Source: Ectopseudomonas composti (lineage in GTDB: Bacteria; Pseudomonadota; Gammaproteobacteria; Pseudomonadales; Pseudomonadaceae). From it: a DNA stretch of 64,000 nucleotides. Location of the stretch: NCBI RefSeq assembly GCF_900115475.1, contig NZ_FOWP01000002.1, positions 1-64,000 on the forward strand, read 5' to 3'. Positions 1-64,000 of this stretch are shown in pieces. Numbering within the stretch: the stretch's first letter is position 1; each line of letters begins with the position of its first letter. The notes beneath the pieces were generated by a model that saw only the letters and a list, made by a program, of their open reading frames with translations, did not search any database and was not told where the DNA came from. A program made the translations under genes and the position numbers.

Positions 1-119
1 CCAGTCCTGGGACTGACGCCATACCGGCGACAAAGCTCCCGCACATTGCTTTCGGGTTGCCCCGCCAACAGAACAAATTCACGCCTTATCGACATAGTGC
101 TGCGCTCCGGCCACGGCAT
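1..119 (-). CDS. IS481-family transposase, N-terminal fragment (runs off window)
   Basis: The first 39 codons of a transposase are visible. The N-terminus reads MPWPERSTMSIRREFVLLAG and continues into an ELCRRYGVS helix-turn-helix segment, which is the characteristic start of IS481-family transposases. The DDE integrase core would lie beyond the left edge and cannot be checked. ATG at 119 is preferred; a GTG immediately upstream (122) is possible. It lies just inside the terminal repeats of the insertion sequence, as expected for this family. Confidence 0.72.
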   Translation of the reverse strand, partial: MPWPERSTMSIRREFVLLAGQPESNVRELCRRYGVSPRT

Positions 120-209
120 CACTCGATCTCCCGATTCGATGAACCCCGTAAGCCTAAATGCGTTACCTATGTCTCCCGACACCCGTTACCTATGTCCCCC
201 GGCTGAACA
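1..209 (-). mobile_element. IS481-family insertion sequence, left end only
   Basis: The terminal part of an insertion sequence enters from the left edge. Read on the minus strand, the end carries two tandem copies of the motif GACATAGGTAAC (around 160-200), typical of IS481-type inverted repeats, followed by the start of a transposase. The boundary is placed near 209 because a host intergenic repeat (GGCGCACCCTAC) resumes right after it. The other end and the target duplication lie outside the window. Confidence 0.7.
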
Positions 210-264
210 CATGGCGCACCCTACGGCGTATCGCGGTTTGGGTAGGGGGCGCCGCGCGCACCGG
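210..264. repeat. TAGGGTGCGC-type intergenic repeat
   Basis: A copy of an intergenic repeat built from GGTGCGC / GCGCACC half-sites and TAGGG / CCCTA ends. Related copies occur near 6335-6365, 9675-9692, 13190-13255, 17233-17256, 19025-19095 and 25868-25980, always between genes. The insertion sequence on its left appears to have landed inside this copy. Confidence 0.6.
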
Positions 265-281
265 ATGTTTGCCTCAGTATC

Positions 282-2462
282 CTAGAACCGGGTGCCGACT
301 CGCTCCAGCGGTCGGTAATGCGGAGGGAAGAGGGCCACTATTTCTTCCAACGGTACCGGTTTGCTGAACAGATAGCCTTGGACCTGATCGCAGTCGCGCT
401 CCTGTAGGAACGCCAGTTGCTCGGCGGTTTCCACGCCTTCGGCGACGACCTTCAGGTGCAGGGCATGGGCCATGGCGATGATGGCGTGGACGATCTCGCG
501 GTCCTGATTGGAGTTGGCCACGTCCTGAATGAAGGAGCGGTCGACCTTCAGCGTATCCAGCGGTAAGCGGCGCAGGTAAGCGAGCGAGGAGTAACCGGTG
601 CCGAAGTCGTCGATGGACAGGCTGACACCCAGTGCGCGGATGTTTTCCAGCAGACCGATGGCGCGGTTGATGTTGCTCAGCAGCGCGCTCTCGGTGACCT
701 CCAGCTCCAGGCAATGAGCAGGGCAACGCGTCGAATTCAACAACTGCTCGATACGGCCAGGTAATTGATCATTGGCCAGGTTCAGCGCTGAGCAGTTGAC
801 CGCGATCTTCAGCCCCGGATAGCCCATGTGATCCAGGCTGTTGAGGTCGAGACAGGCGCGGCGCAGCACCCAGTTGTCGAGCTGATCGATGAAGCCGTTG
901 GCTTCGGCGATGGCGATGAAGCGTTCGGGGGTCAGTAGACCGTGCTGAGGGTGATTCCAGCGTACCAGGGCTTCGAGCTTGCTCAGTGCACCACTGCGCA
1001 GATCGATGATCGGCTGGTAGTAAAGCATCAGGCCATTGTCCTGCTGCAGAGCCTGGCGCAGGTCTTCTTCCAGCTGCAGTTCGATCGAGGCTTTCTGCTT
1101 CAGGTGCGGGTTGAAGAAATGCACCACGTTGCGGCCGCTGCCTTTGGATTGATACAGCGCCAGGTCGGCATGCTTGAGCAGTTCGTCGGCGCTATTGCCG
1201 TCCTGTGGGAACAGGCTGATACCGACGCTGGTGGTCATCACGATCTTGCGCCCCGCCAGGCCGATGGGTTCCTTCATATGCTCCAGCATGCGCGCCGCCA
1301 GTGCGCGCGGGTCGGCGTTGCTGTCGAGGCTGGCAACCACGCAGAACTCGTCGCCGCCGAAGCGCGCGATGATGTCGCGCTCACGCAGCGCGCTGCGGAT
1401 ACGCTGCGCCACCACACGCAGCAGCTCGTCGCCAGCATCGTGGCCGAGACTGTCATTGATGCGCTTGAAGTGATCGATATCGAGAAACATCACCGCCAGG
1501 CTGCGGCCGGTCACCGCGTGCTCCTCCAGGGTGGCGGCGAATACCCGGTTGAAACCGCGGCGGTTGAGCAGCTCGGTCAGGGGGTCGAAATGTGCTGCCT
1601 GTTCCAGCGAGGCCTTGGCCTGGTCGAGCTGCACCAACAACGTGTTGACCCGCTGCAGGTCGCGCTCCTTGTCGTCGAGCTTGCGCCCGATCCAGGCCGC
1701 GACCAGGCTCAGGCTGAGAATCAGCAGGGTGATGGAGGCGACGATCAACACCAGTTGCACGCTGTTGTCGGCACTGCGCATCTGCAGCGGCGTGCCGTCC
1801 GCCACCACCAGGTTGAGCGCGGCCATGCCGGTGTAGTGCATCGAGGCGATGGCAGCGCCCATCACCAGCGCGGCCGAATATTTCATCCAGCGCTGACGCC
1901 GCTGCGAGCCGTGGCGCACATAGCGGTTGAGCAGCAGCGCGGCGAAGCTGGCGCTGATGGCGATGACGATGGACAGGGTGAACAGGCCGCCGTGGTAGTA
2001 GGCCTGAGTCTCCGAGCGGATCGCCGCCATGCCGGTGTAGTGCATGGCGCTGATGCCCAGGCCGATGATGACTGCTGCCAATAACTGGCGTCCCAGGCCC
2101 GGGCGCGGCATAGCCATGTAGTAGAGGGCGAGGAGGGCGGCTGCCAGAGCCACCAGCAGCGACAGTACCGTGGTGGCGAGGTCGTAGCGGATGGCGACCG
2201 GCGCCTGGAACGCCAGCATGCCGATGAAGTGCATGGACCAGATGGCACCGGCCAGGCACAGCCCGCCGAGCAACCCCCAGACCAGACGCATGCTGCGCCT
2301 TAGCACCTGATCGAGGTGTTTGGCGATGGTCAGGGTGCTGAGGCTGCCGACGCTGGCGATGACGTATGACAGTGTCACGAGCCAGGGATCGTGTTCGCAG
2401 TTGAGCAGCATCTGGCCCTGCTCGGGCAGATCCGCGAGAAAGCGAATCGAGAGTCCGTCCAT
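282..2462 (-). CDS. MHYT-GGDEF-EAL membrane c-di-GMP signalling protein
   Basis: Bifunctional cyclic-di-GMP turnover protein of the inner membrane. The N-terminal about 250 residues hold seven or so hydrophobic segments with three MHYT-type motifs (MHFIGM, MHYTGM, MHYTGM), thought to bind a metal and sense a diatomic gas. A GGDEF domain follows with an intact RFGGDEF signature, then an EAL domain with EAL, ELEVTES, DDFGTGYSS, KVDRSF and AEGVET, so both cyclase and phosphodiesterase residues look complete. The ATG at 2462 is preferred over the GTG at 2468 because the AGGG ribosome site would be too close to the GTG. It stands 64 bp downstream of the tubulin-like gene on the same strand, so co-transcription is possible. 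Confidence 0.93.
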   Translation of the reverse strand: MDGLSIRFLADLPEQGQMLLNCEHDPWLVTLSYVIASVGSLSTLTIAKHLDQVLRRSMRLVWGLLGGLCLAGAIWSMHFIGMLAFQAPVAIRYDLATTVLSLLVALAAALLALYYMAMPRPGLGRQLLAAVIIGLGISAMHYTGMAAIRSETQAYYHGGLFTLSIVIAISASFAALLLNRYVRHGSQRRQRWMKYSAALVMGAAIASMHYTGMAALNLVVADGTPLQMRSADNSVQLVLIVASITLLILSLSLVAAWIGRKLDDKERDLQRVNTLLVQLDQAKASLEQAAHFDPLTELLNRRGFNRVFAATLEEHAVTGRSLAVMFLDIDHFKRINDSLGHDAGDELLRVVAQRIRSALRERDIIARFGGDEFCVVASLDSNADPRALAARMLEHMKEPIGLAGRKIVMTTSVGISLFPQDGNSADELLKHADLALYQSKGSGRNVVHFFNPHLKQKASIELQLEEDLRQALQQDNGLMLYYQPIIDLRSGALSKLEALVRWNHPQHGLLTPERFIAIAEANGFIDQLDNWVLRRACLDLNSLDHMGYPGLKIAVNCSALNLANDQLPGRIEQLLNSTRCPAHCLELEVTESALLSNINRAIGLLENIRALGVSLSIDDFGTGYSSLAYLRRLPLDTLKVDRSFIQDVANSNQDREIVHAIIAMAHALHLKVVAEGVETAEQLAFLQERDCDQVQGYLFSKPVPLEEIVALFPPHYRPLERVGTRF

Positions 2463-2526
2463 AGTCACCCTGCTTGGCGGCGGCTAGCGTGCCTTTTTCA
2501 GTGAAGCACAGGCACGCCAGTTCCAC

Positions 2527-4698
2527 CTATTTTCCGTAATCGTTGAGCGAGATCACTCGGGTCTTGCCGATGCGATGGCGGTAGATCTCGCGCAGGTACT
2601 TGATCGCCTGCTTGACGCTTTCGCGCGACAGGCGGATGTCGTTGATCGAGACGAACTTCTCGGCGTCGTGGATCAGCTCACGGTACTTCTTCTCGTACAT
2701 CGGCTTGATCGCATACCAGTTGGTATCGAGGATCTTCGCCGGGTCTTCGTGCTCGTTGAGCATGGCGTCGAGTTGCGCCTCGTTGAAGCGCTCGGAGACG
2801 ATAAATTCGAGCATGGCGTCGTCCAGGCTGTCGTCGAAGCGGTACTGGTCACGGGCGAAGCAGCGCTTGATGTAGGCGACGATCAAGGTCAGGAAATCGT
2901 CCGACAGGCACGGGCTCTTGACGATCAGGGTGGTCAGCGACAGGTTCGCCGAGGCGCCGATCACCAGTGCGTAGCGCTTGAGTGTGGTGTTGGGGAAGAG
3001 GTTGTTGAGGTGGGTCTTGAGCCGGTTCAGGTCCATGTAGGACAGCTTGTAGTCCTTGGGCAGCGAGACGATCGACACCACCGAAGAGCAGTTCTTGAAG
3101 AAGTGCAGGTCGCTCAGTTGGGCGGCGTCGTAGCCGCTGGCCTTGTATTGCTCCAGCGCCTGGCGATAGCGCTTGGACTCGATCGGCAGCAGGCTGATGC
3201 CCTCGATGGCCTGGGTGACCTTGTTGTAGTGCGGCAGGTCAATGGAGCGGAAGAACAGATCGTCGATGTTCAGCCGTGGCGGGTGCTGTTCCTTGTCCAG
3301 CACGCGGAATTTTTCCGAGAGCTGGGCCGCCTGCTCGGGCACCACGGATTCTGCGTAGGCCACGGCTACCGGGCCGGCCAGGCTCATGAACAGGTCGTTG
3401 GCGTCGAGGCGGATGGTCTCGCCGATATCGATACCGGCGCGGCGGAAGTAGTTCTGGTCGTAGTCGCTGGTCACTGCCTGGGCGGTGAGGATGTTGAAGA
3501 TCTGCTGCGAGATGTACTGGTTGGCGTGGCGCTCCATGGCGGTCACGTCGATGTTGTGGATGCTGCCGTCACCGCTTTCTTCGGCGTAGCGCATGATGTC
3601 GTTGGAGATCAGCATCATCGCGTTCCATGGGCGTATGCGGCGCATCACGCTTTCGGCGCTGTTCTGCTCGTTGTCGAAGTTGTAGGAGAAATCCCATTCC
3701 TCGGCCAGGTACTTGCACAGCAGGCGCCCGGCGTTGATGTGCAGGGCTTCGGACATTTCGCTGCGCTGGTCGGAGATGTTCGGCAGGATGCAGATGCCGC
3801 TGGTGAAGATCGGTTCGAAGACGAAACCGCGGTCGCGCTCGGCTTCGCCGTCCTCCGGCGGCTTGCTGTCGAAGGTCTTGCTCATGTAGGCGAACTGCTG
3901 CGCCAGGCCGAATTCCGACGCCATGCCCGAACCCGTGCCACCGCCGGCACTGAAGATATAGAAGTACAGCCGCGACTGGTTGGCCTTGATGCCGCACGAG
4001 TCGATCAGGTAGCTGTGGATGAACTTCCAGTCTTCGTTGGAGAAACGCTGGGTGTCCTTGTTGAGGATGATCTTGGCCAGGTACTGACCGAGGATCGGCG
4101 CGTTACCGGCACCACCGGCGTGCACCTCGGACAGGTCCATGATCTTCATCTTGCTGTAATCGTCGAGAAAGCCGCTCACTTCGCCTTTGCGCGAGAAGCG
4201 AATGCGCCCGGCGATGTCCTTGTCCAGATCGCCCAGCATCACCAGCGGCTCGATCAGAAACACCGGCTTGCTGCTCTTGCGCGGGGCGCGCAACAGGTTG
4301 CTGCGAATCCAGCGGCTGGGACGCGAGGCCTGCTCGATGGCGGCGGTGGCCTCGCTGTGGAACTCTTCCAGATAGAACTGCCGGGCGTTGTAGACCAGGG
4401 AGGCGACGTCCAGGGCGATGTTCGAGCCGCAGCGGCCAAGGCCGATCAGGCACACCGAGGGAAATTGCTGGATACGGCTCGACTCGCCTTCGTCCAGTGG
4501 CTCGCCCAGCGGAAACACCATGTTGCGCAGGCCGTCGAGGTTATCGAGGATGCGTTCGATATCGCGTTCGGTGAAATACAGATACTGCTCGCCGGTTTCA
4601 CTCGACACCGGCAGCGCGGGCGGCGCCAGCAGGTTGTCGGCGAGATCGGCCAGGGTGGCTTCCTTGGTGGGGGCTACGGCGTCTTTTTTTGTTTTCAT
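2527..4698 (-). CDS. Tubulin/FtsZ-like protein (large, chromosomal)
   Basis: A 723-residue protein with two hallmarks of the tubulin/FtsZ GTPase fold: a glycine-rich nucleotide-binding loop near residue 85 (LIGLGRCGSNIALDV) and, further on, the signature FSAGGGTGSGMASEFG. The family best matching this size is the Tubulin_2-type group of bacterial tubulin-like proteins; it is clearly not cell-division FtsZ (about 390 residues, different neighbours). The remaining C-terminal half is not recognised. No signal peptide or membrane segment is seen. Upstream, 275 bp separates it from a divergent MFS transporter. Function is unknown; a filament-forming or scaffold role is only an inference from the fold. 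The start is the ATG before KTKKDA; its ribosome site is weak. Confidence 0.8.
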   Translation of the reverse strand: MKTKKDAVAPTKEATLADLADNLLAPPALPVSSETGEQYLYFTERDIERILDNLDGLRNMVFPLGEPLDEGESSRIQQFPSVCLIGLGRCGSNIALDVASLVYNARQFYLEEFHSEATAAIEQASRPSRWIRSNLLRAPRKSSKPVFLIEPLVMLGDLDKDIAGRIRFSRKGEVSGFLDDYSKMKIMDLSEVHAGGAGNAPILGQYLAKIILNKDTQRFSNEDWKFIHSYLIDSCGIKANQSRLYFYIFSAGGGTGSGMASEFGLAQQFAYMSKTFDSKPPEDGEAERDRGFVFEPIFTSGICILPNISDQRSEMSEALHINAGRLLCKYLAEEWDFSYNFDNEQNSAESVMRRIRPWNAMMLISNDIMRYAEESGDGSIHNIDVTAMERHANQYISQQIFNILTAQAVTSDYDQNYFRRAGIDIGETIRLDANDLFMSLAGPVAVAYAESVVPEQAAQLSEKFRVLDKEQHPPRLNIDDLFFRSIDLPHYNKVTQAIEGISLLPIESKRYRQALEQYKASGYDAAQLSDLHFFKNCSSVVSIVSLPKDYKLSYMDLNRLKTHLNNLFPNTTLKRYALVIGASANLSLTTLIVKSPCLSDDFLTLIVAYIKRCFARDQYRFDDSLDDAMLEFIVSERFNEAQLDAMLNEHEDPAKILDTNWYAIKPMYEKKYRELIHDAEKFVSINDIRLSRESVKQAIKYLREIYRHRIGKTRVISLNDYGK

Positions 4699-4973
4699 CA
4701 GTGACAGTCCGGCGAGTCAGTGGGGTATTGGCCATTGGCCACAAAATGACCAACCCCATTGGTTCTAGCACGGAAAAAAGCACTTTGCCTTATTCCCGCC
4801 GGATATGAGGCAGATTGGCATCTAGCGCCATCCATCTGCATAAACCAAGCGAATGGTCGCAGACAAAATCGGGCAAAGGCTCTAGATTGCGCGTCACCCA
4901 GCGTTCGGTGGGGGGGCCAAGGTAGGCGCCACCGCAGTAGGCCGCACGCGGATAACAAAAAGGAGACCTTGTC

Positions 4974-6299
4974 GTGCAGCCCAACCAGCAAGCCTCGAAT
5001 GCCTGGCGCATTCTTTTCCTGCTTTTTCTGGCCAACCTGTTCAACTTCTTCGATCGCACCATCCCTGCCATCATCATCGAGCCAATCCGCCTGGAATGGG
5101 GCCTGAGCGACCTGCAGCTCGGTCTGATCGGCACGGCTTTCACCATCGTCTATGCCCTGGCCGGCATCCCGCTCGGGCGCATGGCCGACACTGGCGCACG
5201 GCGCAAGATCATGGGCTGGGGCCTGGCAGCCTGGAGCGGCCTGACCGCGCTCAACGGCCTGGCCTGGAATTTCTGGAGCTTCCTGCTGATTCGCATGGGC
5301 GTCGGTATCGGCGAGGCCAGTTACGCGCCGGCGGCCAACTCGCTGATCGGCGACCTGTTCCCGGCGCACAAGCGCTCCCGGGCCATGGGCATCTTCATGC
5401 TCGGCTTGCCGCTGGGGCTGCTGCTGGCATTCTTCACCATTGGTGCCATGGTGCAGGCCTTCGGTAGCTGGCGCGCGCCGTTTCTGATTGCCGCTGTGCC
5501 GGGACTGATCCTGGCGCTGTTTCTGTTTTTCATCCGTGAGCCGGCGCGTGGTGCCGCAGAGGCCGTACGCGTCAGCAGCGCGCCGGTGGACAAGCCGCTG
5601 CGCAAGGTGCTGGCGATCCGTACCTTCTGGTGGCTGGTGCTGGCCGGGCTGGCGTTCAATTTCGCCTCCTATGCCTGCAACTCCTTCATGGTGCCGATGC
5701 TGCAGCGCTATTTCGGCCTGGGCCTGCAGAATGCAGCCATGGCCACCGGGGTGATCGTCGGGCTTACCGGGTTGCTCGGCCTGACGGCAGGTGGCTGGAT
5801 CGCCGACAAGGTGCATCAGCGCTGGGGCAATGGTCGGTTGCTGTTCGCGGCTTTCAGCATGTTGGTGGCCTGTGTGTGCACGGGCTGGGCGCTGAGTGCC
5901 GGGCGGATCGAGACCGCTGTTTTCGTCGGGGTATTCAGCCTGGGATGGCTGTTCTCCTACAACTTCTATACCTGCGTCTATACGGCGATTCAGGACGTCA
6001 TCGAGCCGCGCTTGCGGGCCACGGCCATGGCGTTGTTCTTCGCCGGTCTGTATCTGCTGGGCGGTGGCCTTGGCCCACTGGCAGTCGGTTGGCTATCGGA
6101 TCACTACGCGCAGGCCGCGATGCACGCGGCGGGCGCGAGCGAGATGACCGAAGCGTTCAAGGCCGTCGGGCTGCATGACGCCATGATCCTGATTCCGTTG
6201 GCGCTGTTCCTCACCCTGCTGGCGCTGCTGCAGGCGGCACGTTGCTTTCAGCGTGATGCGCTGCGTATGCGTGAGGGCTTGGCAGCAGCTGTGGCTTGA
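4974..6299 (+). CDS. MFS transporter
   Basis: A 441-residue major facilitator superfamily permease with about 12 hydrophobic segments. The first helix region FNFFDRTIPAIIIEP and the loop GIPLGRMADTGARRK (MFS motif A, between helices 2 and 3) are diagnostic. The closest general type is the Spinster-like/anion cation symporter group; the substrate cannot be told. GTG start at 4974 is chosen for the good AAGGAG site at 4960-4965. Transcribed divergently from the tubulin-like gene; a repeat cluster follows its stop. Confidence 0.88.
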   Translation: MQPNQQASNAWRILFLLFLANLFNFFDRTIPAIIIEPIRLEWGLSDLQLGLIGTAFTIVYALAGIPLGRMADTGARRKIMGWGLAAWSGLTALNGLAWNFWSFLLIRMGVGIGEASYAPAANSLIGDLFPAHKRSRAMGIFMLGLPLGLLLAFFTIGAMVQAFGSWRAPFLIAAVPGLILALFLFFIREPARGAAEAVRVSSAPVDKPLRKVLAIRTFWWLVLAGLAFNFASYACNSFMVPMLQRYFGLGLQNAAMATGVIVGLTGLLGLTAGGWIADKVHQRWGNGRLLFAAFSMLVACVCTGWALSAGRIETAVFVGVFSLGWLFSYNFYTCVYTAIQDVIEPRLRATAMALFFAGLYLLGGGLGPLAVGWLSDHYAQAAMHAAGASEMTEAFKAVGLHDAMILIPLALFLTLLALLQAARCFQRDALRMREGLAAAVA

Positions 6300-6555
6300 T
6301 GGCGGGACGATGCACCCTACGGGAGTAAGGCCAGCGTGCTAGCAGGTAGGGTGCGCAGTGCGCACCAGTTGCTGAAATCCCAGGTTGCAGGAGCTCGGGC
6401 CGCTCTGTTCGTGGTAGGCATTGGTGCGCGCAGCACACTCTACGGCTTCAGAGTGAGGCCGTAGGACGGATGTCGTTTTTTACATCCACCAGCGCCGTGG
6501 GTCGGTAACGCGTGATCTACGGCTCTGGGTGGGTGCGCAGTTATTACTGCAGGCC
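6300..6555. repeat. Intergenic repeat cluster (two repeat families)
   Basis: A 256-bp gene-free stretch. It holds GCACCCTAC / GTAGGGTGCGC half-sites (about 6312-6366), the CTACGGCTTCAGAGTGAGGCCGTAG hairpin region (6440-6465), and at 6461-6494 a diverged copy of the second repeat family, GTAGGACGGATG followed by TTTTTTACATCCACC, related to copies near 41516, 42756 and 43794. No gene is seen. Confidence 0.6.
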
Positions 6556-7533
6556 TCAGGGCACCAGCAGGATCTTGCCGTCACGCTCGCCGCTGGCAGC
6601 AGCGGCCACGGCATCCTTGATGTGCTCCAGGTCGTAGGTGGCCGCGACGCGGGTCTTCAGTTTGCCGCTGGCGATCAGTTGTACCAGTTCGCCGAACACT
6701 TTCATCTGTTGCGCCGGGCTGGCCTGCTGGAACCACTTGGCCAGCCAGAAACCGCGCAGGGTCACGTCACGGAACACGAACGAGGAGGGCGAGACCTGGC
6801 AGGACTGGCCGCTCATCATGCCGTAGTTCACCAGTACGCCGCCGTTGGCCAGGGTCGCTGCCAGGTTATCGGTGCTGACGCCGCCGACGGCATCGATACC
6901 CAGGCGGACTTCGGCGCCGCCCGTGGCTGCACGCACTCGCTTGGCCAGGTCCGGGCCATCGACCAGCACCAGATCACCACCTTCGGCCTCTACGCCGGCG
7001 ATAGCCGAGTCACGGCGTACCACGTTGATGGTCTTGAAACCACGCAGCTTGGCGAGCTGGATCAGGTAGCTGCCGACCCCAGAGTTGGCGGCGTTCTGGA
7101 TCACCCAGTCGCCCGGCTTGAGGTCGACGAACTCGCTGAGCAGCAGCGAGGCGGTTGGCGGGTTGACCGTGAGCATGGCCAGTTGCAACGGGTCGGCATC
7201 CGGCAGCGGGATGAGTTTTTCCGCCGGAGCATTCAGGGCCGTGACCCAGGTACCGCAACCGACTGGCAGCAGCACGGTCTGGCCTACCTTGAAGTTGCTC
7301 ACGCCTTCACCGAGCGCCTCGACCTTGCCCACACCTTCGTTGCCGCCCACGGCCGGCAGCGGCGGCAGCATGCCGTAGGCGCCGGTCAGGGTCAGCACGT
7401 CGGACGGATTGATCGGCGCAGCCAGCACCTTGACCCGCACCTGCCCGGCAGCGGGCGCCGGCAGTTGCAGTGGCACCGCGCTGATCACGTCCTGCGGCAC
7501 CGGGCCACGTTGTTGGTATTCGGCTTTGAGCAT
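6556..7533 (-). CDS. Zinc-independent MDR oxidoreductase (enoyl reductase / quinone reductase type)
   Basis: A 325-residue medium-chain dehydrogenase/reductase. Family marks are the N-terminal GroES-like half (PSDVLTLTGAYG, GNEGVGKVEALGEGV) and a Rossmann half (GDWVIQNAANSGVGSYLIQLAKLRG, then VRRDS). The pattern NAANSGVG and the absence of the structural-zinc cysteine cluster match the 2-enoyl-thioester reductase (MECR/ETR-like) or quinone oxidoreductase branch, using NADPH. The start at 7533 (MLKAEYQQRGP) has a clean AGGAG site; longer versions begin in poor-quality sequence. Located alone, convergent with the MFS gene. Confidence 0.85.
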   Translation of the reverse strand: MLKAEYQQRGPVPQDVISAVPLQLPAPAAGQVRVKVLAAPINPSDVLTLTGAYGMLPPLPAVGGNEGVGKVEALGEGVSNFKVGQTVLLPVGCGTWVTALNAPAEKLIPLPDADPLQLAMLTVNPPTASLLLSEFVDLKPGDWVIQNAANSGVGSYLIQLAKLRGFKTINVVRRDSAIAGVEAEGGDLVLVDGPDLAKRVRAATGGAEVRLGIDAVGGVSTDNLAATLANGGVLVNYGMMSGQSCQVSPSSFVFRDVTLRGFWLAKWFQQASPAQQMKVFGELVQLIASGKLKTRVAATYDLEHIKDAVAAAASGERDGKILLVP

Positions 7534-7677
7534 GGTCTTGATCTCCTGAAGGCAGGCGCAAAATGCGTGCAGCCAGTCTAGCCTCGATAGGGCAAAGCGG
7601 AATGAATCGGCCGGCATCCACTCTGGTTATGAAGGTGGCCAGGCGTCTATGCTCTGGCGGGTCCGATAACGGGGTAG

Positions 7678-8406
7678 ATGATGGTCAGATGGTGGCTGGG
7701 ACTGATGTTGGCGTGCCTGAGCGCGACGGCTGCGGCGCAGGTGCTGCACGTCGGCTTCGGCACGCACAAACCGCCCTATGTCTTCGAGGGTGAGCCGCGT
7801 GGCCTGGAATATGAGCTGGTGGAGCGCGCTGCGCATAACGCTGGTTTCGAGCTGACCGCCTATTACGCGCCAATCGAGCGTCTGCATCTGATGCTGCGTC
7901 GCGGCGAGATCGACGCCATCACCACCACTCACGAGCGCAGTGGCGTGCAGGCCTTCTACTCGGACGTCTACATCCATTATCAGAATGTGGCGGTGGCGCT
8001 GGCCAAGCGTGGTTATCACATCGAGCAGATCGCTGATCTTGGCAATTACTCCGTCAGCGCCTTTCAGCGCGCGCGACTGCTGATGGGGCCGGAGTTCGAG
8101 AGCATGGCGATGAACAACCCGCGCTATCGCGAGGAGGCGCTGCAGATCAATCGTAACCGCCTGCTCTACAGCGGCCGCACCGATGTGGTGGTGGGCGACA
8201 AGCGCATCATCCGCTACCTGGACCGCGAGGTTGACGATCAGGTCGACGTGACCCAGCCACTGGCCTGGTTCGAGATCTTCCCGCCCACGCCCTACCGAGT
8301 CGGCTTTCGCCGTGACGAACAACGCCAGCGTTTCGACGAGGGGCTGCGTCTGTTGCGTGAGTCTGGCGAGTACCAGCGCATCGAGCAGCGTTACCTGACG
8401 GACTGA
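7678..8406 (+). CDS. Periplasmic amino-acid-type substrate-binding protein
   Basis: A 242-residue exported protein of the SBP_bac_3 type. The first about 20 residues form a signal peptide ending near ATAAAQ, followed by LHVGFGTHKPPYVFEGEPRGLEYELVE, the usual opening of this fold, in which a small ligand is held between two lobes. No ABC permease or ATPase genes flank it, so it is an orphan; such orphans often act as sensors or are remnants. The start is one of two adjacent ATGs at 7678/7681. Ligand unknown. Confidence 0.82.
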   Translation: MMVRWWLGLMLACLSATAAAQVLHVGFGTHKPPYVFEGEPRGLEYELVERAAHNAGFELTAYYAPIERLHLMLRRGEIDAITTTHERSGVQAFYSDVYIHYQNVAVALAKRGYHIEQIADLGNYSVSAFQRARLLMGPEFESMAMNNPRYREEALQINRNRLLYSGRTDVVVGDKRIIRYLDREVDDQVDVTQPLAWFEIFPPTPYRVGFRRDEQRQRFDEGLRLLRESGEYQRIEQRYLTD

Positions 8407-8489
8407 AACCTGAGGAAACTTTTGCGAGGCTGCCACGGCGGAGGTGCTGTTGCACTATGGTCGCTTGTCTGACGCTTGGAGACTTCACG

Positions 8490-9635
8490 ATGCCGCGCCT
8501 GAAACCCCTCGCCGCCTTCGGTCTGGTCGCCTTGTTCGGCTATCAGCACAGCTTCGCCGAAGACCGGCAACTGAGCTCCGAACTGGGGCCATTGACCGTC
8601 CACACCGTCGCTGAAGGCCTGGCCAACCCCTGGGCCGTCGCCTTTTTGCCGGACGGGCAAGGCTACTTGGTCAGCGAGCGGCCGGGTGCGTTGCGCCGGG
8701 TAAGCGCCGAGGGTGAGGTATCCGCGCCACTGCGCGGCGTGCCCGAGGTGTTCGCGGTTGGTCAGGGTGGTTTGCTCGACGTGGTGCTATCGCCTGACTT
8801 TGCCGAGGACCGCCTGGTCTATCTGTCTTACGCCGAGGAGGGCGATGGCGCCGCCGGCACGGCTGTCGGGCGCGGCAAGCTGTCGGCTGATGCCTCTGCC
8901 CTGGAAGGCTTCGAGGTGATCTTCCGCCAGCAACCCAAGCTGTCCAGCGGCACGCACTTCGGTTCTCGCCTGGTGTTTGACCGCGACGGCTATCTGTTCA
9001 TCGCCCTGGGCGACAACAACAATCGCCCCACCGCGCAGGACCTCGACAAGCTGCAGGGCAAACTGGTGCGTATCTTCCCGGACGGGCGCATCCCCGAAGA
9101 CAATCCTCTCGTCAGTCGTGACGGCGTGCGTGAGGAAATCTGGTCCTACGGCCATCGCAATCAGCAGGGCGCAGCGCTCAACCCTTGGAGCGGCCACTTG
9201 TGGACTCACGAGCATGGCCCGCGTGGTGGCGACGAAATCAACATTCCCGGGGCCGGCAAGAACTACGGCTGGCCGCTGGCGACCCACGGCATCAACTACT
9301 CGATGCTGGCGATTCCCGAGGCCAAGGGCAAAACTGTGGAAGGCACCGAGCCGCCGCATCACGTCTGGGAAAAGTCACCGGCGATCAGCGGCATGGCTTT
9401 CTACGATGCTGAACGTTTCCCTGCTTGGCAGCACAACCTGTTCATCGGCGCGCTTTCCGGCCAGGCGCTGATTCGCCTGCAGCTCGATGGCGACAAGATC
9501 GTGCATGAGGAACGTTTGCTGGAGTCGTTAAACGCACGGGTACGCGACGTACGGCAGGGGGCGGACGGCTATATCTATGTGCTGACGGATGCGCCGAAAG
9601 GGCAATTGCTGCGCCTGGGTCTGGCGAGCGAGTAA
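8490..9635 (+). CDS. PQQ-dependent soluble aldose/sugar dehydrogenase (YliI-like)
   Basis: A 381-residue exported beta-propeller quinoprotein that would oxidise aldose sugars in the periplasm with PQQ as cofactor. The signal peptide ends near HSFAE; then come LANPWAVAFLPDG, GGLLDVVLSPDF, SGTHFGSRLVFDRDGYLFIALGD, SYGHRNQQGAALNPWSG and HEHGPRGGDEIN, the conserved blocks of the GSDH/Asd family. The histidine in GHRNQQG is the expected catalytic residue. ATG at 8490 has a GGAG site; an earlier ATG adds residues that spoil the signal peptide. Stands alone, 84 bp after the binding protein. Confidence 0.9.
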   Translation: MPRLKPLAAFGLVALFGYQHSFAEDRQLSSELGPLTVHTVAEGLANPWAVAFLPDGQGYLVSERPGALRRVSAEGEVSAPLRGVPEVFAVGQGGLLDVVLSPDFAEDRLVYLSYAEEGDGAAGTAVGRGKLSADASALEGFEVIFRQQPKLSSGTHFGSRLVFDRDGYLFIALGDNNNRPTAQDLDKLQGKLVRIFPDGRIPEDNPLVSRDGVREEIWSYGHRNQQGAALNPWSGHLWTHEHGPRGGDEINIPGAGKNYGWPLATHGINYSMLAIPEAKGKTVEGTEPPHHVWEKSPAISGMAFYDAERFPAWQHNLFIGALSGQALIRLQLDGDKIVHEERLLESLNARVRDVRQGADGYIYVLTDAPKGQLLRLGLASE

Positions 9636-9698
9636 CGCGGAGGAGTAACGCGAGTAAAGCGGGGGAGAGGCTGGGTGCGCGATGCGCACCCGAGGCGA

Positions 9699-9890
9699 TC
9701 ACTTCTTGCTGATGGTGATCTGACGCGTGCCGCCATAAGTCTGGCCGCTGACGCCCTTGGCGATCTGCTGGATCTCGCCGCCGCCCTGCAGGAAGGCAGC
9801 AATCTGCGCCTCGATGGACTCGCGGGTTTCCACGGCAGGGGCTGGTTTGCTGACTTTGCTGGAGGAAGACTTCACGCGCAGGGTGGCCAT
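9699..9890 (-). CDS. Conserved small basic protein, 63 aa, unknown function
   Basis: A 63-residue protein with a serine/lysine-rich start (VKSSSSKVSKP), a central acidic helix (TRESIEAQIAAFLQGGGEIQQIAKG) and a short C-terminal strand ending TRQITISKK. The helical part and clean codon use suggest a genuine gene. It resembles small conserved proteins seen in other pseudomonads, but no function is known to me. It is convergent with the sugar dehydrogenase and divergent from the S1-domain gene. Confidence 0.6.
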   Translation of the reverse strand: MATLRVKSSSSKVSKPAPAVETRESIEAQIAAFLQGGGEIQQIAKGVSGQTYGGTRQITISKK

Positions 9891-10129
9891 GACCTTGATC
9901 TCTTTCAGAAGGGCGGCCGGCCATTATGCCTCATTGAGCCTCGTTCTGCTTGGTTAATCGCCCTGATGCATACCACAACGCCGCGCATGGGCGGCTTTTC
10001 GCAGCATTTATGGCTTGTTTCCCAGGCACTTACGCCACCGCACGACCGGCCGTCGATTCGCCACGCCGCCAGCCCGGTCGCCGATTAACTCGGGTAGAAT
10101 GGCCGGCTGTTTTGGTGAGGTGAAACGCG

Positions 10130-10972
10130 ATGGCCTTGATTGGGCGGATGAATTCTTTGCAGGTGGTCAAGCACACCGACTTCGGTCTGTACCTGGACGG
10201 TGGTGCGGACGGCGAAATCCTCCTGCCCAAGCGCTACATCCCCAAGGACACGCCGAGCGAAGTCGAAGACTGGCTCAACGTGTTTCTTTACCTCGACAGC
10301 GAAGACAAGCTGATCGCCACCACGCTGAAGCCGAAGATCCAGCTTGGTGAGTTCGCCAGCCTCAAGGTGGTGGACATCAACCGCGTCGGCCTGTTCTTCG
10401 ACTGGGGCCTGCCCAAGGATCTGCTGCTGCCACACTCCGAAGAGAAGCGCCCGCTGCAGATCGGCGACTACTGCGTGATCTACCTCTACCTGGACAAACG
10501 CACCCGCCGCCTCACCGCTACCGCACGCCTGGATCGCCACCTGGACAAGGTGCCGGCCGACTATCAGGTGGGTCAGGAAGTCGATCTGTTGGTGGTCGAG
10601 CGTACCGATCTCGGTTTCAAGGCCATCATCGATGGCAAGCACTGGGGCCTGATCCACAAGAACGAGCTGTTCAAGTTCATCCGCAGTGGCATGCGCGAGA
10701 AGGGCTACATCAAGGAACTGCGCGCCGACGGCAAGATCAGCCTGAGTTTGCAGCCCATCGGTCATGAAGCCGCCAGCGGCCTGGCCGAGCAGATCATCGA
10801 GCGTTTACGTGCGCAGAATGGCGTGCTGGCACTGGGCGACAAGAGTCCGCCAGAGCTGATCTCCGAGCATTTCCGGGTCAGCAAGGGCAACTTCAAGAAG
10901 GCCATCGGCGGCCTCTACAAGCAGGGCCTGATCCGCATTCACGACGACCGTATCGAACTGCTCGACAGTTGA
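10130..10972 (+). CDS. cvfB: S1-domain RNA-binding protein, CvfB family
   Basis: A 280-residue cytosolic protein of the CvfB/YitL family: several S1-like OB folds followed by a winged-helix C-terminus. Seen here are the first S1 repeat (LQVVKHTDFGLYLDGGADGEILLPKRYIP), a second (LKVVDINRVGLFFDWGLPKDLLLP), a third (LLVVERTDLGFKAIIDGKHWGLIHKNELF) and a terminal winged helix (LISEHFRVSKGNFKKAIGGLYKQG). Family members bind RNA and affect expression of other genes post-transcriptionally. GTGAGGTG precedes the ATG. The tRNA-Thr gene follows 54 bp later with its own promoter-like sequence. Confidence 0.9.
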   Translation: MALIGRMNSLQVVKHTDFGLYLDGGADGEILLPKRYIPKDTPSEVEDWLNVFLYLDSEDKLIATTLKPKIQLGEFASLKVVDINRVGLFFDWGLPKDLLLPHSEEKRPLQIGDYCVIYLYLDKRTRRLTATARLDRHLDKVPADYQVGQEVDLLVVERTDLGFKAIIDGKHWGLIHKNELFKFIRSGMREKGYIKELRADGKISLSLQPIGHEAASGLAEQIIERLRAQNGVLALGDKSPPELISEHFRVSKGNFKKAIGGLYKQGLIRIHDDRIELLDS

Positions 10973-11026
10973 TGTTGCAGTGACTTGAGCGCAAGCGCGG
11001 CAACTCGCATAATGCCGGCGTTTCCC

Positions 11027-11102
11027 GCCGGTGTAGCTCAGTCGGTAGAGCAGCGCACTCGTAACGCGAAGGTCGTAGGTTCGATTCCTATCTCCGGCAC
11101 CA
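11027..11102 (+). tRNA. tRNA-Thr (anticodon CGT)
   Basis: A 76-nt cloverleaf with encoded CCA. Acceptor GCCGGTG pairs with CTCCGGC (one U-U mismatch); D arm GCTC/GAGC; anticodon loop CTCGTAA gives CGT; T arm contains GGTTCGATTCC. The anticodon-stem and variable region closely match E. coli thrW. A CATAAT box at 11008-11013 may be its -10, and a hairpin terminator follows. Confidence 0.96.
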
Positions 11103-11110
11103 TTTCCAGC

Positions 11111-11140
11111 AAAGGGTCAGCTTCGGCTGACCCTTTGTCG
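11111..11140 (+). terminator. Rho-independent terminator after tRNA-Thr
   Basis: An 11-bp perfect stem AAAGGGTCAGC / GCTGACCCTTT with a TTCG tetraloop (11111-11136), followed by a short T-containing tail. Confidence 0.85.
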
Positions 11141-11245
11141 TTTCAGCGCTGAAAATTCTCTCGCGCTGTTGTCAAAGCCGGTGTGATGATGATTTTCGGG
11201 TTTCAGGCGTGAGACGTCTGGCCCTGGCTCAGATGGGAGTTGCTC

Positions 11246-11572
11246 ATGTTCATTCGTTCGCTTGTGTTGATCTTGGCTGCGACGTTGGCCAGTGTTGCGT
11301 TCGCCGACCAGCCGCAGACCATTCGCGTCATTCCCAAGGTCTACGTCAGCCCAGGAGCCAGCGGCAGCGTTTCGGGTTCGTCGAGCTATGAGCAGCACAA
11401 CCTCTATGGCGGGCAACGTCTGCCGCAGGGCAGTGTGCGCCAGGAAAGCAGCTATGGCAGCTATTCCAGCGAAACCCGTGGTGGTATCCGGCAGAGCACG
11501 GAGTATCCGGGCGGGCTGATCATCGAACGCCAGCCTGGCGGCGGCAGTTATCAACAACAACGCAGCCGCTGA
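11246..11572 (+). CDS. Secreted low-complexity protein, 108 aa, unknown
   Basis: A signal peptide of about 20 residues (cleavage near VAFADQP) precedes a Gly/Ser/Tyr/Gln-rich, probably disordered chain with SGSVSGSSSYEQ and GGSYQQQRSR segments. No domain is recognised. ATG at 11246 has GGGAG upstream; a TTG two codons earlier is less likely. The gene is convergent with the following GGDEF gene, only 4 bp apart. Role in the envelope is an inference from the signal peptide. Confidence 0.68.
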   Translation: MFIRSLVLILAATLASVAFADQPQTIRVIPKVYVSPGASGSVSGSSSYEQHNLYGGQRLPQGSVRQESSYGSYSSETRGGIRQSTEYPGGLIIERQPGGGSYQQQRSR

Positions 11573-11576
11573 CGCC

Positions 11577-12623
11577 TCAGTGGCTGGCGGTAGTCTTGCT
11601 CTGGCCGCTGGGGGTGTCTGCGATCACCGCGCGATTGCGCCCCTCGCTCTTGGCTCGGTAGAGACATTCATCGGCGCGTTGCAGCCAGCTTTCCCAGTGC
11701 TCGCCACCGTGCAGGATGGCGCCGCCGATGGAGACGGTCACGGGGCCGCCCGGGCTTTCCAGCTCATTGGCTACCCTGCTCAGCAGGTTCTGCGCTGCGG
11801 CGCGCAGGCCCTCGGCCTCGGTGTTGGGCAGCAGCAGCAGGAATTCCTCGCCGCCGAAGCGGAACAACCGGTCTTGCTTGCGTGAACAGCGCATGATCAG
11901 TTCGACGAACGCCACCAGCACTTGGTCGCCGACGTGGTGGCCGAAGCGGTCGTTGATCTGTTTGAAATGGTCCAGGTCCATCACCAGCAGGCCGTAGCTA
12001 TCGCTGTGGCGGCGATGGCTGGCCATGGCGATCTTCAGTTCTTCGTTCATCGCCCGGCGGTTGCGTGCGCCGGTAAGCGGGTCATGAATGGCCAGCAATT
12101 GCAGTTGATCGCGCTGGGTGCGGGTGCGGAAGGCGAAGATGAAGCTGAGCACGCTGGCCATCATGCAGGTGACCAGGAACGACACCATCTGGTAGTGGCT
12201 TTCGAACACGCTGTCGGGCACCAGCAGGGCGTGGCTGACCAGGCAGGCCAGTACCAATGACGTCGCCAGCAGGGCCTTGCCGGGCGTGACCATGAAAAAA
12301 TTGAAGAGGATCAGCGGGTAGATCCAGAACAGGCCGTTGACCCCGAGGTTGATGGCGATCAGCGTGGAGCCGACGGAGAACACCGCAGCCAGGTAGATAC
12401 CGGGTTTGACCGTGTCACGGGTGAACCAGGCGTAGAGCACGGCAAACAGTGTGGAAAAGACGATAACGGTGTCGGCGATGCCGACCAGATAGTTGCCGTT
12501 GAGCAAGCGGTAGACGGCGTAAGGAGAGATGCCGATAACGCCGAACAGCCCCATCAGGGTGATGATCGATAGCTGGAAATCATTGCGCAGGCGCTTCAGC
12601 AAGCGAGCAGTCTGGGTAGCCAT
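11577..12623 (-). CDS. Membrane diguanylate cyclase (GGEEF)
   Basis: A 348-residue protein: an N-terminal block of about six hydrophobic segments, then a GGDEF domain with DPLTGARNRR, DHFKQINDRFGH and FRFGGEEFLLLLP, so catalysis of c-di-GMP from two GTP looks intact. An RxxD inhibitory site is not obvious. The membrane block is recognisably similar to that of the cyclase at 41733 (same order: LS..L.G..GV.GISP..V.R), so the two are paralogues. ATG at 12623 (MATQTARLL) is preferred; upstream codons look noncoding. Confidence 0.9.
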   Translation of the reverse strand: MATQTARLLKRLRNDFQLSIITLMGLFGVIGISPYAVYRLLNGNYLVGIADTVIVFSTLFAVLYAWFTRDTVKPGIYLAAVFSVGSTLIAINLGVNGLFWIYPLILFNFFMVTPGKALLATSLVLACLVSHALLVPDSVFESHYQMVSFLVTCMMASVLSFIFAFRTRTQRDQLQLLAIHDPLTGARNRRAMNEELKIAMASHRRHSDSYGLLVMDLDHFKQINDRFGHHVGDQVLVAFVELIMRCSRKQDRLFRFGGEEFLLLLPNTEAEGLRAAAQNLLSRVANELESPGGPVTVSIGGAILHGGEHWESWLQRADECLYRAKSEGRNRAVIADTPSGQSKTTASH

Positions 12624-12731
12624 AGCGTTTCTTTTCGTTGTTATGGAACAAGCATGCAGAGCTTTGACCGCTAATGGCAAGGGGCATTCCTGAGCAAAGT
12701 GCCAGTATTTTTGCCCAAGGCGACAGACTGC

Positions 12732-13142
12732 TTAGTGGGCGCGCAACGATAGTAATGACTTGCTGCGTTGATAGCGGGCCAGCCGTTCGGCTAGTTCGGC
12801 CGGAAGGGGTTGGTCGGCCCTGAAACCCAGGTGCTGATAGAAGCTCTGCAGGTCAGGGTGGCAGAACAGCCAGATCGGCTCGGGATGCTGGGCCAGGGCG
12901 TGATCGAGCAAGGCTGCGGCCACACCCTGGCGGCGCCGCGCGGGGGCGACGAACAGACCGGTGAGCCACTGCCCGTCTGCTACTGCCCGCAGGCTAAGAG
13001 CCGCAACGATTTCCCCCGCCAGCTCGGCGACCCAGATCTCGTCGCCAGCCTGGCTGCGCATCGGTGAGCGTTGGCTGCGGTAGAACTTGTCGACCAGTGG
13101 GCGCAGCAGGGGCGGAAGGCGGCGATAACAGAGTGGGCTCAT
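12732..13142 (-). CDS. GNAT family N-acetyltransferase
   Basis: A single-domain GCN5-related acetyltransferase of about 136 residues. The acetyl-CoA-binding motif A is visible as LTGLFVAPARRRQGVAAALLDHAL, followed by the motif B region LFCHPDLQSFYQHLGFRAD. Substrate unknown. Start either ATG at 13142 or GTG at 13148; neither has a strong ribosome site. Repeats of the GGTGCGC family lie upstream. Confidence 0.82.
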   Translation of the reverse strand: MSPLCYRRLPPLLRPLVDKFYRSQRSPMRSQAGDEIWVAELAGEIVAALSLRAVADGQWLTGLFVAPARRRQGVAAALLDHALAQHPEPIWLFCHPDLQSFYQHLGFRADQPLPAELAERLARYQRSKSLLSLRAH

Positions 13143-13189
13143 CGGCACAGGGCAAGCGGGGCAATGGGCTATTTAAGCAGAATCAGGCA

Positions 13190-13255
13190 GTAGGGTGCGC
13201 CGTGCGCACCGAGGTTTTTGGCGCGCACCGGTGCGCGCCAAGAACCCTACCGGGC
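13190..13255. repeat. TAGGGTGCGC-type inverted repeat
   Basis: The copy runs TAGGGTGCGCCGTGCGCACC, a spacer, then GGCGCGCACCGGTGCGCGCC and AACCCTAC. It forms nested palindromes between two minus-strand genes and belongs to the same family as the copies at 210 and 25868. Confidence 0.7.
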
Positions 13256-13258
13256 GAT

Positions 13259-13588
13259 TCAGGCTGGCGCCAGGCGGCGTCGCTCGGCGCGGATCTCCGG
13301 CAGGTCGCTACGGCGCAGATAGACGCGCAGCGGCTCGCTGAGATTCACTCGATCATCGATGCGCTGATCCTGCAACCAGGCCAGGCGCTGGCGATCCAGG
13401 CGCATCAACTCGCCTTCGTCTGCGTGCCAGACGTACTCGCAGGTGGGCGTGATGGTGTCGGCCGGTACATCGAGGCCGAAGCTGTCTTCGGAGAAACGCA
13501 GCAGGTACTGCTCGGTCTTGGCGTTGTAGCCGACGAAGCCTTGCAGTTGGTCGGCGGCCTGGCAGATCTGGGCGGACGTGATACTCAT
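13259..13588 (-). CDS. Conserved hypothetical protein, 109 aa
   Basis: A 109-residue soluble protein without recognised domains. It starts MSITSAQICQAADQLQGFVG, has a central acidic segment (EYVWHADEGELMRLDRQRLAWLQ region) and a basic end rich in arginine (YLRRSDLPEIRAERRRL). GAGG lies at a suitable distance before the ATG, and codon use is typical of the genome. No operon partner: neighbours are 116 bp and 141 bp away. Function unknown. Confidence 0.7.
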   Translation of the reverse strand: MSITSAQICQAADQLQGFVGYNAKTEQYLLRFSEDSFGLDVPADTITPTCEYVWHADEGELMRLDRQRLAWLQDQRIDDRVNLSEPLRVYLRRSDLPEIRAERRRLAPA

Positions 13589-13729
13589 GGCAAACCTCGT
13601 TTCCTGTGGGGTTTGCAGACAAGGCGAATGGTTCTGTTTATCGGCGCAGCCTAATCGCTGGCGATGTCACCCGCGTTGTCGTGGATCAAGAAACTACCGG
13701 GAGCGATTCTGACGTCACGTGCGACGGCC

Positions 13730-14149
13730 CTACAGGGTTGGCAGGCCACAGTGACGCCGTGCCAGCGCCGGCAATACCTGATCGCGCAGTAGCGGTGCCA
13801 GGTCGTCGGGCAGCGGTGCGGTGGTGTCGAGCCAGCGCAGTTCTTCCAGCTCGGCGGCGGGCTGAACGGCATGAGGCAGGGCGGCGCGAAAGATGTCAGC
13901 CTGCACCCAGGTGTCGGCCTCGTTGGCGGCGGGCGCCTGGAACTGGCCGACAGGCTGCAACGCTTCGGCGTGTAGTCGCAGCTCAAGTTCTTCGAGCAAC
14001 TCTCGTTCGAGCGCTGACAGTGCGTCTTCGCCCGGCTCGCGTTTGCCTCCAGGTAGCATGAAGAAGCGTGTGTTGCGCTTGCGCACGAGCAGCAGGCGGC
14101 CTCGCTCGTCGAACAGACAGGCAGCGGCGATATGCAGGGTGGTTTTCAT
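13730..14149 (-). CDS. NUDIX hydrolase
   Basis: A 139-residue Nudix-fold hydrolase, expected to cleave a nucleoside diphosphate linked to another moiety. The Nudix box is seen as GGKREPGEDALSALERELLE followed by E, giving the G-x5-E-x7-REL-x2-E-E pattern; the usual glycine near its end is replaced by glutamate, a small deviation that leaves the metal-binding glutamates in place. ATG at 14149 (MKTTLHIAAACLFDERGRLL) is chosen because that segment is the standard first strand. Lies 41 bp after the YebC-family gene, same strand. Confidence 0.87.
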   Translation of the reverse strand: MKTTLHIAAACLFDERGRLLLVRKRNTRFFMLPGGKREPGEDALSALERELLEELELRLHAEALQPVGQFQAPAANEADTWVQADIFRAALPHAVQPAAELEELRWLDTTAPLPDDLAPLLRDQVLPALARRHCGLPTL

Positions 14150-14190
14150 GGAGGCAGCTGTAGGCGCCCGATCCGGGCGCCCCATGCACA

Positions 14191-14892
14191 TTAGCCGGCC
14201 AGGCCGACATAGACGTTCTGCACGTCGTCGTGACCGTCGATGGCTTCGAGGAAGGCCTCGACTTCTTCCATCTGCTCCGGCGTCAGGTTGCCTACCGGGT
14301 TCTTCGGACGGTAGCCGAGCTTGGCCGAGTTGACGGTGAAACCCTGCTCCGGCAGCGCCTTGCACACGGCGTCGAGGTCGGTCGGGTCGGTGATGAACAG
14401 AGTGGCACCCTCGTCATCAGGTACGAAGTCCTGTGCACCGGCTTCGATGGCGGCCAGTTCCGGGTCGGAGTCATCTTCGCTGCTGGCTTCGATCAGGCCA
14501 ACGTGGTCGAAATCCCAGCTGACCGAGCCGGACGCACCGAGCTGGCCCTTGCGAAACAGCACGCGGATTTCGGCGACAGTGCGGTTGACGTTATCGGTCA
14601 GGCACTCGACGATCACCGGTACCTGATGCGGGGCGAAGCCTTCGTACTGGGTACGTTCGTAGTTGATCACCTCACCAGACAGCCCGGCGCCTTTCTTGAT
14701 GGCGCGCTCCAGGGTGTCCTTGGGCATCGAGGCTTTCTTGGCTTGATGCACGGCCAGGCGCAGCTTGGGGTTCATGTCCGGGTCGGCGCCGTTACGCGCG
14801 GCGAGCATGATTTCCTTCACCAGCTTGCCGAAGATCTTGCCTCGGGCATTGGCGGCGGCTTCTTTGGGTTTGGCTTTCCACTGGGCGCCCAT
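14191..14892 (-). CDS. YebC/PmpR family protein (YeeN-like, type II)
   Basis: A 233-residue YebC-family protein. The start [19 protein letters not shown], then [46 protein letters not shown]-like core and the C-terminal [17 protein letters not shown] are family signatures. The GAQWK opening and [10 protein letters not shown] mark the YeeN/YebC-II branch rather than canonical YebC. Family members have been described as DNA-binding regulators and, more recently for some, as ribosome-associated factors easing difficult peptide bonds; which applies here is not known. Start at 14892 has AGGAG upstream. Confidence 0.9.
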
Positions 14893-15057
14893 CTGGGGTC
14901 TCCTGGCCGATAGGTGATACGGCGTCGCGCCAGTCGAGGCGTGACGATCGGATAGGCTGCGGATTCTAGTGCGTTGTGCGGTCGACGGCACCTGCAATTT
15001 CCGTCGACGCTGATGCAGAGCCCGGCACAGTGGACCTGTACCGGGCGAAGGGGGCGG

Positions 15058-15189
15058 TCAGGCTTGGGCCGAGTGGCTACCCAGCAAAGTCTGGCCCTGT
15101 TTCTTTGCACGCTTGGCTTCGCGTTTTTCGTGCGCATTCTTCTGCGGCTTCTTCTTGCTTTCCTTGTGCGAATCTTGACTCTTGCTCAT
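15058..15189 (-). CDS. Lysine-rich small protein, 43 aa
   Basis: A very short gene encoding a highly basic, probably disordered peptide that starts MSKSQDSHKESKKKPQKNAH and continues with EKREAKRAKKQ. GGAG lies 8 nt before the ATG at 15189. About a third of residues are Lys/Arg, which suggests nucleic-acid or ribosome contact, but that is inference. The codon pattern (AAG/GAA/GCC) and ribosome site support a real gene. It lies 165 bp upstream of the YebC-family start with no shared reading. Confidence 0.6.
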   Translation of the reverse strand: MSKSQDSHKESKKKPQKNAHEKREAKRAKKQGQTLLGSHSAQA

Positions 15190-15390
15190 GGTGGTTACTC
15201 CGGAAAATGGATCATTGACTGGACATATACGTACTGGTCACTACCACCTCCTCGGCCACCGGGCCGTCTGCAGAGCACATTCACTGTATGCAGCATAGTT
15301 GCTGGAGAGTAATAGGTTGTAGCGAATCGTCGGTCGATATTTGGGCGGGCTTCTCTATGCTGATGTTTTCGCCTGGAGCAGGGGGCTGCC

Positions 15391-16101
15391 ATGTTTCGTC
15401 TCGTTCATCGTCTGGGCGTCGTCCTGGTCTGTTCATGGCTGCTGCTGGGCGCCGGGTCGAGCCTGGCGCAAGAGGCGCCACAGCGTATCGGTATCATCGG
15501 TGCCGGCAATATTGGCGCTCCGTTGGCACGGCTGTGGGTCGAAGCTGGGCATGAAGTGATGATCTCCTCGCGCCATCCGGAGCGTCTGCAGCCGTTGGCC
15601 GACGAGCTGGGTGAGCGGGCGAAAGTGGGAACACCACGCGAGGCGGCGGCCTTTGGCGAGGTGATCCTGCTGGCGGTGCCTTATGCGGCAACGCCGCAGG
15701 TCGGCCGTGACTACGCCACGGAGCTGGCTGGCAAGGTACTGCTGGACGCTGGTAATCCGCGGCCTGGGCGTGACGGGCCGATGGCCGAAGAGGCTGTCGA
15801 AATGGGCGCGGGGTTGGCCTCGCAGCAGTTTTTGCCCGGCGTGCGCCTGGTGCGCGCCTTCAACGCCATCGCCGCCTACAACCTGCGCAGCCAGGCTCAT
15901 CGTCAGGGTGAGAAGCTTGCCATTCCGCTGGCTGCCGATGATCAGGCGGCGCTCGAAGTGGCGGCACGCCTGGTGACGGATGCCGGCTTCGACCCGGTGA
16001 TCGTCGGGCCGCTCTCCAGTGCCAAATCCTTCGACTTCAACAGTGGCGTGTCGGCGCGCATGCCCACGGCCCGAGAGCTGCGCGAGCTGCTTGATCTCTG
16101 A
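15391..16101 (+). CDS. Exported NADPH-dependent F420-reductase-like protein
   Basis: A 236-residue Rossmann protein of the F420_oxidored / NADP oxidoreductase coenzyme F420-dependent type. The nucleotide loop is IGIIGAGNIGAPLARLWVEAGHEV, then SSRHPE and GNPRPGRDGP. Unusually it begins with a hydrophobic signal-like segment (VHRLGVVLVCSWLLLGAGSSLAQEA) ending in an AxA-type cleavage site, pointing to export, although NADP(H) is not normally available in the periplasm. Pseudomonads do not make F420, so the name describes the family only. Start ATG at 15391 follows a weak GGGGG site. Confidence 0.8.
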   Translation: MFRLVHRLGVVLVCSWLLLGAGSSLAQEAPQRIGIIGAGNIGAPLARLWVEAGHEVMISSRHPERLQPLADELGERAKVGTPREAAAFGEVILLAVPYAATPQVGRDYATELAGKVLLDAGNPRPGRDGPMAEEAVEMGAGLASQQFLPGVRLVRAFNAIAAYNLRSQAHRQGEKLAIPLAADDQAALEVAARLVTDAGFDPVIVGPLSSAKSFDFNSGVSARMPTARELRELLDL

Positions 16102-16170
16102 CGAGGCTTGCCTGGCACGGCCTGGCGCAGGAACATGGCGACCCTGCGCATTCGTCAGAAGGAGTTGCTC

Positions 16171-17211
16171 ATGTCGCGTTGGACGCTGATCAGCGGGTTG
16201 CTGCTGGTCTCGGGGGCCGCCCAGGCGGCCCCAGAACAGGTGCCGCTGTACCGGGAAATCAAGGATTGGGTAGTGGCCTGCGACAACCTGCGTGGTTGCC
16301 AGGCACTGAGCGCCCGCGACAGTTTCGAATACACCCCTCTGGTTCTGCACTTGCAGCGTGACGCGGGTGCTCAGGCACCGGTGCGGCTGTATGTGCGTGA
16401 CGTCGAGCAGCGTGGCTTCTCGCCACTGCTGCTCGATGGCAAACCCCTGGCGAACGCCAAGGCCTTGCAGCGGGTGGAACAGAGCGACGAGACGTTGCTG
16501 GTCGCCGAGGGTGTCGATGCGCAGGCGCTGTTGGCCGAGTTGCGCAATGGTGAGCAACTGCGCATGCCGGCTGAGCGTGAATATGACGCCGTGGTGTCGC
16601 TCAGCGGACTTTCCGCTGCCTTGCTGCTGATGGATGCCGTACAGGGGCGGGTGGATACCCGTGGTGCGCTGTATCGTCCGGGAACACGGTCGGACAGCGA
16701 GGTGCCGCCTGCACCCTCGGCACCGCTGCTGCCTGTCTATCCAGGCACCACGCCGCTGCAGGAGGCCGAGAGCCAGGCCATCGCCCAGGCCGTGATGGCG
16801 CAGACGCGCGATGCATGGAGCGAGGAGGACATGGGCGGCGAGCCGGAGGCCGAGGCCTTCGCCCTCAACGACCGCGAGGCGTTGGTGATCATTCGCACCT
16901 GGTGCGCGGCCTACAACTGCGATTTCGCTGTCTATCGTGTCGACCGGCAACCGCCCTATGCCGAGCACGACCTGCAACTCGATGCTCTGCCGCTGGGTCA
17001 TGAAGGCTTGTCGGGCTGGGTCAGCTATGCGTCGGACACCGGTGAGCTGGGCTATCTGTACAAGGGACGGGGGATTGCCGACTGCGGCGAGACGGGCGCT
17101 TGGCGCTTCGATGGCGAGCGTTTTCAGCTGGCCTCGTTCAGCTACATGGGGCGCTGTGCGGGCGGCAACCCGGGTGAGTGGCCTGAGCTATGGCGCGTGG
17201 CTGGGCCCTGA
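16171..17211 (+). CDS. DUF1176 domain-containing secreted protein
   Basis: A 346-residue exported protein of the DUF1176 family. A signal peptide (about residues 1-22, ending GAAQAA) is followed by LYREIKDWVVACDNLRGCQAL, a typical N-terminal block with paired cysteines, and later by RTWCAAYNCDFAVYRVD, ADCGETGAWRFDGERF and YMGRCAGGNPGEWPELWR. The multiple cysteines suggest disulfides in the periplasm. Function unknown. Start at 16171 is set by AAGGAG. It lies 69 bp after the F420-reductase-like gene on the same strand and may share its transcript. Confidence 0.85.
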   Translation: MSRWTLISGLLLVSGAAQAAPEQVPLYREIKDWVVACDNLRGCQALSARDSFEYTPLVLHLQRDAGAQAPVRLYVRDVEQRGFSPLLLDGKPLANAKALQRVEQSDETLLVAEGVDAQALLAELRNGEQLRMPAEREYDAVVSLSGLSAALLLMDAVQGRVDTRGALYRPGTRSDSEVPPAPSAPLLPVYPGTTPLQEAESQAIAQAVMAQTRDAWSEEDMGGEPEAEAFALNDREALVIIRTWCAAYNCDFAVYRVDRQPPYAEHDLQLDALPLGHEGLSGWVSYASDTGELGYLYKGRGIADCGETGAWRFDGERFQLASFSYMGRCAGGNPGEWPELWRVAGP

Positions 17212-17262
17212 TCTGGCGTATCGGGAGCGCTGGTGTGCATGGCGCGCCCTACCAACCGGTGT

Positions 17263-17997
17263 TTACAGGTAGCGCCAGATCAGTTGGATACCGGCCAGCA
17301 GAATGCCCAGTCGGGCGATGCGGTAGAACCACAGGTGGTTGACCCGCGACTGCAGCCACAGGCCGCTCCACACGCCCAGCGGCACGATGGGCGCGAGCAT
17401 CAGGCTGAGCAGCAGGTTTTCCTGGGTGAACTGGCCCAGAGCCGCGTAGGGAAACAGCTTCGCGGCGTTGGTCAGCAGGAAGAACAGATTGATGGTGGCG
17501 ACGAAGCGCACCTTGTCCAGTTGCTGCGGCATCAGGTGCATCATCACCGGCGGGCCGCCGGCGTGGGCGACGAAACTGGTGAACCCGGCCAGGCTCGACA
17601 GCAGTGTGCCACGCCCCTTGTGCAGCGGGCGTGGCGCCTGGTTGCCGAGCAGCAGTCCGAGTCCGACGAAGAGGATGGCGATGGCGCCGATCAACAAGCC
17701 AATGGCACGTTCGTCGAACAAACCGAAGGTCAGCGAGCCGATGGCGATGCCGATCACCGCGCCGGGCAGCATGACCTTGAGGTTGGCCGTATCCCATTTG
17801 CCCCAGTAGGCCTTGAGGCCCACCACATCGGCCAGGCAGAGAATCGGCAGCATCACTGCCACCGCCTGTTTCGGTGACGTGGCCAGTGCCAGCAGCGGCA
17901 CGGCGATGCCGCCCAGGGCGCCACCGAAGCCGCCCTTGGACAGCCCGGTGAGAAACACCGCCGGCAGGGCGAACAGAAGGAAATCGTGCAGGGTCAT
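17263..17997 (-). CDS. TauE/SafE family sulfite/anion exporter
   Basis: A 244-residue polytopic inner-membrane protein with about eight hydrophobic helices. Family marks are FLTGLSKGGFGGALGGIAVPLL near the start and SSLAGFTSFVAHAGGPPVMMHLMP in the middle, the two half-repeats of TauE/SafE permeases. Members move sulfite, sulfoacetate or similar organosulfur anions; the substrate here is not predictable. ATG at 17997 (MTLHDFLLFALP) begins exactly at the first helix. Divergent from the EamA gene at 18137. Confidence 0.9.
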   Translation of the reverse strand: MTLHDFLLFALPAVFLTGLSKGGFGGALGGIAVPLLALATSPKQAVAVMLPILCLADVVGLKAYWGKWDTANLKVMLPGAVIGIAIGSLTFGLFDERAIGLLIGAIAILFVGLGLLLGNQAPRPLHKGRGTLLSSLAGFTSFVAHAGGPPVMMHLMPQQLDKVRFVATINLFFLLTNAAKLFPYAALGQFTQENLLLSLMLAPIVPLGVWSGLWLQSRVNHLWFYRIARLGILLAGIQLIWRYL

Positions 17998-18136
17998 GGG
18001 CTTGGCGTAACGCGACAGAAGCGCGCAGGTTAGCAGCCGCACGTGGCTGTGTGGCTTTTTTCCTCGGTCTCTGTGTCTGTCTGCTGCGCTGGGAGGCTGC
18101 TCTAATGCCTGCTCACTCAAGGCGAGGTTTGTGCTC

Positions 18137-19030
18137 ATGTCACCCAAGGATCTGCTACTGGCGCTGCTGGTGATCGTCGTCTGGGGGCTGAACTTCGTGG
18201 TGATCAAGGTCGGCCTGCACGGCATGCCACCGATGCTGATGGGGGCTCTGCGTTTCATGCTCGCGGCATTCCCGGCGATCCTCTTCGTGCGTCGGCCGCA
18301 GGTGCCGCTGCGCTGGATGCTGGCCTATGGCATGACCATTTCGCTGGGGCAGTTCGCCTTTCTCTTCTATGCCATGTACGTCGGCATGCCGGCTGGGCTG
18401 GCATCGCTGGTGCTGCAGTCGCAGGCGTTCTTCACCCTGTTCTTCGCCGCGCTGTTTCTCGGCGAGCGTCTGCGCGGCAGCAACCTGTTCGGTTTGCTGG
18501 TGGCGGCCAGCGGCCTGGTACTGATCGGTTTGCAGGGCGGGCAGGCGATGACCCTGGCCGGCTTCGCCCTGACCATCGCTGCCGCCTCGATGTGGGCACT
18601 GGGCAACGTGGTGACGCGCAAGTTGGGCAAGGTCAACCTGGTCGGGTTGGTGGTCTGGGGCAGCCTGATCCCGCCGCTGCCGTTTCTGGCCCTGTCGCTG
18701 TGGCTGGAGGGGCCGGCGCTGATCAGCCAGTCGTTGCGCTCGCTCGGCCTGGATTCGATGCTGGTGCTGGCCTACTTGGCGTTTGGCGCCACCATTCTCG
18801 GCTATGGGCTATGGAGTCGCCTGCTGTCGCGTTATCCAGCCAGCCAGGTGGCGCCATTTTCGCTGCTGGTACCGGTGGTGGGCATCAGCTCCTCGGGGCT
18901 GTTGCTGGGCGAGCGTCTTGGCGCCTTGCAGATGGCCGGCGCGGCGCTGGTCATGGCCGGCTTACTGATCAACGTCTGGGGCGGGCGCCTGCTCGATAGC
19001 TGGCGCCAACGCGAGCCGACGCTGCCGTAG
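18137..19030 (+). CDS. EamA/DMT family transporter
   Basis: A 297-residue drug/metabolite transporter with ten hydrophobic helices arranged as two EamA repeats (WGLNFVVIKVGLHGMPPMLMGALRFM in the first; WALGNVVTRKLGKVN and FSLLVPVVGISSSGLLLGERL in the second). The opening strongly resembles the O-acetylserine/cysteine exporter branch (E. coli EamA/YdeD), which is the best guess for substrate. ATG at 18137 is preferred to the GTG at 18131 since the GGCGAGG site lies at a proper distance. Confidence 0.88.
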   Translation: MSPKDLLLALLVIVVWGLNFVVIKVGLHGMPPMLMGALRFMLAAFPAILFVRRPQVPLRWMLAYGMTISLGQFAFLFYAMYVGMPAGLASLVLQSQAFFTLFFAALFLGERLRGSNLFGLLVAASGLVLIGLQGGQAMTLAGFALTIAAASMWALGNVVTRKLGKVNLVGLVVWGSLIPPLPFLALSLWLEGPALISQSLRSLGLDSMLVLAYLAFGATILGYGLWSRLLSRYPASQVAPFSLLVPVVGISSSGLLLGERLGALQMAGAALVMAGLLINVWGGRLLDSWRQREPTLP

Positions 19031-19114
19031 GGTGTGCTGCGCCCCTGGCCTGATCATGCCTGGCGCTCTGGTGCGCACGGCGCACCCTGCGGTGCAAATG
19101 CGCTCCGTGTCGGC

Positions 19115-19663
19115 TCAGTCTTGCGGGCGTTTTTCCGGTAGGCGTTCGAGAATCTGATCAAGGCGTTGCTGGATGCGTTGGTCGATCTTCTCGTGCAGGC
19201 GCATGATTTCCAGCTCGGCGCGCAGGTTAACCTCGAAGTCCAGACTCGCGGCCAGGCGATCCTTCGCCGCCTGGCGGTTCTGGCTCATCATGATGATCGG
19301 CGCCTGGATCGCGGCCAGGGTCGACAGCATCAGGTTGAGGAAGATGTAAGGGTAGGGGTCGAAGGCCATGCCGAAGTGCGACAGCACATCGGTGTTGATC
19401 AGCATCCAGCCAAGCATGGTCAGCGCGAAGCAGATGATGAAGGTCCAGGAGCCACCGACGGCCGCGACCTTGTCCGACAGCCGTTCGCCGAAACTCGACT
19501 GTTCGTCCGAGGCATCGGCGACGTCACGGCTGATGGGGCGGCGCTGGTGGATCTGTTCGAGCACATGGCTTTCTTCCGGCTCGAGTTCGTGGATTGCCTT
19601 GCCAAGTAGGTTCTGGGCAAGTTGTTGTAGCGTGTGTGGGGTGTTGTTGCTCATCGTGGCCAT
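19115..19663 (-). CDS. DUF1003 membrane protein
   Basis: A 182-residue protein of the DUF1003 family. An N-terminal soluble part (LEPEESHVLEQIHQRRPISRDV) leads to two transmembrane helices (GGSWTFIICFALTMLGWMLIN and YPYIFLNLMLSTLAAIQAPIIMMSQNRQA) and then a cytoplasmic coiled coil (LRAELEIMRLHEKIDQRIQQ). This layout is standard for the family, whose function is not established. A second ATG nine bases inside (19654) is an alternative start. Convergent-side neighbour is the EamA gene; the sensor cyclase lies 51 bp upstream on the other side. Confidence 0.87.
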   Translation of the reverse strand: MATMSNNTPHTLQQLAQNLLGKAIHELEPEESHVLEQIHQRRPISRDVADASDEQSSFGERLSDKVAAVGGSWTFIICFALTMLGWMLINTDVLSHFGMAFDPYPYIFLNLMLSTLAAIQAPIIMMSQNRQAAKDRLAASLDFEVNLRAELEIMRLHEKIDQRIQQRLDQILERLPEKRPQD

Positions 19664-19714
19664 TCATCCGAGGCAGAGACGTCGAAGCGATGCTGAACCG
19701 CTTCAGGTGTCTTG

Positions 19715-21241
19715 TCATCCCTGATGTTGGCTCTCGACCTCGGTGCTTTTCATGCAGTTACGGCCGTTACTCTTGGCCCGATAAAGGGCTTGATCAGCTG
19801 CTTCGATCAACGCCAGCGCCAATACCGAGCTGTCCCGTTGATCCGGCGTCAGGTTGGCTACGCCAGCACTGACGGTGACCCTTGCGAAAGGGCTCGCTTC
19901 ATGACGTAGGTGGCGCTGCTCCAGCGCCTGCATGAACGCTTGTGCCACGGCCGTGGCACCTTCGCCCGTGGTGTTCGGCAAGATCACCGCCAGTTCCTCG
20001 CCGCCGTAGCGTGCGGCCAGATCGCCGGGCCTGCGCACGCATTGTTTGAGCAGCGCCGCCACCGTGCGCAGGCAGTCATCGCCGGCTACATGGCCGTAGC
20101 GATCGTTGTAGCGCTTGAACAGATCGATATCGAGCAGCAGCAGTGACAGCGAAGAGCCACGGCGCTGGGCACGGCGAATCTCCACTTCGAGGGTCTGGTC
20201 GAAACTGCGGCGGTTGGCCAGGCCAGTCAAGCCGTCCTGGGAGGCAAGCACTTCCAGTCGTGCATTGGCATCGAGCAGTTCTTCCTTGGCGCTGAGCAAC
20301 TGGCGCTCGGCGCGCATGCGGCGGCGGATGTCGACGATCAGGCGCTGGCCGATGATCCCGACGGCCACCAGCAACAGCAGAATCAGGCTGGCGAACAACT
20401 GGGCATTGTGGCGCCAGGGTTCCAGAGCGTCTTCTCGGCCAAGGGCGACGATGGTGATCAGCGGCAGGCGATCATTGCGCCGGAAGGCGTAGACACGCTC
20501 GACACCGTCGATGCGGGACGTCTGTACGATAGTACCTTCACGGTGGTCGTGCAGCCTTTGCAGAATGGGCGATTCAGACCAGTCCATGCCGACATCCTGC
20601 TCACGGAATGGTTGGCGAAACAGCAGCTTGGCGTCGCCGGTAGAAAGGCTCATCGAGCCGTGCTCGCCAAGATCCAGGCTGCCGAAGAAACTCAGAAAGC
20701 GCTCGACGTCCAGCGTCACCGCGACCACACCAGCGAAGCGCCCCTGACCATCGTTCAGCCGCCGGCTGACGGTAAAGACCCAGTCACCGGTGATGCGGCT
20801 TTTGATGGTGGGGCCAATGAAGGTGTCGGTAGAGGGATCGTCGCGGTGATGAATGAAAAAAGCGCGATCAGCGGCGTTAAGGCCCTGTTCGGGAGGGAGG
20901 GGCGATGACAGTTGGCGATTGCCTAGCTGGTCATAGATGACGATGGCATTGGCCAGGCCAAGCACTTCACTCTGCTTCTGCAATAGCGCCTCGAGGCGCT
21001 CTGGTTGTTGAGTCGCCGGGCCGTTCTGCAGGCGATCGCTCAACTCGATTAAGACCAGTTCGGATTGCCGAATGACCCCTTCCGCGTAGTTGTCCAGCGC
21101 CTGAACCAGGTTGAGGTTGGCGACGTTCAACTCATGCAACGCGCGCTCACGAGAGAACCAGACCTGCCAGGCGGTGAGCAACGCCAGCGACAGGCAAATG
21201 AATACCAGCAGAATGGAGGTGAGCCGAATACCGCGTTTCAT
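19715..21241 (-). CDS. Sensor diguanylate cyclase with periplasmic Cache-like domain
   Basis: A 508-residue protein: one N-terminal membrane helix, a periplasmic region of about 240 residues with Cache-type features (FIHHRDDPSTDTFIGPTIKSR, then TGDWVFTVSRRLND and GVVAVTLDVERFLSFF), a second helix near residue 280, a short coiled linker and a C-terminal GGDEF domain. The active site reads RYGGEELAVILPN, the accepted GGEEL variant, with DGLTGLANRRSFD ahead. It would make c-di-GMP in response to an extracytoplasmic ligand. An intrinsic terminator for the upstream ppiC gene lies in the 88-bp gap before its start. Confidence 0.9.
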   Translation of the reverse strand: MKRGIRLTSILLVFICLSLALLTAWQVWFSRERALHELNVANLNLVQALDNYAEGVIRQSELVLIELSDRLQNGPATQQPERLEALLQKQSEVLGLANAIVIYDQLGNRQLSSPLPPEQGLNAADRAFFIHHRDDPSTDTFIGPTIKSRITGDWVFTVSRRLNDGQGRFAGVVAVTLDVERFLSFFGSLDLGEHGSMSLSTGDAKLLFRQPFREQDVGMDWSESPILQRLHDHREGTIVQTSRIDGVERVYAFRRNDRLPLITIVALGREDALEPWRHNAQLFASLILLLLVAVGIIGQRLIVDIRRRMRAERQLLSAKEELLDANARLEVLASQDGLTGLANRRSFDQTLEVEIRRAQRRGSSLSLLLLDIDLFKRYNDRYGHVAGDDCLRTVAALLKQCVRRPGDLAARYGGEELAVILPNTTGEGATAVAQAFMQALEQRHLRHEASPFARVTVSAGVANLTPDQRDSSVLALALIEAADQALYRAKSNGRNCMKSTEVESQHQG

Positions 21242-21287
21242 GTCTGAAACCCAGAGCCCTACTGCAGGAATGTTGGAAAAGGCTTGG

Positions 21288-21318
21288 GAAAAAGAAGAGC
21301 CGCAGTGGCGGCCCTTCC
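21288..21318 (-). terminator. Rho-independent terminator after ppiC
   Basis: On the minus strand, GGGCCGC pairs with GCGGCTC (one G-U) across a short loop and is followed by TTCTTTTTCC. It lies directly after the ppiC stop codon, ahead of the sensor cyclase gene. Confidence 0.75.
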
Positions 21319-21329
21319 GTTATGTACCA

Positions 21330-21611
21330 TCAGTCCTGGCGGCTGGTGACTTCCAGCAGGTGATAGCCGAACTGGGTCTTCACCGGACCTTGCACCACGC
21401 CAACCGGCGCGCTGAAGACCACGGTGTCGAATTCCTTGACCATCTGGCCGGGGCCGAACGAGCCCAGGTCGCCGCCGCTACGGCCGGACGGGCAGGAGGA
21501 GTTGTCTTTGGCCAACTGGGCGAAGTCGGCGCCGCCTTCGATGGCGGTTTTCAGTTCGTTGCACTTGTCTTCGCTGGCAACCAGGATGTGGCGGGCAGTG
21601 GCGCGGGCCAT
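21330..21611 (-). CDS. ppiC: Parvulin-type peptidyl-prolyl isomerase
   Basis: A 93-residue single-domain parvulin, exactly the length of E. coli PpiC. The whole rotamase core is visible: ATARHILVASEDKCNELK, GADFAQLAKDNSSCPS, GGDLGSFGPGQMVKEFD and TQFGYHLLEVTSR. It catalyses cis-trans isomerisation of prolyl bonds, here presumably in the cytoplasm as there is no signal sequence. Start at 21611 is fixed by a strong GGAGG site. Single-gene unit with its own terminator. Confidence 0.95.
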   Translation of the reverse strand: MARATARHILVASEDKCNELKTAIEGGADFAQLAKDNSSCPSGRSGGDLGSFGPGQMVKEFDTVVFSAPVGVVQGPVKTQFGYHLLEVTSRQD

Positions 21612-21778
21612 GGGAGTACCTCCTATCAATGAAGGTGCAGAGCCTAGCGCAATCGCCTCGACAAGCAAACGGTAGGCCGTTCGTCCATCTGTCAGGAGTC
21701 GTTTCGGCATCCGGCTTGTCCCAACTTCTGTAAGCGGGCATTGGCCCTTAACTCAGGCTCCACCGAGGAGACTTGCAG

Positions 21779-22120
21779 ATGAACACCCTGAGCATCGACG
21801 GTTGGCGCAAGGCCGATAACGACAGTAAATCCGTCCCCATCGGTACCCTGCAGTTCCATGTCAGTGAGGCGGAGCACCTGCGCCTGGAACAGACCGAGGA
21901 GGAGCTGCAGCGCAGCGGGGTCAGAGACGCGATGATCGACGCCGACATGCAGACCTTGGCGCTGGTCATGCCGGATGGCTTCGGCCCGCTAAGTGAATGC
22001 AAGTGGCGCGTGTACATTGGCGGCGAGGCGTCGCGTGGCCAGTTTCATCTGCTCGGCTACAGCGCCGCAGATGGCTGCCTGATCTACAGCAACGCGGTAA
22101 TGGTCGATCTGCTGGGTTGA
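21779..22120 (+). CDS. Conserved hypothetical protein, 113 aa
   Basis: A soluble 113-residue protein with no recognised domain. It starts MNTLSIDGWRKADNDSKSVP, has an acidic helix (EAEHLRLEQTEEELQ) and a C-terminal beta-rich part (ECKWRVYIGGEASRGQFHL, SNAVMVDLLG). GAGGAG lies 9 nt before the ATG. Codon use is normal for the genome. Stands between ppiC and another unknown gene on the same strand. Confidence 0.7.
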   Translation: MNTLSIDGWRKADNDSKSVPIGTLQFHVSEAEHLRLEQTEEELQRSGVRDAMIDADMQTLALVMPDGFGPLSECKWRVYIGGEASRGQFHLLGYSAADGCLIYSNAVMVDLLG

Positions 22121-22254
22121 CCGCCGCGGGCAAAACCTTGCCTCGGAGTGGCAAGCCGCTGCCACGATGTACTGCGCAGGCCTCGTATTCACTGGCCTGC
22201 AGCGGCTGGCCCGGAATCTGCTTTGCATGAGCAAACGGATTTCGCGGAGGCCCC

Positions 22255-22704
22255 ATGACCAGTATCAACAACAGCACGCCTGCCATGCTCAGTTACTACG
22301 GCAGCCAGCTCAACAATCGTTCGAGTTCGACCAGCGGCGAGGCCGATGGGCAGGCCAGCCAGGATCCGATTGCCGATCTACGGCGTTTTGCCAAGCAGGT
22401 GGTGGCGCGCAGCGAGGGCGGCTTGTTGCGCGCCATGAACGGTGGCGCATCGAACTCCAGCAGCGCCGTGCAGCGCAGCGCCGACAGCCAGCCGGCGAAA
22501 CCTTCGGTGATTCAGTTGCCGGACGTGATGCAGCTGGATCGTGACGATGCCGCCAAGCTGCTGCAGCAGGTGCAGAAGATGGTGGATGCCGGTCTCGATG
22601 GCAGTGTGCGCATCGCTGGGCACAATGGCGACCAGCAGACCGACTCGCTGGAAACCTATCGCCAGTGGTTGCAGGAAAAAGGCGGAGTCAGCGTCTACGC
22701 CTGA
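22255..22704 (+). CDS. Hypothetical Ser/Asn-rich protein, 149 aa
   Basis: A 149-residue protein with a low-complexity, probably disordered N-terminal half (MTSINNSTPAMLSYYGSQLN, NRSSSTSGEADGQAS) and a more ordered C-terminal half (PDVMQLDRDDAAKLLQQVQKM, then SLETYRQWLQEKGGVSVYA). No signal peptide. GGAGG precedes the ATG. The composition is reminiscent of small flagellar or surface-associated proteins, but nothing proves that. Ends 11 bp from the convergent cyclase gene. Confidence 0.65.
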   Translation: MTSINNSTPAMLSYYGSQLNNRSSSTSGEADGQASQDPIADLRRFAKQVVARSEGGLLRAMNGGASNSSSAVQRSADSQPAKPSVIQLPDVMQLDRDDAAKLLQQVQKMVDAGLDGSVRIAGHNGDQQTDSLETYRQWLQEKGGVSVYA

Positions 22705-22715
22705 TCTGCCTCCGC

Positions 22716-23756
22716 TCAGTCCAGGGCGGGCGCCATGTTCTCTTGAGTGATCACCCGGTTACGCCCGGCGCGCTTGGCCGCGTAGGTGCGCCTGTCTGCC
22801 GCTTGCATCAGCTCGTCCAGTGATTGCCCGTCCACCCCGAAACAGGCCACGCCAGCGCTCAGCGTCATGTGCAGTGTGCTGTCATCCACGACCAGCGGCT
22901 CGGCAGCCAGGCGCTCGCGCAGGCTCTCGGCAATGTCACGCGCCTGCGCCGTCTTGCTGCCTGACAACAGCACGGCAAACTCCTCGCCGCCCAGGCGACA
23001 GAACAGATCATTGATGCGCAGGCGCTGCGCCAGCACCTTGGCGAAGTGAGCCAGGGCGCGGTCGCCGACTTCATGGCCGAAGCGGTCGTTGATCTGCTTG
23101 AAGTGATCGATATCGATGAACACCAGCGAAAGCGGCGTACCGTTGCGCAGGGCGTGGGCGCGCTCGCGCTCGAAAACCTCCGCCAGCTTCAGCCGGTTCG
23201 GCAGGCCGGTCAGGGCATCGGTAGTGGCCTGCTCGGTCAGGCGTTTTTCGTTGAGAATGCGGCTGCGTTCATAAATGTGCGCGAAGATCATCACTGCCAG
23301 ACTGGCCAGGCCGAGGTTGGCGATGATCTCCACGTTCTGCAGGATTTCGTCGGAAGAAAACCGCCGACTGAAGACGAACAGGCCGATGCCCACGAACAGA
23401 ATCGAGCCGTACATCCCCAGGCGCAGCCCCAATAGCAGGTAGCAGATGATCGGAATTGTCTGTATCCAGGCGAACACCGCGAAGCTAGTGGTGGTCTGAG
23501 CCAGCGCCACAATCATGATGCTGAAGAACGGCAGCAGGTAAATCGCGGTCAATAGCTGCAGATTGCTCGTTTTATCGATGATGGTCAGCAGATACAGCGA
23601 CACGCCGGCGTAGCCGATCTCCAGACCAGCCAGCAGCCAGTTGTCGTGCATCAGATTGACCACCGAGAAGAACAAACCGCCGATCATGGTGATCCATAGC
23701 AAGGCTTTGAGGACCAGGCGGCGATGTTGTTCGGTCTTTGCGAAGTAACCGGGCAT
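22716..23756 (-). CDS. Membrane diguanylate cyclase (GGEEF)
   Basis: A 346-residue protein with an N-terminal region of about five or six transmembrane helices (from VLKALLWITMIGGLFFSVVN to NLGLASLAVMIFAHIYERS) and a C-terminal GGDEF domain. Key motifs are TDALTGLPNRLKLAE, DHFKQINDRFGHEVGD and CRLGGEEFAVLLSG, so it should be catalytically active. Ligand sensed by the membrane region is unknown. No partner gene; the CAP-domain gene is divergent 186 bp away. Confidence 0.9.
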   Translation of the reverse strand: MPGYFAKTEQHRRLVLKALLWITMIGGLFFSVVNLMHDNWLLAGLEIGYAGVSLYLLTIIDKTSNLQLLTAIYLLPFFSIMIVALAQTTTSFAVFAWIQTIPIICYLLLGLRLGMYGSILFVGIGLFVFSRRFSSDEILQNVEIIANLGLASLAVMIFAHIYERSRILNEKRLTEQATTDALTGLPNRLKLAEVFERERAHALRNGTPLSLVFIDIDHFKQINDRFGHEVGDRALAHFAKVLAQRLRINDLFCRLGGEEFAVLLSGSKTAQARDIAESLRERLAAEPLVVDDSTLHMTLSAGVACFGVDGQSLDELMQAADRRTYAAKRAGRNRVITQENMAPALD

Positions 23757-23941
23757 CAGTGTTCTCGAGCGGGAGAGGCGAGTGCGTAAGGTGTGTGATG
23801 ACGATAGATGGCGTCATGCAGGAACCCTGCCGTTCGTCCGCGATGCCAGTGCACGCGGGCGTTCGAAGGGACTAGGAAGCCGGCAGTGATCCTGTGCCGG
23901 GAAATGCGTCAGAATCACGACGTTAGTTGGGAGAGGGCTGT

Positions 23942-24802
23942 ATGACAACAACAACGAGCAAATGGGGATGGCAAGCCTGCCTGCTGGCGCTGCTGTTTAT
24001 GGGCGTATGGAGCGCGGCTCAGGCCGCTGAGGATCAGGTGCTGATCGAGACGATCAACGCCTATCGCAGTGAGGTGCAACGCTGTGGCGTGCAGGCCTCC
24101 GAGCCTCTGCCGCCGTTGGCCAACGACCCACGCCTGATACTGTCTGCCAATGGCACTGCAGATCTGCAGGATTCGTTGAGCGCTGCCGGTTATCCACTGG
24201 TCAACGTCCAGGCCATCACGCTCTCGGGGCCGCGCAACGCACAGGCCGCCATGCAGGCGCTGAGCGAAAGCTTCTGCCGTGTGCTGCTCGACCCGCAGTT
24301 CATCGATATTGGCGTCAGCCAGCATGACCGCGACTGGCGCATCGTTCTCGCCCGCCCGCTGCTCAGCGGGCGCCTGCAAACCTGGCAGACCGAGGGGGAA
24401 AGTCTGTTGCTGCAGATCAACTCGGCCCGCGCCGAGGCACGCCAATGTGGTGACCAGCGCTTTGCTGCCGCCGCGCCACTGGTATGGAACGCCGAGTTGG
24501 GCAGCGCCGCCGAGAGCCATAGCCGGGCTATGGCCAACGGCAACTTCTTCGCTCACCAGGGGCCTGACGGTCTGACGCCGGGTGACCGAGCCGAGCTGGC
24601 GGGTTACAGCGGTACCAAGGTCGGTGAGAACATCGCTGCCGCACTGGATACCACCGCCAAGGTGGTCGAGGGTTGGCTGGCCAGTTCCGGGCACTGCGCC
24701 AACATCATGAACCCGGAGTTCAGCGAGCTAGGCGCCGCCTATGCCAACGACCCGCAGAGCGACGCTGGCATCTATTGGACGGCGTTGTTCGGCGGTGAGT
24801 GA
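23942..24802 (+). CDS. Secreted CAP (SCP/PR1-like) domain protein
   Basis: A 286-residue exported protein with a signal peptide (to about AAQAAEDQ). The C-terminal about 130 residues are a CAP domain: LLLQINSARAEARQCG, LVWNAELGSAAESHSRAMANGNFFAHQGPDG, VGENIAAALDTTAKVVEGWLASSGHCANIMN and YWTALFGG. The N-terminal half begins with a similar LIETINAYRSEVQRCG and probably is a second, degenerate CAP module. Bacterial CAP proteins are extracellular; no activity is assigned. Start at 23942 has a GGGAG site. Confidence 0.88.
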   Translation: MTTTTSKWGWQACLLALLFMGVWSAAQAAEDQVLIETINAYRSEVQRCGVQASEPLPPLANDPRLILSANGTADLQDSLSAAGYPLVNVQAITLSGPRNAQAAMQALSESFCRVLLDPQFIDIGVSQHDRDWRIVLARPLLSGRLQTWQTEGESLLLQINSARAEARQCGDQRFAAAAPLVWNAELGSAAESHSRAMANGNFFAHQGPDGLTPGDRAELAGYSGTKVGENIAAALDTTAKVVEGWLASSGHCANIMNPEFSELGAAYANDPQSDAGIYWTALFGGE

Positions 24803-24811
24803 GTGTTTGCG

Positions 24812-25399
24812 TCAGTTGACGCCGAACACCTTGGCCAGGTGCTGTTCGTAGCGCGCCACGTCGTGCTCGATGCTCGGCACTTTCATCACGTCATTGCAGA
24901 TGAAGGTGGGCAGGCCAGTCATTCCGAGGAATTCGTTGGCCTTGTGGAAGGGGAAGTACACTGCATCCACGCCTTTGCCTTCGAAGAAGTCGGTCGGGTC
25001 TTCGAAGGCCTGCACCGGGGCGTTCCAGGTCAGCGACAGCATGTACTGTTTGCCCTGGATCAGCCCGCCGCTGCCGTACTTCTGCGACGCATCGGAGCGG
25101 GTACGGCCGTCGTTGGCGTACAGGCTGCCGTGGCCTTCGGTGAACACCTCGTCCAGATACTTCTTGACCGTCCAGGGCGCCCCCATCCACCAGCCGGGCA
25201 TCTGGTAGATCACCACGTCGGCCCAGAGGAATTTCTGCACTTCTTCTTCCACGTCGTAGCCACCGTCGATGAAGGTGGTCTTGACGTCGAAACCGGCGCG
25301 ATCGAGAAAGGCCACCGCCGCATCATGCAGGGTGGTGTTGTATTGGCCGTGGGAATGGGCGAATGCTTTGCCGCCGTTGAGCAGGAGGATCTTTTTCAT
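24812..25399 (-). CDS. mdaB: MdaB-type NADPH:quinone reductase
   Basis: A 195-residue flavodoxin-fold quinone reductase matching MdaB along its full length (E. coli MdaB is of about the same size). Visible blocks are KKILLLNGGKAFAHSHGQYN, ADVVIYQMPGWWMGAPWTVKK, EGHGSLYANDGRTRSD and LTWNAPVQAFEDP. It reduces quinones by two electrons with NADPH and FAD, avoiding semiquinone formation. It is divergent from the monooxygenase-like gene at 25553, whose E. coli counterpart YgiN is an MdaB neighbour and partner. Confidence 0.93.
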   Translation of the reverse strand: MKKILLLNGGKAFAHSHGQYNTTLHDAAVAFLDRAGFDVKTTFIDGGYDVEEEVQKFLWADVVIYQMPGWWMGAPWTVKKYLDEVFTEGHGSLYANDGRTRSDASQKYGSGGLIQGKQYMLSLTWNAPVQAFEDPTDFFEGKGVDAVYFPFHKANEFLGMTGLPTFICNDVMKVPSIEHDVARYEQHLAKVFGVN

Positions 25400-25552
25400 C
25401 GGGGTTCTCCAGAAAATGTGGCGGCAGGTTATCGAGCCCTGCGCGTGCGAAACACCCCGGAACGGTCAAATCATTGTTGACTGAAAGTCATGAAAGGTTC
25501 GGCGAATGCTGCGATATGGTGAGGCATCTTCCCATGTCGAGAAACCTACCTC

Positions 25553-25861
25553 ATGTACGGCTTCATCCTTCACGCCCATACCAAGCCCGAGCAGGCTGAT
25601 GCCTTCGAGCAGCTGTTTCGCAGCTATGTCGAACCCAGCCGCGCCGAGCCCGGCTGCATCGAATATCACATGCTGCGCGATGCGCAGGATCCGACGCTGT
25701 TCATCTTCTACGAGGTGTGGGCATCACCGGAGGCTTTCGAGCTGCACGTGGCCCTGCCGCATATGCGCGAATTTCACGACAAGCGCATGGACTACCTGCG
25801 CCGTGATTTCGAGATCCGCGAGATCGAGATGCTCAGCCCGGCCCGTCGAGTGAGTCGCTGA
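25553..25861 (+). CDS. Antibiotic-biosynthesis-monooxygenase (ABM) domain protein, YgiN-like
   Basis: A 102-residue ferredoxin-like ABM protein. The conserved features are an N-terminal strand GFILHAHTKPEQADAFEQLF, EPGCIEYHMLRDAQDPTLFIFYE and WASPEAFELHVALPHMREF. In E. coli the equivalent YgiN works on quinols and is encoded next to mdaB; here the two genes are divergent with a shared 153-bp promoter region. That arrangement supports the same quinone-cycle role, by inference. Confidence 0.85.
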   Translation: MYGFILHAHTKPEQADAFEQLFRSYVEPSRAEPGCIEYHMLRDAQDPTLFIFYEVWASPEAFELHVALPHMREFHDKRMDYLRRDFEIREIEMLSPARRVSR

Positions 25862-25865
25862 AAAC

Positions 25866-25990
25866 CCGGTGCGCATGGCGCACCCTACTGGGTACATCGT
25901 TCTTGGTGCGCACGACCTGGGCGGCCCCGCGACACCCTACGGTGCGCGTCGCTGTTGTAGGGTGCGCTGTGCGCACCGAGGCCAAGACGA
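25866..25990. repeat. Clustered TAGGGTGCGC-type repeats
   Basis: Three to four half-copies of the GGTGCGC / GCGCACCCTAC repeat are packed here (about 25868-25888, 25909-25918, 25936-25946 and 25958-25980). This is the densest cluster of the family in the window; it separates the YgiN-like gene from the 3' end of the MerR-type gene. Confidence 0.65.
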
Positions 25991-26039
25991 TGCAGCCGCA
26001 GGCCCGAGCGCAAGCCGGCAACACCGGCACTGCGGCCGT

Positions 26040-26468
26040 TCAAGCCCGTTCGGCAGCGGCAGGGCGCTTTCGGCCCATCTGCTTGCTGGCCAGGCTCATC
26101 AGGCGCTGGAAGGTGGGGCAGCTCAGGTGGTTGTCGGCCGGGCACAGCGCCGCATGGCGCAGCCCGTCGCGAATGGCGGATAGGCGGCGAATAGTGTGAT
26201 CCAACTGCTCTGCCTTGCGCTCCAGTTGCTCACGGTCGATGGCAGGGCCGCCCTCTGCCGCCAGCATCTCCGCGATAGCGTCCAGCGAGAAGCCAGCCGT
26301 GCGCCCGAGTGCGATCAGCGACAGGCGCTGCAGCACCGACTCGGCGAAGACCCGCTTCAGGCCATTGCGGCCGATGGAGTGGATCAGCCCTTTTTCTTCG
26401 TAGTAACGCAAGGTCGAGGCCGGCAGACCTGACCAGCGCGCGACCTTGCCGATATCCAGCTCTTTCAT
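26040..26468 (-). CDS. MerR family transcriptional regulator
   Basis: A 142-residue one-component regulator. The N-terminal winged helix is typical: DIGKVARWSGLPASTLRYYEEKGLI, then RVFAESVLQRLSLIALGRTAGFSL. A dimerisation coiled coil follows (IDREQLERKAEQLDHTIRRL) and a C-terminal HAALCPADNHLSCPTF segment with two cysteines that could bind a metal or sense redox state, similar to SoxR-like relatives. It is divergent from a DUF2938 gene and a MerR-type operator lies between them. Start at 26468 coincides with the usual MKELDIG opening. Confidence 0.92.
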   Translation of the reverse strand: MKELDIGKVARWSGLPASTLRYYEEKGLIHSIGRNGLKRVFAESVLQRLSLIALGRTAGFSLDAIAEMLAAEGGPAIDREQLERKAEQLDHTIRRLSAIRDGLRHAALCPADNHLSCPTFQRLMSLASKQMGRKRPAAAERA

Positions 26469-26469
26469 G

Positions 26470-26492
26470 CTTGACCTCAAGTCGACTTTAAC
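26470..26492. promoter_or_regulatory. MerR/SoxR-like operator
   Basis: CCTCAAGTCGACTTTAA, centred on the perfect palindrome AGTCGACT, sits immediately upstream of the MerR-type gene. It closely resembles the CCTCAAG..CTTGAGG operators of SoxR/MerR-type regulators. It may control both this gene and the divergent DUF2938 gene. Confidence 0.6.
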
Positions 26493-26541
26493 TGGCAGCC
26501 TTGTTTTGAAAGCTTTCCAGATAGGGTAGATGGAGGTGTGT

Positions 26542-27018
26542 ATGGCAGTCGAGATCATCATGCTGGGTATTGGCGCAACGCTGTTGATGGACCTGTGGGC
26601 GCTGGCGCGCAAACGCTGGTTCGGTGTGGCGGCGCTGGATTACGCCTGGGTCGGGCGTTGGCTGGGGCACATGCGTCATGGGCAGTTGCGCCATGCGGCG
26701 ATTGGCGAGGCGCCCACAGTGCGCGGTGAGCATGCGCTGGGCTGGATCTTTCATTACCTGACCGGATTGTTGTTCGCCGCGTTGTTCCTGGCCTGGGTTG
26801 GCGACGCTTGGCTGCAGCGTCCCACGCTTGCACCGGCGCTGGCCTTTGCTGCGCTCAGCGTCGCCGCGCCACTGCTGCTGATGCAGCCTGCGTTCGGCAT
26901 GGGCATGGCCGCTTCACGCACGCCGCAGCCCTGGCGGGTGCGTGTGCGTGCGTTACTGACCCATCTGGTATTCGGTCTGGGCCTGTACCTGATGGGCCTG
27001 TTGGCTCAATGGCTGTAA
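26542..27018 (+). CDS. DUF2938 integral membrane protein
   Basis: A 158-residue protein with four predicted transmembrane segments. Family features are the first helix IIMLGIGATLLMDLWALARKR, the motif YAWVGRWLGHMRHG, GEHALGWIFHYLTGLLFAALF and QPAFGMGMAASRTPQPWR. Function unknown. GGAGG at 26533-26537 selects the ATG at 26542. Its position opposite a MerR regulator with an operator in between suggests that it is that regulator's target. Its 3' end overlaps rlhA's 3' end by 13 bp on the opposite strand. Confidence 0.85.
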   Translation: MAVEIIMLGIGATLLMDLWALARKRWFGVAALDYAWVGRWLGHMRHGQLRHAAIGEAPTVRGEHALGWIFHYLTGLLFAALFLAWVGDAWLQRPTLAPALAFAALSVAAPLLLMQPAFGMGMAASRTPQPWRVRVRALLTHLVFGLGLYLMGLLAQWL

Positions 27019-29015
27019 CCCGGCTTCTGGCGAATGGTCTTGAGCAGGTCGTCCGGGCTGATCTGGCCGACCACCTGGGTTGCCGCGCTGCCTGGGTGTG
27101 GCAGGTCAAGGATGTGGCCCTTCATCTTGCCGATCACGTGCATCTCGCACGGCTTGCAGTCGAACTTCAGCGTCAGCACTTCATCGCCATGTACCAGCTG
27201 CATCGGTGCGACCTTGGTCTTCACGCCGGTCACGCCCTTGGCCTGTTTCGGACACAGGTTGAAGGAGAAGCGCAGGCAGTGCTTGGTGATCATCACCGGC
27301 ACTTCGCCTTTTTCTTCGTGGGCCTCGTAGGCGGCGTCGATCAGTTGCACGCCATGGCGATGGTAGAAGTCGCGGGCCTTCTGGTTGTAGACGTTGGCCA
27401 GAAACGACAGGTGCGACTCCGGGTACACCGGCGCCGGGTCGGTCTCGGCCTTGCGGCTGCCACGTGGGTGGGCGGTAATGCGCGCTTCGGTCAGCGCCTC
27501 GATGGCCTCGCGGCGCAGCGCCTTGAGTTGCGAGTTGGGCACGAAGAACGCCTGCGGCGCGTCGAGGGTGACGCCCTGGGCGTGGTAGATGGTGGTGCCA
27601 AGCTGGGTGAGCAGGTCGCGCAGGCCATCGAGCGCCTGTTCCGGCTTGTTGGCGGCGCCGAACGGGCCGGGCAGGGCGACCTCGACGCTGATGCCTTCTT
27701 CGCTGGTGGCCGTCAGCGTGAGTGCGTTCTCGCGCAGCACGGCCTTCCAGCTCACACCGATGCGGCGTTCGGCGCTGGTGCGTTGCAGCGCCTGCTGCCA
27801 GTTGTGGTCGAGGTTGCGCGACAGCGGATGATTCGGGCGCAGGCGGAACAGGCCTTCGGGCATCTCGTTGGGCTCGACGCGGTAGCGATAGCGCTTCTCG
27901 CCGTCTTCTTCGAACTCACCCTTGAGTTCGGCGATGTTGGCGCGGAAACCCACCACTTCACGCTTGACCAGCACATTGAGGCCGTCGCCGTTGGACAAGG
28001 GCTCATGGGTGACGGCGATCAGGTCGCGCTTGTTGACCTTCTCGACATGGCCGACGGAAAGCCCGGTGAAGGTCGGCGAATCGAAGGCGCCGATGTCCAC
28101 CTTGCGCTCGGTGACGAAGTAGTCGGTGCTGCCACGGTGGAAGGTCTTGTCCGGATCGGGCACGAAGAAGTGCGCGGTACGGCCGCTGGAGGCGCGGGCC
28201 AGGTCCGGGCGGTCTTCAAGAATGGCGTCGAGCTCGCGGCGGTAGTGGGCGGTGATGTTCTTCACGTAGGCCACATCCTTGTAGCGGCCCTCGATCTTGA
28301 ACGAGCGCACACCGGCCTCGACCAGAGCGCGCAGGTTGGCGCTCTGGTTGTTGTCCTTCATCGACAGCAGGTGTTTCTCGTAGGCGATCACGCCGCCTTG
28401 CTCATCCTTGAGGGTATAGGGCAGGCGGCAGGCTTGGGAGCAGTCGCCGCGGTTGGCGCTGCGCCCGGTCTGCGCATGGGAAATGTTGCACTGGCCGGAG
28501 AAGGCCACGCACAGCGCGCCGTGGATGAAGAACTCAATGGCCGCGTCTGTGGCATCGGCAATCTGGCGGATTTCCTGCAGGTTCAGCTCGCGCGCCAGCA
28601 CCAGTTGGGAGAAGCCGGCCTGGTCGAGAAATTTGGCTCGTGCCAGGGTGCGAATGTCGGTCTGGGTGCTGGCATGCAGCTCGATGGGCGGAATATCCAG
28701 CTCCATCACCCCCATGTCCTGCACGATCAACGCATCCACGCCTGCGTCGTAGAGCTGGTGGATCAGCGTGCGCGCCGGCTCCAGCTCGTCGTCATGCAAG
28801 ATGGTGTTGATCGTGGTGAATACCCGCGCATGGTAGCGGCGGGCGAACTCCACCAGGCTGGCGATATCGCTCACTTCGTTGCAGGCGTTGTGCCGCGCGC
28901 CGAAGCTCGGGCCGCCGATATAGATGGCGTCGGCGCCATGCAGGATGGCCTCGCGGGCGATTTCGACGTCACGCGCAGGGCTGAGCAGTTCCAGGTGGTG
29001 TTTGGGCAGGGACAT
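27006..29015 (-). CDS. rlhA: 23S rRNA 5-hydroxycytidine C2501 synthase (U32 peptidase family)
   Basis: A 669-residue U32-family protein; length and C-terminal extension match RlhA/YdcP (about 650 residues) rather than the shorter YegQ. RlhA hydroxylates C2501 of 23S rRNA. Seen are LLSPARDVEIAREAILHGADAIYIGG, DMGVMELDIPPIELHASTQT, and the cysteine cluster GALCVAFSGQCNISHAQTG...GDCSQACRLPY thought to hold an iron-sulfur cluster. The last part (about 480-669) carries another HxCLRFSFNLCPKQ and FDCKPCEMHVIGKM cysteine set. Start at 29015 is preferred; upstream codons are poor. Single-gene unit. Confidence 0.92.
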   Translation of the reverse strand: MSLPKHHLELLSPARDVEIAREAILHGADAIYIGGPSFGARHNACNEVSDIASLVEFARRYHARVFTTINTILHDDELEPARTLIHQLYDAGVDALIVQDMGVMELDIPPIELHASTQTDIRTLARAKFLDQAGFSQLVLARELNLQEIRQIADATDAAIEFFIHGALCVAFSGQCNISHAQTGRSANRGDCSQACRLPYTLKDEQGGVIAYEKHLLSMKDNNQSANLRALVEAGVRSFKIEGRYKDVAYVKNITAHYRRELDAILEDRPDLARASSGRTAHFFVPDPDKTFHRGSTDYFVTERKVDIGAFDSPTFTGLSVGHVEKVNKRDLIAVTHEPLSNGDGLNVLVKREVVGFRANIAELKGEFEEDGEKRYRYRVEPNEMPEGLFRLRPNHPLSRNLDHNWQQALQRTSAERRIGVSWKAVLRENALTLTATSEEGISVEVALPGPFGAANKPEQALDGLRDLLTQLGTTIYHAQGVTLDAPQAFFVPNSQLKALRREAIEALTEARITAHPRGSRKAETDPAPVYPESHLSFLANVYNQKARDFYHRHGVQLIDAAYEAHEEKGEVPVMITKHCLRFSFNLCPKQAKGVTGVKTKVAPMQLVHGDEVLTLKFDCKPCEMHVIGKMKGHILDLPHPGSAATQVVGQISPDDLLKTIRQKPGYSH

Positions 29016-29107
29016 GATTTTTTCTTTATCAGGCGGCACGGGCAAGCTGCGCATTGTACCGGCGCTGCGCTGGTTCGGCATCCGCCACTAGTCCCGCTGG
29101 CGGGCCT

Positions 29108-29872
29108 TCAGCGATAAAACGTCGAGGGTGCCACGCCGAACTGGCGGCGGAAGGCCGCGGCGAAGGCGCTCTGACTGTCATAGCCATGCTGCAGCGCCAC
29201 CTGCAGCACCGGCAGGCCCTGCGCCAATGCCTCCAGCGAGAGCAGTAGGCGCGCCTGCTGGCGCCAACGGCCGAAGGTGATGCCGGTGCTGCGCTGGAAA
29301 TGGCGGTGGAAGGTCTTGCTGCTCATCGCCAGTTGCGCCGCCCAGTGTTCGGCCGAGTCGTTCTGAGCCGGGTTGTCCGCGAGGCTCTGGCACACCCGGG
29401 CGATGCGCGAGTCACTCGGCCAGGGCAGGTGTAGCGGCAGCACCGCCAGGCTGCTCAGTTCATCCAGCAGAAAACGCATCAGGCGGCCGTCGCGGCTGTC
29501 GGTGCTGTACTGCGCCGGCACCAGGGTGGCGGCCTGGATCAGCTCGCGCAGCAGAGGGTTGACGTCAATCACGCGGTTGCCAGCCGGCAGCCCGGGTGCG
29601 GCGTCGGGGTTGACGAACAGGCTGCGCACTCGGGTGACGCCGCGCATGTGCAAGGCATGTTCGCAGCCGGCCTGCAGCCATACGCCGCGGTTCGGCGGCG
29701 TCACCCAGCGCCCGGCCGGGGTATCGACCACCAGCACGCCTTCGATGGCGTAGATCAGTTGCGCGCGCGGGTGGCTGTGCGACGGCACCCGGTGGCCGCT
29801 GGGGTAGTCGACGGCCACGCCGGTGACCGGCATGGCCAGTGATTCATAGGGCAGTTCGGTGTGATCGACCAT
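29108..29872 (-). CDS. AraC family transcriptional regulator with N-terminal cupin
   Basis: A 254-residue regulator. The N-terminal sensor is a cupin (GHRVPSHSHPRAQLIYAIEGVLVVDTPAGRW), and the C-terminal about 100 residues are the double helix-turn-helix (WAAQLAMSSKTFHRHFQRSTGITFGRWRQQARLL, then VALQHGYDSQSAFAAAFRRQFG). The layout resembles NimR/YeaM-type regulators that usually control an adjacent efflux gene, but no such gene lies next to it; leuA is divergent 304 bp away. The ligand is unknown. Confidence 0.92.
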   Translation of the reverse strand: MVDHTELPYESLAMPVTGVAVDYPSGHRVPSHSHPRAQLIYAIEGVLVVDTPAGRWVTPPNRGVWLQAGCEHALHMRGVTRVRSLFVNPDAAPGLPAGNRVIDVNPLLRELIQAATLVPAQYSTDSRDGRLMRFLLDELSSLAVLPLHLPWPSDSRIARVCQSLADNPAQNDSAEHWAAQLAMSSKTFHRHFQRSTGITFGRWRQQARLLLSLEALAQGLPVLQVALQHGYDSQSAFAAAFRRQFGVAPSTFYR

Positions 29873-30013
29873 GGCGGGTTGTGCGGCTGGAGGGCGAGTC
29901 AGCCTAGCGCTGCGGCGCCAGGTTGTCCATTTCGCGACAGTGATAGGCCATTTGGCGTGAGGTGGTCGATATCGCGCGCACTAAGCTGAGCACTCATTCA
30001 TGCAGGTATCGCC

Positions 30014-30094
30014 ATGAGCATCTTCGCCCAGCTTCTATCCGCCCTGAGCCTCGGCCGGGGTCCGATCCGGTGTGTGATCGTCACGCACCGCTGA
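30014..30094 (+). CDS. Putative leuA leader peptide, 26 aa
   Basis: A 26-codon open frame beginning MSIFAQLLSALSLGRG sits 83 nt upstream of leuA on the same strand. It holds four leucine codons near its middle, including CTT and CTA, which are rare in this genome, a typical device of leucine attenuators. Its TGA stop forms the base of a strong RNA stem (30092-30146). No strong ribosome site is seen, only AGGT. The regulatory role is inference from position and codons. Confidence 0.5.
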   Translation: MSIFAQLLSALSLGRGPIRCVIVTHR

Positions 30095-30146
30095 TCTCCC
30101 CCTGATCCCGGCCTCGATCAGCCTGCTGCGCAGGCAGGGGAGATCA
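30092..30146 (+). promoter_or_regulatory. Structured leader RNA of leuA (attenuator candidate)
   Basis: A perfect 10-bp outer stem (TGATCTCCCC at 30092-30101 with GGGGAGATCA at 30137-30146) encloses two small hairpins (CTGATC/GATCAG and CCTGC/GCAGG), a three-way junction. The outer stem begins on the leader-peptide stop codon and ends 30 nt before leuA. There is no clear T-run, so control may be of translation rather than termination. Confidence 0.55.
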
Positions 30147-30176
30147 CCTTGTTCTGCTCCCTATCGAGGCTTTGTC

Positions 30177-31862
30177 ATGTTGCGCAATCCGCACACCAAG
30201 TACCGCGCGTTTCCCCCTGTCGATCTGCCCGAGCGCCGCTGGCCACAGCAGCGTTTGCAGCAGGCACCCGTGTGGCTGTCCACCGACCTGCGTGACGGCA
30301 ACCAGGCGTTGTTCGAGCCGATGAACCGCGAGCGCAAGCTGCGTCTGTTCGGCGAGCTGGTGCGCCTGGGCTTCAAGGAAATCGAGGTGGGCTTTCCTGC
30401 TGCCTCGCGCACCGATTTCGACATCATCCGCCAGCTTATCGACGAGGGCGGCATCCCGGACGACGTCACACCGATGGTGATGACCCAGCTGCGCGAAGAT
30501 CTCATCGAACAGACCGTGCAGGCAGTAGCCGGCGCGCGGCGGGTGATCGTGCACCTGTACAACGCTATCGCCCCGGTGTGGCGCGAGGTGGTGTTCAAGC
30601 TCTCGGTCGATGAGATCGAGGCGTTGGTGGTGCGCCACATCCAGCTGTTGAAGACGCTGGCGGCGGCCCATCCCGAGACCGAGTGGGTGCTGCAGTACTC
30701 GCCGGAAACCTTCTGCATGGCCGAACTGGAGGTGTCGTTGCGCATCTGCAACGCCGCCATACGCGCCTGGGATGCCGGCCCCGAGCGGCCGATCATCATC
30801 AATCTGCCGACTACCGTGGAAGTCAGCACGGCCAACGTCTTCGCCGACCAGATCGAGTGGATGCATCGGCGCCTGGCGCGGCGCGAGCACGTGGTGCTAT
30901 CGGTGCATCCGCACAACGACCGTGGCACCGGCGTGGCCTGCGCCGAGCAGGCGCTGCTGGCCGGTGCGCAGCGGGTCGAGGGGTGTCTGTTCGGCAATGG
31001 CGAGCGCAGCGGCAATCTCGATCTGGTGACGTTGGCGCTCAACCTCTACACCCAAGGCATCGATCCGGGGCTGGATTTCTCCGACATCGCTGGCGTGGCG
31101 CGCATCGCCGAAGCCTGCACCGGCTTGCCGGTTCATCCGCGCCATCCTTATGTCGGCGACCTGGTGTTCACCGCGTTCTCCGGCTCGCATCAGGACGCCA
31201 TCGCCAAGGGCTTTGCCGCGCAGAATCCTGAGGGCTTGTGGCGGGTGCCGTACCTGCCGATCGACCCGCAGGATCTCGGCCGCACCTACGACAGCATCGT
31301 GCGGGTCAACAGCCAGTCCGGCAAAGGCGGAATCGCCTATCTGTTGCAGCGTGATCACGGCGTGCAGATGACGCGTCGGCAGCAGGTGGAGTTCAGCGCC
31401 GTGGTGCAGAAGCAGGCCGACAGCAGCGAGACCGAGCTGTCTTCGGCCGAACTGTGGCAGCTGTACCAGCAAACCTATCTGGCGCCGGCGCAGGTGGGTG
31501 GCACGCTGGTCTATCGCGGTCATCGTCTACAGGACGAAGGCGAGCGGCAGCACATCGAATTGGAAATCGAGTTGGCCGGCCGCCGCCTGATGCTGCATGG
31601 CGCTGGCAGCGGACCGCTGGCTGCGGCGGTGGCCGCGCTGGATCTGCCGCTGCGCATCGACGATTACCACGAGCACAGCCTCGGCGGCGGTAGCGAGGCC
31701 AGTGCGCTGGCGCTGGTGGAAGTCAGCTGGCGGGGGCAGAGCGGCTCGCGCTTCGGTGCCGGGCGCGATGGCAATCTGCTGCGCGCCTCGCTGCAGGCGC
31801 TGCTGGCGGCGGTCGCACGCTTTACCCCGGCGCAGGCACAGTTGCAGGCCCGCCTGGGATGA
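30177..31862 (+). CDS. leuA: 2-isopropylmalate synthase
   Basis: A 561-residue enzyme that condenses acetyl-CoA with 2-oxoisovalerate, the first committed step of leucine synthesis. The catalytic TIM barrel shows [55 protein letters not shown] and [17 protein letters not shown] (metal-binding HxH region). The C-terminal LeuA dimer/allosteric domain (about 430-561, ending in [15 protein letters not shown]) binds leucine for feedback inhibition. Length suits the long bacterial class. It is preceded by a probable leader peptide and RNA structure. No other leu genes are in the window. Confidence 0.97.
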
Positions 31863-31939
31863 GCGCGAAGGCTGGCGGTGAGCTCAGGCTGTCTGCCGCC
31901 GGCCAGATATGGGAAAATAGCGCCCTTTTCAGTGGGAAC

Positions 31940-32590
31940 ATGGCGATGGACAACAGAGGGTTGGAGAAGCTCGATCAGTGGCTGCTCAAGTACGGCAACG
32001 ATGACTCGATTCTGTCCGCCAGCGAGCTGGACGGTTTTTTCGCCGCCATCGTCTCCGGCCCGCGCCAGGTTGCGCCTGCCGTCTGGTATTCGGCGATCTG
32101 GGCCGACCAGCCGCCGCAATGGCCGAGCGACAAGGATGGCGAGCGCTTCATGAAGCTGGCCGTCGAGCTGATGAGCGAGGCGGCCTACATGCTCAGCGAG
32201 GAGCCGGATGATTACGAGGCGATCTTCCTTGCTGACAGCAACGGCAAGGGCGAGAAGTTGATCGTCTCCGAGTGGTGCGCGGGCTATCTGCGCGGCGCTA
32301 CGGTTGCCGGTTGGCTGGAGGAAGCACTGCCAGAGTCGGTGGCAGCAGCCCGTGCGCTGATCACCCTGCACGGCGATGAAAGCGGCAGCGCGACGCTCAA
32401 GGCCATGTCCGACGCCGAGTATGACGCCAGCACGGCGCTGCTCGAACCGGCGGCTGTCGAGCTTTACGAGTACTGGCAGCAAAACCTGCAGCCAGTACTG
32501 CCGGTACGCCGTGATGACGCCAAGGTGGGTCGCAACGACCCGTGCACCTGCGGCAGTGGCAAGAAATACAAACAGTGCTGCATGCGCTGA
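31940..32590 (+). CDS. UPF0149/YecA family protein with SEC-C zinc motif
   Basis: A 216-residue cytosolic protein. The UPF0149 domain covers residues 1-185 ([40 protein letters not shown]), and the C-terminus is a SEC-C zinc-binding motif [20 protein letters not shown], as in SecA and YecA. YecA-like proteins bind ribosomes or the Sec system; the role here is unconfirmed. Start at 31940 is chosen because GTGGGAAC precedes it and the upstream codons overlap the end of leuA. Confidence 0.88.
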
Positions 32591-32660
32591 GCTCAGCGCT
32601 GCAAGAGTGGTGTCGCTGGCGATGGACGCATTCAGGCCATCGCTGCTCAAGTGACTATCA

Positions 32661-32688
32661 GTACACCAGCCCGGACGGGCTGGTGTAC
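32661..32688. terminator. Bidirectional hairpin between convergent genes
   Basis: A perfect 12-bp stem, GTACACCAGCCC / GGGCTGGTGTAC, with a GGAC tetraloop between the YecA-like gene and ecotin. T-runs are weak on both sides, so it may terminate inefficiently. Confidence 0.55.
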
Positions 32689-32699
32689 GGCAGTAGTGC

Positions 32700-33176
32700 T
32701 TACTGAAGCGGCGCCACGCTGGTTTCACCTGCGGCGGACCACACGCGATAGCGCACTTCGACATCCTTGGGTGCGTAGATCACCAGCGGCAGCTTGCTGT
32801 TGTAGCGCACCAGTTGCGGCTCACCACCGACGCGCACGAACGCTGGCTTGCGGCTGCCATCCGGGCAGGCCATCAGGGTGCTCATGGCCGGGCCGACCTG
32901 GCCCAGTTCGTAGTAGTTATAGCCCCAACCTTCCACGGTTTTTTCCTGCCACTGGCCGCCCAGGCGTTGCTGGTTGCAGTCCACTTCCAGGGTTTTGCCG
33001 GCGATGATTTCCACCTTGTGCTCGGCTTCGTTGGCCTGTGCCGGTAGCTCGATCACGTGGCGGCTGTAGCCGTCGGCAGCGGCGGGGTAGGGCTTGAGCG
33101 CCTCGGGCGTGGCTGCGCAGGCGGCCAGCGGCAGGGCGCAGACGAGGGAGAGCAGTGGCAGTTTGAGTCGGTTCAT
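32700..33176 (-). CDS. eco: Ecotin, serine protease inhibitor
   Basis: A 158-residue ecotin that would sit in the periplasm as a dimer and inhibit trypsin-fold proteases. Conserved segments are LKPYPAAADGYSRHVIELP, TLEVDCNQQRLGGQWQEKTVEGWGY, the reactive loop STLMACPDG (P1 Met, as in E. coli ecotin's STMM) and RYNSKLPLVIYAPKDVEVRYRVW. The two cysteines of the known disulfide are present. The signal peptide ends LPLAAC, which fits a lipobox, so this ecotin may be a lipoprotein rather than soluble. Stands alone. Confidence 0.95.
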   Translation of the reverse strand: MNRLKLPLLSLVCALPLAACAATPEALKPYPAAADGYSRHVIELPAQANEAEHKVEIIAGKTLEVDCNQQRLGGQWQEKTVEGWGYNYYELGQVGPAMSTLMACPDGSRKPAFVRVGGEPQLVRYNSKLPLVIYAPKDVEVRYRVWSAAGETSVAPLQ

Positions 33177-33290
33177 GAGAGTTCCTTGCTGAAAGACCTT
33201 GTGGGTCGTCCGTGGTTGGGAAACCGCCGGATCGGCGGCGCAGCACTGACCGTTGTGGATAGGCCAAGTTCCTGCGTTTTACAAGCCATC

Positions 33291-34256
33291 TCAGCGCGCC
33301 TCGGTTGAGGGTTGCAACTCGGCGGGCAGGGCGTGTTGCAGGTAATCGATGAACAGACGCACCTTGGGCGTCAGCTCATAGCGGTCACGCACACACAGGT
33401 AAAAGTCCAGTGGTGCGCTGCTCGCACGGCTGTCTGTGGGCGTGGCCGAAGAGAACAGTTCGACCAGGTCACCGCGGGCCAGGTAGGGATCGGCGACAAA
33501 GGAAGCCAGGCGGGTGATGCCGCCGCCTGACGCAGCGCACTGTGCCAAGGCATCGATATCGTTGCTGCTCATGCCCACTCTGACCTGAGCATCGAAGTGC
33601 ACGTCGTCGCGAACGAAGCCCCAGCGCAAGAGGCGCCCGTCGGTGGCGAAACGAAACAGCAGGCAGTCGTGGTCGCGCAATTGTTCGGGTTCGCTGGGGT
33701 GCCCGGCGCGTTGCAGGTAGGCAGGTGCGGCGCAGAAGCGGGTCTGTGCAGTGGCGATGCGTCTGGCCACCAGGCCGCTCTGCAGTTGCTGCTCGATGTG
33801 GATACTGATGTCCACGCCTTCCTGCACGTGATCGACGCTGCCGTCGGTGGTCAGCAGTTCGCAGCGGATGCGCGGGTGCTGCGCCATGAAACCGGGAATC
33901 AGTGGAGCCAATACATGACGACCGAACGCCGCACTGGTAGCGATGCGCAACTGCCCGCGTGGCTCGTCCTGCAAGTCGGCGATGGCGGCGCGGGCGAGTT
34001 CCAGCTCCTGAAGGGCAGCCTGCACGCGTTCGAAGTACAGCGAGCCGGCGTCGGTGAGTGCCAACCTTCGAGTGGTACGGGTGAGCAGGCGAAGGCCCAG
34101 GCTCTGCTCCAGGCGGGCGATATTCTGGCTCGCTGCGGCTGCGCTGATACCCAGCAGGCGTGCGCCGGCAGCGATGCTGCCGCTTTCTACGGCCTTCACG
34201 AAACTCTCCAGGCCGCGCAGGGTATCTGTGCTTTTACTTTCCAATGTGCCATTCAT
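33291..34256 (-). CDS. LysR family transcriptional regulator
   Basis: A 321-residue LTTR. The helix-turn-helix is LESFVKAVESGSIAAGARLLGISAAAASQNIARLEQSLGLRLLTRTTR; the effector domain follows (GQLRIATSAAFGRHVLAPLIPGF, DGSVDHVQEGVDISIHI). It belongs to the CrgA/AaeR-like group by its start and linker. ATG at 34256 begins MNGTLESKS; a longer reading is possible. It is divergent from a small DUF2798 gene, and a perfect inverted repeat overlaps its translation start region. Confidence 0.92.
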   Translation of the reverse strand: MNGTLESKSTDTLRGLESFVKAVESGSIAAGARLLGISAAAASQNIARLEQSLGLRLLTRTTRRLALTDAGSLYFERVQAALQELELARAAIADLQDEPRGQLRIATSAAFGRHVLAPLIPGFMAQHPRIRCELLTTDGSVDHVQEGVDISIHIEQQLQSGLVARRIATAQTRFCAAPAYLQRAGHPSEPEQLRDHDCLLFRFATDGRLLRWGFVRDDVHFDAQVRVGMSSNDIDALAQCAASGGGITRLASFVADPYLARGDLVELFSSATPTDSRASSAPLDFYLCVRDRYELTPKVRLFIDYLQHALPAELQPSTEAR

Positions 34257-34259
34257 TCG

Positions 34260-34284
34260 TAAGTTGATCTTGATATTCAACTTA
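34260..34284. promoter_or_regulatory. Inverted repeat, probable LysR operator
   Basis: TAAGTTGA, a 9-bp spacer and TCAACTTA form a perfect 8-bp inverted repeat 4 bp upstream of the LysR start codon, in the region shared with the divergent DUF2798 gene. Confidence 0.6.
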
Positions 34285-34360
34285 CCTTCCACCCTCTACC
34301 GCTGCAATCACCTTCATCGCTAGAGTGTTCGGTACTTTCATCGAACAGAGAACCTGAGCA

Positions 34361-34630
34361 ATGTCCGATCTCGACCTCGCTGCAACCGCCACGCGCAGCT
34401 GGAAGCTGCCTGCCCGTGCCATGCCCGTGGCCTTCGCCTTCTTCATGTCGAGCATCATGGCCATGCTCATGACGCTGTTGATTACCGCAGCAAACCGGGG
34501 CATCGGCCCGGGTTATCTGCAGGCGGTGCTGAGTGCTTACTGCCTGGCGATGCCGGTAGCGTTCGTTTGCGTGATGCTGGTGCGGCCGATCGTGCTCAAA
34601 CTGGTGAGCCTCACGGTGCGGGCGCCCTGA
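34361..34630 (+). CDS. DUF2798 small membrane protein
   Basis: An 89-residue protein with two transmembrane helices (MPVAFAFFMSSIMAMLMTLLI and YLQAVLSAYCLAMPVAFVCVML) ending in the RPIVLKLV motif characteristic of DUF2798. Function unknown. Divergent from the LysR regulator, so it is probably that regulator's target. Its GAACCTGAG ribosome site is modest. Confidence 0.82.
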   Translation: MSDLDLAATATRSWKLPARAMPVAFAFFMSSIMAMLMTLLITAANRGIGPGYLQAVLSAYCLAMPVAFVCVMLVRPIVLKLVSLTVRAP

Positions 34631-34759
34631 AGAGCGTTACGCAGCCATCCAGAGTGAGGGCTGCAGGATTGACGCGGTAGCGGGTTGCCTGGCCTTCGAA
34701 CAAGGCAAGGGGGTTCGGTGGGCGCCGTAGTGGACGCGCACCGATACGAGGTGCTGCGA

Positions 34760-35107
34760 TCAGGCGAACACGAAGTACTTGCGCACCGTTTCCACCACTT
34801 CCCAGGTGCCCTTCATGCCCGGCTCGACCACGAAGATGTCGCCGGCCTTGAGATGGATCGGCTCCATGCCGTCCGGGGTGATGATGCAGTAGCCCTCCTG
34901 AAAGTGGCAGTACTCCCACTTCACGTACTCCACGCGCCATTTGCCGGGCGTGCAGATCCAGGTACCCATGATCTTGCTGCCGTCTTCGGAGGTGTAGGCA
35001 TTGAGGTTGACGGTGTGCGGGTCACCTTCGATGCGCTCCCACTTGCAGGCATCGACGACGGGCATCGGCTGGGTATCGCGCAGAACGGTGATCGGTTTGT
35101 TGGCCAT
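34760..35107 (-). CDS. Cupin domain protein (DUF861-like)
   Basis: A 115-residue single-cupin protein. The barrel motifs are WRVEYVKWEYCHFQEGYCIIT and IHLKAGDIFVVEPGMKGTWEV, with IMGTWICTPGKW before, typical of the DUF861 / (S)-ureidoglycine aminohydrolase-like cupins. The usual histidines of motif 1 are largely replaced (E, C, H, E), so metal binding is uncertain. Start at 35107 has GGAG. Substrate unknown. Confidence 0.82.
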   Translation of the reverse strand: MANKPITVLRDTQPMPVVDACKWERIEGDPHTVNLNAYTSEDGSKIMGTWICTPGKWRVEYVKWEYCHFQEGYCIITPDGMEPIHLKAGDIFVVEPGMKGTWEVVETVRKYFVFA

Positions 35108-35225
35108 GGGGCGCTCCGGTGAATGATCAAGAGGGGCGTTCACCATAGAGCGGGGGCGGGGTGGTCGATTGCCTGGGGTCGACACGGGGCTACTCATTCG
35201 CGCAGTGAGCGCACGGTTTCTTTAC

Positions 35226-35263
35226 CCCTGAAAAAGCCAAGGCCGGCTTATCAGGCCGGCCTT
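35226..35263 (-). terminator. Rho-independent terminator of the repeat-protein gene
   Basis: On the minus strand, AAGGCCGGC pairs perfectly with GCCGGCCTT across a 7-nt loop, followed by GGCTTTTTC. It lies 60 bp beyond the stop codon of the repeat protein. Confidence 0.75.
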
Positions 35264-35322
35264 GTGGGGCTGTGCTTGCCATCGAGTCATACGACGTTCT
35301 CGATCAGGTCATCAGGAAGGTG

Positions 35323-35763
35323 TCAGGCGGTGCGGTTTTCGATCAGGCGATCCGAGCCACCTTCGGCAACGCGGTTTTCGATCAGACGGTCGGAGCCACC
35401 TTCGGCAACGCGGTTTTCGATCAGACGGTCGGAGCCACCTTCGGCAACGCGGTTTTCGATCAGACGGTCGGAGCCACCTTCGGCAACGCGGTTTTCGATC
35501 AGACGGTCGGAGCCACCTTCGGCAACGCGGTTTTCGATCAGACGGTCGGAGCCACCTTCAGCAACGCGGTTTTCGATCAGACGGTCGGAGCCACCTTCAG
35601 CAACGCGGTTTTCGATCAGACGGTCGGAGCCACCTTCAGCGACGCGGTTTTCGATCAGGCGGTCCGAACCACCTTCGGCGACTACAGGTTGGGTGGAAGA
35701 AGCGGCGAATACGTTGGCTGCCAGTACGGAGAAAGCGAAGCTGAGGATGAGTTGGCGTTTCAT
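35323..35763 (-). CDS. Secreted protein of nine perfect 13-residue repeats
   Basis: A 146-residue protein: a signal peptide (MKRQLILSFAFSVLAANVFA), a short linker SSTQPV, then nine identical copies of VAEGGSDRLIENR and a final TA. Each repeat is 39 bp. The repeats mix acidic and basic residues and are probably extended or intrinsically disordered. GGAG precedes the ATG at 35763. Related pseudomonad proteins with AEGGxDRxIE-like motifs exist in my recollection, but no function is known. Copy number is likely to vary between strains by slippage. Own terminator downstream. Confidence 0.82.
   Translation of the reverse strand: MKRQLILSFAFSVLAANVFAASSTQPVVAEGGSDRLIENRVAEGGSDRLIENRVAEGGSDRLIENRVAEGGSDRLIENRVAEGGSDRLIENRVAEGGSDRLIENRVAEGGSDRLIENRVAEGGSDRLIENRVAEGGSDRLIENRTA
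35332..35682. repeat. 39-bp tandem repeat, nine copies
   Basis: Nine direct copies of a 39-bp unit, nearly identical in DNA; only single-base changes (for example GGC to AGC within the plus-strand TTCGGCAAC) mark the later copies. It encodes the 13-residue protein repeat on the minus strand. Because 39 is a multiple of 3, other frames also stay open. Confidence 0.95.
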
Positions 35764-35969
35764 GATGTTTTGCTCCAGCGGTGTTGTGGTTGGGTATGGA
35801 GCAGATGTTACGCACTGGATTTTTTCAGAGAACTTCATTGGCATGATGGTGAACATCGATGCGACTGATGCTTGCTGTAATGACCGAGATAGAAGGGTTT
35901 AAGCGCATTTTGGGGCTGTCCGGCCCTGAGGCAGGGAAGGCCACGGCCGGATCGGCCGTGGCGCATGGG

Positions 35970-37061
35970 TTACCTGACGAAGGTAGCACCGCGTGCGTTG
36001 ACGAACAGGGAATAGATGCCGTGGCTGCTGGCCATGAACAGGCGATTACCTTTCTCGCCGCCAAAGCACAGGTTGGCGCAGCGCTCTGGCAGTGAGATAT
36101 GGCCGATGGCCTTGCCCTGTGGGTTGAACACGCGCACGCCATCGAGCTTTTCCGGGTCGCTCTCGGCTGAACCGTTGCTGCCCCAGCCGCACCACAGGTT
36201 GCCGAACTCGTCGCATTTGATGCCATCCAGCGCGCCGGTGTCGGTGGCTTCGATGTGTTTGCGGCGTTGGCCGAGGCTGCCGTCATCGTTCACCTGATAA
36301 GCCCACACCAGGCGATGCGGCTTGGCGCGGCCCTCGACGATGTACAGGGTCTTTTCGTCCGGCGAGAAGCACAGGCCGTTAGGGCCGGCCAGATCGTCGA
36401 TCACTCGGGTGACTTGCTGCGTTTCGCCGTCGATGCGGTAGACGCCGTGGGGCAACTCCGGCTCGATCTTGTAGCCTTCGTAGAAATTGCCGGTCTGGAA
36501 GGGCGGGTCGGTGAACCACACCGAGCCGTCGCGCTTGACCACCAGGTCGTTCGGCGAATTGAAGCGCTTGCCCTCGAATTTATCGGCCAGCACGGTGATG
36601 CTGCCGTCGTGTTCGGTGCGGGTGATGCGCCGGCCAACGTCTTGAGTGGTCGATCCTTCGCAGGCGATCAGCCGGCCCTGGCGGTCGCGCACCAGGCCAT
36701 TGGAATAGTTCGATGGCTGGCGGTAGACGGCCAGCGACTGGCTGATTTCGTCCCAGCGCATGATGCGGTTGTTGGGGATGTCGCTGACCAGCAGGTAGCG
36801 ACCATCGCCGAACCACACCGGGCCTTCGGCCCAGCGGATGCCATCGGCGAGCTTTTCGACACTGGCGTTGAACAGGCGCAGTTGCAAGAAACTGTCATCC
36901 AGCGCCTTGACCGCACCGGATGGATAGCGCATATCCAGAGGCTGCGTGGCGTTGGCCAGTTGCGGCAGCAGCGAGGCAGCGCTGGCGGCAGCAGCGGAAT
37001 AGACCAGCGATTGCTTGAGAAAATGACGGCGCGAACCGTCGGGGCGTTGTTCGTCATTCAT
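35970..37061 (-). CDS. Tat-exported SMP-30/gluconolactonase-like protein
   Basis: A 363-residue six-bladed beta-propeller. The N-terminus has a textbook twin-arginine signal (SRRHFLKQSL) and an alanine-rich hydrophobic stretch, so the protein is exported folded. The propeller shows WAEGPVWFGDGRYLLVSDIPNNRIMRW, EGKRFNSPNDLVVKRDGSVWFTDP and GPNGLCFSPDEKTLYI, with the metal-binding Glu, Asn and Asp of the SMP-30 family. It would hydrolyse a sugar lactone. A hairpin GCCACGGCC/GGCCGTGGC (35940-35962) follows its stop. Confidence 0.9.
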   Translation of the reverse strand: MNDEQRPDGSRRHFLKQSLVYSAAAASAASLLPQLANATQPLDMRYPSGAVKALDDSFLQLRLFNASVEKLADGIRWAEGPVWFGDGRYLLVSDIPNNRIMRWDEISQSLAVYRQPSNYSNGLVRDRQGRLIACEGSTTQDVGRRITRTEHDGSITVLADKFEGKRFNSPNDLVVKRDGSVWFTDPPFQTGNFYEGYKIEPELPHGVYRIDGETQQVTRVIDDLAGPNGLCFSPDEKTLYIVEGRAKPHRLVWAYQVNDDGSLGQRRKHIEATDTGALDGIKCDEFGNLWCGWGSNGSAESDPEKLDGVRVFNPQGKAIGHISLPERCANLCFGGEKGNRLFMASSHGIYSLFVNARGATFVR

Positions 37062-37375
37062 CGTGAGGTTCCTTGTTGTTCTTGTTGATCGCAGATGCGA
37101 CTTCGTGAACTTATACGATGTGTGATGACTGTGAAAGTGCTTCAGCGCTGCCGTAACAGTTTAACTGCGCAAAATCATCTGCCGCACGCGCACCAGGCGG
37201 GTCAGGCATTGGGTGGAGGCGGCTGTGTTTCTATGGTGTCGTATGATGACTGGCTCGAGGTGCCTGCTTGCTTGAATGAAAGTGGCTGATTCAAGGCATG
37301 CCACGTCAAGTCAATGCTCAGCGGCATCGGTCATGAGCTATGATGCGCGCCCTCCGTCCTCGTGCCCCTGTCATC

Positions 37376-38119
37376 ATGTCCGGCAATGCTCTCTATACCG
37401 ACCTGTCGGGTTACTACGATCTGATGTGCGCGGACATCGACTACGCCGCCCAGAGCCATTGCGTGCACCGCCTGCAACAGCTGTTCGGCAACGGTGGCAA
37501 GCGTCATCTCGATCTGGCCTGTGGCACCGGCCCGCATGTGCGCCACTTTCTCGATGCCGGTTATGTCAGCAGCGGCCTGGACATCAACCTGCCGATGCTC
37601 GACCGCGCCGCTCAGCGCTGCCCAGAGGCGCGCTTTGCCCGGCAGGACATGTGTGGCTTTCAGGTTGACGAGCCGCTGGACCTGATCACCTGCTTTCTCT
37701 ACTCCATCCACTACAGCGCCAGCATCGAGCGTCTGAAAGCTTGCATCGTCAGCGTGCACGAGGCCCTGGCGCCGGGCGGGGTGTTCTGCTTCAACGCCGT
37801 GGACAAGCAGCGCATCGACAACGCCTCGTTCGTTTCCCACTGCGCGCAGCATGCCGACGGGCAGTTCCGCTTCAGCTCCGGCTGGTACTACCGCGGTGAA
37901 GGCGAGCAGCAGGCGCTGCGCCTGCGAATCGAGCGCACCGTCGCCTCGCAGAGCGAGGTCTGGCACGACGAACACCCGATGGTGGCGGTGAACTTCGCCG
38001 AGCTGCAGAGCCTGCTGGCGTCGCACTTCGAGGTGCAGGTGCTGGAGCACGACTATCAGCGGCTGGCGCCGTGGGATGGCAGCTCCGGCAACGCGCTGTT
38101 TGCCTGCACCAAGCGCTGA
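37376..38119 (+). CDS. Class I SAM-dependent methyltransferase
   Basis: A 247-residue methyltransferase. Motif I is HLDLACGTGPHVRHFLDAGY, motif II SGLDINLPMLDRAAQRCPEARF with the acidic SAM-ribose residue, and motif III LITCFLYSIHYSASIERLKACI. The opening LYTDLSGYYDLMCADIDYAAQ is typical of this Methyltransf_25-type group; the substrate is unknown. ATG at 37376 lacks a clear ribosome site; an upstream ATG at 37340 is a weaker alternative. Neighbours are on the other strand on both sides. Confidence 0.87.
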   Translation: MSGNALYTDLSGYYDLMCADIDYAAQSHCVHRLQQLFGNGGKRHLDLACGTGPHVRHFLDAGYVSSGLDINLPMLDRAAQRCPEARFARQDMCGFQVDEPLDLITCFLYSIHYSASIERLKACIVSVHEALAPGGVFCFNAVDKQRIDNASFVSHCAQHADGQFRFSSGWYYRGEGEQQALRLRIERTVASQSEVWHDEHPMVAVNFAELQSLLASHFEVQVLEHDYQRLAPWDGSSGNALFACTKR

Positions 38120-38154
38120 CGCGAGGCTGCGTCACCCTCAGCCTGGCCATTGCC

Positions 38155-38856
38155 TCATGCCGGCTCCTCGACGCGCTCGGTTTGCAATGAACGCTGCAGT
38201 TCGGCCACCAGCGCATCGACCTTGGCCAAGGCCTGTTTGACTGATGCGGCGAGCAGTTCACCGCCGACTTCCTGGCCCTCGATGGCAATTTGGTGCACGC
38301 GGGTGATGCCGATGAAGCCGAGTGCAGTGATCAGGTTCGGCTCCAGATGGTTCATATGCGCCATCTCGCCACCCAGGTCGAAACCGACACCGCCGCGCGC
38401 CGTGAGGATTACCGCATGGCGTGGCCGGTCGGCCAGCTTGGGAATGTATGGATCGAGCGGGTTGCTTTCATCCACGTCCACGGTGCGGCCGGGGCGCACC
38501 ACCTGGTCGACCCACGCCTTGAGCGCGGCGGGCATGCCGAAGTTGTAAAGCGGCGTGCCGATCACCACTACGTCGGCGGCGATCAGTTCATCCACCAGGC
38601 GATCACTTTCGGCCAGGGTGTCGTGCATCCAGGCTTCGCGTTTCGGCTCGGGCGTGAAGGATGAGGCGATCCAGTCATGACTGATGATCGACGGCGGGTT
38701 CTGACCGATGTCGCGGTAGGTGACGACGTCCTGTGGGCGGCGCGCCTGCCACTGGCTGATGAAACGATGGCTGAGGTTGCGGCTGTGCGAACCGTGCAGG
38801 TCCTTGCCGGCGAGGCCGGGACGGGCGCTGGCGTCGAGATGCAGAATATGGGTCAT
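38155..38856 (-). CDS. FMN-dependent NADH-azoreductase family flavoprotein
   Basis: A 233-residue flavodoxin-fold protein of the AzoR family: HILHLDASARPG and SHSRNLSHRFISQW bind FMN phosphate, VVIGTPLYNFGMPAALKAWVDQV forms the isoalloxazine site, and LTARGGVGFDLGG is the third loop. It would reduce azo dyes or quinones using NAD(P)H. AGGAG precedes the ATG. The divergent LysR regulator at 38976 is probably its controller. A few residues longer than E. coli AzoR, with an extended C-terminus. Confidence 0.92.
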   Translation of the reverse strand: MTHILHLDASARPGLAGKDLHGSHSRNLSHRFISQWQARRPQDVVTYRDIGQNPPSIISHDWIASSFTPEPKREAWMHDTLAESDRLVDELIAADVVVIGTPLYNFGMPAALKAWVDQVVRPGRTVDVDESNPLDPYIPKLADRPRHAVILTARGGVGFDLGGEMAHMNHLEPNLITALGFIGITRVHQIAIEGQEVGGELLAASVKQALAKVDALVAELQRSLQTERVEEPA

Positions 38857-38975
38857 GATGAGTCTCCTGCTTGAATTTGAATTCATCTGTGATTAGCAAC
38901 AGACTCAGGCTAAATTCGCCCAGTGCGGGCGACAAACGATCAATATTTTTCGCAATGGATGAGGAATATTCAGGC

Positions 38976-39875
38976 ATGAGCCGGCGCCGACTCCCTCCGC
39001 TGTCCGCCTTGCGCGCCTTCGAGGCGGCCGCCCGTCACGAAAGCGCCAAGCAGGCCGCGGAAGAACTTTCCGTTACCGCCACAGCGATCAGTCACCAGAT
39101 TCGCGCGCTGGAAGACGCCCTCGGCGTTGCGCTGTTCGTGCGCAAACCGCGTCAGTTGGAATTGACCATGGCCGGGCGTGAACTGCAGCAGGTGCTGGAG
39201 AGCGCCTTCGACAGCATCGGCGCCACGGTCGAACGGCTCAGCGCAACGCCCAGCCGACAGGCCATTACCCTCAGCACCACGCCGGCCGTGGCCGTACGCT
39301 GGCTGCTGCCCTGGGTGTGCATGCTGCGCGACTCCCACCCCACTATCGACCTGCGTATCCACGCCTCGCACGAGCCGGTGGCACTCGATGGCGTCACGGC
39401 GGATATCGCCATTCGCTACGGCGACGGCCGCTGGCCCGGCCTGGTCGCCGAAAAACTCTTCGACAACACCTTCGTTCCGGCCTGCAGCCCGCTATTGGAG
39501 CTGCACGATGCTGCTGAGCTGCCCAGGCATACGCTGATTCACTTTCGCAACCAGGCAGTGATTTCCTCACCGATGGATTGGGCCGTCTGGCAGAAAAAAG
39601 CTCAGGTGCCGGGGCTGGATGTCGGTGCCGGATTGGTGTTCTCCGACGAAACCCACGCCGTTTCGGCGGCCGTTGGCGCCCAGGGCGTGGCGCTGATGAG
39701 CCGGCAACTGATCGAGGATGAGCTGAGAGAGGGACGACTGGTGCAACCCTTCGGCCCGGAACTGGAAGGCAAGCCGTTCTTTCTGGTGTACCCGGAGAGC
39801 CGCAGAAACGATCCGACCATTCTCGCGGTGCGGGAGTGGGTCATGGCGGTGCCGGGTGGGTTGTGTTCGGTGTGA
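38976..39875 (+). CDS. LysR family regulator, GcvA-like, next to azoreductase
   Basis: A 299-residue LTTR of the GcvA type. HTH: LSALRAFEAAARHESAKQAAEELSVTATAISHQIRALEDALG; effector domain includes ITLSTTPAVAVRWLLPWV, ADIAIRYGDGRWPGL and QGVALMSRQLIEDEL. ATG at 38976 (MSRRRLPPL) follows GAGGAAT; an in-frame ATG 21 bases earlier has no ribosome site. It faces the azoreductase gene across a 119-bp shared region, the usual layout for LysR and its target. Confidence 0.93.
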   Translation: MSRRRLPPLSALRAFEAAARHESAKQAAEELSVTATAISHQIRALEDALGVALFVRKPRQLELTMAGRELQQVLESAFDSIGATVERLSATPSRQAITLSTTPAVAVRWLLPWVCMLRDSHPTIDLRIHASHEPVALDGVTADIAIRYGDGRWPGLVAEKLFDNTFVPACSPLLELHDAAELPRHTLIHFRNQAVISSPMDWAVWQKKAQVPGLDVGAGLVFSDETHAVSAAVGAQGVALMSRQLIEDELREGRLVQPFGPELEGKPFFLVYPESRRNDPTILAVREWVMAVPGGLCSV

Positions 39876-39957
39876 CGACTGTCCAAGGAGCCGCAGTCGT
39901 GGCACCCGCTAAGCATCCGTGCCAAGATTTGCCGGTACACAAGCGAGAGGTGAAGCC

Positions 39958-40044
39958 ATGGATCTGCAAAAGATCGAGGATGAAGCCCTGCATCTTTCCA
40001 AGAAGGAGCGGGCATCGCTGATCCAGTCAATGCAACGCGCGTGA
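39958..40044 (+). pseudogene. Truncated addiction-module component (antitoxin-like), 28 aa
   Basis: A 28-codon frame starting MDLQKIEDEALHLSKKERAS with a good GAGAGG ribosome site. The pattern of an amphipathic helix followed by LxKKERASLIQ is that of the N-terminus of the RelB-like addiction module component family (normally about 70 residues). The frame stops inside the 3' end of the opposing GNAT gene, so it looks like a remnant. No toxin gene is next to it. Confidence 0.4.
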
Positions 40045-40722
40045 AGGCAGGCGTTCGTCGACCAGTTGCTGCGCCTGGAGCGCGAGCGCATCGAGGTGCT
40101 GGTCGCGCTGCTTTTCCGCCTGTTGCATGGCGCGCTGGCCGTGCTGCTTGAGCAAGTAGGCGTGAATCTGCCTGACCTCGGTGGAGGCAAACACCGGCGC
40201 CAGGTCGGCGACCGCGACCATGCCGCTGGAGCGATAGTCGCGGCTGCTCATCAGCACCTGCGCACCCTGAGCAGCCAGCACCTGCAAGCCTAGGGCCTCG
40301 AACAGCGGCACCTTGTCTGCTGCACAGGCCAGCTCCAGGTGCGGGCGATGTGCCAACACGCGTTGCAGCAGCGCTCGACCGATGCCCTGACGGCGGTGTC
40401 CGGCATCTACCGCCAGGTAGGCGAGGGAGCAGGCGGCCGCATCATCCGGGCTCGGCAGGTACAGGGCAAAACCCAGCACGCGGGACGGGTCTTCATCGTC
40501 CAGCGCCAGCAGCAACTGCACCGGGCCTTCGGTCTCAGCGTTCATGCTCTGCAGGTGCAGATGCACCTCGTAGCCGATCACATACTGGTACAACTGATAC
40601 AGCGGGTTGCTCGGCAGTAGCGGCACCACGCTGACGTCACCGAAGTAGTCCACCACCATCTGCAGCACCTGGCTCTTCAGGGACTCGGGCGGCGTGCTGT
40701 TGAGGTGGGAGAGGGTAAACAT
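40027..40722 (-). CDS. GNAT family N-acetyltransferase
   Basis: A 231-residue protein with a central acetyltransferase fold: LGFALYLPSPDDAAACSLAYLAVDAGHRRQGIGRALLQRVLAHRP gives the acetyl-CoA-binding RxxGxG/A signature. The C-terminal about 60 residues form a Gln/Ala-rich helix (HGQRAMQQAEKQRDQHLDAL) that is an extension beyond the catalytic fold. Substrate unknown. ATG at 40722 (MFTLSHLN) is chosen. Its last codons overlap the truncated antitoxin-like frame on the other strand. Confidence 0.85.
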   Translation of the reverse strand: MFTLSHLNSTPPESLKSQVLQMVVDYFGDVSVVPLLPSNPLYQLYQYVIGYEVHLHLQSMNAETEGPVQLLLALDDEDPSRVLGFALYLPSPDDAAACSLAYLAVDAGHRRQGIGRALLQRVLAHRPHLELACAADKVPLFEALGLQVLAAQGAQVLMSSRDYRSSGMVAVADLAPVFASTEVRQIHAYLLKQHGQRAMQQAEKQRDQHLDALALQAQQLVDERLPSRALH

Positions 40723-40853
40723 CGGCAGGTGGGCTCCGCTGGGCAAGTGGGCCAGGATTGTAACCCGTGGGCCGCCTTGCTCGGGCGTCGCGATTGCCAG
40801 CGTTCGCCTCGGGTAATATGACGGCGCCCCGAACGCCGAGCTGGAAGAACCCT

Positions 40854-41189
40854 ATGCCATCGCCGAAACGAAAATATTCAGGCATCGAGCGCGAGCTGAT
40901 TCGCGCGCTGACCCAGGCCTGTGAAACGGCGAAAAGCGAAATCGTCGGCTTCCAGTGGTTGACCCATGAGGTGGACTACGAGCGGTTTCCGCAGAGCCTG
41001 CGCGTGACCTGGATGTTCGATAGCGAGGCGAGCAGGGCGCGCGCACTCGCCAGTGCGGACAAGGCGCGAATGCTGGCGCTGACCCAGGCCGCTTTCGAGG
41101 ACGTGGGCATCAGCGTTTCCAGCATCGCTGAACATGTGGCGTTTTCGGTCGAGCGGCAGGCAAGGGGCAAGCGTGGCCAAGGACATTGA
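40854..41189 (+). CDS. Conserved hypothetical protein, 111 aa
   Basis: A 111-residue soluble protein beginning MPSPKRKYSGIERELIRALT. It has alternating helices and strands (SEIVGFQWLTHEVDYERF, LRVTWMFDSEASRARAL) and ends in a basic tail (QARGKRGQGH). GGAAGAA precedes the ATG. Its stop lies inside the following DUF1289 gene, so the two are translationally coupled. Small pseudomonad proteins of this type are known to me only as uncharacterised. Confidence 0.72.
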   Translation: MPSPKRKYSGIERELIRALTQACETAKSEIVGFQWLTHEVDYERFPQSLRVTWMFDSEASRARALASADKARMLALTQAAFEDVGISVSSIAEHVAFSVERQARGKRGQGH

Positions 41190-41361
41190 GAACCCCTGCG
41201 TGTCGCTGTGCCAGCTCAACAGCGAGCTGTGCGTCAGTTGTGGGCGCACGCGCGAGGAAATCCGCAAATGGCGCGGCATGAAACGGCCCGAGAAGATGGC
41301 CGTCGTGCAGAAAGCCGCAGCGCGAATGAAGGCGATTGCCAAGAAGAAAGGCAAGGGTTAA
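41173..41361 (+). CDS. DUF1289 cysteine-rich protein
   Basis: A 62-residue protein with the DUF1289 signature NPCVSLCQLNSELCVSCGRTREEI: four cysteines likely to hold a zinc ion or an iron-sulfur cluster, then a basic tail (AAARMKAIAKKKGKG). GTG start at 41173 has AGGGG upstream and overlaps the preceding gene by 17 bp. Function unknown; often found as the last gene of housekeeping operons. Confidence 0.87.
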   Translation: MAKDIENPCVSLCQLNSELCVSCGRTREEIRKWRGMKRPEKMAVVQKAAARMKAIAKKKGKG

Positions 41362-41368
41362 TGGCTAG

Positions 41369-41507
41369 GCTCTGTACGAAAAGTCGTCGAGCGAAGGTCA
41401 GGCAAGGCGAAATCGCTCGAAGAAGCGCAGTTTACGTGCTGTAAATGAGCATTCTGAGAGTGATTTCAACGCAGTATCACTGAGCGCAGGCACTTTTCGT
41501 ACAAAGC
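41369..41507. mobile_element. 139-bp MITE with CTAG target duplication
   Basis: A noncoding element with 16-bp terminal inverted repeats: GCTCTGTACGAAAAGT on the left and the complement of GCTTTGTACGAAAAGT on the right (15 of 16 match). It is flanked on both sides by CTAG (41365-41368 and 41508-41511), as expected of a 4-bp target duplication by an IS5-type transposase. It contains no gene and would be mobilised in trans. Confidence 0.8.
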
Positions 41508-41515
41508 CTAGCCTC

Positions 41516-41572
41516 GTAGGCTGGATGACGCTCTTTGCATCTACCCTTGCGGCGGTTGTCCGGCTACTCGCT
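41516..41572. repeat. GTAGG-TGGATGACGC intergenic repeat, copy 1
   Basis: Runs from GTAGGCTGGATGACGCTCTT through CATCTACC to GTCCGGCTACTCGCT. Close copies are at 42756-42811 and 43794-43849, a diverged one at 6461. All lie between genes. Confidence 0.75.
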
Positions 41573-41732
41573 TGTCGTAAAGGCGAAATCAGTGGTCTTG
41601 GGCAACGAGGATAATAAATCTGCCCCCTTTTCGCATGGGGGGGTGAGAAATTAGTAACCAGATGCCGAGCTTTTCAACGTGGCTGAGTGTTTTTAGATTT
41701 TAGTATTAGCCGTTTTTATTTTTGAGTGAATT

Positions 41733-42725
41733 ATGATTAATCAACTGCAGCAAAAATATCAGCTTTCGATGTTGGCGTTACTCGGTGCAGTTGCTGTGTT
41801 GGGTGTTTCGCCCTTTGTGGTTATCCGGTATCAGGAAGGTGACTTCATTGCAATGCTCGTTGATGTGCTGCTGATTGTTGGGCTCATAAGTATTGTTGCT
41901 TGCGCGTACTGTTTCAAAAAAATTCGAATTGTTAGTGCAATAGCTGCCGTATTTATTAACGCTGGCGCAGTGACCGTTGCTATTAATAATGGGGTGGATG
42001 GTGTTTTGTGGGTTTACCCCGTATGCGCCAGTACGTTTATTCTCGTAAGGCCTGTTGAAGCCCTGTTTATAAATGCAGTCGCCGGTGCAGTGGTGGTGGC
42101 TTTGGCAGATGTATTTAATATTGTCTCGCTGAATTCTTTTATTGTCACAAGTATAATGTTGTCAATGAGTGCCTACGTGTATGCCCGTCATAGTTTGAAG
42201 CAGTTTGATTTGCTGGAAACCCTGAATACTATTGATCCTTTGACGGGTGCCTTTAATCGACGGTCGTTGCGCTCAGGTATGGCAGCGGCATTATCCAGTG
42301 CGGAACGTAATGGCACTCAACAGTTATTGGCTATTGTGGATATCGATCACTTTAAGATGGTGAATGATAATTATGGTCATGCTGTTGGTGATCAAGTCTT
42401 GAGGGATTTTTCCGCCATTACTATGGCCAATATCCGCAAATATGATCAATTTTACCGGTTCGGTGGGGAGGAGTTTGTCCTGCTCATTCCTGAGGTCAGC
42501 CTTCAGCAGCAACAGGCCTGTATCAACAACCTTAGAGAGGCCATCAAAAACAACCTGAAAACGCCCGATGGTAAGGAAGTAACGGTGTCATTTGGCGTGG
42601 CACCTTGGCTGCAGGGAATGACTGCTGATATCTGGCTGAAGCGTGCGGATGAAGCGCTTTATTCAGCCAAGGCGCGTGGACGTGACTGCGCGGTGTTCAG
42701 TGACGATTCTGCTGCAATCGGTTAA
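41733..42725 (+). CDS. Membrane diguanylate cyclase (GGEEF), AT-richer
   Basis: A 330-residue protein with about six N-terminal transmembrane helices and a GGDEF domain (DPLTGAFNRRSLRSG, VDIDHFKMVNDNYGHAVGD, FYRFGGEEFVLLIPE). The active-site residues are intact. The membrane part is paralogous to that of the cyclase at 11577, but codon use is visibly AT-richer than the flanking core genes, suggesting acquisition from a different genome or older divergence. It sits between the MITE and a repeat-filled gap, just outside the AIPR/Tn7-like island. Confidence 0.9.
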   Translation: MINQLQQKYQLSMLALLGAVAVLGVSPFVVIRYQEGDFIAMLVDVLLIVGLISIVACAYCFKKIRIVSAIAAVFINAGAVTVAINNGVDGVLWVYPVCASTFILVRPVEALFINAVAGAVVVALADVFNIVSLNSFIVTSIMLSMSAYVYARHSLKQFDLLETLNTIDPLTGAFNRRSLRSGMAAALSSAERNGTQQLLAIVDIDHFKMVNDNYGHAVGDQVLRDFSAITMANIRKYDQFYRFGGEEFVLLIPEVSLQQQQACINNLREAIKNNLKTPDGKEVTVSFGVAPWLQGMTADIWLKRADEALYSAKARGRDCAVFSDDSAAIG

Positions 42726-43853
42726 CGCGGTTTTGGCTGTCAGATGATTGATTGAGTAGGGTGGATGACGCTTTTTTCATCCACTATCAGCGGTTGTCCG
42801 GTCTACTCGCTACGGAGTGAATCCGCCGCTGATGTGTGGCTCTTCATACCGGTTCCGCTCTTACAGCGGCTCACTTTTGGCAAACGCCCCAAAAGTAAGC
42901 AAAAGGTCTTGCCCCTACCATCCGGCCCGACTTCGTCGGGTTCCCTCGCTTCATCGTCGTTCCAGGGGCCCGCCGCGAAGGGCCATCCCTGGCCCATCGC
43001 GGCTCTCGCGGCATCCATGCCGCTCAACCCCTTACACAACGATTCCACTCTGCCTCCTGACGGGGCGTTTGGCGTCGCCTGCGAGATTGATGTTCCAGCA
43101 CTAAACGAAGCAAGAGCATCGCGGCGTTAGCCGTGATGATCTTGCCTGCCTTTGCCTTTACTCCGCCGTCCACAAAACGTTCAAACGCCGCGATCCCCGA
43201 ATCCCGTCAGGAGGCCGAGTGGAGGTGCTGTGGAGAGGGGCGTTTGGCATGGATGCCAAACGAGGAACGATGGCCGGGGCCGCCTAGGTAGGGATGGCCC
43301 TCCGTGACGACCTTCGGAACAGCACCGGAGCGAGGGGAGTTTCGCGCAGCGAAACCCGGATGCCGGGCGCGCTTTCTCTTTGGTTACTTTCTGCGCGAGT
43401 AAAGAGAAACGGAGCGAAGCGGAGTAACAGCCGCAGGCTGGCCCGAAGGGCGAGCGAAGCGAGTCAAGTGACTCGCCGTAAGGGCGAAAAGGTGCATGGG
43501 TGGCGACGGTGAATCGTGGTCTGTCCCCGATTGTCCTCAAGAGAAAGTGACTCGCCGTAAGGGCGAAAAGGTGCATGGGTGGCGCCGGTAAATCGTGGTC
43601 TGTCCCCGATTATCTGTCCCTGATTATCCTTTCTCTTTCGCGCGAGCAAAGAGAAAGTAACTCGCCGTAAGGGCGAAACCAGTAGTAGAGGGCGACAGAG
43701 AAAATAAATCTGTCCCCAATATCTCAATGGCTGTATCTGAAGCATGGTGGACAAGCTTCGCGTTGTCCACCCTACACGGTATGTCGGCGACCTGTAGGGT
43801 TGATGACGCTCTTTTCATCCACCGTCAGCGATTGTCCGGGCTACTCGCTTGAA
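42726..43853. repeat. Noncoding repeat block, about 1.1 kb
   Basis: No credible gene. It contains GTAGGGTGGATGACGC-type copies at both ends (42756-42811 and 43794-43849), a GC-rich middle with GGCGTTTGGC / GCCAAACG palindromes, and from 43467 to about 43680 direct repeats of GACTCGCCGTAAGGGCGAA (starts near 43470, 43549 and 43659), each of the first two followed by GGTGCATGGGTGGCG and GGTCTGTCCCCGATT. A hairpin GGTGGACAA/TTGTCCACC lies at 43746-43771. Such blocks look like composite, non-autonomous repeats; function unknown. Confidence 0.7.
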
Positions 43854-45563
43854 TTATCCGTTGATCACTTTTTTAAGAGCGTCGCGTGTGTCTCTCATTT
43901 TTGAAACTCTATGAGTTATTTCGTCTTCTTGCCCTATGACTACTAGTGCCTCTTTTATGGAGTCTATTGTTCTCTGGAAGACTTTTGTTGATTCCTCAAT
44001 GTTTTGCATAAACTTGTCTATTGCTTCGCAGTATTCGCGAGTGTATTTTTCTTTTTCGTTGAGGCCTAGATCCTTCTGTATTGTAAGTCTTACGGCCATT
44101 AACATTTGAAACCTGAATGGCTTGTATTTTTTGTCTATTCTGTTGTTGCGGAATAGCCACTCTAGTCTAAAGGAGGCGTAAGCGGCAGTGTAGTAGGGGT
44201 ACATTCTGTCGCTTTCTTTAAATATACTATGGCCAACCATGGGGATTAAATCCCCATAATGCCTGCCGACTTTGTTTGCCTCGTCAAGGAACATTGAAGC
44301 GTAAGACTTTAGTAGGCTTTCTTTTGTGATGATTCTTACTTTTTCAACTTCGATGTCTGCGTTGTATTGTCCGGCTCTGCGCTCATAAAATAGTTTCAGG
44401 TCGCCGTTTTTGGCTGACATGAATATCTCGATGTCTTTATGTATTGACTTGAGTGACCAAAACATTTCTTCATTGACTTCATTCTGCTGGTTTGAAGAAA
44501 TGATGACGCGGGCGGTAACTTCTTCGTCGTCAGTGCAGATTATTTTTATGGGAATTTGCACTGCGTCTGTCAGGTGGTTTGAGTTTTCTTGTAGAACGTG
44601 ACTGGTTTGGCAGCCATTTACAATTTGAAAGTCTTCCAATGTGAAGTTGTCGCCGACTCGCTGGAGATAGCGTGTAACGATAGTTATCCCGTTGTTGCGG
44701 ATAGGGAACTCGATATTTTGGCCAGATCGTAAGGTTTCCCCAATTTTTAAATTTATATCGGATTTGGGTTCGAAGTCTCGAATGTTGTCGAAGAAAAGAC
44801 TCTTTCGTACACTTCCGTCTGGCTCGGTTATTATTTTTAGGAATTCCACGGCGGATATTATCGCCAAGTAAGACTCTTTGACATTTGGTATGGGTGGTAA
44901 TGTTATGTTTTTCCCCACTGTGGCTGTCACGGAAATGGAATTTTTGCTGTAGGTGTATTTTCGCTGTACTTCTTTTGCACCTAAAGCATGCCATCCCACG
45001 GAGCCAAAGATGGCTTTCTCATCGAGGCGCTCTTTGCATTTCTCCAGTAGCTCGCACAGGATGGGGTCGTTTTTCCATACTCCGGTAGTGACGTAGTATA
45101 AAGATACGCTTGGTAGATTTTTTCGGCACTTATTTGAGTTATCTATGATGAGGTCAAATATTTTTCTTGCTTCGTTAATCTTTGGTATTAAATTGTGCTT
45201 TCTTTGATTTGCAAAGAAATCTTCGACAGCACTTGTGAATTTTAGTATGTCGCCGCCATCAAATTTTTCTGAGGTTTTGGCTTGGCAGAATAGAAATTCA
45301 ACTTCAATGGTGTTGCTGGCGTTAATTATGTCGCTGGCTTGTTCTTCATTGTCGACCAGTTTTTCATTGATAATTATTCCAATGCCGTCTATGCCGAATT
45401 CGCCTTCGCCAGTCGAGAGTATGTCGACATCGAAGGTGTCTGGAATTTTAGGGTATGCAATGATGTAGTTTGCGAATATTTCAAATTCGCTTTGTTTGTC
45501 TTTTGCTTTTATTTTTTGTGTTTCAATGAATTCTTGAAGAAGGTTTCCGATTACAGGATTCAT
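43854..45563 (-). CDS. AIPR family (abortive phage infection) protein
   Basis: A 569-residue protein of the AIPR family linked to abortive phage infection. The core block FPIRNNGITIVTRYLQRVGD with DFQIVNGCQTSHVLQEN is diagnostic. The N-terminal about 120 residues show a Mrr-like nuclease pattern: D59 in GIDGIGIII and Q94-x-K96 in FLFCQAKTS (QxK variant of PD-(D/E)XK). It would act in the cytoplasm, probably cutting nucleic acid when triggered, by inference. Strongly AT-rich, unlike the flanking core, so acquired. Its stop lies 5 bp from a host repeat. AAGGAAG is the ribosome site, and an intrinsic terminator sits just upstream of it. Confidence 0.85.
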   Translation of the reverse strand: MNPVIGNLLQEFIETQKIKAKDKQSEFEIFANYIIAYPKIPDTFDVDILSTGEGEFGIDGIGIIINEKLVDNEEQASDIINASNTIEVEFLFCQAKTSEKFDGGDILKFTSAVEDFFANQRKHNLIPKINEARKIFDLIIDNSNKCRKNLPSVSLYYVTTGVWKNDPILCELLEKCKERLDEKAIFGSVGWHALGAKEVQRKYTYSKNSISVTATVGKNITLPPIPNVKESYLAIISAVEFLKIITEPDGSVRKSLFFDNIRDFEPKSDINLKIGETLRSGQNIEFPIRNNGITIVTRYLQRVGDNFTLEDFQIVNGCQTSHVLQENSNHLTDAVQIPIKIICTDDEEVTARVIISSNQQNEVNEEMFWSLKSIHKDIEIFMSAKNGDLKLFYERRAGQYNADIEVEKVRIITKESLLKSYASMFLDEANKVGRHYGDLIPMVGHSIFKESDRMYPYYTAAYASFRLEWLFRNNRIDKKYKPFRFQMLMAVRLTIQKDLGLNEKEKYTREYCEAIDKFMQNIEESTKVFQRTIDSIKEALVVIGQEDEITHRVSKMRDTRDALKKVING

Positions 45564-45578
45564 TGTTCTTCCTTGTAA

Positions 45579-45604
45579 GAAAAAGGGGCAACTACGTTGC
45601 CCCT
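45579..45604 (-). terminator. Intrinsic terminator between tniQ and the AIPR gene
   Basis: On the minus strand a 9-bp perfect stem AGGGGCAAC / GTTGCCCCT with a 3-nt loop is followed by TTTTTCTT. It ends transcripts from the tns operon, but it lies only 16 nt before the AIPR start codon, i.e. inside that gene's 5' leader. Confidence 0.8.
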
Positions 45605-45625
45605 TCTTGTAAATGTGATGTTTTC

Positions 45626-45837
45626 AGTGGCCACTCATTTTCGTTAATTGGCGAAACCTTGATCCCGGAACTCAGGGCCTCTAGGTCGATTTCTCACTGG
45701 GGGCGAAACTTATTTTTCGCTATTTTGCGAATTTCTAACCGGTTTTTGCGCTAATTTGCGAAATGGGTTTTTAAGATTTTAAAAATTTGTGTTCGCAGTA
45801 ACAGAACGCTACTGTTTTTTACGGATGAGTGGCTACT
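45626..45837. repeat. Candidate transposon-end region with GCGAAA repeats
   Basis: Four GCGAA(A/T) motifs at 45651, 45713, 45727 and 45758 lie in related contexts (TTAATTGGCGAAAC, TATTTTGCGAATTT, CTAATTTGCGAAAT), and the block is flanked by a 13-bp inverted repeat (AGTGGCCACTCAT at 45626, ATGAGTGGCTACT at 45825; 12 of 13). This resembles an array of TnsB-binding sites, but spacing is irregular and no matching array was found on the other side. Confidence 0.4.
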
Positions 45838-47779
45838 TTATCTCGTTGATATCATTGCGGCGCACAAGGCAAACCGTAGAGATATAGCCGGCTTCATTAG
45901 AATGGAGAGGGGTAAGTTTTTTCATTCTTATAAGGTTGGCGGTGTGGCCAATGGGCGCGCCAAGAATTTCGTCTGCCTCGCACAGGCTAACGAATAGTTC
46001 GCGGTGCTCTTGGATGCGATGGAGTTGCTCTACCGGCACTAGGGTTTTGCTACCTATGCGAATGTACTTCAGATAGTCGCTTTGGATATATCTCCTGGAA
46101 AACGTCTGGGAAGACATGCCGAGCTGGGCTGAAAAGCACTTGAGTGAGATCATAGTCTTAAGCAGTGCTTGAGCATTTGTCACTGAACTGTTGGTGAAGT
46201 AGCGACCTTTCTTAAGATTCTTTGATCGGACGAGGTAGCCATTTCGTTCGAGATGCTTAAGGTCGTGCACGCCGACGCCCAGCGCGCGTGCCGTGTCTGT
46301 GCTTGATGTCGCTGCCTCTCCCGAGCGGCTAGAGCAGCCTGCCGGTTTCCTACCTGCATTTGATTTGTAGTGAGCGAGATTGTGTAGAGCGCTCCGTACC
46401 TCGCCGGTTACGTCATCACGGCGATAGATGGGGATCAAGCCTTCATCAAACCCATGCCGAGAAACGGGAGTTATTCCGAGGTGAAGGAGTTTTGCGGAAA
46501 GAGTTGTCCTAGGAAGATTCAGTTCCGTAGCAAGCTGACCTACGAAAGCAAATGTCGCCGAGAAGTGCTCTACCGCAGCCGCCAGGAGCAGCCTCCTGCC
46601 ATGAGCATCTTTCCTAGCGAAGGCGCTTATGAAACCCTGCGAGTAGGCACTGCGGACTGCATCTGGGTATACGCCCAATCGGACAGCAGCCTCATCAATG
46701 GAGAGGTATGTGCTGCAACCTTGGTTTGAAGGGCTCAAGGCGGGCGCTTGCATAACTGCCGTGCTGGGCGTGGTCGACTGCTCAAGCAGCATGCATAGCT
46801 TCTTGGCGGAGTACTTCCATCTAGCTTCCTTCCCCTTCACGCGCTGAACCAAATCACGAGTCAGAAATGATCTGAGCTTCGTCGGTGAGATCTTGAGGGC
46901 ATAAACCATTTCGTCCTGATAAAGTTGAAGTTCTGAGCAATTGCACGTTCCGCTAGCATCGGCGATATCGGTTTTGGAATTAAGCAAGTGGTGTACTTGG
47001 CTTTTGATCCATGAATCTTCCGAGGCTATCCAAGGAGCGAGAAGCGGCTTGGTCGGAAGACAAGGGTGAAGCAACATGGACGCTTCCAATAGCTCCTTGA
47101 ATACTTCTTCGTCACAATCGGCGACACGTGCAGCGTTCTCTACAATACTCTGCGCTTGCTCGCGGGCTGGGGCATACCGAAGGGCTTTCAGCGCAAAAAT
47201 GAATCGATCTAGAGCTGGCTGGTCTTGTCGCCTGAAAATTCTCAGAATTCGATGGGAACTATCTGCGCGCATGAAGGTTCTCGGCGTATTGCGTAGATCA
47301 AATCCGCACTGACAATAGGGGCCGGAAAGCTGGGTCCAGCGGATCTCGCGAGAGCATGCAGGGCACGCCGACTCTAGCTTGCAGGTATGGTAGGGGCAGC
47401 TTCTTAGCCAGTTGAGATCCAGTATCGATGGATGATTGTCTGCCCGGATGCAGTCTGGGCAAAAGCTATACGCATCAGTCCGAATATTGGCCGCTGGCAC
47501 GGCCAATCCCATGACCTCAACGGGGCTCTCACTAGTGCGCCCGAGCTGCTTGTAGAAGCTCGCGAGAAACTGTTTCCCATTGAGGTGTTCATGGCTGGCC
47601 AATTGGCCTACAAGTTTCGACTGCTGCATCTGCCAAGCGAGTGGTTGGCGCGACTCCTTTGCTCCGAAAGCTCTGGCGATTGCCGAAACCGAGCCAAAGC
47701 CATTCGCATATGCGGTACGCATCATTACGCTTCGGGGACTCTCTTCATCACGGGCGTGGGCGAGGTGGAAAATATTCAT
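45833..47779 (-). CDS. tniQ: TniQ/TnsD-family target-selection protein
   Basis: A 648-residue protein. The N-terminal TniQ domain has the usual MNIFHLAHARDEESPRSVMM opening and a zinc-ribbon series: FCPDCIRAD, LRSCPYHTCKLESACPACSREI and GPYCQCGFDL. The long C-terminal part holds several helix-turn-helix-like segments (LAYKSNAGRKPAG region, TDTARALGVGVHDLKHLERNGYL, FSAQLGMSSQTFSRRYI), as in TnsD proteins that bind a fixed attachment site. It would recruit TnsC to target DNA. Its start overlaps tnsC's stop by 4 bp (ATGA), last gene of the tns operon. Confidence 0.85.
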   Translation of the reverse strand: MNIFHLAHARDEESPRSVMMRTAYANGFGSVSAIARAFGAKESRQPLAWQMQQSKLVGQLASHEHLNGKQFLASFYKQLGRTSESPVEVMGLAVPAANIRTDAYSFCPDCIRADNHPSILDLNWLRSCPYHTCKLESACPACSREIRWTQLSGPYCQCGFDLRNTPRTFMRADSSHRILRIFRRQDQPALDRFIFALKALRYAPAREQAQSIVENAARVADCDEEVFKELLEASMLLHPCLPTKPLLAPWIASEDSWIKSQVHHLLNSKTDIADASGTCNCSELQLYQDEMVYALKISPTKLRSFLTRDLVQRVKGKEARWKYSAKKLCMLLEQSTTPSTAVMQAPALSPSNQGCSTYLSIDEAAVRLGVYPDAVRSAYSQGFISAFARKDAHGRRLLLAAAVEHFSATFAFVGQLATELNLPRTTLSAKLLHLGITPVSRHGFDEGLIPIYRRDDVTGEVRSALHNLAHYKSNAGRKPAGCSSRSGEAATSSTDTARALGVGVHDLKHLERNGYLVRSKNLKKGRYFTNSSVTNAQALLKTMISLKCFSAQLGMSSQTFSRRYIQSDYLKYIRIGSKTLVPVEQLHRIQEHRELFVSLCEADEILGAPIGHTANLIRMKKLTPLHSNEAGYISTVCLVRRNDINEIK

Positions 47780-48723
47780 TTTACTTTCCCCCCGGAGATG
47801 ATCTTAGTGAGCGACTCGTCGGTGAGACGAAAGGCATTGCCGCGATAAAGCGCGGTGGGAATGACAGAGAGATCAGCGGCGCTGATCAGGTCGATAAGCT
47901 CGAAGCTTCCGTTATTACGCAGCAGCGCGAGCCGGAAAGCATCGTTTAGGATCTGGCGAATTCCATTCATATTTCCGCCTGTCGAGAGATACATGGCTTT
48001 AAGCGGCTGCTCCGTGTTCAAGCTGATGCACTTATCGAACCCACCTATTTTCTTGATCGCCCCACCGAGTGCTCGCAGTGTTTTGCTGAATACTGAGGCT
48101 GGGTCAAGGGCGGCGTAACTGAAATGGTTCATCTTGTGCCGATACGGATACCTTCGGGAGAGCTGAGGGTGCGCGTTGATGATTTCTTCGCAGCTGGGAA
48201 TACCCTCTATCGCCACCGGGACCAATGTTTCGTTCAACAGGGTGCGCACCCAGTCGCATACCTGTTCACGGGATTTTTCTGCTCCCTTGCGAAGCAGGTT
48301 GTCGAATTCATCGAGAACGATGAGCTTGGTCTGGCAGGTCTGAAGAAGAGTGACAAGGCGCTTGAATAGCGCCGAGCTATTGCCGGTTACGTTGCTGGAT
48401 CCCAGTTCCTGCAACATCGACGTCGTCAGGCTCTTGGTCGTGGCACCTGCTTGTAGTGAACAGTAGAACGCCGGAACGATTTCAGTCGTACCTACTTCCG
48501 TGTTAACAATTCGCCTCCCACCGAACTGGCTCAATGCGATCTTGCAGGCCGTAGATTTACCGGTGCCAGGCTCTCCAGTCAGGAGCGCCGATGCCGGCTC
48601 TCCTCTTGTCGTCGTGGCTTCAATACTGCGCGCAATGCAGCTAAGCGCATCGGCATATTCAGGGTGGTTCACAACAAATTGTGCAAACTGCACCAGCTTG
48701 TCTTTGATCTCGTCGTTCATCAT
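47776..48723 (-). CDS. tnsC: TnsC/TniB-type AAA+ ATPase
   Basis: A 315-residue AAA+ regulator of transposition. Walker A is LLTGEPGTGKSTACK (residues 48-62) and Walker B KLIVLDEFDNLL (around 133-144); SGYP-type sensor region GEVAIEGIPSCEEIINAHPQLSRR-like follows with an arginine finger candidate. It would bind target DNA as ATP-dependent filaments and bridge TniQ with the transposase. The start ATG shares one base with the tnsB stop (TAATG), and the end overlaps tniQ, so the three are tightly coupled. Confidence 0.9.
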   Translation of the reverse strand: MMNDEIKDKLVQFAQFVVNHPEYADALSCIARSIEATTTRGEPASALLTGEPGTGKSTACKIALSQFGGRRIVNTEVGTTEIVPAFYCSLQAGATTKSLTTSMLQELGSSNVTGNSSALFKRLVTLLQTCQTKLIVLDEFDNLLRKGAEKSREQVCDWVRTLLNETLVPVAIEGIPSCEEIINAHPQLSRRYPYRHKMNHFSYAALDPASVFSKTLRALGGAIKKIGGFDKCISLNTEQPLKAMYLSTGGNMNGIRQILNDAFRLALLRNNGSFELIDLISAADLSVIPTALYRGNAFRLTDESLTKIISGGKVK

Positions 48724-50642
48724 TACTTCCTAGGTAGTTCGAAGGTTTCGTAGTCGTCATCGTCATCAAGCGTGTCGTTAATAAGTTCAAGATCGATTTC
48801 CTCAGCAAGTTCGATGTGTTCGTTGATGTGTTGAGCGTCATCACTCAAGTTATTAGGCGCGGTAATGTTCTGTGTCGGGTTATTTCGAACATCACGGAGA
48901 TGGGCACGTTTACGTCGCGCATTGTTCGCTGTGCTCTCGCTCAGGGCCTGCCAGATCCGGCGCAATGTCTGCCGAGCTTCTTCGCCTGTAAAGAGCTTTG
49001 CCTCTTCCTTAAGTTTTTTTTGTACCAGTTCGTGTTCATACATGGACAGGCCAAACTGATAGCTATGCACTCCATCTGCTTGATAGAACGTACCGCTACT
49101 CGGATCTCGCACGTAGACAGTACCGAGGTCCGTTCGGTCGTATAGAACTTCGACCTTTTGTGAGGTCTTCAAATTATTTTCAATGATGGGTAGCCCCGGA
49201 CCGGACCATGCCAAGTTCTTGAACCGAACTCGACCGCGATTGATAGTGCAGAAGTGAGTCGAAATACAGATAAAACTCAGAGCCTCAACTGTAAAAACTT
49301 TCGGCGGATTCATTTTGTCCATGTATCGCTCCCACAGCACGTTTGCTGGCAGATAGCGATGGCCGTGACTCGTTTTGTTGTAGTAGTTCAGAATCCAGTC
49401 ATCGACGATCGCGCGAAACTCATCTAGCGTCATTACCGCTTCGCCCTCGGAGTCATAGTCTCCCCGCATCGTCGTATTGGACTTCGTGGTTCCGTTCAAC
49501 CCATGAATGAGTTGTAGATTCAAGGTGCGGAAAAAACTCTCAACGTGGGGTTTTTGGTTAGGTTGGCCCTTCGAGCAGAAGCGAACGGTGAACCCAAGGC
49601 GGTTGGCCAGGGCAAGCAGGGAGGCGTTGTAGAACTCTGGCCCGTTATCTACGACTAGCTCTTCCATGAGCCCGGCTGGGGAGCCATCTTCGCGCATGCG
49701 CAACGCATGACTCAGCGCGCTTGCGGTTTTTTCGAAACAAGGCGGAGTGAACGAAAGGCTCCAGCCAATAACCGAACTGGTTAGTACTTCTAGCAATACG
49801 GTTAGGTAGGCACGTCCTATGTAGATGCCATCCTCACCAACTAGGTGAACGTCCACTTCCTGAGTGTCAGCCTCGACCCGGCTCAGTAGCCTTTCAGGGA
49901 CGTGGATCCCCTTGCCGAAGCCATGCTTTTTAGCTGCGGCTTTTGCACCCAGCCGGGCGCGATCCACGTCGTAGCTGTTCAGTGCTTCTAGCGCCCGGTA
50001 AAAGGTCGAAGGGGAGGGAATGTCCAGTTTGCTGTCAGAATGCAGGTTTAGCTCTTCCAAGTGAGCCACGAACAATTTGTAGACCATCAGTGCGGGCGGC
50101 TTCGTGGTCTTCAAATAGTGATGGCGTATGTAGTCCTGCATGACTTCCAGGGACTCTTGGCTCAACCGCTTGGGTCGCAGCTGCTTACTTGTCGCGTGAT
50201 CGACGAGTGCGAGCGTGTTTTTTCCGTTGGCTAGGAAGAGCTTCATTTGCTCGTACAACTTGGTGTACTTCGGCGGTTTCGGATCCCCCCGATCAGCGGC
50301 CATAATTGCAACCGCAGCCATGGTTTTTTTTCGTGGGAGCGAACCATGAAACATCTCTATCAGATTCTGGATGTAGTAGGACATGTGGTCGAGCTTGAGA
50401 CGCTGAGCTGCGTCTAGCCTCACAAGCTGTAGGGCCTTTTGTTGATCCATCAGGGCGCTGCTGATTGGTACGAAACGGCCTTGGCGGATGAGCTGATCCA
50501 CTTCTGTCTCAGGAAGGTACAAGGCGCCTTTATGGTTCACACCACGCATGAATATGCGTCCGTTGGCCTGATTGATGACCTCGACCAAATCCCCGTTCAG
50601 TTCGTACCGTGCCCCGATTTGTACAGTGTGCTGGTTCGGCAT
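48723..50642 (-). CDS. tnsB: TnsB-type DDE transposase
   Basis: A 639-residue Mu/Tn7-type transposase that would join transposon 3' ends to target DNA. The catalytic triad is seen as D259 (VEADTQEVD), D332 (VVDNGPEF) and E368 (KPHVESFF), a D,D(35)E spacing. N-terminal residues 65-250 hold helix-turn-helix DNA-binding domains, and a Mu-type C-terminal beta-barrel follows (NRGRVRFKNLAWSGPGL). The extreme C-terminus is very acidic (DDDDDYETFELP), as in TnsB tails that contact TnsC. It is 3 bp downstream of tnsA. Confidence 0.92.
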   Translation of the reverse strand: MPNQHTVQIGARYELNGDLVEVINQANGRIFMRGVNHKGALYLPETEVDQLIRQGRFVPISSALMDQQKALQLVRLDAAQRLKLDHMSYYIQNLIEMFHGSLPRKKTMAAVAIMAADRGDPKPPKYTKLYEQMKLFLANGKNTLALVDHATSKQLRPKRLSQESLEVMQDYIRHHYLKTTKPPALMVYKLFVAHLEELNLHSDSKLDIPSPSTFYRALEALNSYDVDRARLGAKAAAKKHGFGKGIHVPERLLSRVEADTQEVDVHLVGEDGIYIGRAYLTVLLEVLTSSVIGWSLSFTPPCFEKTASALSHALRMREDGSPAGLMEELVVDNGPEFYNASLLALANRLGFTVRFCSKGQPNQKPHVESFFRTLNLQLIHGLNGTTKSNTTMRGDYDSEGEAVMTLDEFRAIVDDWILNYYNKTSHGHRYLPANVLWERYMDKMNPPKVFTVEALSFICISTHFCTINRGRVRFKNLAWSGPGLPIIENNLKTSQKVEVLYDRTDLGTVYVRDPSSGTFYQADGVHSYQFGLSMYEHELVQKKLKEEAKLFTGEEARQTLRRIWQALSESTANNARRKRAHLRDVRNNPTQNITAPNNLSDDAQHINEHIELAEEIDLELINDTLDDDDDYETFELPRK

Positions 50643-50645
50643 GCT

Positions 50646-51296
50646 TTACCCCCAGAAAACCCGGCTGCTGGTAGAAATTGGTTTGTTCCAGTTACAGCGC
50701 AACTCCTGCTCAAAAAGCGCCGCGGACAGCGAGGCGGGAGATGGAGGTGAGGGCAACGCCAGAAGATCGCCAATTTGCATGGGGGCTTTCAGCATGCTGA
50801 GCTGATCGCGCAGATAGGCCCGCTCAAGCGGTGTCACGCCACGGGCCTGCGAGTAGGTCTTGATTAGGTTATTCAGCCGAGGCTGCTGGCGAATTTGGCT
50901 ATCAGTGAGCAGTTGGAAGCGCTGCCCGCGCTTATGGAGGAATTCTTCTGCCGCGCGATAAAGGGCTAGGTATTTGGGTTTGCGGTAGACGTTGTCTGGT
51001 TTGACCTCAACAAATGTGGTCGAGCCGTCCGAATAGAGAACCTCGAAGTCCGGTACATATGTACGAATCTTGCCCTCAACTTCCAGGACAAGCCGTTCGG
51101 GTTGCGGGCGATAGCTGATGACGTCCTTATCGTGCTCCCAGTGGAAGCATGCATCTGCTTCCAAGCGTACTTCACAGACAATGGATTCGCCGTTCTTTCG
51201 AGAGGGGAAAATGGTAGTTTGTTTGCCAAACTGGCTGCGTTTTATATTTCTTAGGGGCGAAGCTGTTTCGCCGCCATTAATCCGGAGTTTTTTCAT
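50646..51296 (-). CDS. tnsA: TnsA endonuclease
   Basis: A 216-residue TnsA homologue, the restriction-like nuclease that cuts transposon 5' ends and makes cut-and-paste transposition possible. Active-site residues are E46 (VRLEADACFHWE), D83 (YVPDFEVLYSDG) and E97-V-K99 (TTFVEVKPDN). The C-terminal part (SQARGVTPLERAYLRDQL) is a winged-helix-like contact region for TnsC. First gene of the operon tnsA-tnsB-tnsC-tniQ. Its ribosome site is weak (GAGCAAAC). Confidence 0.9.
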   Translation of the reverse strand: MKKLRINGGETASPLRNIKRSQFGKQTTIFPSRKNGESIVCEVRLEADACFHWEHDKDVISYRPQPERLVLEVEGKIRTYVPDFEVLYSDGSTTFVEVKPDNVYRKPKYLALYRAAEEFLHKRGQRFQLLTDSQIRQQPRLNNLIKTYSQARGVTPLERAYLRDQLSMLKAPMQIGDLLALPSPPSPASLSAALFEQELRCNWNKPISTSSRVFWG

Positions 51297-52184
51297 GATG
51301 TTTGCTCGATATGAGTGGACTAGAGGTTGGTAGCTGTTTTAGGGCTTGTCAAACAGGTAGCTGGATTAATCGGCATAACATCATGGGTTTTCTCCTTGCT
51401 GCACGTTTGCTGTATTGACAACTTGCAAGTTGCACAAGTTAATCAATAGCTTAGACAGTTTTATTGTGTTGTCCCGCAGGGAGTTTCCGAGTTTTAATTC
51501 TGACGAACGGGTACAGGAAAAATCAGCGTAAATGTACTGTTCGAGAATAGAAGCGTTCGGAAGATAGTAGATGGCCGACGATGGCCGAACATCCCAGTGA
51601 GGGATTCAGAAGAGGCGTAATAATGAGAGGAGGGAGTAGCAAGAGTGGTGCATCAGAGGGCTTCGCATTTGCTGGTCGGATTGACCTGATGCCTACGCAT
51701 ACTAACAACTGTTTTCCGAAAAGTCAATAGCTAAGTTGCTCCCGATGTGACCTGTCGACTGCGCGCTTGCCCGCGCCAGACGGCCTGAAGTGCCCGTGCT
51801 ATGTGGCTTTAACTCGCAAGGCGAGCTAGGTCAGCTAGGTCTTTGAGGCCTCTGATGTGGCTCTGCCGTGAAAGGCTATTGCTACCTTGAGGCTCTTTGT
51901 GCAGTCCTTCTTCAGTGAAAAAAGAAACGCTCACTGATGATGCGACTTTTTAGTTGGTCGTGAGTTGACACACAGATTTGATCGACTAGTTTCTTTTTGT
52001 ATTTTCCAAATCTTGAAGTTGGTAGCAGACCCAAAGTGCGACTACTCAACTGCATTCACATTGTATGCCTCGCCATCTGTTTGGGGTGTCGGTGCCTCAA
52101 ATCAGTGGTAGGGGCTTTTGAGCCCATTTAGCGTGCTCTTGGTGTTGGACGTTGTTGTATGGTTGGCGATGGTTAGGAGGGGAG
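51297..52184. other. Gene-poor gap upstream of tnsA
   Basis: About 890 bp without a convincing gene. It should contain the tns promoter and, in a standard Tn7-like layout, the end of the element, but no obvious terminal repeat array was found. Seen are a 14-bp palindrome at 51419-51432, a minus-strand AAGGAG followed by a 11-codon frame (about 51350-51385), and a direct repeat GATGGCCGA (51570-51590). Confidence 0.5.
51415..51446. promoter_or_regulatory. Palindromic operator-like site upstream of tnsA
   Basis: CAACTTGCAAGTTG (51419-51432) is a perfect 14-bp palindrome. A TTGACA box overlaps its left arm, so a repressor could bind here to control transcription toward tnsA or the opposite strand. 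The cognate protein is not identified. Confidence 0.45.
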
Positions 52185-52523
52185 ATGCTTAGGCCAGGCA
52201 AAACAGCACTACTTGTTAATGCGCTGCTGGAAGAATACCCAGAGTATGTGATCACCGGATATTTGACAGATGTTTACATAAGCGCCTACTGCGCTGTTGG
52301 TTACGTCTACAAGCACGCTCAATATGAAAACGGCAGAAAGATGTTGACCGAAGAGATCAGCAAGGTCATCGAGTTTGAGCACAGGTACATGATTGAGACT
52401 GTTGATGGCGAGCGGCTTCTGCTTGTGAATTTTCATTCGTGCGGTGGGCGAAAGTCGCTGATGTTCCTTCTGGAGCTATTCAGTAGCGGCGCCATGTCTG
52501 GGTCGAGGTACTGCGTGCAATGA
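52185..52523 (+). CDS. Unknown protein, first gene of a coupled three-gene cassette
   Basis: A 112-residue protein without recognised domains, beginning MLRPGKTALLVNALLEEYPE and containing DVYISAYCAVGYVYKHAQYE and GRKSLMFLLELFSSGAMSGS. AGGAGG lies just before the ATG at 52185. Its stop overlaps the next start (ATGA), so the three genes at 52185, 52520 and 52683 form one translationally coupled unit. Composition is intermediate and unlike the core genome. The KSLMFLLELF helix is its most conserved-looking part. Confidence 0.65.
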   Translation: MLRPGKTALLVNALLEEYPEYVITGYLTDVYISAYCAVGYVYKHAQYENGRKMLTEEISKVIEFEHRYMIETVDGERLLLVNFHSCGGRKSLMFLLELFSSGAMSGSRYCVQ

Positions 52524-52690
52524 CAGAGTGCAATCGAACGGAGATACGCATAACACTGTTTCGGTCGGATGGCGGGATGACCCCTCTACCTCAAACGCCC
52601 GGAGTGATCGTGATGGAGAATCCGAGTCGGAACGGCGTTATTCACTGCGCGGTGTGCGACAGTGACACGCGTGTGCTTGGCTATGCATGA
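52520..52690 (+). CDS. Small unknown protein, 56 aa, middle gene of cassette
   Basis: A 56-codon frame beginning MTECNRTEIRITLFRSDGGM and ending NPSRNGVIHCAVCDSDTRVLGYA. It starts on the ATGA overlap with the preceding gene and its stop overlaps the start of the next gene by 8 bp. The CAVC near the C-terminus could be half of a metal site. The double overlap is the main evidence that it is translated. No homologue is recognised. Confidence 0.55.
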   Translation: MTECNRTEIRITLFRSDGGMTPLPQTPGVIVMENPSRNGVIHCAVCDSDTRVLGYA

Positions 52691-53297
52691 ACAACTAGAT
52701 GCGCTGCTGTGTCAGCGATATCCCGCGATTTTTTCAGTTGATGATTTCAGTGCTCTGCCGGTGTTCGGCTTTGAGTGCAGTGATGGCTGGTTCACGCTAA
52801 TCGAGGCGGCGTGTGCATTGATTCAGCATCACGTCGATACTACGGGCGCTCAGCAACTGGTGGCGACGCAGGTGAAGGAAAAATTTGGTGGGCTGCGCTT
52901 CTATTGCCGACACGGGGGCGATTACGCAATACCTGTAATCGGGCTTGTTGAGCTGCTATCGACGCACGTGTGTGAGGTATGTGGCGCCTTGGGCGAGGGC
53001 GTGTCGCTCTTTGGTTGGATGCAGACGCGTTGCCTTGAGCATGCGAAAGCGATTGTGTATGAGGAACCGCTCATGGCGGTCATTAGGGAAAATCTCGTAC
53101 TAGCCCCGCCGATGGGCGCACTGCTGGGGGCCTCGCTGGAATGCTTCGCCCTCGATGACCAAGCTGCCGCCCGCTGGTTGACCAAGCCTGCCCTGGCTTT
53201 GGGGAGTATCGCGCCTTTGGCGCTGGCTGGGTCTCTCGATGGGCAACGGCAAGTACTGACGCTGATCGGCCGCCTGGAGCACGGCATCACGCTGTGA
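52683..53297 (+). CDS. Zinc-ribbon protein fused to an MbcA/ParS/Xre-type toxin-binding domain
   Basis: A 204-residue protein. The N-terminal part (about 1-100) contains VATQVKEKFGGLRFYCRHGGD followed by a CEVCGALGEG ... MQTRCLEH cluster, a domain seen in uncharacterised phage- and island-encoded proteins. The C-terminal about 60 residues (ALDDQAAARWLTKPALALGS, then PLALAGSLDGQRQVLTLIGRLEHG) match the DUF2384/MbcA/ParS/Xre antitoxin C-terminal domain that binds RES-type toxins. No RES toxin gene is adjacent. ATG at 52683 overlaps the preceding gene. Confidence 0.7.
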   Translation: MHEQLDALLCQRYPAIFSVDDFSALPVFGFECSDGWFTLIEAACALIQHHVDTTGAQQLVATQVKEKFGGLRFYCRHGGDYAIPVIGLVELLSTHVCEVCGALGEGVSLFGWMQTRCLEHAKAIVYEEPLMAVIRENLVLAPPMGALLGASLECFALDDQAAARWLTKPALALGSIAPLALAGSLDGQRQVLTLIGRLEHGITL

Positions 53298-53300
53298 TGC

Positions 53301-53369
53301 TCTGGTTGTAAACCTACTACATTGCGTAAACCTGTTCGATTTACGCAATGTAGTAGGTTTACAACCAGA
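53301..53369. repeat. Perfect 30-bp inverted repeat (hairpin)
   Basis: Arms 53301-53330 and 53340-53369 are perfect reverse complements, separated by a 9-nt loop (CCTGTTCGA). The arm begins TCTGGTTGTAAACC and ends ATTGCGTAAA. It starts 3 bp after the stop of the cassette's last gene. No T-run follows, and it lacks integron attC core consensus. Confidence 0.95.
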
Positions 53370-54338
53370 AACTGGAATACCTAGAGGGCGGTCACGTTGT
53401 TCGCGGGCCGGCTCAGAGTTCGCTGTTGGTTTCTCACTAAGGCGTTGACGCCGCCGCTCGTTCACCCGGCAGGTCTGGGACGGGCGTTGGCGGTAGTGAT
53501 GGAGTTGGTGACCGCCGATGCCCTTAGTCTAGAGCGGGAGCAACTTGACTCTGCGTGCGAGGTGCTTGGGAGTAATCGGAGCGCTAGGTGTAGCCATACA
53601 CCCGATATGACACCCATTTACACCCATTACTCTAGTTTCTGAACCGTGAAGCCTACGTCTGTGTCGTTACTACTCTGCGAGAACTGCACAATGCTTATTA
53701 CCAGGACCTTGTGGCCCAAGGTGGTGGAGCTTGTGCTATCTACAGCCGTGGGCTGGTATGACACGCTAGCTATCGTTCGGGTTGTTCACGAGCCCCTAGC
53801 ATTCTTCGCAAACGACCTTTTGGGTGCATCGTATTGGTTCTCGTCCTCTGTAATCGGTCTTTGGGCAGCATCCGCTCGATCTTGTGCAAAGCCAAACGGG
53901 GCGCCAATAGATCCTTAAACTGCTCGGTAGATTGGCACATGGCGTGCTTTCATGATCCGCGACAGTCTGTTGTGTCAGGGGGGACACGCGAGTCAGGGTG
54001 TCCCGTTACAGCTGATCCTCCCTGCTGCTTGCTCAATCAATACCAGCATCTGTCGTTGCCAATTTTCCATAAACTGCTCGAAGGCGTCAGCAGCAAGCCT
54101 GTTCTGGATTGATGCACTGCTAGGTCGGATAGCTGTTTGGAGCCGCCATAGTGTGTGGCAGGGTTTGCTTGGTATAAGTCCTAACCAATGCAGCATTTGT
54201 GCTTCATTTTGAGTCTAATGCAGCATACGTGCGTCAAAATACGCGAATTGCATCATATATGCTGCGTAGGCGGATGCGGATTAAGCGACCTGTAGCGGAT
54301 TTTCAAGTGGTTATTGCAGTTGCAAGGTAAGGTTTCCG
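53370..54338. other. Gene-poor stretch with weak open frames
   Basis: About 970 bp without a confident gene. The best candidate is a 67-codon minus-strand frame at 53993-54196 containing AADAFEQFMENWQRQMLVLIEQ; it has no clear ribosome site. The last 150 bp hold the operator-like direct repeats of the XRE gene. Confidence 0.45.
54187..54256. promoter_or_regulatory. Three AATGCAGCAT direct repeats at exact 30-bp spacing
   Basis: AATGCAGCAT at 54187 and 54217 and ATTGCATCAT at 54247 repeat with a strict 30-bp period, i.e. on the same face of the helix; the first two share further flanking bases (GTGC-TCA). They end about 80 bp before the XRE regulator gene and are its likely autoregulatory operator. 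Confidence 0.7.
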
Positions 54339-54719
54339 ATGAGAACAACATTGCTTGATCAGATTCTTAGGCGCAGAAAAGCCTTGAAGATTCGATCTTC
54401 TGACATGACTCTGCTAGCAGGTATCAATCGTCAGCAATATGAAAAAATTGAAAAAAGCGGGAATCCAAGCCTGATTACGTTGGATAAGATTGCTGAGGCG
54501 CTGGACGCCGAACTGATGCTTATTCCTAAAGAGACGTTAGGTGCGGTCAGAAAAGTTTTAGCTATTTCCACCGATCCATCACGGGCTTTGTTGGCCAGCA
54601 AATCTACAGTTGGAGAAAGTCTCTCCCGGGCTGTGGATTCATCAGATATCGAGGGGCTGGGTACCAGCCATGATGACCTGATCGCAGATCCATGGGCCCT
54701 GATTGAGGGGAAGAGGTAG
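54339..54719 (+). CDS. XRE family (HipB-like) transcriptional regulator, orphan
   Basis: A 126-residue regulator with an N-terminal XRE helix-turn-helix (LLDQILRRRKALKIRSSDMTLLAGINRQQYEKIEKSGNPSLITLDKIAEALDAELMLI), the arrangement seen in HipB antitoxins. The C-terminal about 60 residues are polar and acidic (SLSRAVDSSDIEGLGTSHDDL). No hipA-like kinase gene follows; the next gene is on the opposite strand. It may be a solitary regulator or the remnant of a toxin-antitoxin pair. Direct repeats upstream are its likely binding sites. Confidence 0.8.
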   Translation: MRTTLLDQILRRRKALKIRSSDMTLLAGINRQQYEKIEKSGNPSLITLDKIAEALDAELMLIPKETLGAVRKVLAISTDPSRALLASKSTVGESLSRAVDSSDIEGLGTSHDDLIADPWALIEGKR

Positions 54720-54794
54720 CTCAATCTTGAATCAGTATCCACTCAGTTCGGGAAAGACCACTGTGCACATGATTTTCTAGCGATAGATATCCAA

Positions 54795-55997
54795 TCAAAC
54801 CCTTTGCGTTAGATATTGCACAATCTCTCTGCGGTCATGGTCTACGGCTACCCATAGCGCATCATAGGTCTGCAATGGACTATCGCTGGGTATGAGGGGT
54901 AGTGCAGCGTCGCCGCCATAGCTTAGCAGGAGTTTAAACAGAGCTAGATCTCCAATTTCTGCGGCGAATAGTGTTGGGGTCCACTCGGCTAGATGCTCCG
55001 GTTGAACTCGGTAGCGACGATTTGGGTTGGCACCGTGCTTGAGTAGGACTTCGATGACTTGACGTCTGTCTTCCAGAGGGCGGGAATAGTATTCCCTAGT
55101 GGCTTGGAATAGATCTCGGTAATGGGGGATTTGCATCATTTTGAGCATGGAACGACGGCGGCTCGGTAGGTCAACGTCCACTGCGACACCTTCTTTTGCA
55201 TCATACGCATCACCGCGAGTCTTGCCGTTCAAATAAAGTTCTTGCTCGATAGCGAATGCGGTTTCTGGACGTTTGCTGTGGTGGAATAGTGCCATTGCAT
55301 AGCACAGCGCCGAAGCCTGATATCCGCAGGATATTTCAGTCTGGGCACCCAGTTGTAGTAGTTGTTCGACAGCAGTAGCGTCAGCCATTTCTATGGCCCA
55401 TTTCATCGGAGTCTCTTTTTTTGTGGAGGCGTGGCGGTTTACCGTTTCGACGGACAGTCCCGCGCTTAGTAAGTGATTCATGATGGCGGGATCTTTCTGG
55501 TCGCAAGCTCGGCGCATGGCATAACTGATCGGTCCTTCACCTGACTCGGGGATATAGTCGTTCGGGTCTCCGCCACGTTCCAAGAGAGCCTTTACGTCAT
55601 CCAGTGTGCCCATCATGACCGCCTGCATAAGCGGTGTTCGTCGTGTGCGCCCATCGGCGTATTTAACTTTTCGGTTTGGAGCCTCAAGAGCTTCGCTTGT
55701 GACGCGAAAGGGGCTTTCCAGAACCGCCATTTCCAGGGCCGGCGGTACGCGATCATGTGCTTTTAATGGTTGGAAGCGATGCTCAAAGGCCAAGGCGAGG
55801 CTTCGGCGTTGTTGCTCATCAAATGGGCGTTTTGGCCAGTGGTTGATGCCTAGTAAAAAGGTCTTGTCCCAGAAGTGTTTTGCGACACGCTGCTCGCCAG
55901 CACCAACAGCGAAAAGCAGTGCCTCTGTGAGCAGTGCCTTCTGATTAGCGCCTTTTCGCCACCAAGCCTGCTCGACTGCTCGCAGGTATAGCGTCAC
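54795..55997 (-). CDS. Ankyrin-repeat protein
   Basis: A protein of at least 400 residues with several ankyrin repeats: RTPLMQAVMMGTLDDVKALLERGGDPND, MKWAIEMADATAVEQLLQLGAQTE, VIEVLLKHGANPNRRY and TPTLFAAEIGDLALFKLLLSYGGDAAL. These mediate protein contacts. No enzyme domain is seen. The GTG at 55997 is a formal start, but the frame stays open upstream to the stop codon of the preceding gene with protein-like sequence (35 more codons, no ATG), so a non-standard start such as CTG is possible. Follows the 56100 gene closely, probably co-transcribed. Confidence 0.75.
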   Translation of the reverse strand: MTLYLRAVEQAWWRKGANQKALLTEALLFAVGAGEQRVAKHFWDKTFLLGINHWPKRPFDEQQRRSLALAFEHRFQPLKAHDRVPPALEMAVLESPFRVTSEALEAPNRKVKYADGRTRRTPLMQAVMMGTLDDVKALLERGGDPNDYIPESGEGPISYAMRRACDQKDPAIMNHLLSAGLSVETVNRHASTKKETPMKWAIEMADATAVEQLLQLGAQTEISCGYQASALCYAMALFHHSKRPETAFAIEQELYLNGKTRGDAYDAKEGVAVDVDLPSRRRSMLKMMQIPHYRDLFQATREYYSRPLEDRRQVIEVLLKHGANPNRRYRVQPEHLAEWTPTLFAAEIGDLALFKLLLSYGGDAALPLIPSDSPLQTYDALWVAVDHDRREIVQYLTQRV

Positions 55998-56099
55998 GGC
56001 TTCACTGTGAGGACGAGTGAAAGCAGCTAGTCGCGCACTCAGCCAGTCGTGCTGGTATTGGAGCTGCGCTTGCTCTTGTTCTGTGCCTTGTCGGATCAG

Positions 56100-56981
56100 C
56101 TATTGCAGCTGTTGAAGGTTCAGTTGAATGGTGTCCGCATGCGCTGCCGTCGACGCAAATAACTCTTCGATTTCAATGATGAGCGGTATGGCCTTTTTAC
56201 GAATACCGTGAAAAGCCCACTGCGCTTCGCGTTGAGCAAAGGAGTTGATGACATCATCAAGCGATGGGGGGGAATATTGGAGCGATTGGCTTATGGCTAC
56301 TCGCAGAACGGTAGGGATGTTTTGCAGGGTAATCGCCACGATCAGCCAGCCTGTACTTAGCTCGACTTGCCGTTCGGACAGAGCACGATCTACACACGCT
56401 TCTACTTTCTTTCGGAGCGGCCAGAAGCTTTTTTTGATTGGCTTGCCTTGTAGCCAGCGTTGCAAGCTACGTATGTCAACGCCGAGGCAGGATTCTAGAC
56501 GCTCTAGCAGGGTTGCCTGCTCAATCGCCAACTGCGCAGAAAGCCATTCAACCCAAGTATGGAAGGGGGACGCGCACAGGTTATTTAGGGGCGGCCCTGA
56601 CATCTGACGTTGAGCCGACTGGAGAAGGCCCCTGCACAACGGCAGTTGAATCGTCTCCCGGTACAGCTCTTGGCCGTCCTCATCAGCCCAAGACATTTCA
56701 TCAATGTTCTGCACAAGGGTTTGTATCGTTGTGCGGGTGTGACGCCAAGCGGCGTCCAACCACTGATGCCAAGAGGGGCCACACTCTGCGTGCACGGCTT
56801 TGAGTAGCTGCTGTTCAATCTCGGCGATCAGTTCTGCGGTGGATTCAGGGCGGGCCTCGACAGCCGCGTCGTCTAGGCCTTTATCCATGCCTCGCTCGTT
56901 CAAGAGCGGACGCAGGCCGGCATCGGTAATGACGTGGCGAAGCACTTCTCCGAGTTTGGGCAAAGGACTTCTGGAGAACAT
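56100..56981 (-). CDS. Unknown protein upstream of ankyrin gene, 293 aa
   Basis: A 293-residue protein that I do not recognise. It is mainly helical, with LGVDIRSLQRWLQGKPIKKSFWPLRKKVEACVD resembling a helix-turn-helix, several Trp-rich segments (GPSWHQWLDAAWRHT) and a C-terminal hydrophobic helix pair (STGWLIVAITLQNIPTVL). No signal peptide. It shares strand and reading frame with the ankyrin gene that follows directly, so they form a two-gene unit. Probably accessory, as the codon use differs from core genes. Confidence 0.6.
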   Translation of the reverse strand: MFSRSPLPKLGEVLRHVITDAGLRPLLNERGMDKGLDDAAVEARPESTAELIAEIEQQLLKAVHAECGPSWHQWLDAAWRHTRTTIQTLVQNIDEMSWADEDGQELYRETIQLPLCRGLLQSAQRQMSGPPLNNLCASPFHTWVEWLSAQLAIEQATLLERLESCLGVDIRSLQRWLQGKPIKKSFWPLRKKVEACVDRALSERQVELSTGWLIVAITLQNIPTVLRVAISQSLQYSPPSLDDVINSFAQREAQWAFHGIRKKAIPLIIEIEELFASTAAHADTIQLNLQQLQ

Positions 56982-57001
56982 TGGGTGTCCCTAGTGAAGA
57001 T

Positions 57002-57024
57002 GCGGGGCATAAGCCCCGCGTTTT
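57002..57024. terminator. GC-rich terminator hairpin
   Basis: GCGGGGC pairs with GCCCCGC across an ATAA loop, followed by GTTTT on the plus strand. It separates the SMP-like gene from the gene ending the 56981 frame's upstream side and could work on either strand. Confidence 0.65.
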
Positions 57025-57030
57025 CCTTAA

Positions 57031-57186
57031 TCAGCGTTTGTTCTTTTCAGCCGCACGAGTCGCCCTTGCTGTAAAACTGTCTTTGGATACCTGGCCGCCA
57101 TTACCCTTTGCCTCACTGGAATGGATTCGGGCCGCTGCCTCGCTAGTCATTGGGGTGGGCGAGGTTGTCTTAGGTTGCTGGGTCAT
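57031..57186 (-). CDS. Small SMP-like (seed maturation protein domain) protein, 51 aa
   Basis: A 51-residue hydrophilic protein starting MTQQPKTTSPTPMTSEAA and continuing ARIHSSEAKGNGGQVSKDSF and ATRAAEKNK. The pattern MTxEAAxRIxSxxAKxNGGQVxKxSFxxRAxxAA matches short bacterial proteins related to plant seed-maturation (SMP/LEA) domains, which are disordered and stress-associated. GGAG precedes the ATG at 57186. A GC-rich hairpin follows the stop. Its presence inside the island is unusual. Confidence 0.65.
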   Translation of the reverse strand: MTQQPKTTSPTPMTSEAAARIHSSEAKGNGGQVSKDSFTARATRAAEKNKR

Positions 57187-57459
57187 GATTGCTCTCCTGA
57201 TGATGTGCCATGAGCGGCACCGAAGAGATCATCCCGTCCAGCTCGACGTAGCGCACGACAGACTACCGAGAACATTTACGAGTTTTCGGGATGATAGGTT
57301 TTAGGCGACTGGCGGTTCGAGCTTGCTTGCTAAAGCAAGTCAGTATGATGGCATTATAGTAGCATTCGTTCCGCCCGAGATGCTGACCAAGTGGGCGGCT
57401 TTACTTGCATATCCCTTTATCATTGTCGCCGGAGATCGCGGCGTTAAGGATTAGCCCCA

Positions 57460-58485
57460 ATGCTTTATGAGCTGACTGTGCAGGCCCTAGTCGACAGTCG
57501 TCGAGTCCCTATCGAACGCCCGGATGCCCTAGGGATTAGCGAAAAGCATATTGAGGAGTTCTTGGCTTCTCACCTTGTTGAGTTGATTCCCGAAGAACAG
57601 CTCATGCTGCTGGCTCAAGAGCGGCAGTTCCAAGAAGAGGCCGATATTCTGGCACTGGACCGTAAAGGTACTCTTTTCATCTTCGAGCTGAAACGGTGGC
57701 AATCGAGTGCGGAGAACCTGCTCCAGGTCATGCGCTATGGCCAGAAATTTGGCCGTTACACCTACGCTCAGCTGGAGACGATGGTGCAGAGGCAGCAACG
57801 CTTGCAGGGGGCCTTGAGTGCTCGGCACCAAGAGTACTTTGGGCTTGAAGCGCCGCTGAAAGAGCAGGAGTTCAATCAAGACCAACGATTTGTTGTGGTA
57901 ACCAATGGTGTGGATCGTGACACCTTGGAGGCCATTCAGTACTGGTCGAAAAAAGGCGTCCACATCGACAGCTTGACCTACAAGCTTTACAGGGTGGGAG
58001 GTAAGCCATTCATTCAGTTCGACACGTACAACCCCGAACTGGATCTGTTGATGGAGGCTAACCCCGGCATCTTCATCGTCAACACCAACCGTACCTACAT
58101 GGACGATGCCTGGCGCGACATGCTCGGCGACGGCAAGAAAGGAAAAGCGGCGGCTTACTATGACCGTAAGAACGCGGTGCGGAAGATCGGAAAGGGATCG
58201 ACTGTGTTCCTGTATCACACAGGAGTTGGGGTAATTGCCAAAGGCAAGGCAACTGGTGGTGTACAGGCCACCGACTATGAAGGAGATGTGGACGAGCAGT
58301 TCTTTGTCCCGCTCCAGTTTGAGTGGTCGTTGCTAGATCCGGAAAGCTGGTCGTCACGGGCGCCCAAGGCCTACGAAATCAATGCATTGACTGGGGCTAG
58401 CAACCGTTTTCGCCAGACAGTGTTCAACGCCTCGGAAGAAATGCGGGATGCGATTCAGGGCGTGTGGGCTGCACGCAACGCCTAA
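57460..58485 (+). CDS. PD-(D/E)XK nuclease-like protein (NucS/DUF91-like)
   Basis: A 341-residue protein with a recognisable endonuclease core: E59-E60-A-D62 then 13 residues to E76-L-K78 (EEADILALDRKGTLFIFELKRW), the PD-(D/E)XK metal-binding pattern seen in NucS-like and DUF91 proteins. A mid-region QDQRFVVVTNGVDRDTLEAIQYWSKKGVHID forms a second alpha/beta unit, and the C-terminal part is beta-rich (GSTVFLYHTGVGVIAKGKATG). AAGGA precedes the ATG. The MBL-fold gene follows 122 bp downstream on the same strand. Likely a defence or DNA-repair nuclease, by inference. Confidence 0.75.
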   Translation: MLYELTVQALVDSRRVPIERPDALGISEKHIEEFLASHLVELIPEEQLMLLAQERQFQEEADILALDRKGTLFIFELKRWQSSAENLLQVMRYGQKFGRYTYAQLETMVQRQQRLQGALSARHQEYFGLEAPLKEQEFNQDQRFVVVTNGVDRDTLEAIQYWSKKGVHIDSLTYKLYRVGGKPFIQFDTYNPELDLLMEANPGIFIVNTNRTYMDDAWRDMLGDGKKGKAAAYYDRKNAVRKIGKGSTVFLYHTGVGVIAKGKATGGVQATDYEGDVDEQFFVPLQFEWSLLDPESWSSRAPKAYEINALTGASNRFRQTVFNASEEMRDAIQGVWAARNA

Positions 58486-58607
58486 TTCCAGTCTCTACAT
58501 GCCCTCTCGTTCAGGTGGATCTGCTTTTGAGATGAACTGGTCGAGTGGCGCTGAATTTAGTTGGCCGCAACAGATTTAAGGCTATTCAACATAAGGAAGA
58601 ACTACGC

Positions 58608-59813
58608 ATGGACGTCACCATGATTCAGCATCCCGTCGGACAAGGCGGGCTATTCAGCGGTCAGCTTCAGGTGGGAGACTCGGTTTTGCGCTGGGTCTAT
58701 GACTGTGGCTCCAACCAGCAAGATCGCCTCAACGAAGAGATTCTCGCTGTCGCAGCTCAAGGGACGATTGATCTGCTGTTTCTCTCCCACTTGGACAGTG
58801 ACCATGTCAGTGGGGTTGACCGTCTGCTAGCGGCAACCACGGTGGCTGAGGTGGTTCTTCCCTATCTGAGCGCCACTGAGTTTGCACTGATTGTGGCTCA
58901 GAATGCGGCGACTGGTGCGTTGTCTGGGACCTTTCTGGAGTTTGTGACTGATCCGGCGAAATGGCTAATTGCCCGTGGCGTTAGTACTGTGAGCTTCATT
59001 CATTCAGTCGAGGAAAATCAGCAACTGGCCGAGTGGCAATTACTGGAGTCGGATGGCGAGGGCCTATCAAGGGAAGATACTTCTCGCCTCAATGTGCGGT
59101 GGACTCAACCCGTCTCTAAACAGCGGTCCGTGAAGCATGGAACTGTGCAGCATTTTCCGACAGGAGCGGCGGTGGGCGTTGCTGCAAATGGTCAGGGGCT
59201 TGACTGGTTGCTTGTGCCCTACGCACATAAGCCTTCAGAAAGGCGGATGCAGCGCTTCGTCAATGAGTTGAAGGCTGTCTTCGGTAGAGCGTTGACGCGC
59301 CAGGCTATCGCACGGCATGCACGTAATGAGCAGGGGCGTGCCGTGCTGAGAGAGTGTTATGACAGGTTGTGGCTTGATCACAATAAGGTCTCTATGTCGC
59401 TTTACGCTGGGCCGCAGGCATCGCCTAGGATCATCAGCCAGCAACAGTCGTACAGTCATTGGCGAGTTGGGGCGCCAGCCCTCTCGCGGGCAGAGGTCGG
59501 CTGGCTAATGACAGGCGACGCTCACCTTGCTGCGGGGCGAAGGCTTTTCGCGCTGCTGAATTACTACCATCACCTGCGAGATCGTGTGAGCGTTCTGGTG
59601 TTGCCGCATCACGGTTCAGAGTTGAGCTTCCACCCCGCTCTCGTACCAGGCTTCTCGAATCTGAGCACCTGTATCGTGGCGGCCGGGCGTAATCAATACG
59701 GGCATCCACATTCCCATGTCTACGAGCAGGTGCGGACTTATTTGGGTGTCCAAGGTTGGCATCATGTCAGTGAGTGTCCTTCTAGCGGTTTTGGTGTGCG
59801 CGCCGTGCTATGA
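58608..59813 (+). CDS. Metallo-beta-lactamase-fold hydrolase (ComEC-like)
   Basis: A 401-residue cytosolic MBL-fold protein. The metal motif is LFLSHLDSDHVSGVDRL (H61-x-D63-x-D65-H66), followed by a later MTGDAHLAAG aspartate and LPHHGSELSFHP histidines, the layout of the ComEC-type MBL domain without membrane part. Such proteins hydrolyse phosphodiesters or act in island-encoded conflict systems. AAGGAAG selects ATG at 58608. Located between the nuclease and the GTPase-like gene, all on the plus strand. Confidence 0.85.
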   Translation: MDVTMIQHPVGQGGLFSGQLQVGDSVLRWVYDCGSNQQDRLNEEILAVAAQGTIDLLFLSHLDSDHVSGVDRLLAATTVAEVVLPYLSATEFALIVAQNAATGALSGTFLEFVTDPAKWLIARGVSTVSFIHSVEENQQLAEWQLLESDGEGLSREDTSRLNVRWTQPVSKQRSVKHGTVQHFPTGAAVGVAANGQGLDWLLVPYAHKPSERRMQRFVNELKAVFGRALTRQAIARHARNEQGRAVLRECYDRLWLDHNKVSMSLYAGPQASPRIISQQQSYSHWRVGAPALSRAEVGWLMTGDAHLAAGRRLFALLNYYHHLRDRVSVLVLPHHGSELSFHPALVPGFSNLSTCIVAAGRNQYGHPHSHVYEQVRTYLGVQGWHHVSECPSSGFGVRAVL

Positions 59814-60019
59814 ACTAGCTATTGCTGAATCAGGCTGCACCGCTGCGCGTAATTTGACGTATTGGTCAACTGCTTTCCGCCTTTATGTGTCCCCCTGGTG
59901 TGAGTCTCGACAGGGACAGACCCCGGTTGGGGGCAGTAAGGGAGATGCACGACAGCGTGCTCATAGATGTAGGAATTTTGGCCGTTTCACTCTCGTGACG
60001 AAGGCTTGGAGAAAGTAAA

Positions 60020-60772
60020 TTGGCGAAGGAAAAAGAAGGAATGATTGCCGGTATTTTTAAAGGTGTTCTTGGCGGGCTTATAAAGGATCTCCTCAAAGAC
60101 GCGGCCAAGAGAACGCCGAGCTTCGTGAAGAGCCTGAAATCTTGGTGGTACGGAAAAACTATTGCGATAATAGGACCTACTGCATCTGGCAAAAACAGCA
60201 TGTTTAGCCGCATCAAGAAGGAGCAGCCTCCGGCCGAGTATATTCAGACGCGGGGAGCCGACGAGGTTGGGGACTTCAAGTTCTCCTGGAGGTTGGGTGA
60301 TGGAAGTCCTGTTGAGTTTAACTGCAAGAAATCCATCAATGTAGGTGGGGAGCATGATGAGCGGGACCGAGTTTGGGCTCAAGCATGTGCTGGCGCCGAC
60401 GTGATTTTCTACTTGGTTGATATCAAGCAATTGAAAGAGGAGCCAAGTAGTACGCTGGATAGAATTAGGGGCGACTTTAGATGGATGGCAGAGAAATTCC
60501 GCGATTTCAAGGCGGGAGTGGTTGTGCAGATTCTCATGAACAAGGTGGACGAACTAGATTTTACTGGGAGTCTTGAGGATCAGAGGCAGCATATCCTTGA
60601 CGTACTCAAGGATGAGTCAGATCGGATTCATGATATCGCCAGGAAAATTCTTGGTGCACGGTCCGCGTCGATTGTAGGTATATCACCGATTAGCATGATC
60701 GATGACTACCTTTTTGATGTTTTTTTCGTCGATGTACTGAGCACGGTTTTTAGTAAGGTTAATCAGAAATGA
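60020..60772 (+). CDS. GTPase-like P-loop protein with amphipathic N-terminus
   Basis: A 250-residue protein. The P-loop is IGPTASGKNSMF (residues 51-62): it has GxxxxGK but Asn then Ser where Ser/Thr normally follows, an odd variant. The G4 motif NKVD (174-177) and a long DVIFYLVDIKQL strand support a TRAFAC-like GTPase; the G3 DxxG is not clear. Residues 8-30 (MIAGIFKGVLGGLIKDLLKDAA) could form a membrane-binding helix. TTG at 60020 is chosen for its GGAG at ideal distance; ATG at 60041 is an alternative. Its stop overlaps the next start (ATGA). Confidence 0.75.
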   Translation: MAKEKEGMIAGIFKGVLGGLIKDLLKDAAKRTPSFVKSLKSWWYGKTIAIIGPTASGKNSMFSRIKKEQPPAEYIQTRGADEVGDFKFSWRLGDGSPVEFNCKKSINVGGEHDERDRVWAQACAGADVIFYLVDIKQLKEEPSSTLDRIRGDFRWMAEKFRDFKAGVVVQILMNKVDELDFTGSLEDQRQHILDVLKDESDRIHDIARKILGARSASIVGISPISMIDDYLFDVFFVDVLSTVFSKVNQK

Positions 60773-61299
60773 GAAGCTTATGGCTTTTACCGGATACCGA
60801 GCAGTCGGGGGTAATCCAAGCTTTGGAAGGGGCTGATATTGGGCCAGTTCATGAGCGAATAGATCTCAACTTGTTACCGCCGTGTTTTGTTCTCGGTATT
60901 CCAGAGTCTGTGCTGCGTGAGAATCCTAGCGATAAATTTGCATATGCACAGTATGCCAGGCTTGCTGATGGTATGAGTGTCTTCGCCTGCTCGATGCGCT
61001 CTGGGCGTGATAGGGGGGGGAGAACTGTAATGCTCACGAATCTCCAATATTTGGACGGTAGTGAAAATGCAATATTTCCTCCAGAGTTGAATTGTAATGC
61101 TGGTGCTGAAATTTTCGGCTACATGTCAAATTTTGAGTCTATGGATGATGGCTCTAAGCGAAACATTGAATTGATGCTTAAAGCTGTTCGTTTGGGGGCT
61201 CGTGCTAGTACATTTTCCAGCGAAAAATTGCTAAAGGCGGTTAACAAACCAGACTGGATGCCTTTAGGAAAAAAGTCTCAAGCAAGCTCGTGGCAATAG
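60769..61299 (+). CDS. Unknown partner of the GTPase-like protein; possible frameshifted long form
   Basis: A 176-residue protein starting MRSLWLLPDTEQSGVIQALE, coupled to the GTPase gene by ATGA. I do not recognise a domain; it has mixed strands and helices (PPCFVLGIPESVLREN, RTVMLTNLQYLDGSENAIFP). In-frame translation ends ...MPLGKKSQASSWQ. At the GKK codons lies the heptamer A_AAA_AAG with a stem-loop 5 nt later; a -1 shift would replace the last seven residues by 22 others ending in a membrane helix (stop at 61343, 191 residues). The 0-frame end is otherwise unremarkable. Confidence 0.7.
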   Translation: MRSLWLLPDTEQSGVIQALEGADIGPVHERIDLNLLPPCFVLGIPESVLRENPSDKFAYAQYARLADGMSVFACSMRSGRDRGGRTVMLTNLQYLDGSENAIFPPELNCNAGAEIFGYMSNFESMDDGSKRNIELMLKAVRLGARASTFSSEKLLKAVNKPDWMPLGKKSQASSWQ

Positions 61300-61343
61300 T
61301 TGTCGTCGGGCTTGCTGTCGTAATTGCATGTCTACTAATTTAG
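61269..61343 (+). promoter_or_regulatory. Candidate programmed -1 ribosomal frameshift signal and -1 frame tail
   Basis: Slippery heptamer A_AAA_AAG at 61269-61275, in the 0 frame of the upstream gene as required; 5-nt spacer; stem AGCAAGCTCG (61281-61290) / CGGGCTTGCT (61307-61316), 10 bp with one G-U, 16-nt loop. The -1 frame then encodes VSSK followed by LVAIVVVGLAVVIACLLI and stops at 61343. Confidence 0.6.
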
Positions 61344-61472
61344 CCTGCAAGGTGCTATGGAGGTGCAAGCTATAAAATTTGATCGCGAAGATATTGTATG
61401 GGTGATAGGCTGAGGATGCCTTATTTTTGGAGTGTTAGGTGATGTGCTGATGCCTTAGTGGTCGGCTATATG

Positions 61473-61893
61473 TTAACTGCTGGGTAGCATACATCGCTCC
61501 AGATTAACGCTTGTACTATCCATCATTAGTTCGATTTTTAGCGGTTCCGGCTTGTTCAGAAAGTTCACGCAGTCGCGCAGTTGCTTGCGGTTAACGAAGC
61601 CATTCCAAGTAGCGCTATCACGAGTTAGCAGGTTACGCAGGATATAGATCTGATTGAGCTATAATCCGAGCAACACAGGAGTGGTATTCGCTTACTAGTG
61701 CCTGTTGGGCGCTTTTCTTGCCATTAGCAATGGCATTCCCTCCACTCATTCTCGCTGATTTTTTTGTTCTAGTGTTCTCGCAAGCTCTGGAAAGCACATA
61801 GGTTGTCCAAGCGGACCCCTGATGATGCCAGAGAACTCTTGTCATACGAGTCAGTCGATACTCAGTCTGGCAGTAAAAATATAAGCTTCCCAA
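61473..61893 (-). pseudogene. Frameshifted gene downstream of the GHKL ATPase gene
   Basis: Two overlapping minus-strand frames look like one broken gene. The first (61633-61893) starts right after the stop of the ATPase gene and ends ...ALVSEYHSCVARIIAQSD. The second (to 61473) reads ILRNLLTRDSATWNGFVNRK and continues QLRDCVNFLNKPEPLKIELM, protein-like but without a start. A one- or two-base indel near 61645-61665 would join them into a protein of roughly 130 residues. No family recognised. Alternatively the first frame alone is a small gene with ATG near 61845. Confidence 0.45.
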
Positions 61894-63837
61894 CTACTGC
61901 GGATCCGCCTCAACCATTAGATCGCCCTGGCGAACTGGCACCGGCTTTAGAAAGCTAGCGAGTTGCTCTTGCTGTTCGAGCAGGAATGGAGCGTCTTGGA
62001 CTCTAGAGTAAAGGTTCAGAAGGCGCTTTTCGGCTCGGGTGAGGATGGTGTCGTAGAGCATGGGAATGATCTTGACCTCCTCGCCATGGGAGGTCGGATC
62101 ATCTTCACCTTGTTCGATGATACTGCCGAGAATGAAGCCATCCACCCGTGTGTGCTGACGAATATGTCCCTTCGCTTTCAGTTCTTTCACGTACTTCCAA
62201 ACCTGATCCTTTTCACGGGAGCCGAGCGGCAGTTCGGTAGTTTTGAGGTCCACGATCACGACGTGCGCCGCACCATTCTCGTTGTAGTCCTCGTCGTAGG
62301 ACGATCTGGCATAGAAGCTGACGCTGCAATCTGGCAGGGCGACAAAGTCCGGGCGGTTGCGGCTGCCCTTACCCTGGCTGTCGCCGAACAGTTGGCGGAT
62401 GACGGAGGTCATGCCCTTGTTGGAGGTGAATTCGATGGACTCGAACTGGGCACCGAACATCCATAAGCCGCGCTCGAACAACGGTTGCAATTCGTGCACT
62501 TCGTCGATCCCGGCGACCTGAATCTTGGTGCGAAGCTCTCCGATGAGTTTCAGGCGATTCTGGATCTCGTCGAGCACGAGCTTGGCCATGCTGACCGTCC
62601 ATTCGGAGAGGATGGTGTGCAGGGTGTCGTAATCGTTGGGCTCGCATTTATGCAAGAGATCGAGCAGGCCATAGCGTGACTTCGCCTTTTCCAGCTTGGC
62701 CAGGATCGTGGAGAGCTGAACAATCTCCTGTTCGCCAAAGTTGGGGCAGGTTTCTACCACTTCGTCAATGAAGGCTTCGACGCGGTCCTTGCTGATGGGG
62801 GAGAGGGTGTTGACGGTATTGCCGACACGCTCAAAAACCGCTGCACGCTTGGCTTCGCGCTCACTTTCACCACTGCCGTGAATGATCTGCCGGATGCGGT
62901 CCTGAACAGCTTCGCGGGTGATGCGCCAGGCCTGGTTGTCGTCCTTGAATCCGCTCCAGTCAGGGGTGACTGCGTCATGCTGGTTCAGGAAGTCGGCCTG
63001 GACGATGAAGGTGAAGCGCTTGGCTTCGGACGTGCGGCCATCGAGCACGCGCTCGTAGTCGCTGCGACTCCATTTGCAGTCGCCAACGGCACGGTTCTGC
63101 ACCCACCAGGCTATGCCATGCTGCTTGGTGGTTCGATCTGCCTTTTTGGTATCGATATGCAGGATGGTCACTTTCCCTAGATCAGGGATTTCAATCTCCT
63201 CGCTGGACAGCAACTCAGGGATGTCCCTGAAGGTGATTGGGCTTCCATTGATCGAAACCGTGAACGCTGGGTTCGCCAGAAAGCGACTGCCGATCAGCTC
63301 GCGGGCTTGCTCTTCGCTAAACCTCAGAGGAGGGATGCTGCCGTTACCAATGATCTCAGTGCCGTGACCTTTGACGCCCTCAGCCGTGAAGGATATTTCT
63401 TCCAGCACCAGTGGCTCGGTCAGCGTTCTATGGACACGGCAGACGAACTCCTGGCCATTCTTGCGTGAAGTGATCAGATATTCATCGGCAAAGCAGAAAC
63501 TGGCGAACCGTCCCTTGCCATTCTTACCAAATACCGGACGAAGCAAGCCTTCAACACCTTGAGGAGGTGCGGCGACTGCACCTTGTACCGAGAGTCGGTT
63601 ATAGGCAATGGTGCGCCATATGTGCTGGAACTCGTCACGGGTCATCCCGTGGCCGTTGTCTTTGATCCTAAATTGTCGACCTGAATCAGCTGCCGGCCAG
63701 GCAATCTCCACCTGGGTGGCGTAGGCATCCCAGCAGTTGGCGACCAGCTCGACGATTGCGGTTGCTGGGTCGGTGACGATGGCACCCGCGTAGCTTTCGA
63801 GAAAGCGGGCATCGTAGAGAAGAGATCGTTGCTCCAT
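61894..63837 (-). CDS. GHKL ATPase fused to a PD-(D/E)XK-like nuclease domain
   Basis: A 647-residue protein. N-terminal GHKL (gyrase/Hsp90/MutL-type) ATPase: N box AIVELVANCWDAY (28-40), G1 box DNGHGM (60-65) and GKNGKGRFASF (104-114). A helical middle follows (about 340-480), then a C-terminal nuclease-like block RPDFVALPDCSVSFY ... HVVIVDLKTTELPLGS, the D-(D/E)xK pattern, as in Shedu-like and related enzymes. MORC/GHKL-nuclease fusions often occur in defence islands. Start ATG at 63837. Probably co-transcribed with the broken frame that follows. Confidence 0.85.
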   Translation of the reverse strand: MEQRSLLYDARFLESYAGAIVTDPATAIVELVANCWDAYATQVEIAWPAADSGRQFRIKDNGHGMTRDEFQHIWRTIAYNRLSVQGAVAAPPQGVEGLLRPVFGKNGKGRFASFCFADEYLITSRKNGQEFVCRVHRTLTEPLVLEEISFTAEGVKGHGTEIIGNGSIPPLRFSEEQARELIGSRFLANPAFTVSINGSPITFRDIPELLSSEEIEIPDLGKVTILHIDTKKADRTTKQHGIAWWVQNRAVGDCKWSRSDYERVLDGRTSEAKRFTFIVQADFLNQHDAVTPDWSGFKDDNQAWRITREAVQDRIRQIIHGSGESEREAKRAAVFERVGNTVNTLSPISKDRVEAFIDEVVETCPNFGEQEIVQLSTILAKLEKAKSRYGLLDLLHKCEPNDYDTLHTILSEWTVSMAKLVLDEIQNRLKLIGELRTKIQVAGIDEVHELQPLFERGLWMFGAQFESIEFTSNKGMTSVIRQLFGDSQGKGSRNRPDFVALPDCSVSFYARSSYDEDYNENGAAHVVIVDLKTTELPLGSREKDQVWKYVKELKAKGHIRQHTRVDGFILGSIIEQGEDDPTSHGEEVKIIPMLYDTILTRAEKRLLNLYSRVQDAPFLLEQQEQLASFLKPVPVRQGDLMVEADPQ

Positions 63838-64000
63838 GCTGCTTATCGTCCTTAGGCTTATTTAACCGATTCCACGCCTTGCTTACCGGCAGATACTATG
63901 CGACTCCTCCGGAGTAGTGCAGCAAATAGTGGGAGCTGTGGCGTACGCAGGGGCAGCCGTAATACATTATTGAAGCACTTTGCCTTTACGTCCATGGTCT
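63838..64000. other. Window edge, no gene seen
   Basis: The 163 bp upstream of the ATPase gene should hold its promoter. No gene, transposon end or repeat could be identified before the window stops. Confidence 0.5.

Follow-up and report, generated by a model that had tools for sequence, protein, structure and literature searches.

A candidate programmed -1 frameshift that could add a membrane tail to the partner of a GTPase-like protein in Ectopseudomonas composti

Introduction

In a stretch of 64,000 nucleotides of Ectopseudomonas composti DNA (contig NZ_FOWP01000002.1, positions 1 to 64,000), referred to here as the window and used for all coordinates, the second gene of a two-gene unit ends shortly after a run of adenines, and a hydrophobic segment is encoded just beyond in the -1 frame. 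The question raised by this locus is whether ribosomes are programmed to change frame at this point, so that one gene would yield both a soluble and a membrane-anchored protein, as a preliminary description made from the DNA letters had proposed, or whether the gene has lost its end by mutation. A precedent for the signal is found in Escherichia coli dnaX, in which the heptamer A_AAA_AAG is followed by a 3' hairpin and both codons are read by tRNA-Lys (PMC3711429, PMC5009743; the papers cited here and below are represented by excerpts). Candidate frameshifts have been put at about 0.03 to 0.10% of bacterial genes and, by gene number, belong mostly to mobile elements (PMC4066793).

Results

The gene pair and its products

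The first gene of the pair, on the plus strand at 60020..60772, starts with TTG and encodes a GTPase-like protein of 250 residues. The second, the partner gene, lies on the same strand at 60769..61299, starts with ATG and encodes a frame-0 product of 176 residues without a known family. The two ORFs share 4 nt, ATGA, in which the partner ORF starts and the GTPase-like ORF stops, an arrangement that hints at a complex of the two proteins. The GC content of the pair, 0.44-0.49, is lower than that of the immediate flanks, about 0.53-0.57, fitting a recent acquisition.

The term GTPase, carried over from the preliminary description, applies only loosely. Profile searches with the first protein returned sub-threshold matches to Gtr1_RagA (E 0.02), small_GTP (E 0.041) and DO-GTPase2 (E 0.045), and VGGE and NKVD motifs are recognised by eye. 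Comparison with PDB sequences gave a P-loop match to ABC transporters only (E 0.012). The P-loop itself, at 60173-60196, reads by eye as GPTASGKN-S with Asn in place of Ser/Thr, and may constitute a degenerate or unusual nucleotide-binding site. Membership of the DO-GTPase family (PF19993, DO-GTPase2) was rejected, the score being 13.8 bits against a cut-off of 27. The first 45 residues could form a basic amphipathic helix (moment 0.35-0.55); this is what can be said for the membrane-binding N-terminus envisaged earlier, to which we attach little weight.

For the partner, searches of Pfam (to E 10), PADLOC, NCBIfam and PHROGs returned no family, and its best match among PDB sequences has an E-value of 0.58. 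Assignment to GAP1 was rejected on the same Pfam result and because the genome gave no match to GAP1-N2 (PF20013). Structure prediction for the two proteins without an alignment gave mean pLDDT values of 38.6 and 40.4.

Homologues were sought in genome sets that overlap one another and in which each tally counts the window's own genome. Beyond the window, none was found for the partner among 398 genomes of the genus and 190 of the class, nor for the GTPase-like protein in sets of 398 genus, 369 class and 144 'relatives' genomes. In 390 order genomes, the latter gave three weak matches (E ≤ 0.01) besides the window, two of which, ABC-transporter-like and sensor-kinase-like, were judged unrelated from their translations. 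Scans of plasmids, phages and viral contigs found no homologue of either protein, fragment queries against the viral contigs having been included for the GTPase-like protein. A collection of genome contigs yielded 46 pattern matches for the partner and 593 for a 94-aa fragment of the GTPase-like protein, none of them confirmed, and the DNA of the pair was not found in E. coli genomes or plasmids. Distant homologues may exist, since single-sequence pattern scans catch close relatives only.

The slippery site and the -1 tail

The partner ORF ends in the codons GGA AAA AAG TCT CAA GCA AGC TCG TGG CAA TAG. As the preliminary description had stated, these contain A_AAA_AAG in the correct phase close to the end of the gene: the heptamer occupies 61269..61275 on the plus strand, where GGA AAA AAG is read as G-K-K. 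In frame 0, seven residues (SQASSWQ) and TAG follow at 61276..61299. A shift into the -1 frame gives GTC TCA AGC AAG CTC ... ATT TAG, that is VSSKLVAIVVVGLAVVIACLLI from 61275, with a stop at 61341-61343. This tail of 22 residues (61275..61343, plus strand) consists of VSSK and 18 hydrophobic residues encoded by 61287-61340, the Kyte-Doolittle mean of the 18 being 3.41, so that the fusion product has the C-terminus KK-VSSK-LVAIVVVGLAVVIACLLI. The claim of a hydrophobic helix followed directly by a stop is borne out, and the product lengths of 176 and 191 residues given previously were reproduced from the frame-0 and the -1 reading. Judged by eye, lysines ahead of the helix (KK..K) and an absence of residues beyond it are compatible with a tail anchor.

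The -1 frame is closed upstream by a stop at 61242, and between this stop and the heptamer it contains no ATG, GTG or TTG but only a CTG at 61254. The whole tail could therefore hardly be reached without a shift. That shift might in principle take place during transcription, as slippage at the A-run would generate mRNAs with an extra A and hence the tailed form, possibly alongside ribosomal slippage. The run is of a suitable kind and the product would be identical. However, the run at 61269-61274 has only six A residues, where PMC3711429 gives more than 7 A for such realignment, for which reason programmed transcriptional realignment was rejected, and slippage of this kind has no need of the hairpin described below. 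We consider transcriptional slippage very improbable.

The downstream hairpin

The heptamer is followed by a 5-nt spacer, TCTCA (61276..61280, plus strand), and then by a putative 3' stimulatory hairpin at 61281..61316. The preliminary description placed a 10-bp stem-loop here. Its spacing was right and its size too small: beyond the 10-bp stem (arms 61281-61290 and 61307-61316) and a single bulged base, 6 further pairs follow, making 16 bp in all, and the whole is closed by a UAG triloop which is itself the frame-0 stop codon. The predicted folding energy is -21.8 kcal/mol with a z-score of -5.07, and none of 200 dinucleotide shuffles was as good. The hairpin was retained when 131 nt of context were folded, the stretch as a whole being less exceptional (z -2.43, with 5/200 shuffles as good). 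A stable 3' structure 5-9 nt past the heptamer is expected of signals of the X_XXY_YYZ type, spacers of 5-9 nt being the concern of many studies (PMC5009743), and here 16 bp with a dG of -21.8 begin after 5 nt.

Upstream features are weaker. Folding of 61226-61270 gives a hairpin at 61228..61270 (plus strand) that ends at the heptamer, with a dG of -12.6 and a z-score of -2.45, 2 of 200 shuffles being equally good. A well-placed Shine-Dalgarno-like stimulator is not evident upstream of the heptamer, which counts against a programmed shift: a 3-bp GGA match (-3.1 kcal/mol) has the customary spacing, and an AGGA (-4.2 kcal/mol) touches the heptamer. Such a stimulator does not accompany every signal of this type, and frameshifting in cso2 is a case without an apparent one (PMC5009743). 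A search of Rfam gave one sub-threshold match, which was uninformative.

A hairpin that spans the frame-0 stop codon at the end of a two-gene unit could also be a structure of the mRNA 3'-end or one concerned with mRNA stability, and its position next to a slippery heptamer a coincidence; the tail would then be unmade, or made by re-initiation at a GTG, of which the -1 frame has one at 61290. Against this, the hairpin is absent from the terminator scan and is not followed by a T-run, and re-initiation at 61290 would yield merely a hydrophobic peptide of 17 residues. In a search of the whole genome, the 99 bases 61245-61343 had no second copy, and the structure is therefore not a repeat element. 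Together with the very small probability, documented below, that heptamer, hairpin and helix would occur jointly by chance, these observations make coincidence, in our view, a highly unlikely account.

Chance controls within the genome

The frequency of each element was estimated from about 1.57 Mb of stretches, or 1.63 Mb including the window, of the 5.39-Mb genome. The 4,424 mechanically defined ORFs of at least 100 residues in the 1.63 Mb, many of them spurious, contain 27 in-frame A_AAA_AAR sites. The site in the partner gene has the strongest downstream structure of these and is the only one with a tail value of at least 2.2, the next best being 1.21 among the 25 sites listed. For hairpins, 606 of 39,477 random 45-nt windows reach a dG of -21.8 or below at any spacing, and 139 of the 39,477 do so with a first pair located 4-9 nt from their start; at the latter spacing the counts are 31/20,938 in the GC bin of the hairpin (0.6) and 1/4,570 in the 0.5 bin. 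For tails, the -1 frame was read from 7 codons before the stop in ORFs of at least 150 residues, and an 18-residue mean of at least 3.0 was found in 3 of 2,666, among which the partner ORF is necessarily counted. These genome controls are rough and are not independent tests of one another. All the sequence elements named in the preliminary description are nevertheless present and jointly exceed chance by far, and a simple coincidence of heptamer, hairpin and helix is strongly disfavoured.

The main rival to programmed frameshifting is a recent one-base deletion in the A-run. An ancestral gene with seven A residues would have encoded the tail in frame, and loss of one A, or an error in the assembly, would have left the truncated gene now seen. 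Heptamer and out-of-frame helix do not separate mutation from programme, because deletion from A7 yields both in one step; A-runs are moreover prone to indels, the differences are confined to the last 7 codons, and no relative was found that would exclude such an event. PMC10924467, a reminder that accident or error can also create a hydrophobic end by frameshift, describes a bacterial protein with a frameshift-derived end rich in leucine and isoleucine, for which, in the excerpt, its authors could not distinguish a genuine shift from a sequencing error.

It is the hairpin that separates the two readings, because the tail peptide does not force an RNA structure of this strength. This was established by redrawing synonymous codons for the tail peptide, 20,000 times each with genome-wide and with local codon usage, in two runs. 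At a spacing of 4-9 nt, none of the 20,000 redraws under either codon usage reached -21.8 kcal/mol in either run. At any spacing, this energy was reached in one run by 11 (genome usage) and 4 (local usage) per 20,000, and a dG of -18 or below at spacing 4-9 was attained in the other by 23 and 11 per 20,000, respectively. As the threshold was taken from the observed value, these counts are strong evidence and not an exact probability. A recent mutation leaves the 16-bp hairpin at ideal spacing unexplained (0/20,000 redraws; 139/39,477 random windows), and the rest of the partner ORF and the upstream neighbour are both open. We regard the mutation as unlikely, though less so than transcriptional slippage or coincidence.

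Decoding machinery and other sites in the genome

ARAGORN identified two distinct tRNA-Lys genes, both with a UUU anticodon, in a scan of stretches within which the 56 tRNA places of the whole genome fall, as judged by comparing coordinates by eye. A tRNA-Lys set restricted to UUU suits A_AAA_AAG, at which the sole tRNA-Lys of E. coli forms its stronger pairing in the -1 frame (PMC5009743). Pseudomonas species are reported to show more -1 frameshifting than E. coli, at reporters that in the excerpts do not carry A_AAA_AAG (PMC9481147).

Two further genes of the same genome, both of kinds that employ such shifts in other bacteria, were inspected for comparable signals. Its dnaX contains no in-frame X_XXY_YYZ heptamer. 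For gene pairs such as that of the cobaltochelatase, use of A_AAA_AAR has been reported in Pseudomonas (PMC5009743); the stretches read of the pair in this genome contain no A_AAA_AAR. The small and medium cobaltochelatase subunits match two open frames with overlapping coordinates. The absence of sites from dnaX and from the cobaltochelatase pair counts against the programmed-frameshift reading.

The neighbourhood

Immediately upstream of the pair, ending 206 nt before the GTPase-like ORF, 58545-59813 encodes a protein of metallo-beta-lactamase fold whose partial matches are ComEC-, LmuA- and 6A-MBL-like. It is preceded by a candidate defence nuclease at 57460-58485, which matches PDC-S11 in PADLOC (best E 9.4e-23) and has a stretch resembling NucS_C below the threshold. 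On the minus strand at 61894-63837 lies a BbrUII/HgiDII-like restriction protein with a HATPase domain, scoring 97 bits against an NCBIfam cut-off of 550. A Tn7-like set at 43854-51296 (minus strand) comprises TnsA-like, TnsB-like, TniB/TnsC-like and TniQ proteins, followed by an AbiU/AIPR protein, and this transposon may carry a defence gene. Since candidate nuclease, MBL-fold, restriction, Tns/TniQ-like and AbiU genes surround the pair, a defence role for it is plausible.

Discussion

Overall, the sequence of the locus argues that a genuine -1 programmed ribosomal frameshift shortly before the partner gene stops is the best explanation, and we hold this to be likely. The signal would be of the dnaX/IS3 type. 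A ribosome at A_AAA_AAG, its P and A sites both occupied by tRNA-Lys(UUU), would be held by the 16-bp hairpin 5 nt downstream. A fraction of ribosomes would move one base backwards and extend the chain by 22 residues with a transmembrane helix at the end, which would make a tail-anchored protein of 191 residues. The remaining ribosomes would stop 7 codons on, at the UAG in the hairpin loop, and release the soluble protein of 176 residues. A set rate of slippage would fix the ratio of anchored to soluble protein and, once the tails had inserted, might bring some of the GTPase and its partner to the inner membrane, perhaps as a defence against phages. We advance the further proposal, in which the -1 frameshift sets the ratio of soluble to tail-anchored partner of the GTPase, and translation so decides the membrane share of the complex, possibly a phage-defence module, as a tentative one. 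Of the preliminary description, the frameshift and the membrane tail survive as the best reading, and the word GTPase should be used with reserve. Confidence in the frameshift reading is limited chiefly because no homologue was found that would show conservation.

Comparison with the excerpts on E. coli dnaX reveals the same heptamer, a 3' hairpin and a tRNA-Lys for both codons. The two differ in outcome and in stimulators: the dnaX shift leads to a shorter product and is aided by an upstream Shine-Dalgarno-like stimulator (PMC3711429), whereas the shift in the partner gene would lengthen the product by a membrane helix, with no convincing stimulator of that type apparent upstream. Transposases of the IS3 family (IS911, IS3) resemble it in using A_AAA_AAG-type heptamers with a stem-loop or pseudoknot, and in a product that is not shortened (PMC4066793); the partner gene, in contrast, is not a transposase and would gain only a membrane tail of 22 residues. 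In the DO-GTPase/GAP1 conflict systems, as in the present pair, a GTPase gene is followed by a partner gene; DO-GTPases have a conserved Walker B Glu, for which the VGGE motif seen by eye in the GTPase-like protein is a counterpart, and many GAP1 proteins of the N2 type carry C-terminal TM segments (PMC7159879). However, the GTPase-like protein falls under the DO-GTPase2 cut-off (13.8 versus 27 bits), and the partner has no GAP1 profile match and, at 176 residues, seems too small to accommodate the three GAP1 domains.

A limited literature search, drawing on excerpts of papers that include PMC5009743, PMC3711429 and PMC4066793, found no bacterial cellular gene in which a -1 shift adds a membrane anchor. 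The mechanism is already known, and its use to anchor a bacterial cellular protein is apparently new. If the reading is correct, it describes a simple means by which one gene can supply a soluble and a membrane-bound form of its product, and short -1 tails, which annotation confined to frame 0 misses, would be worth scanning for hydrophobic helices.
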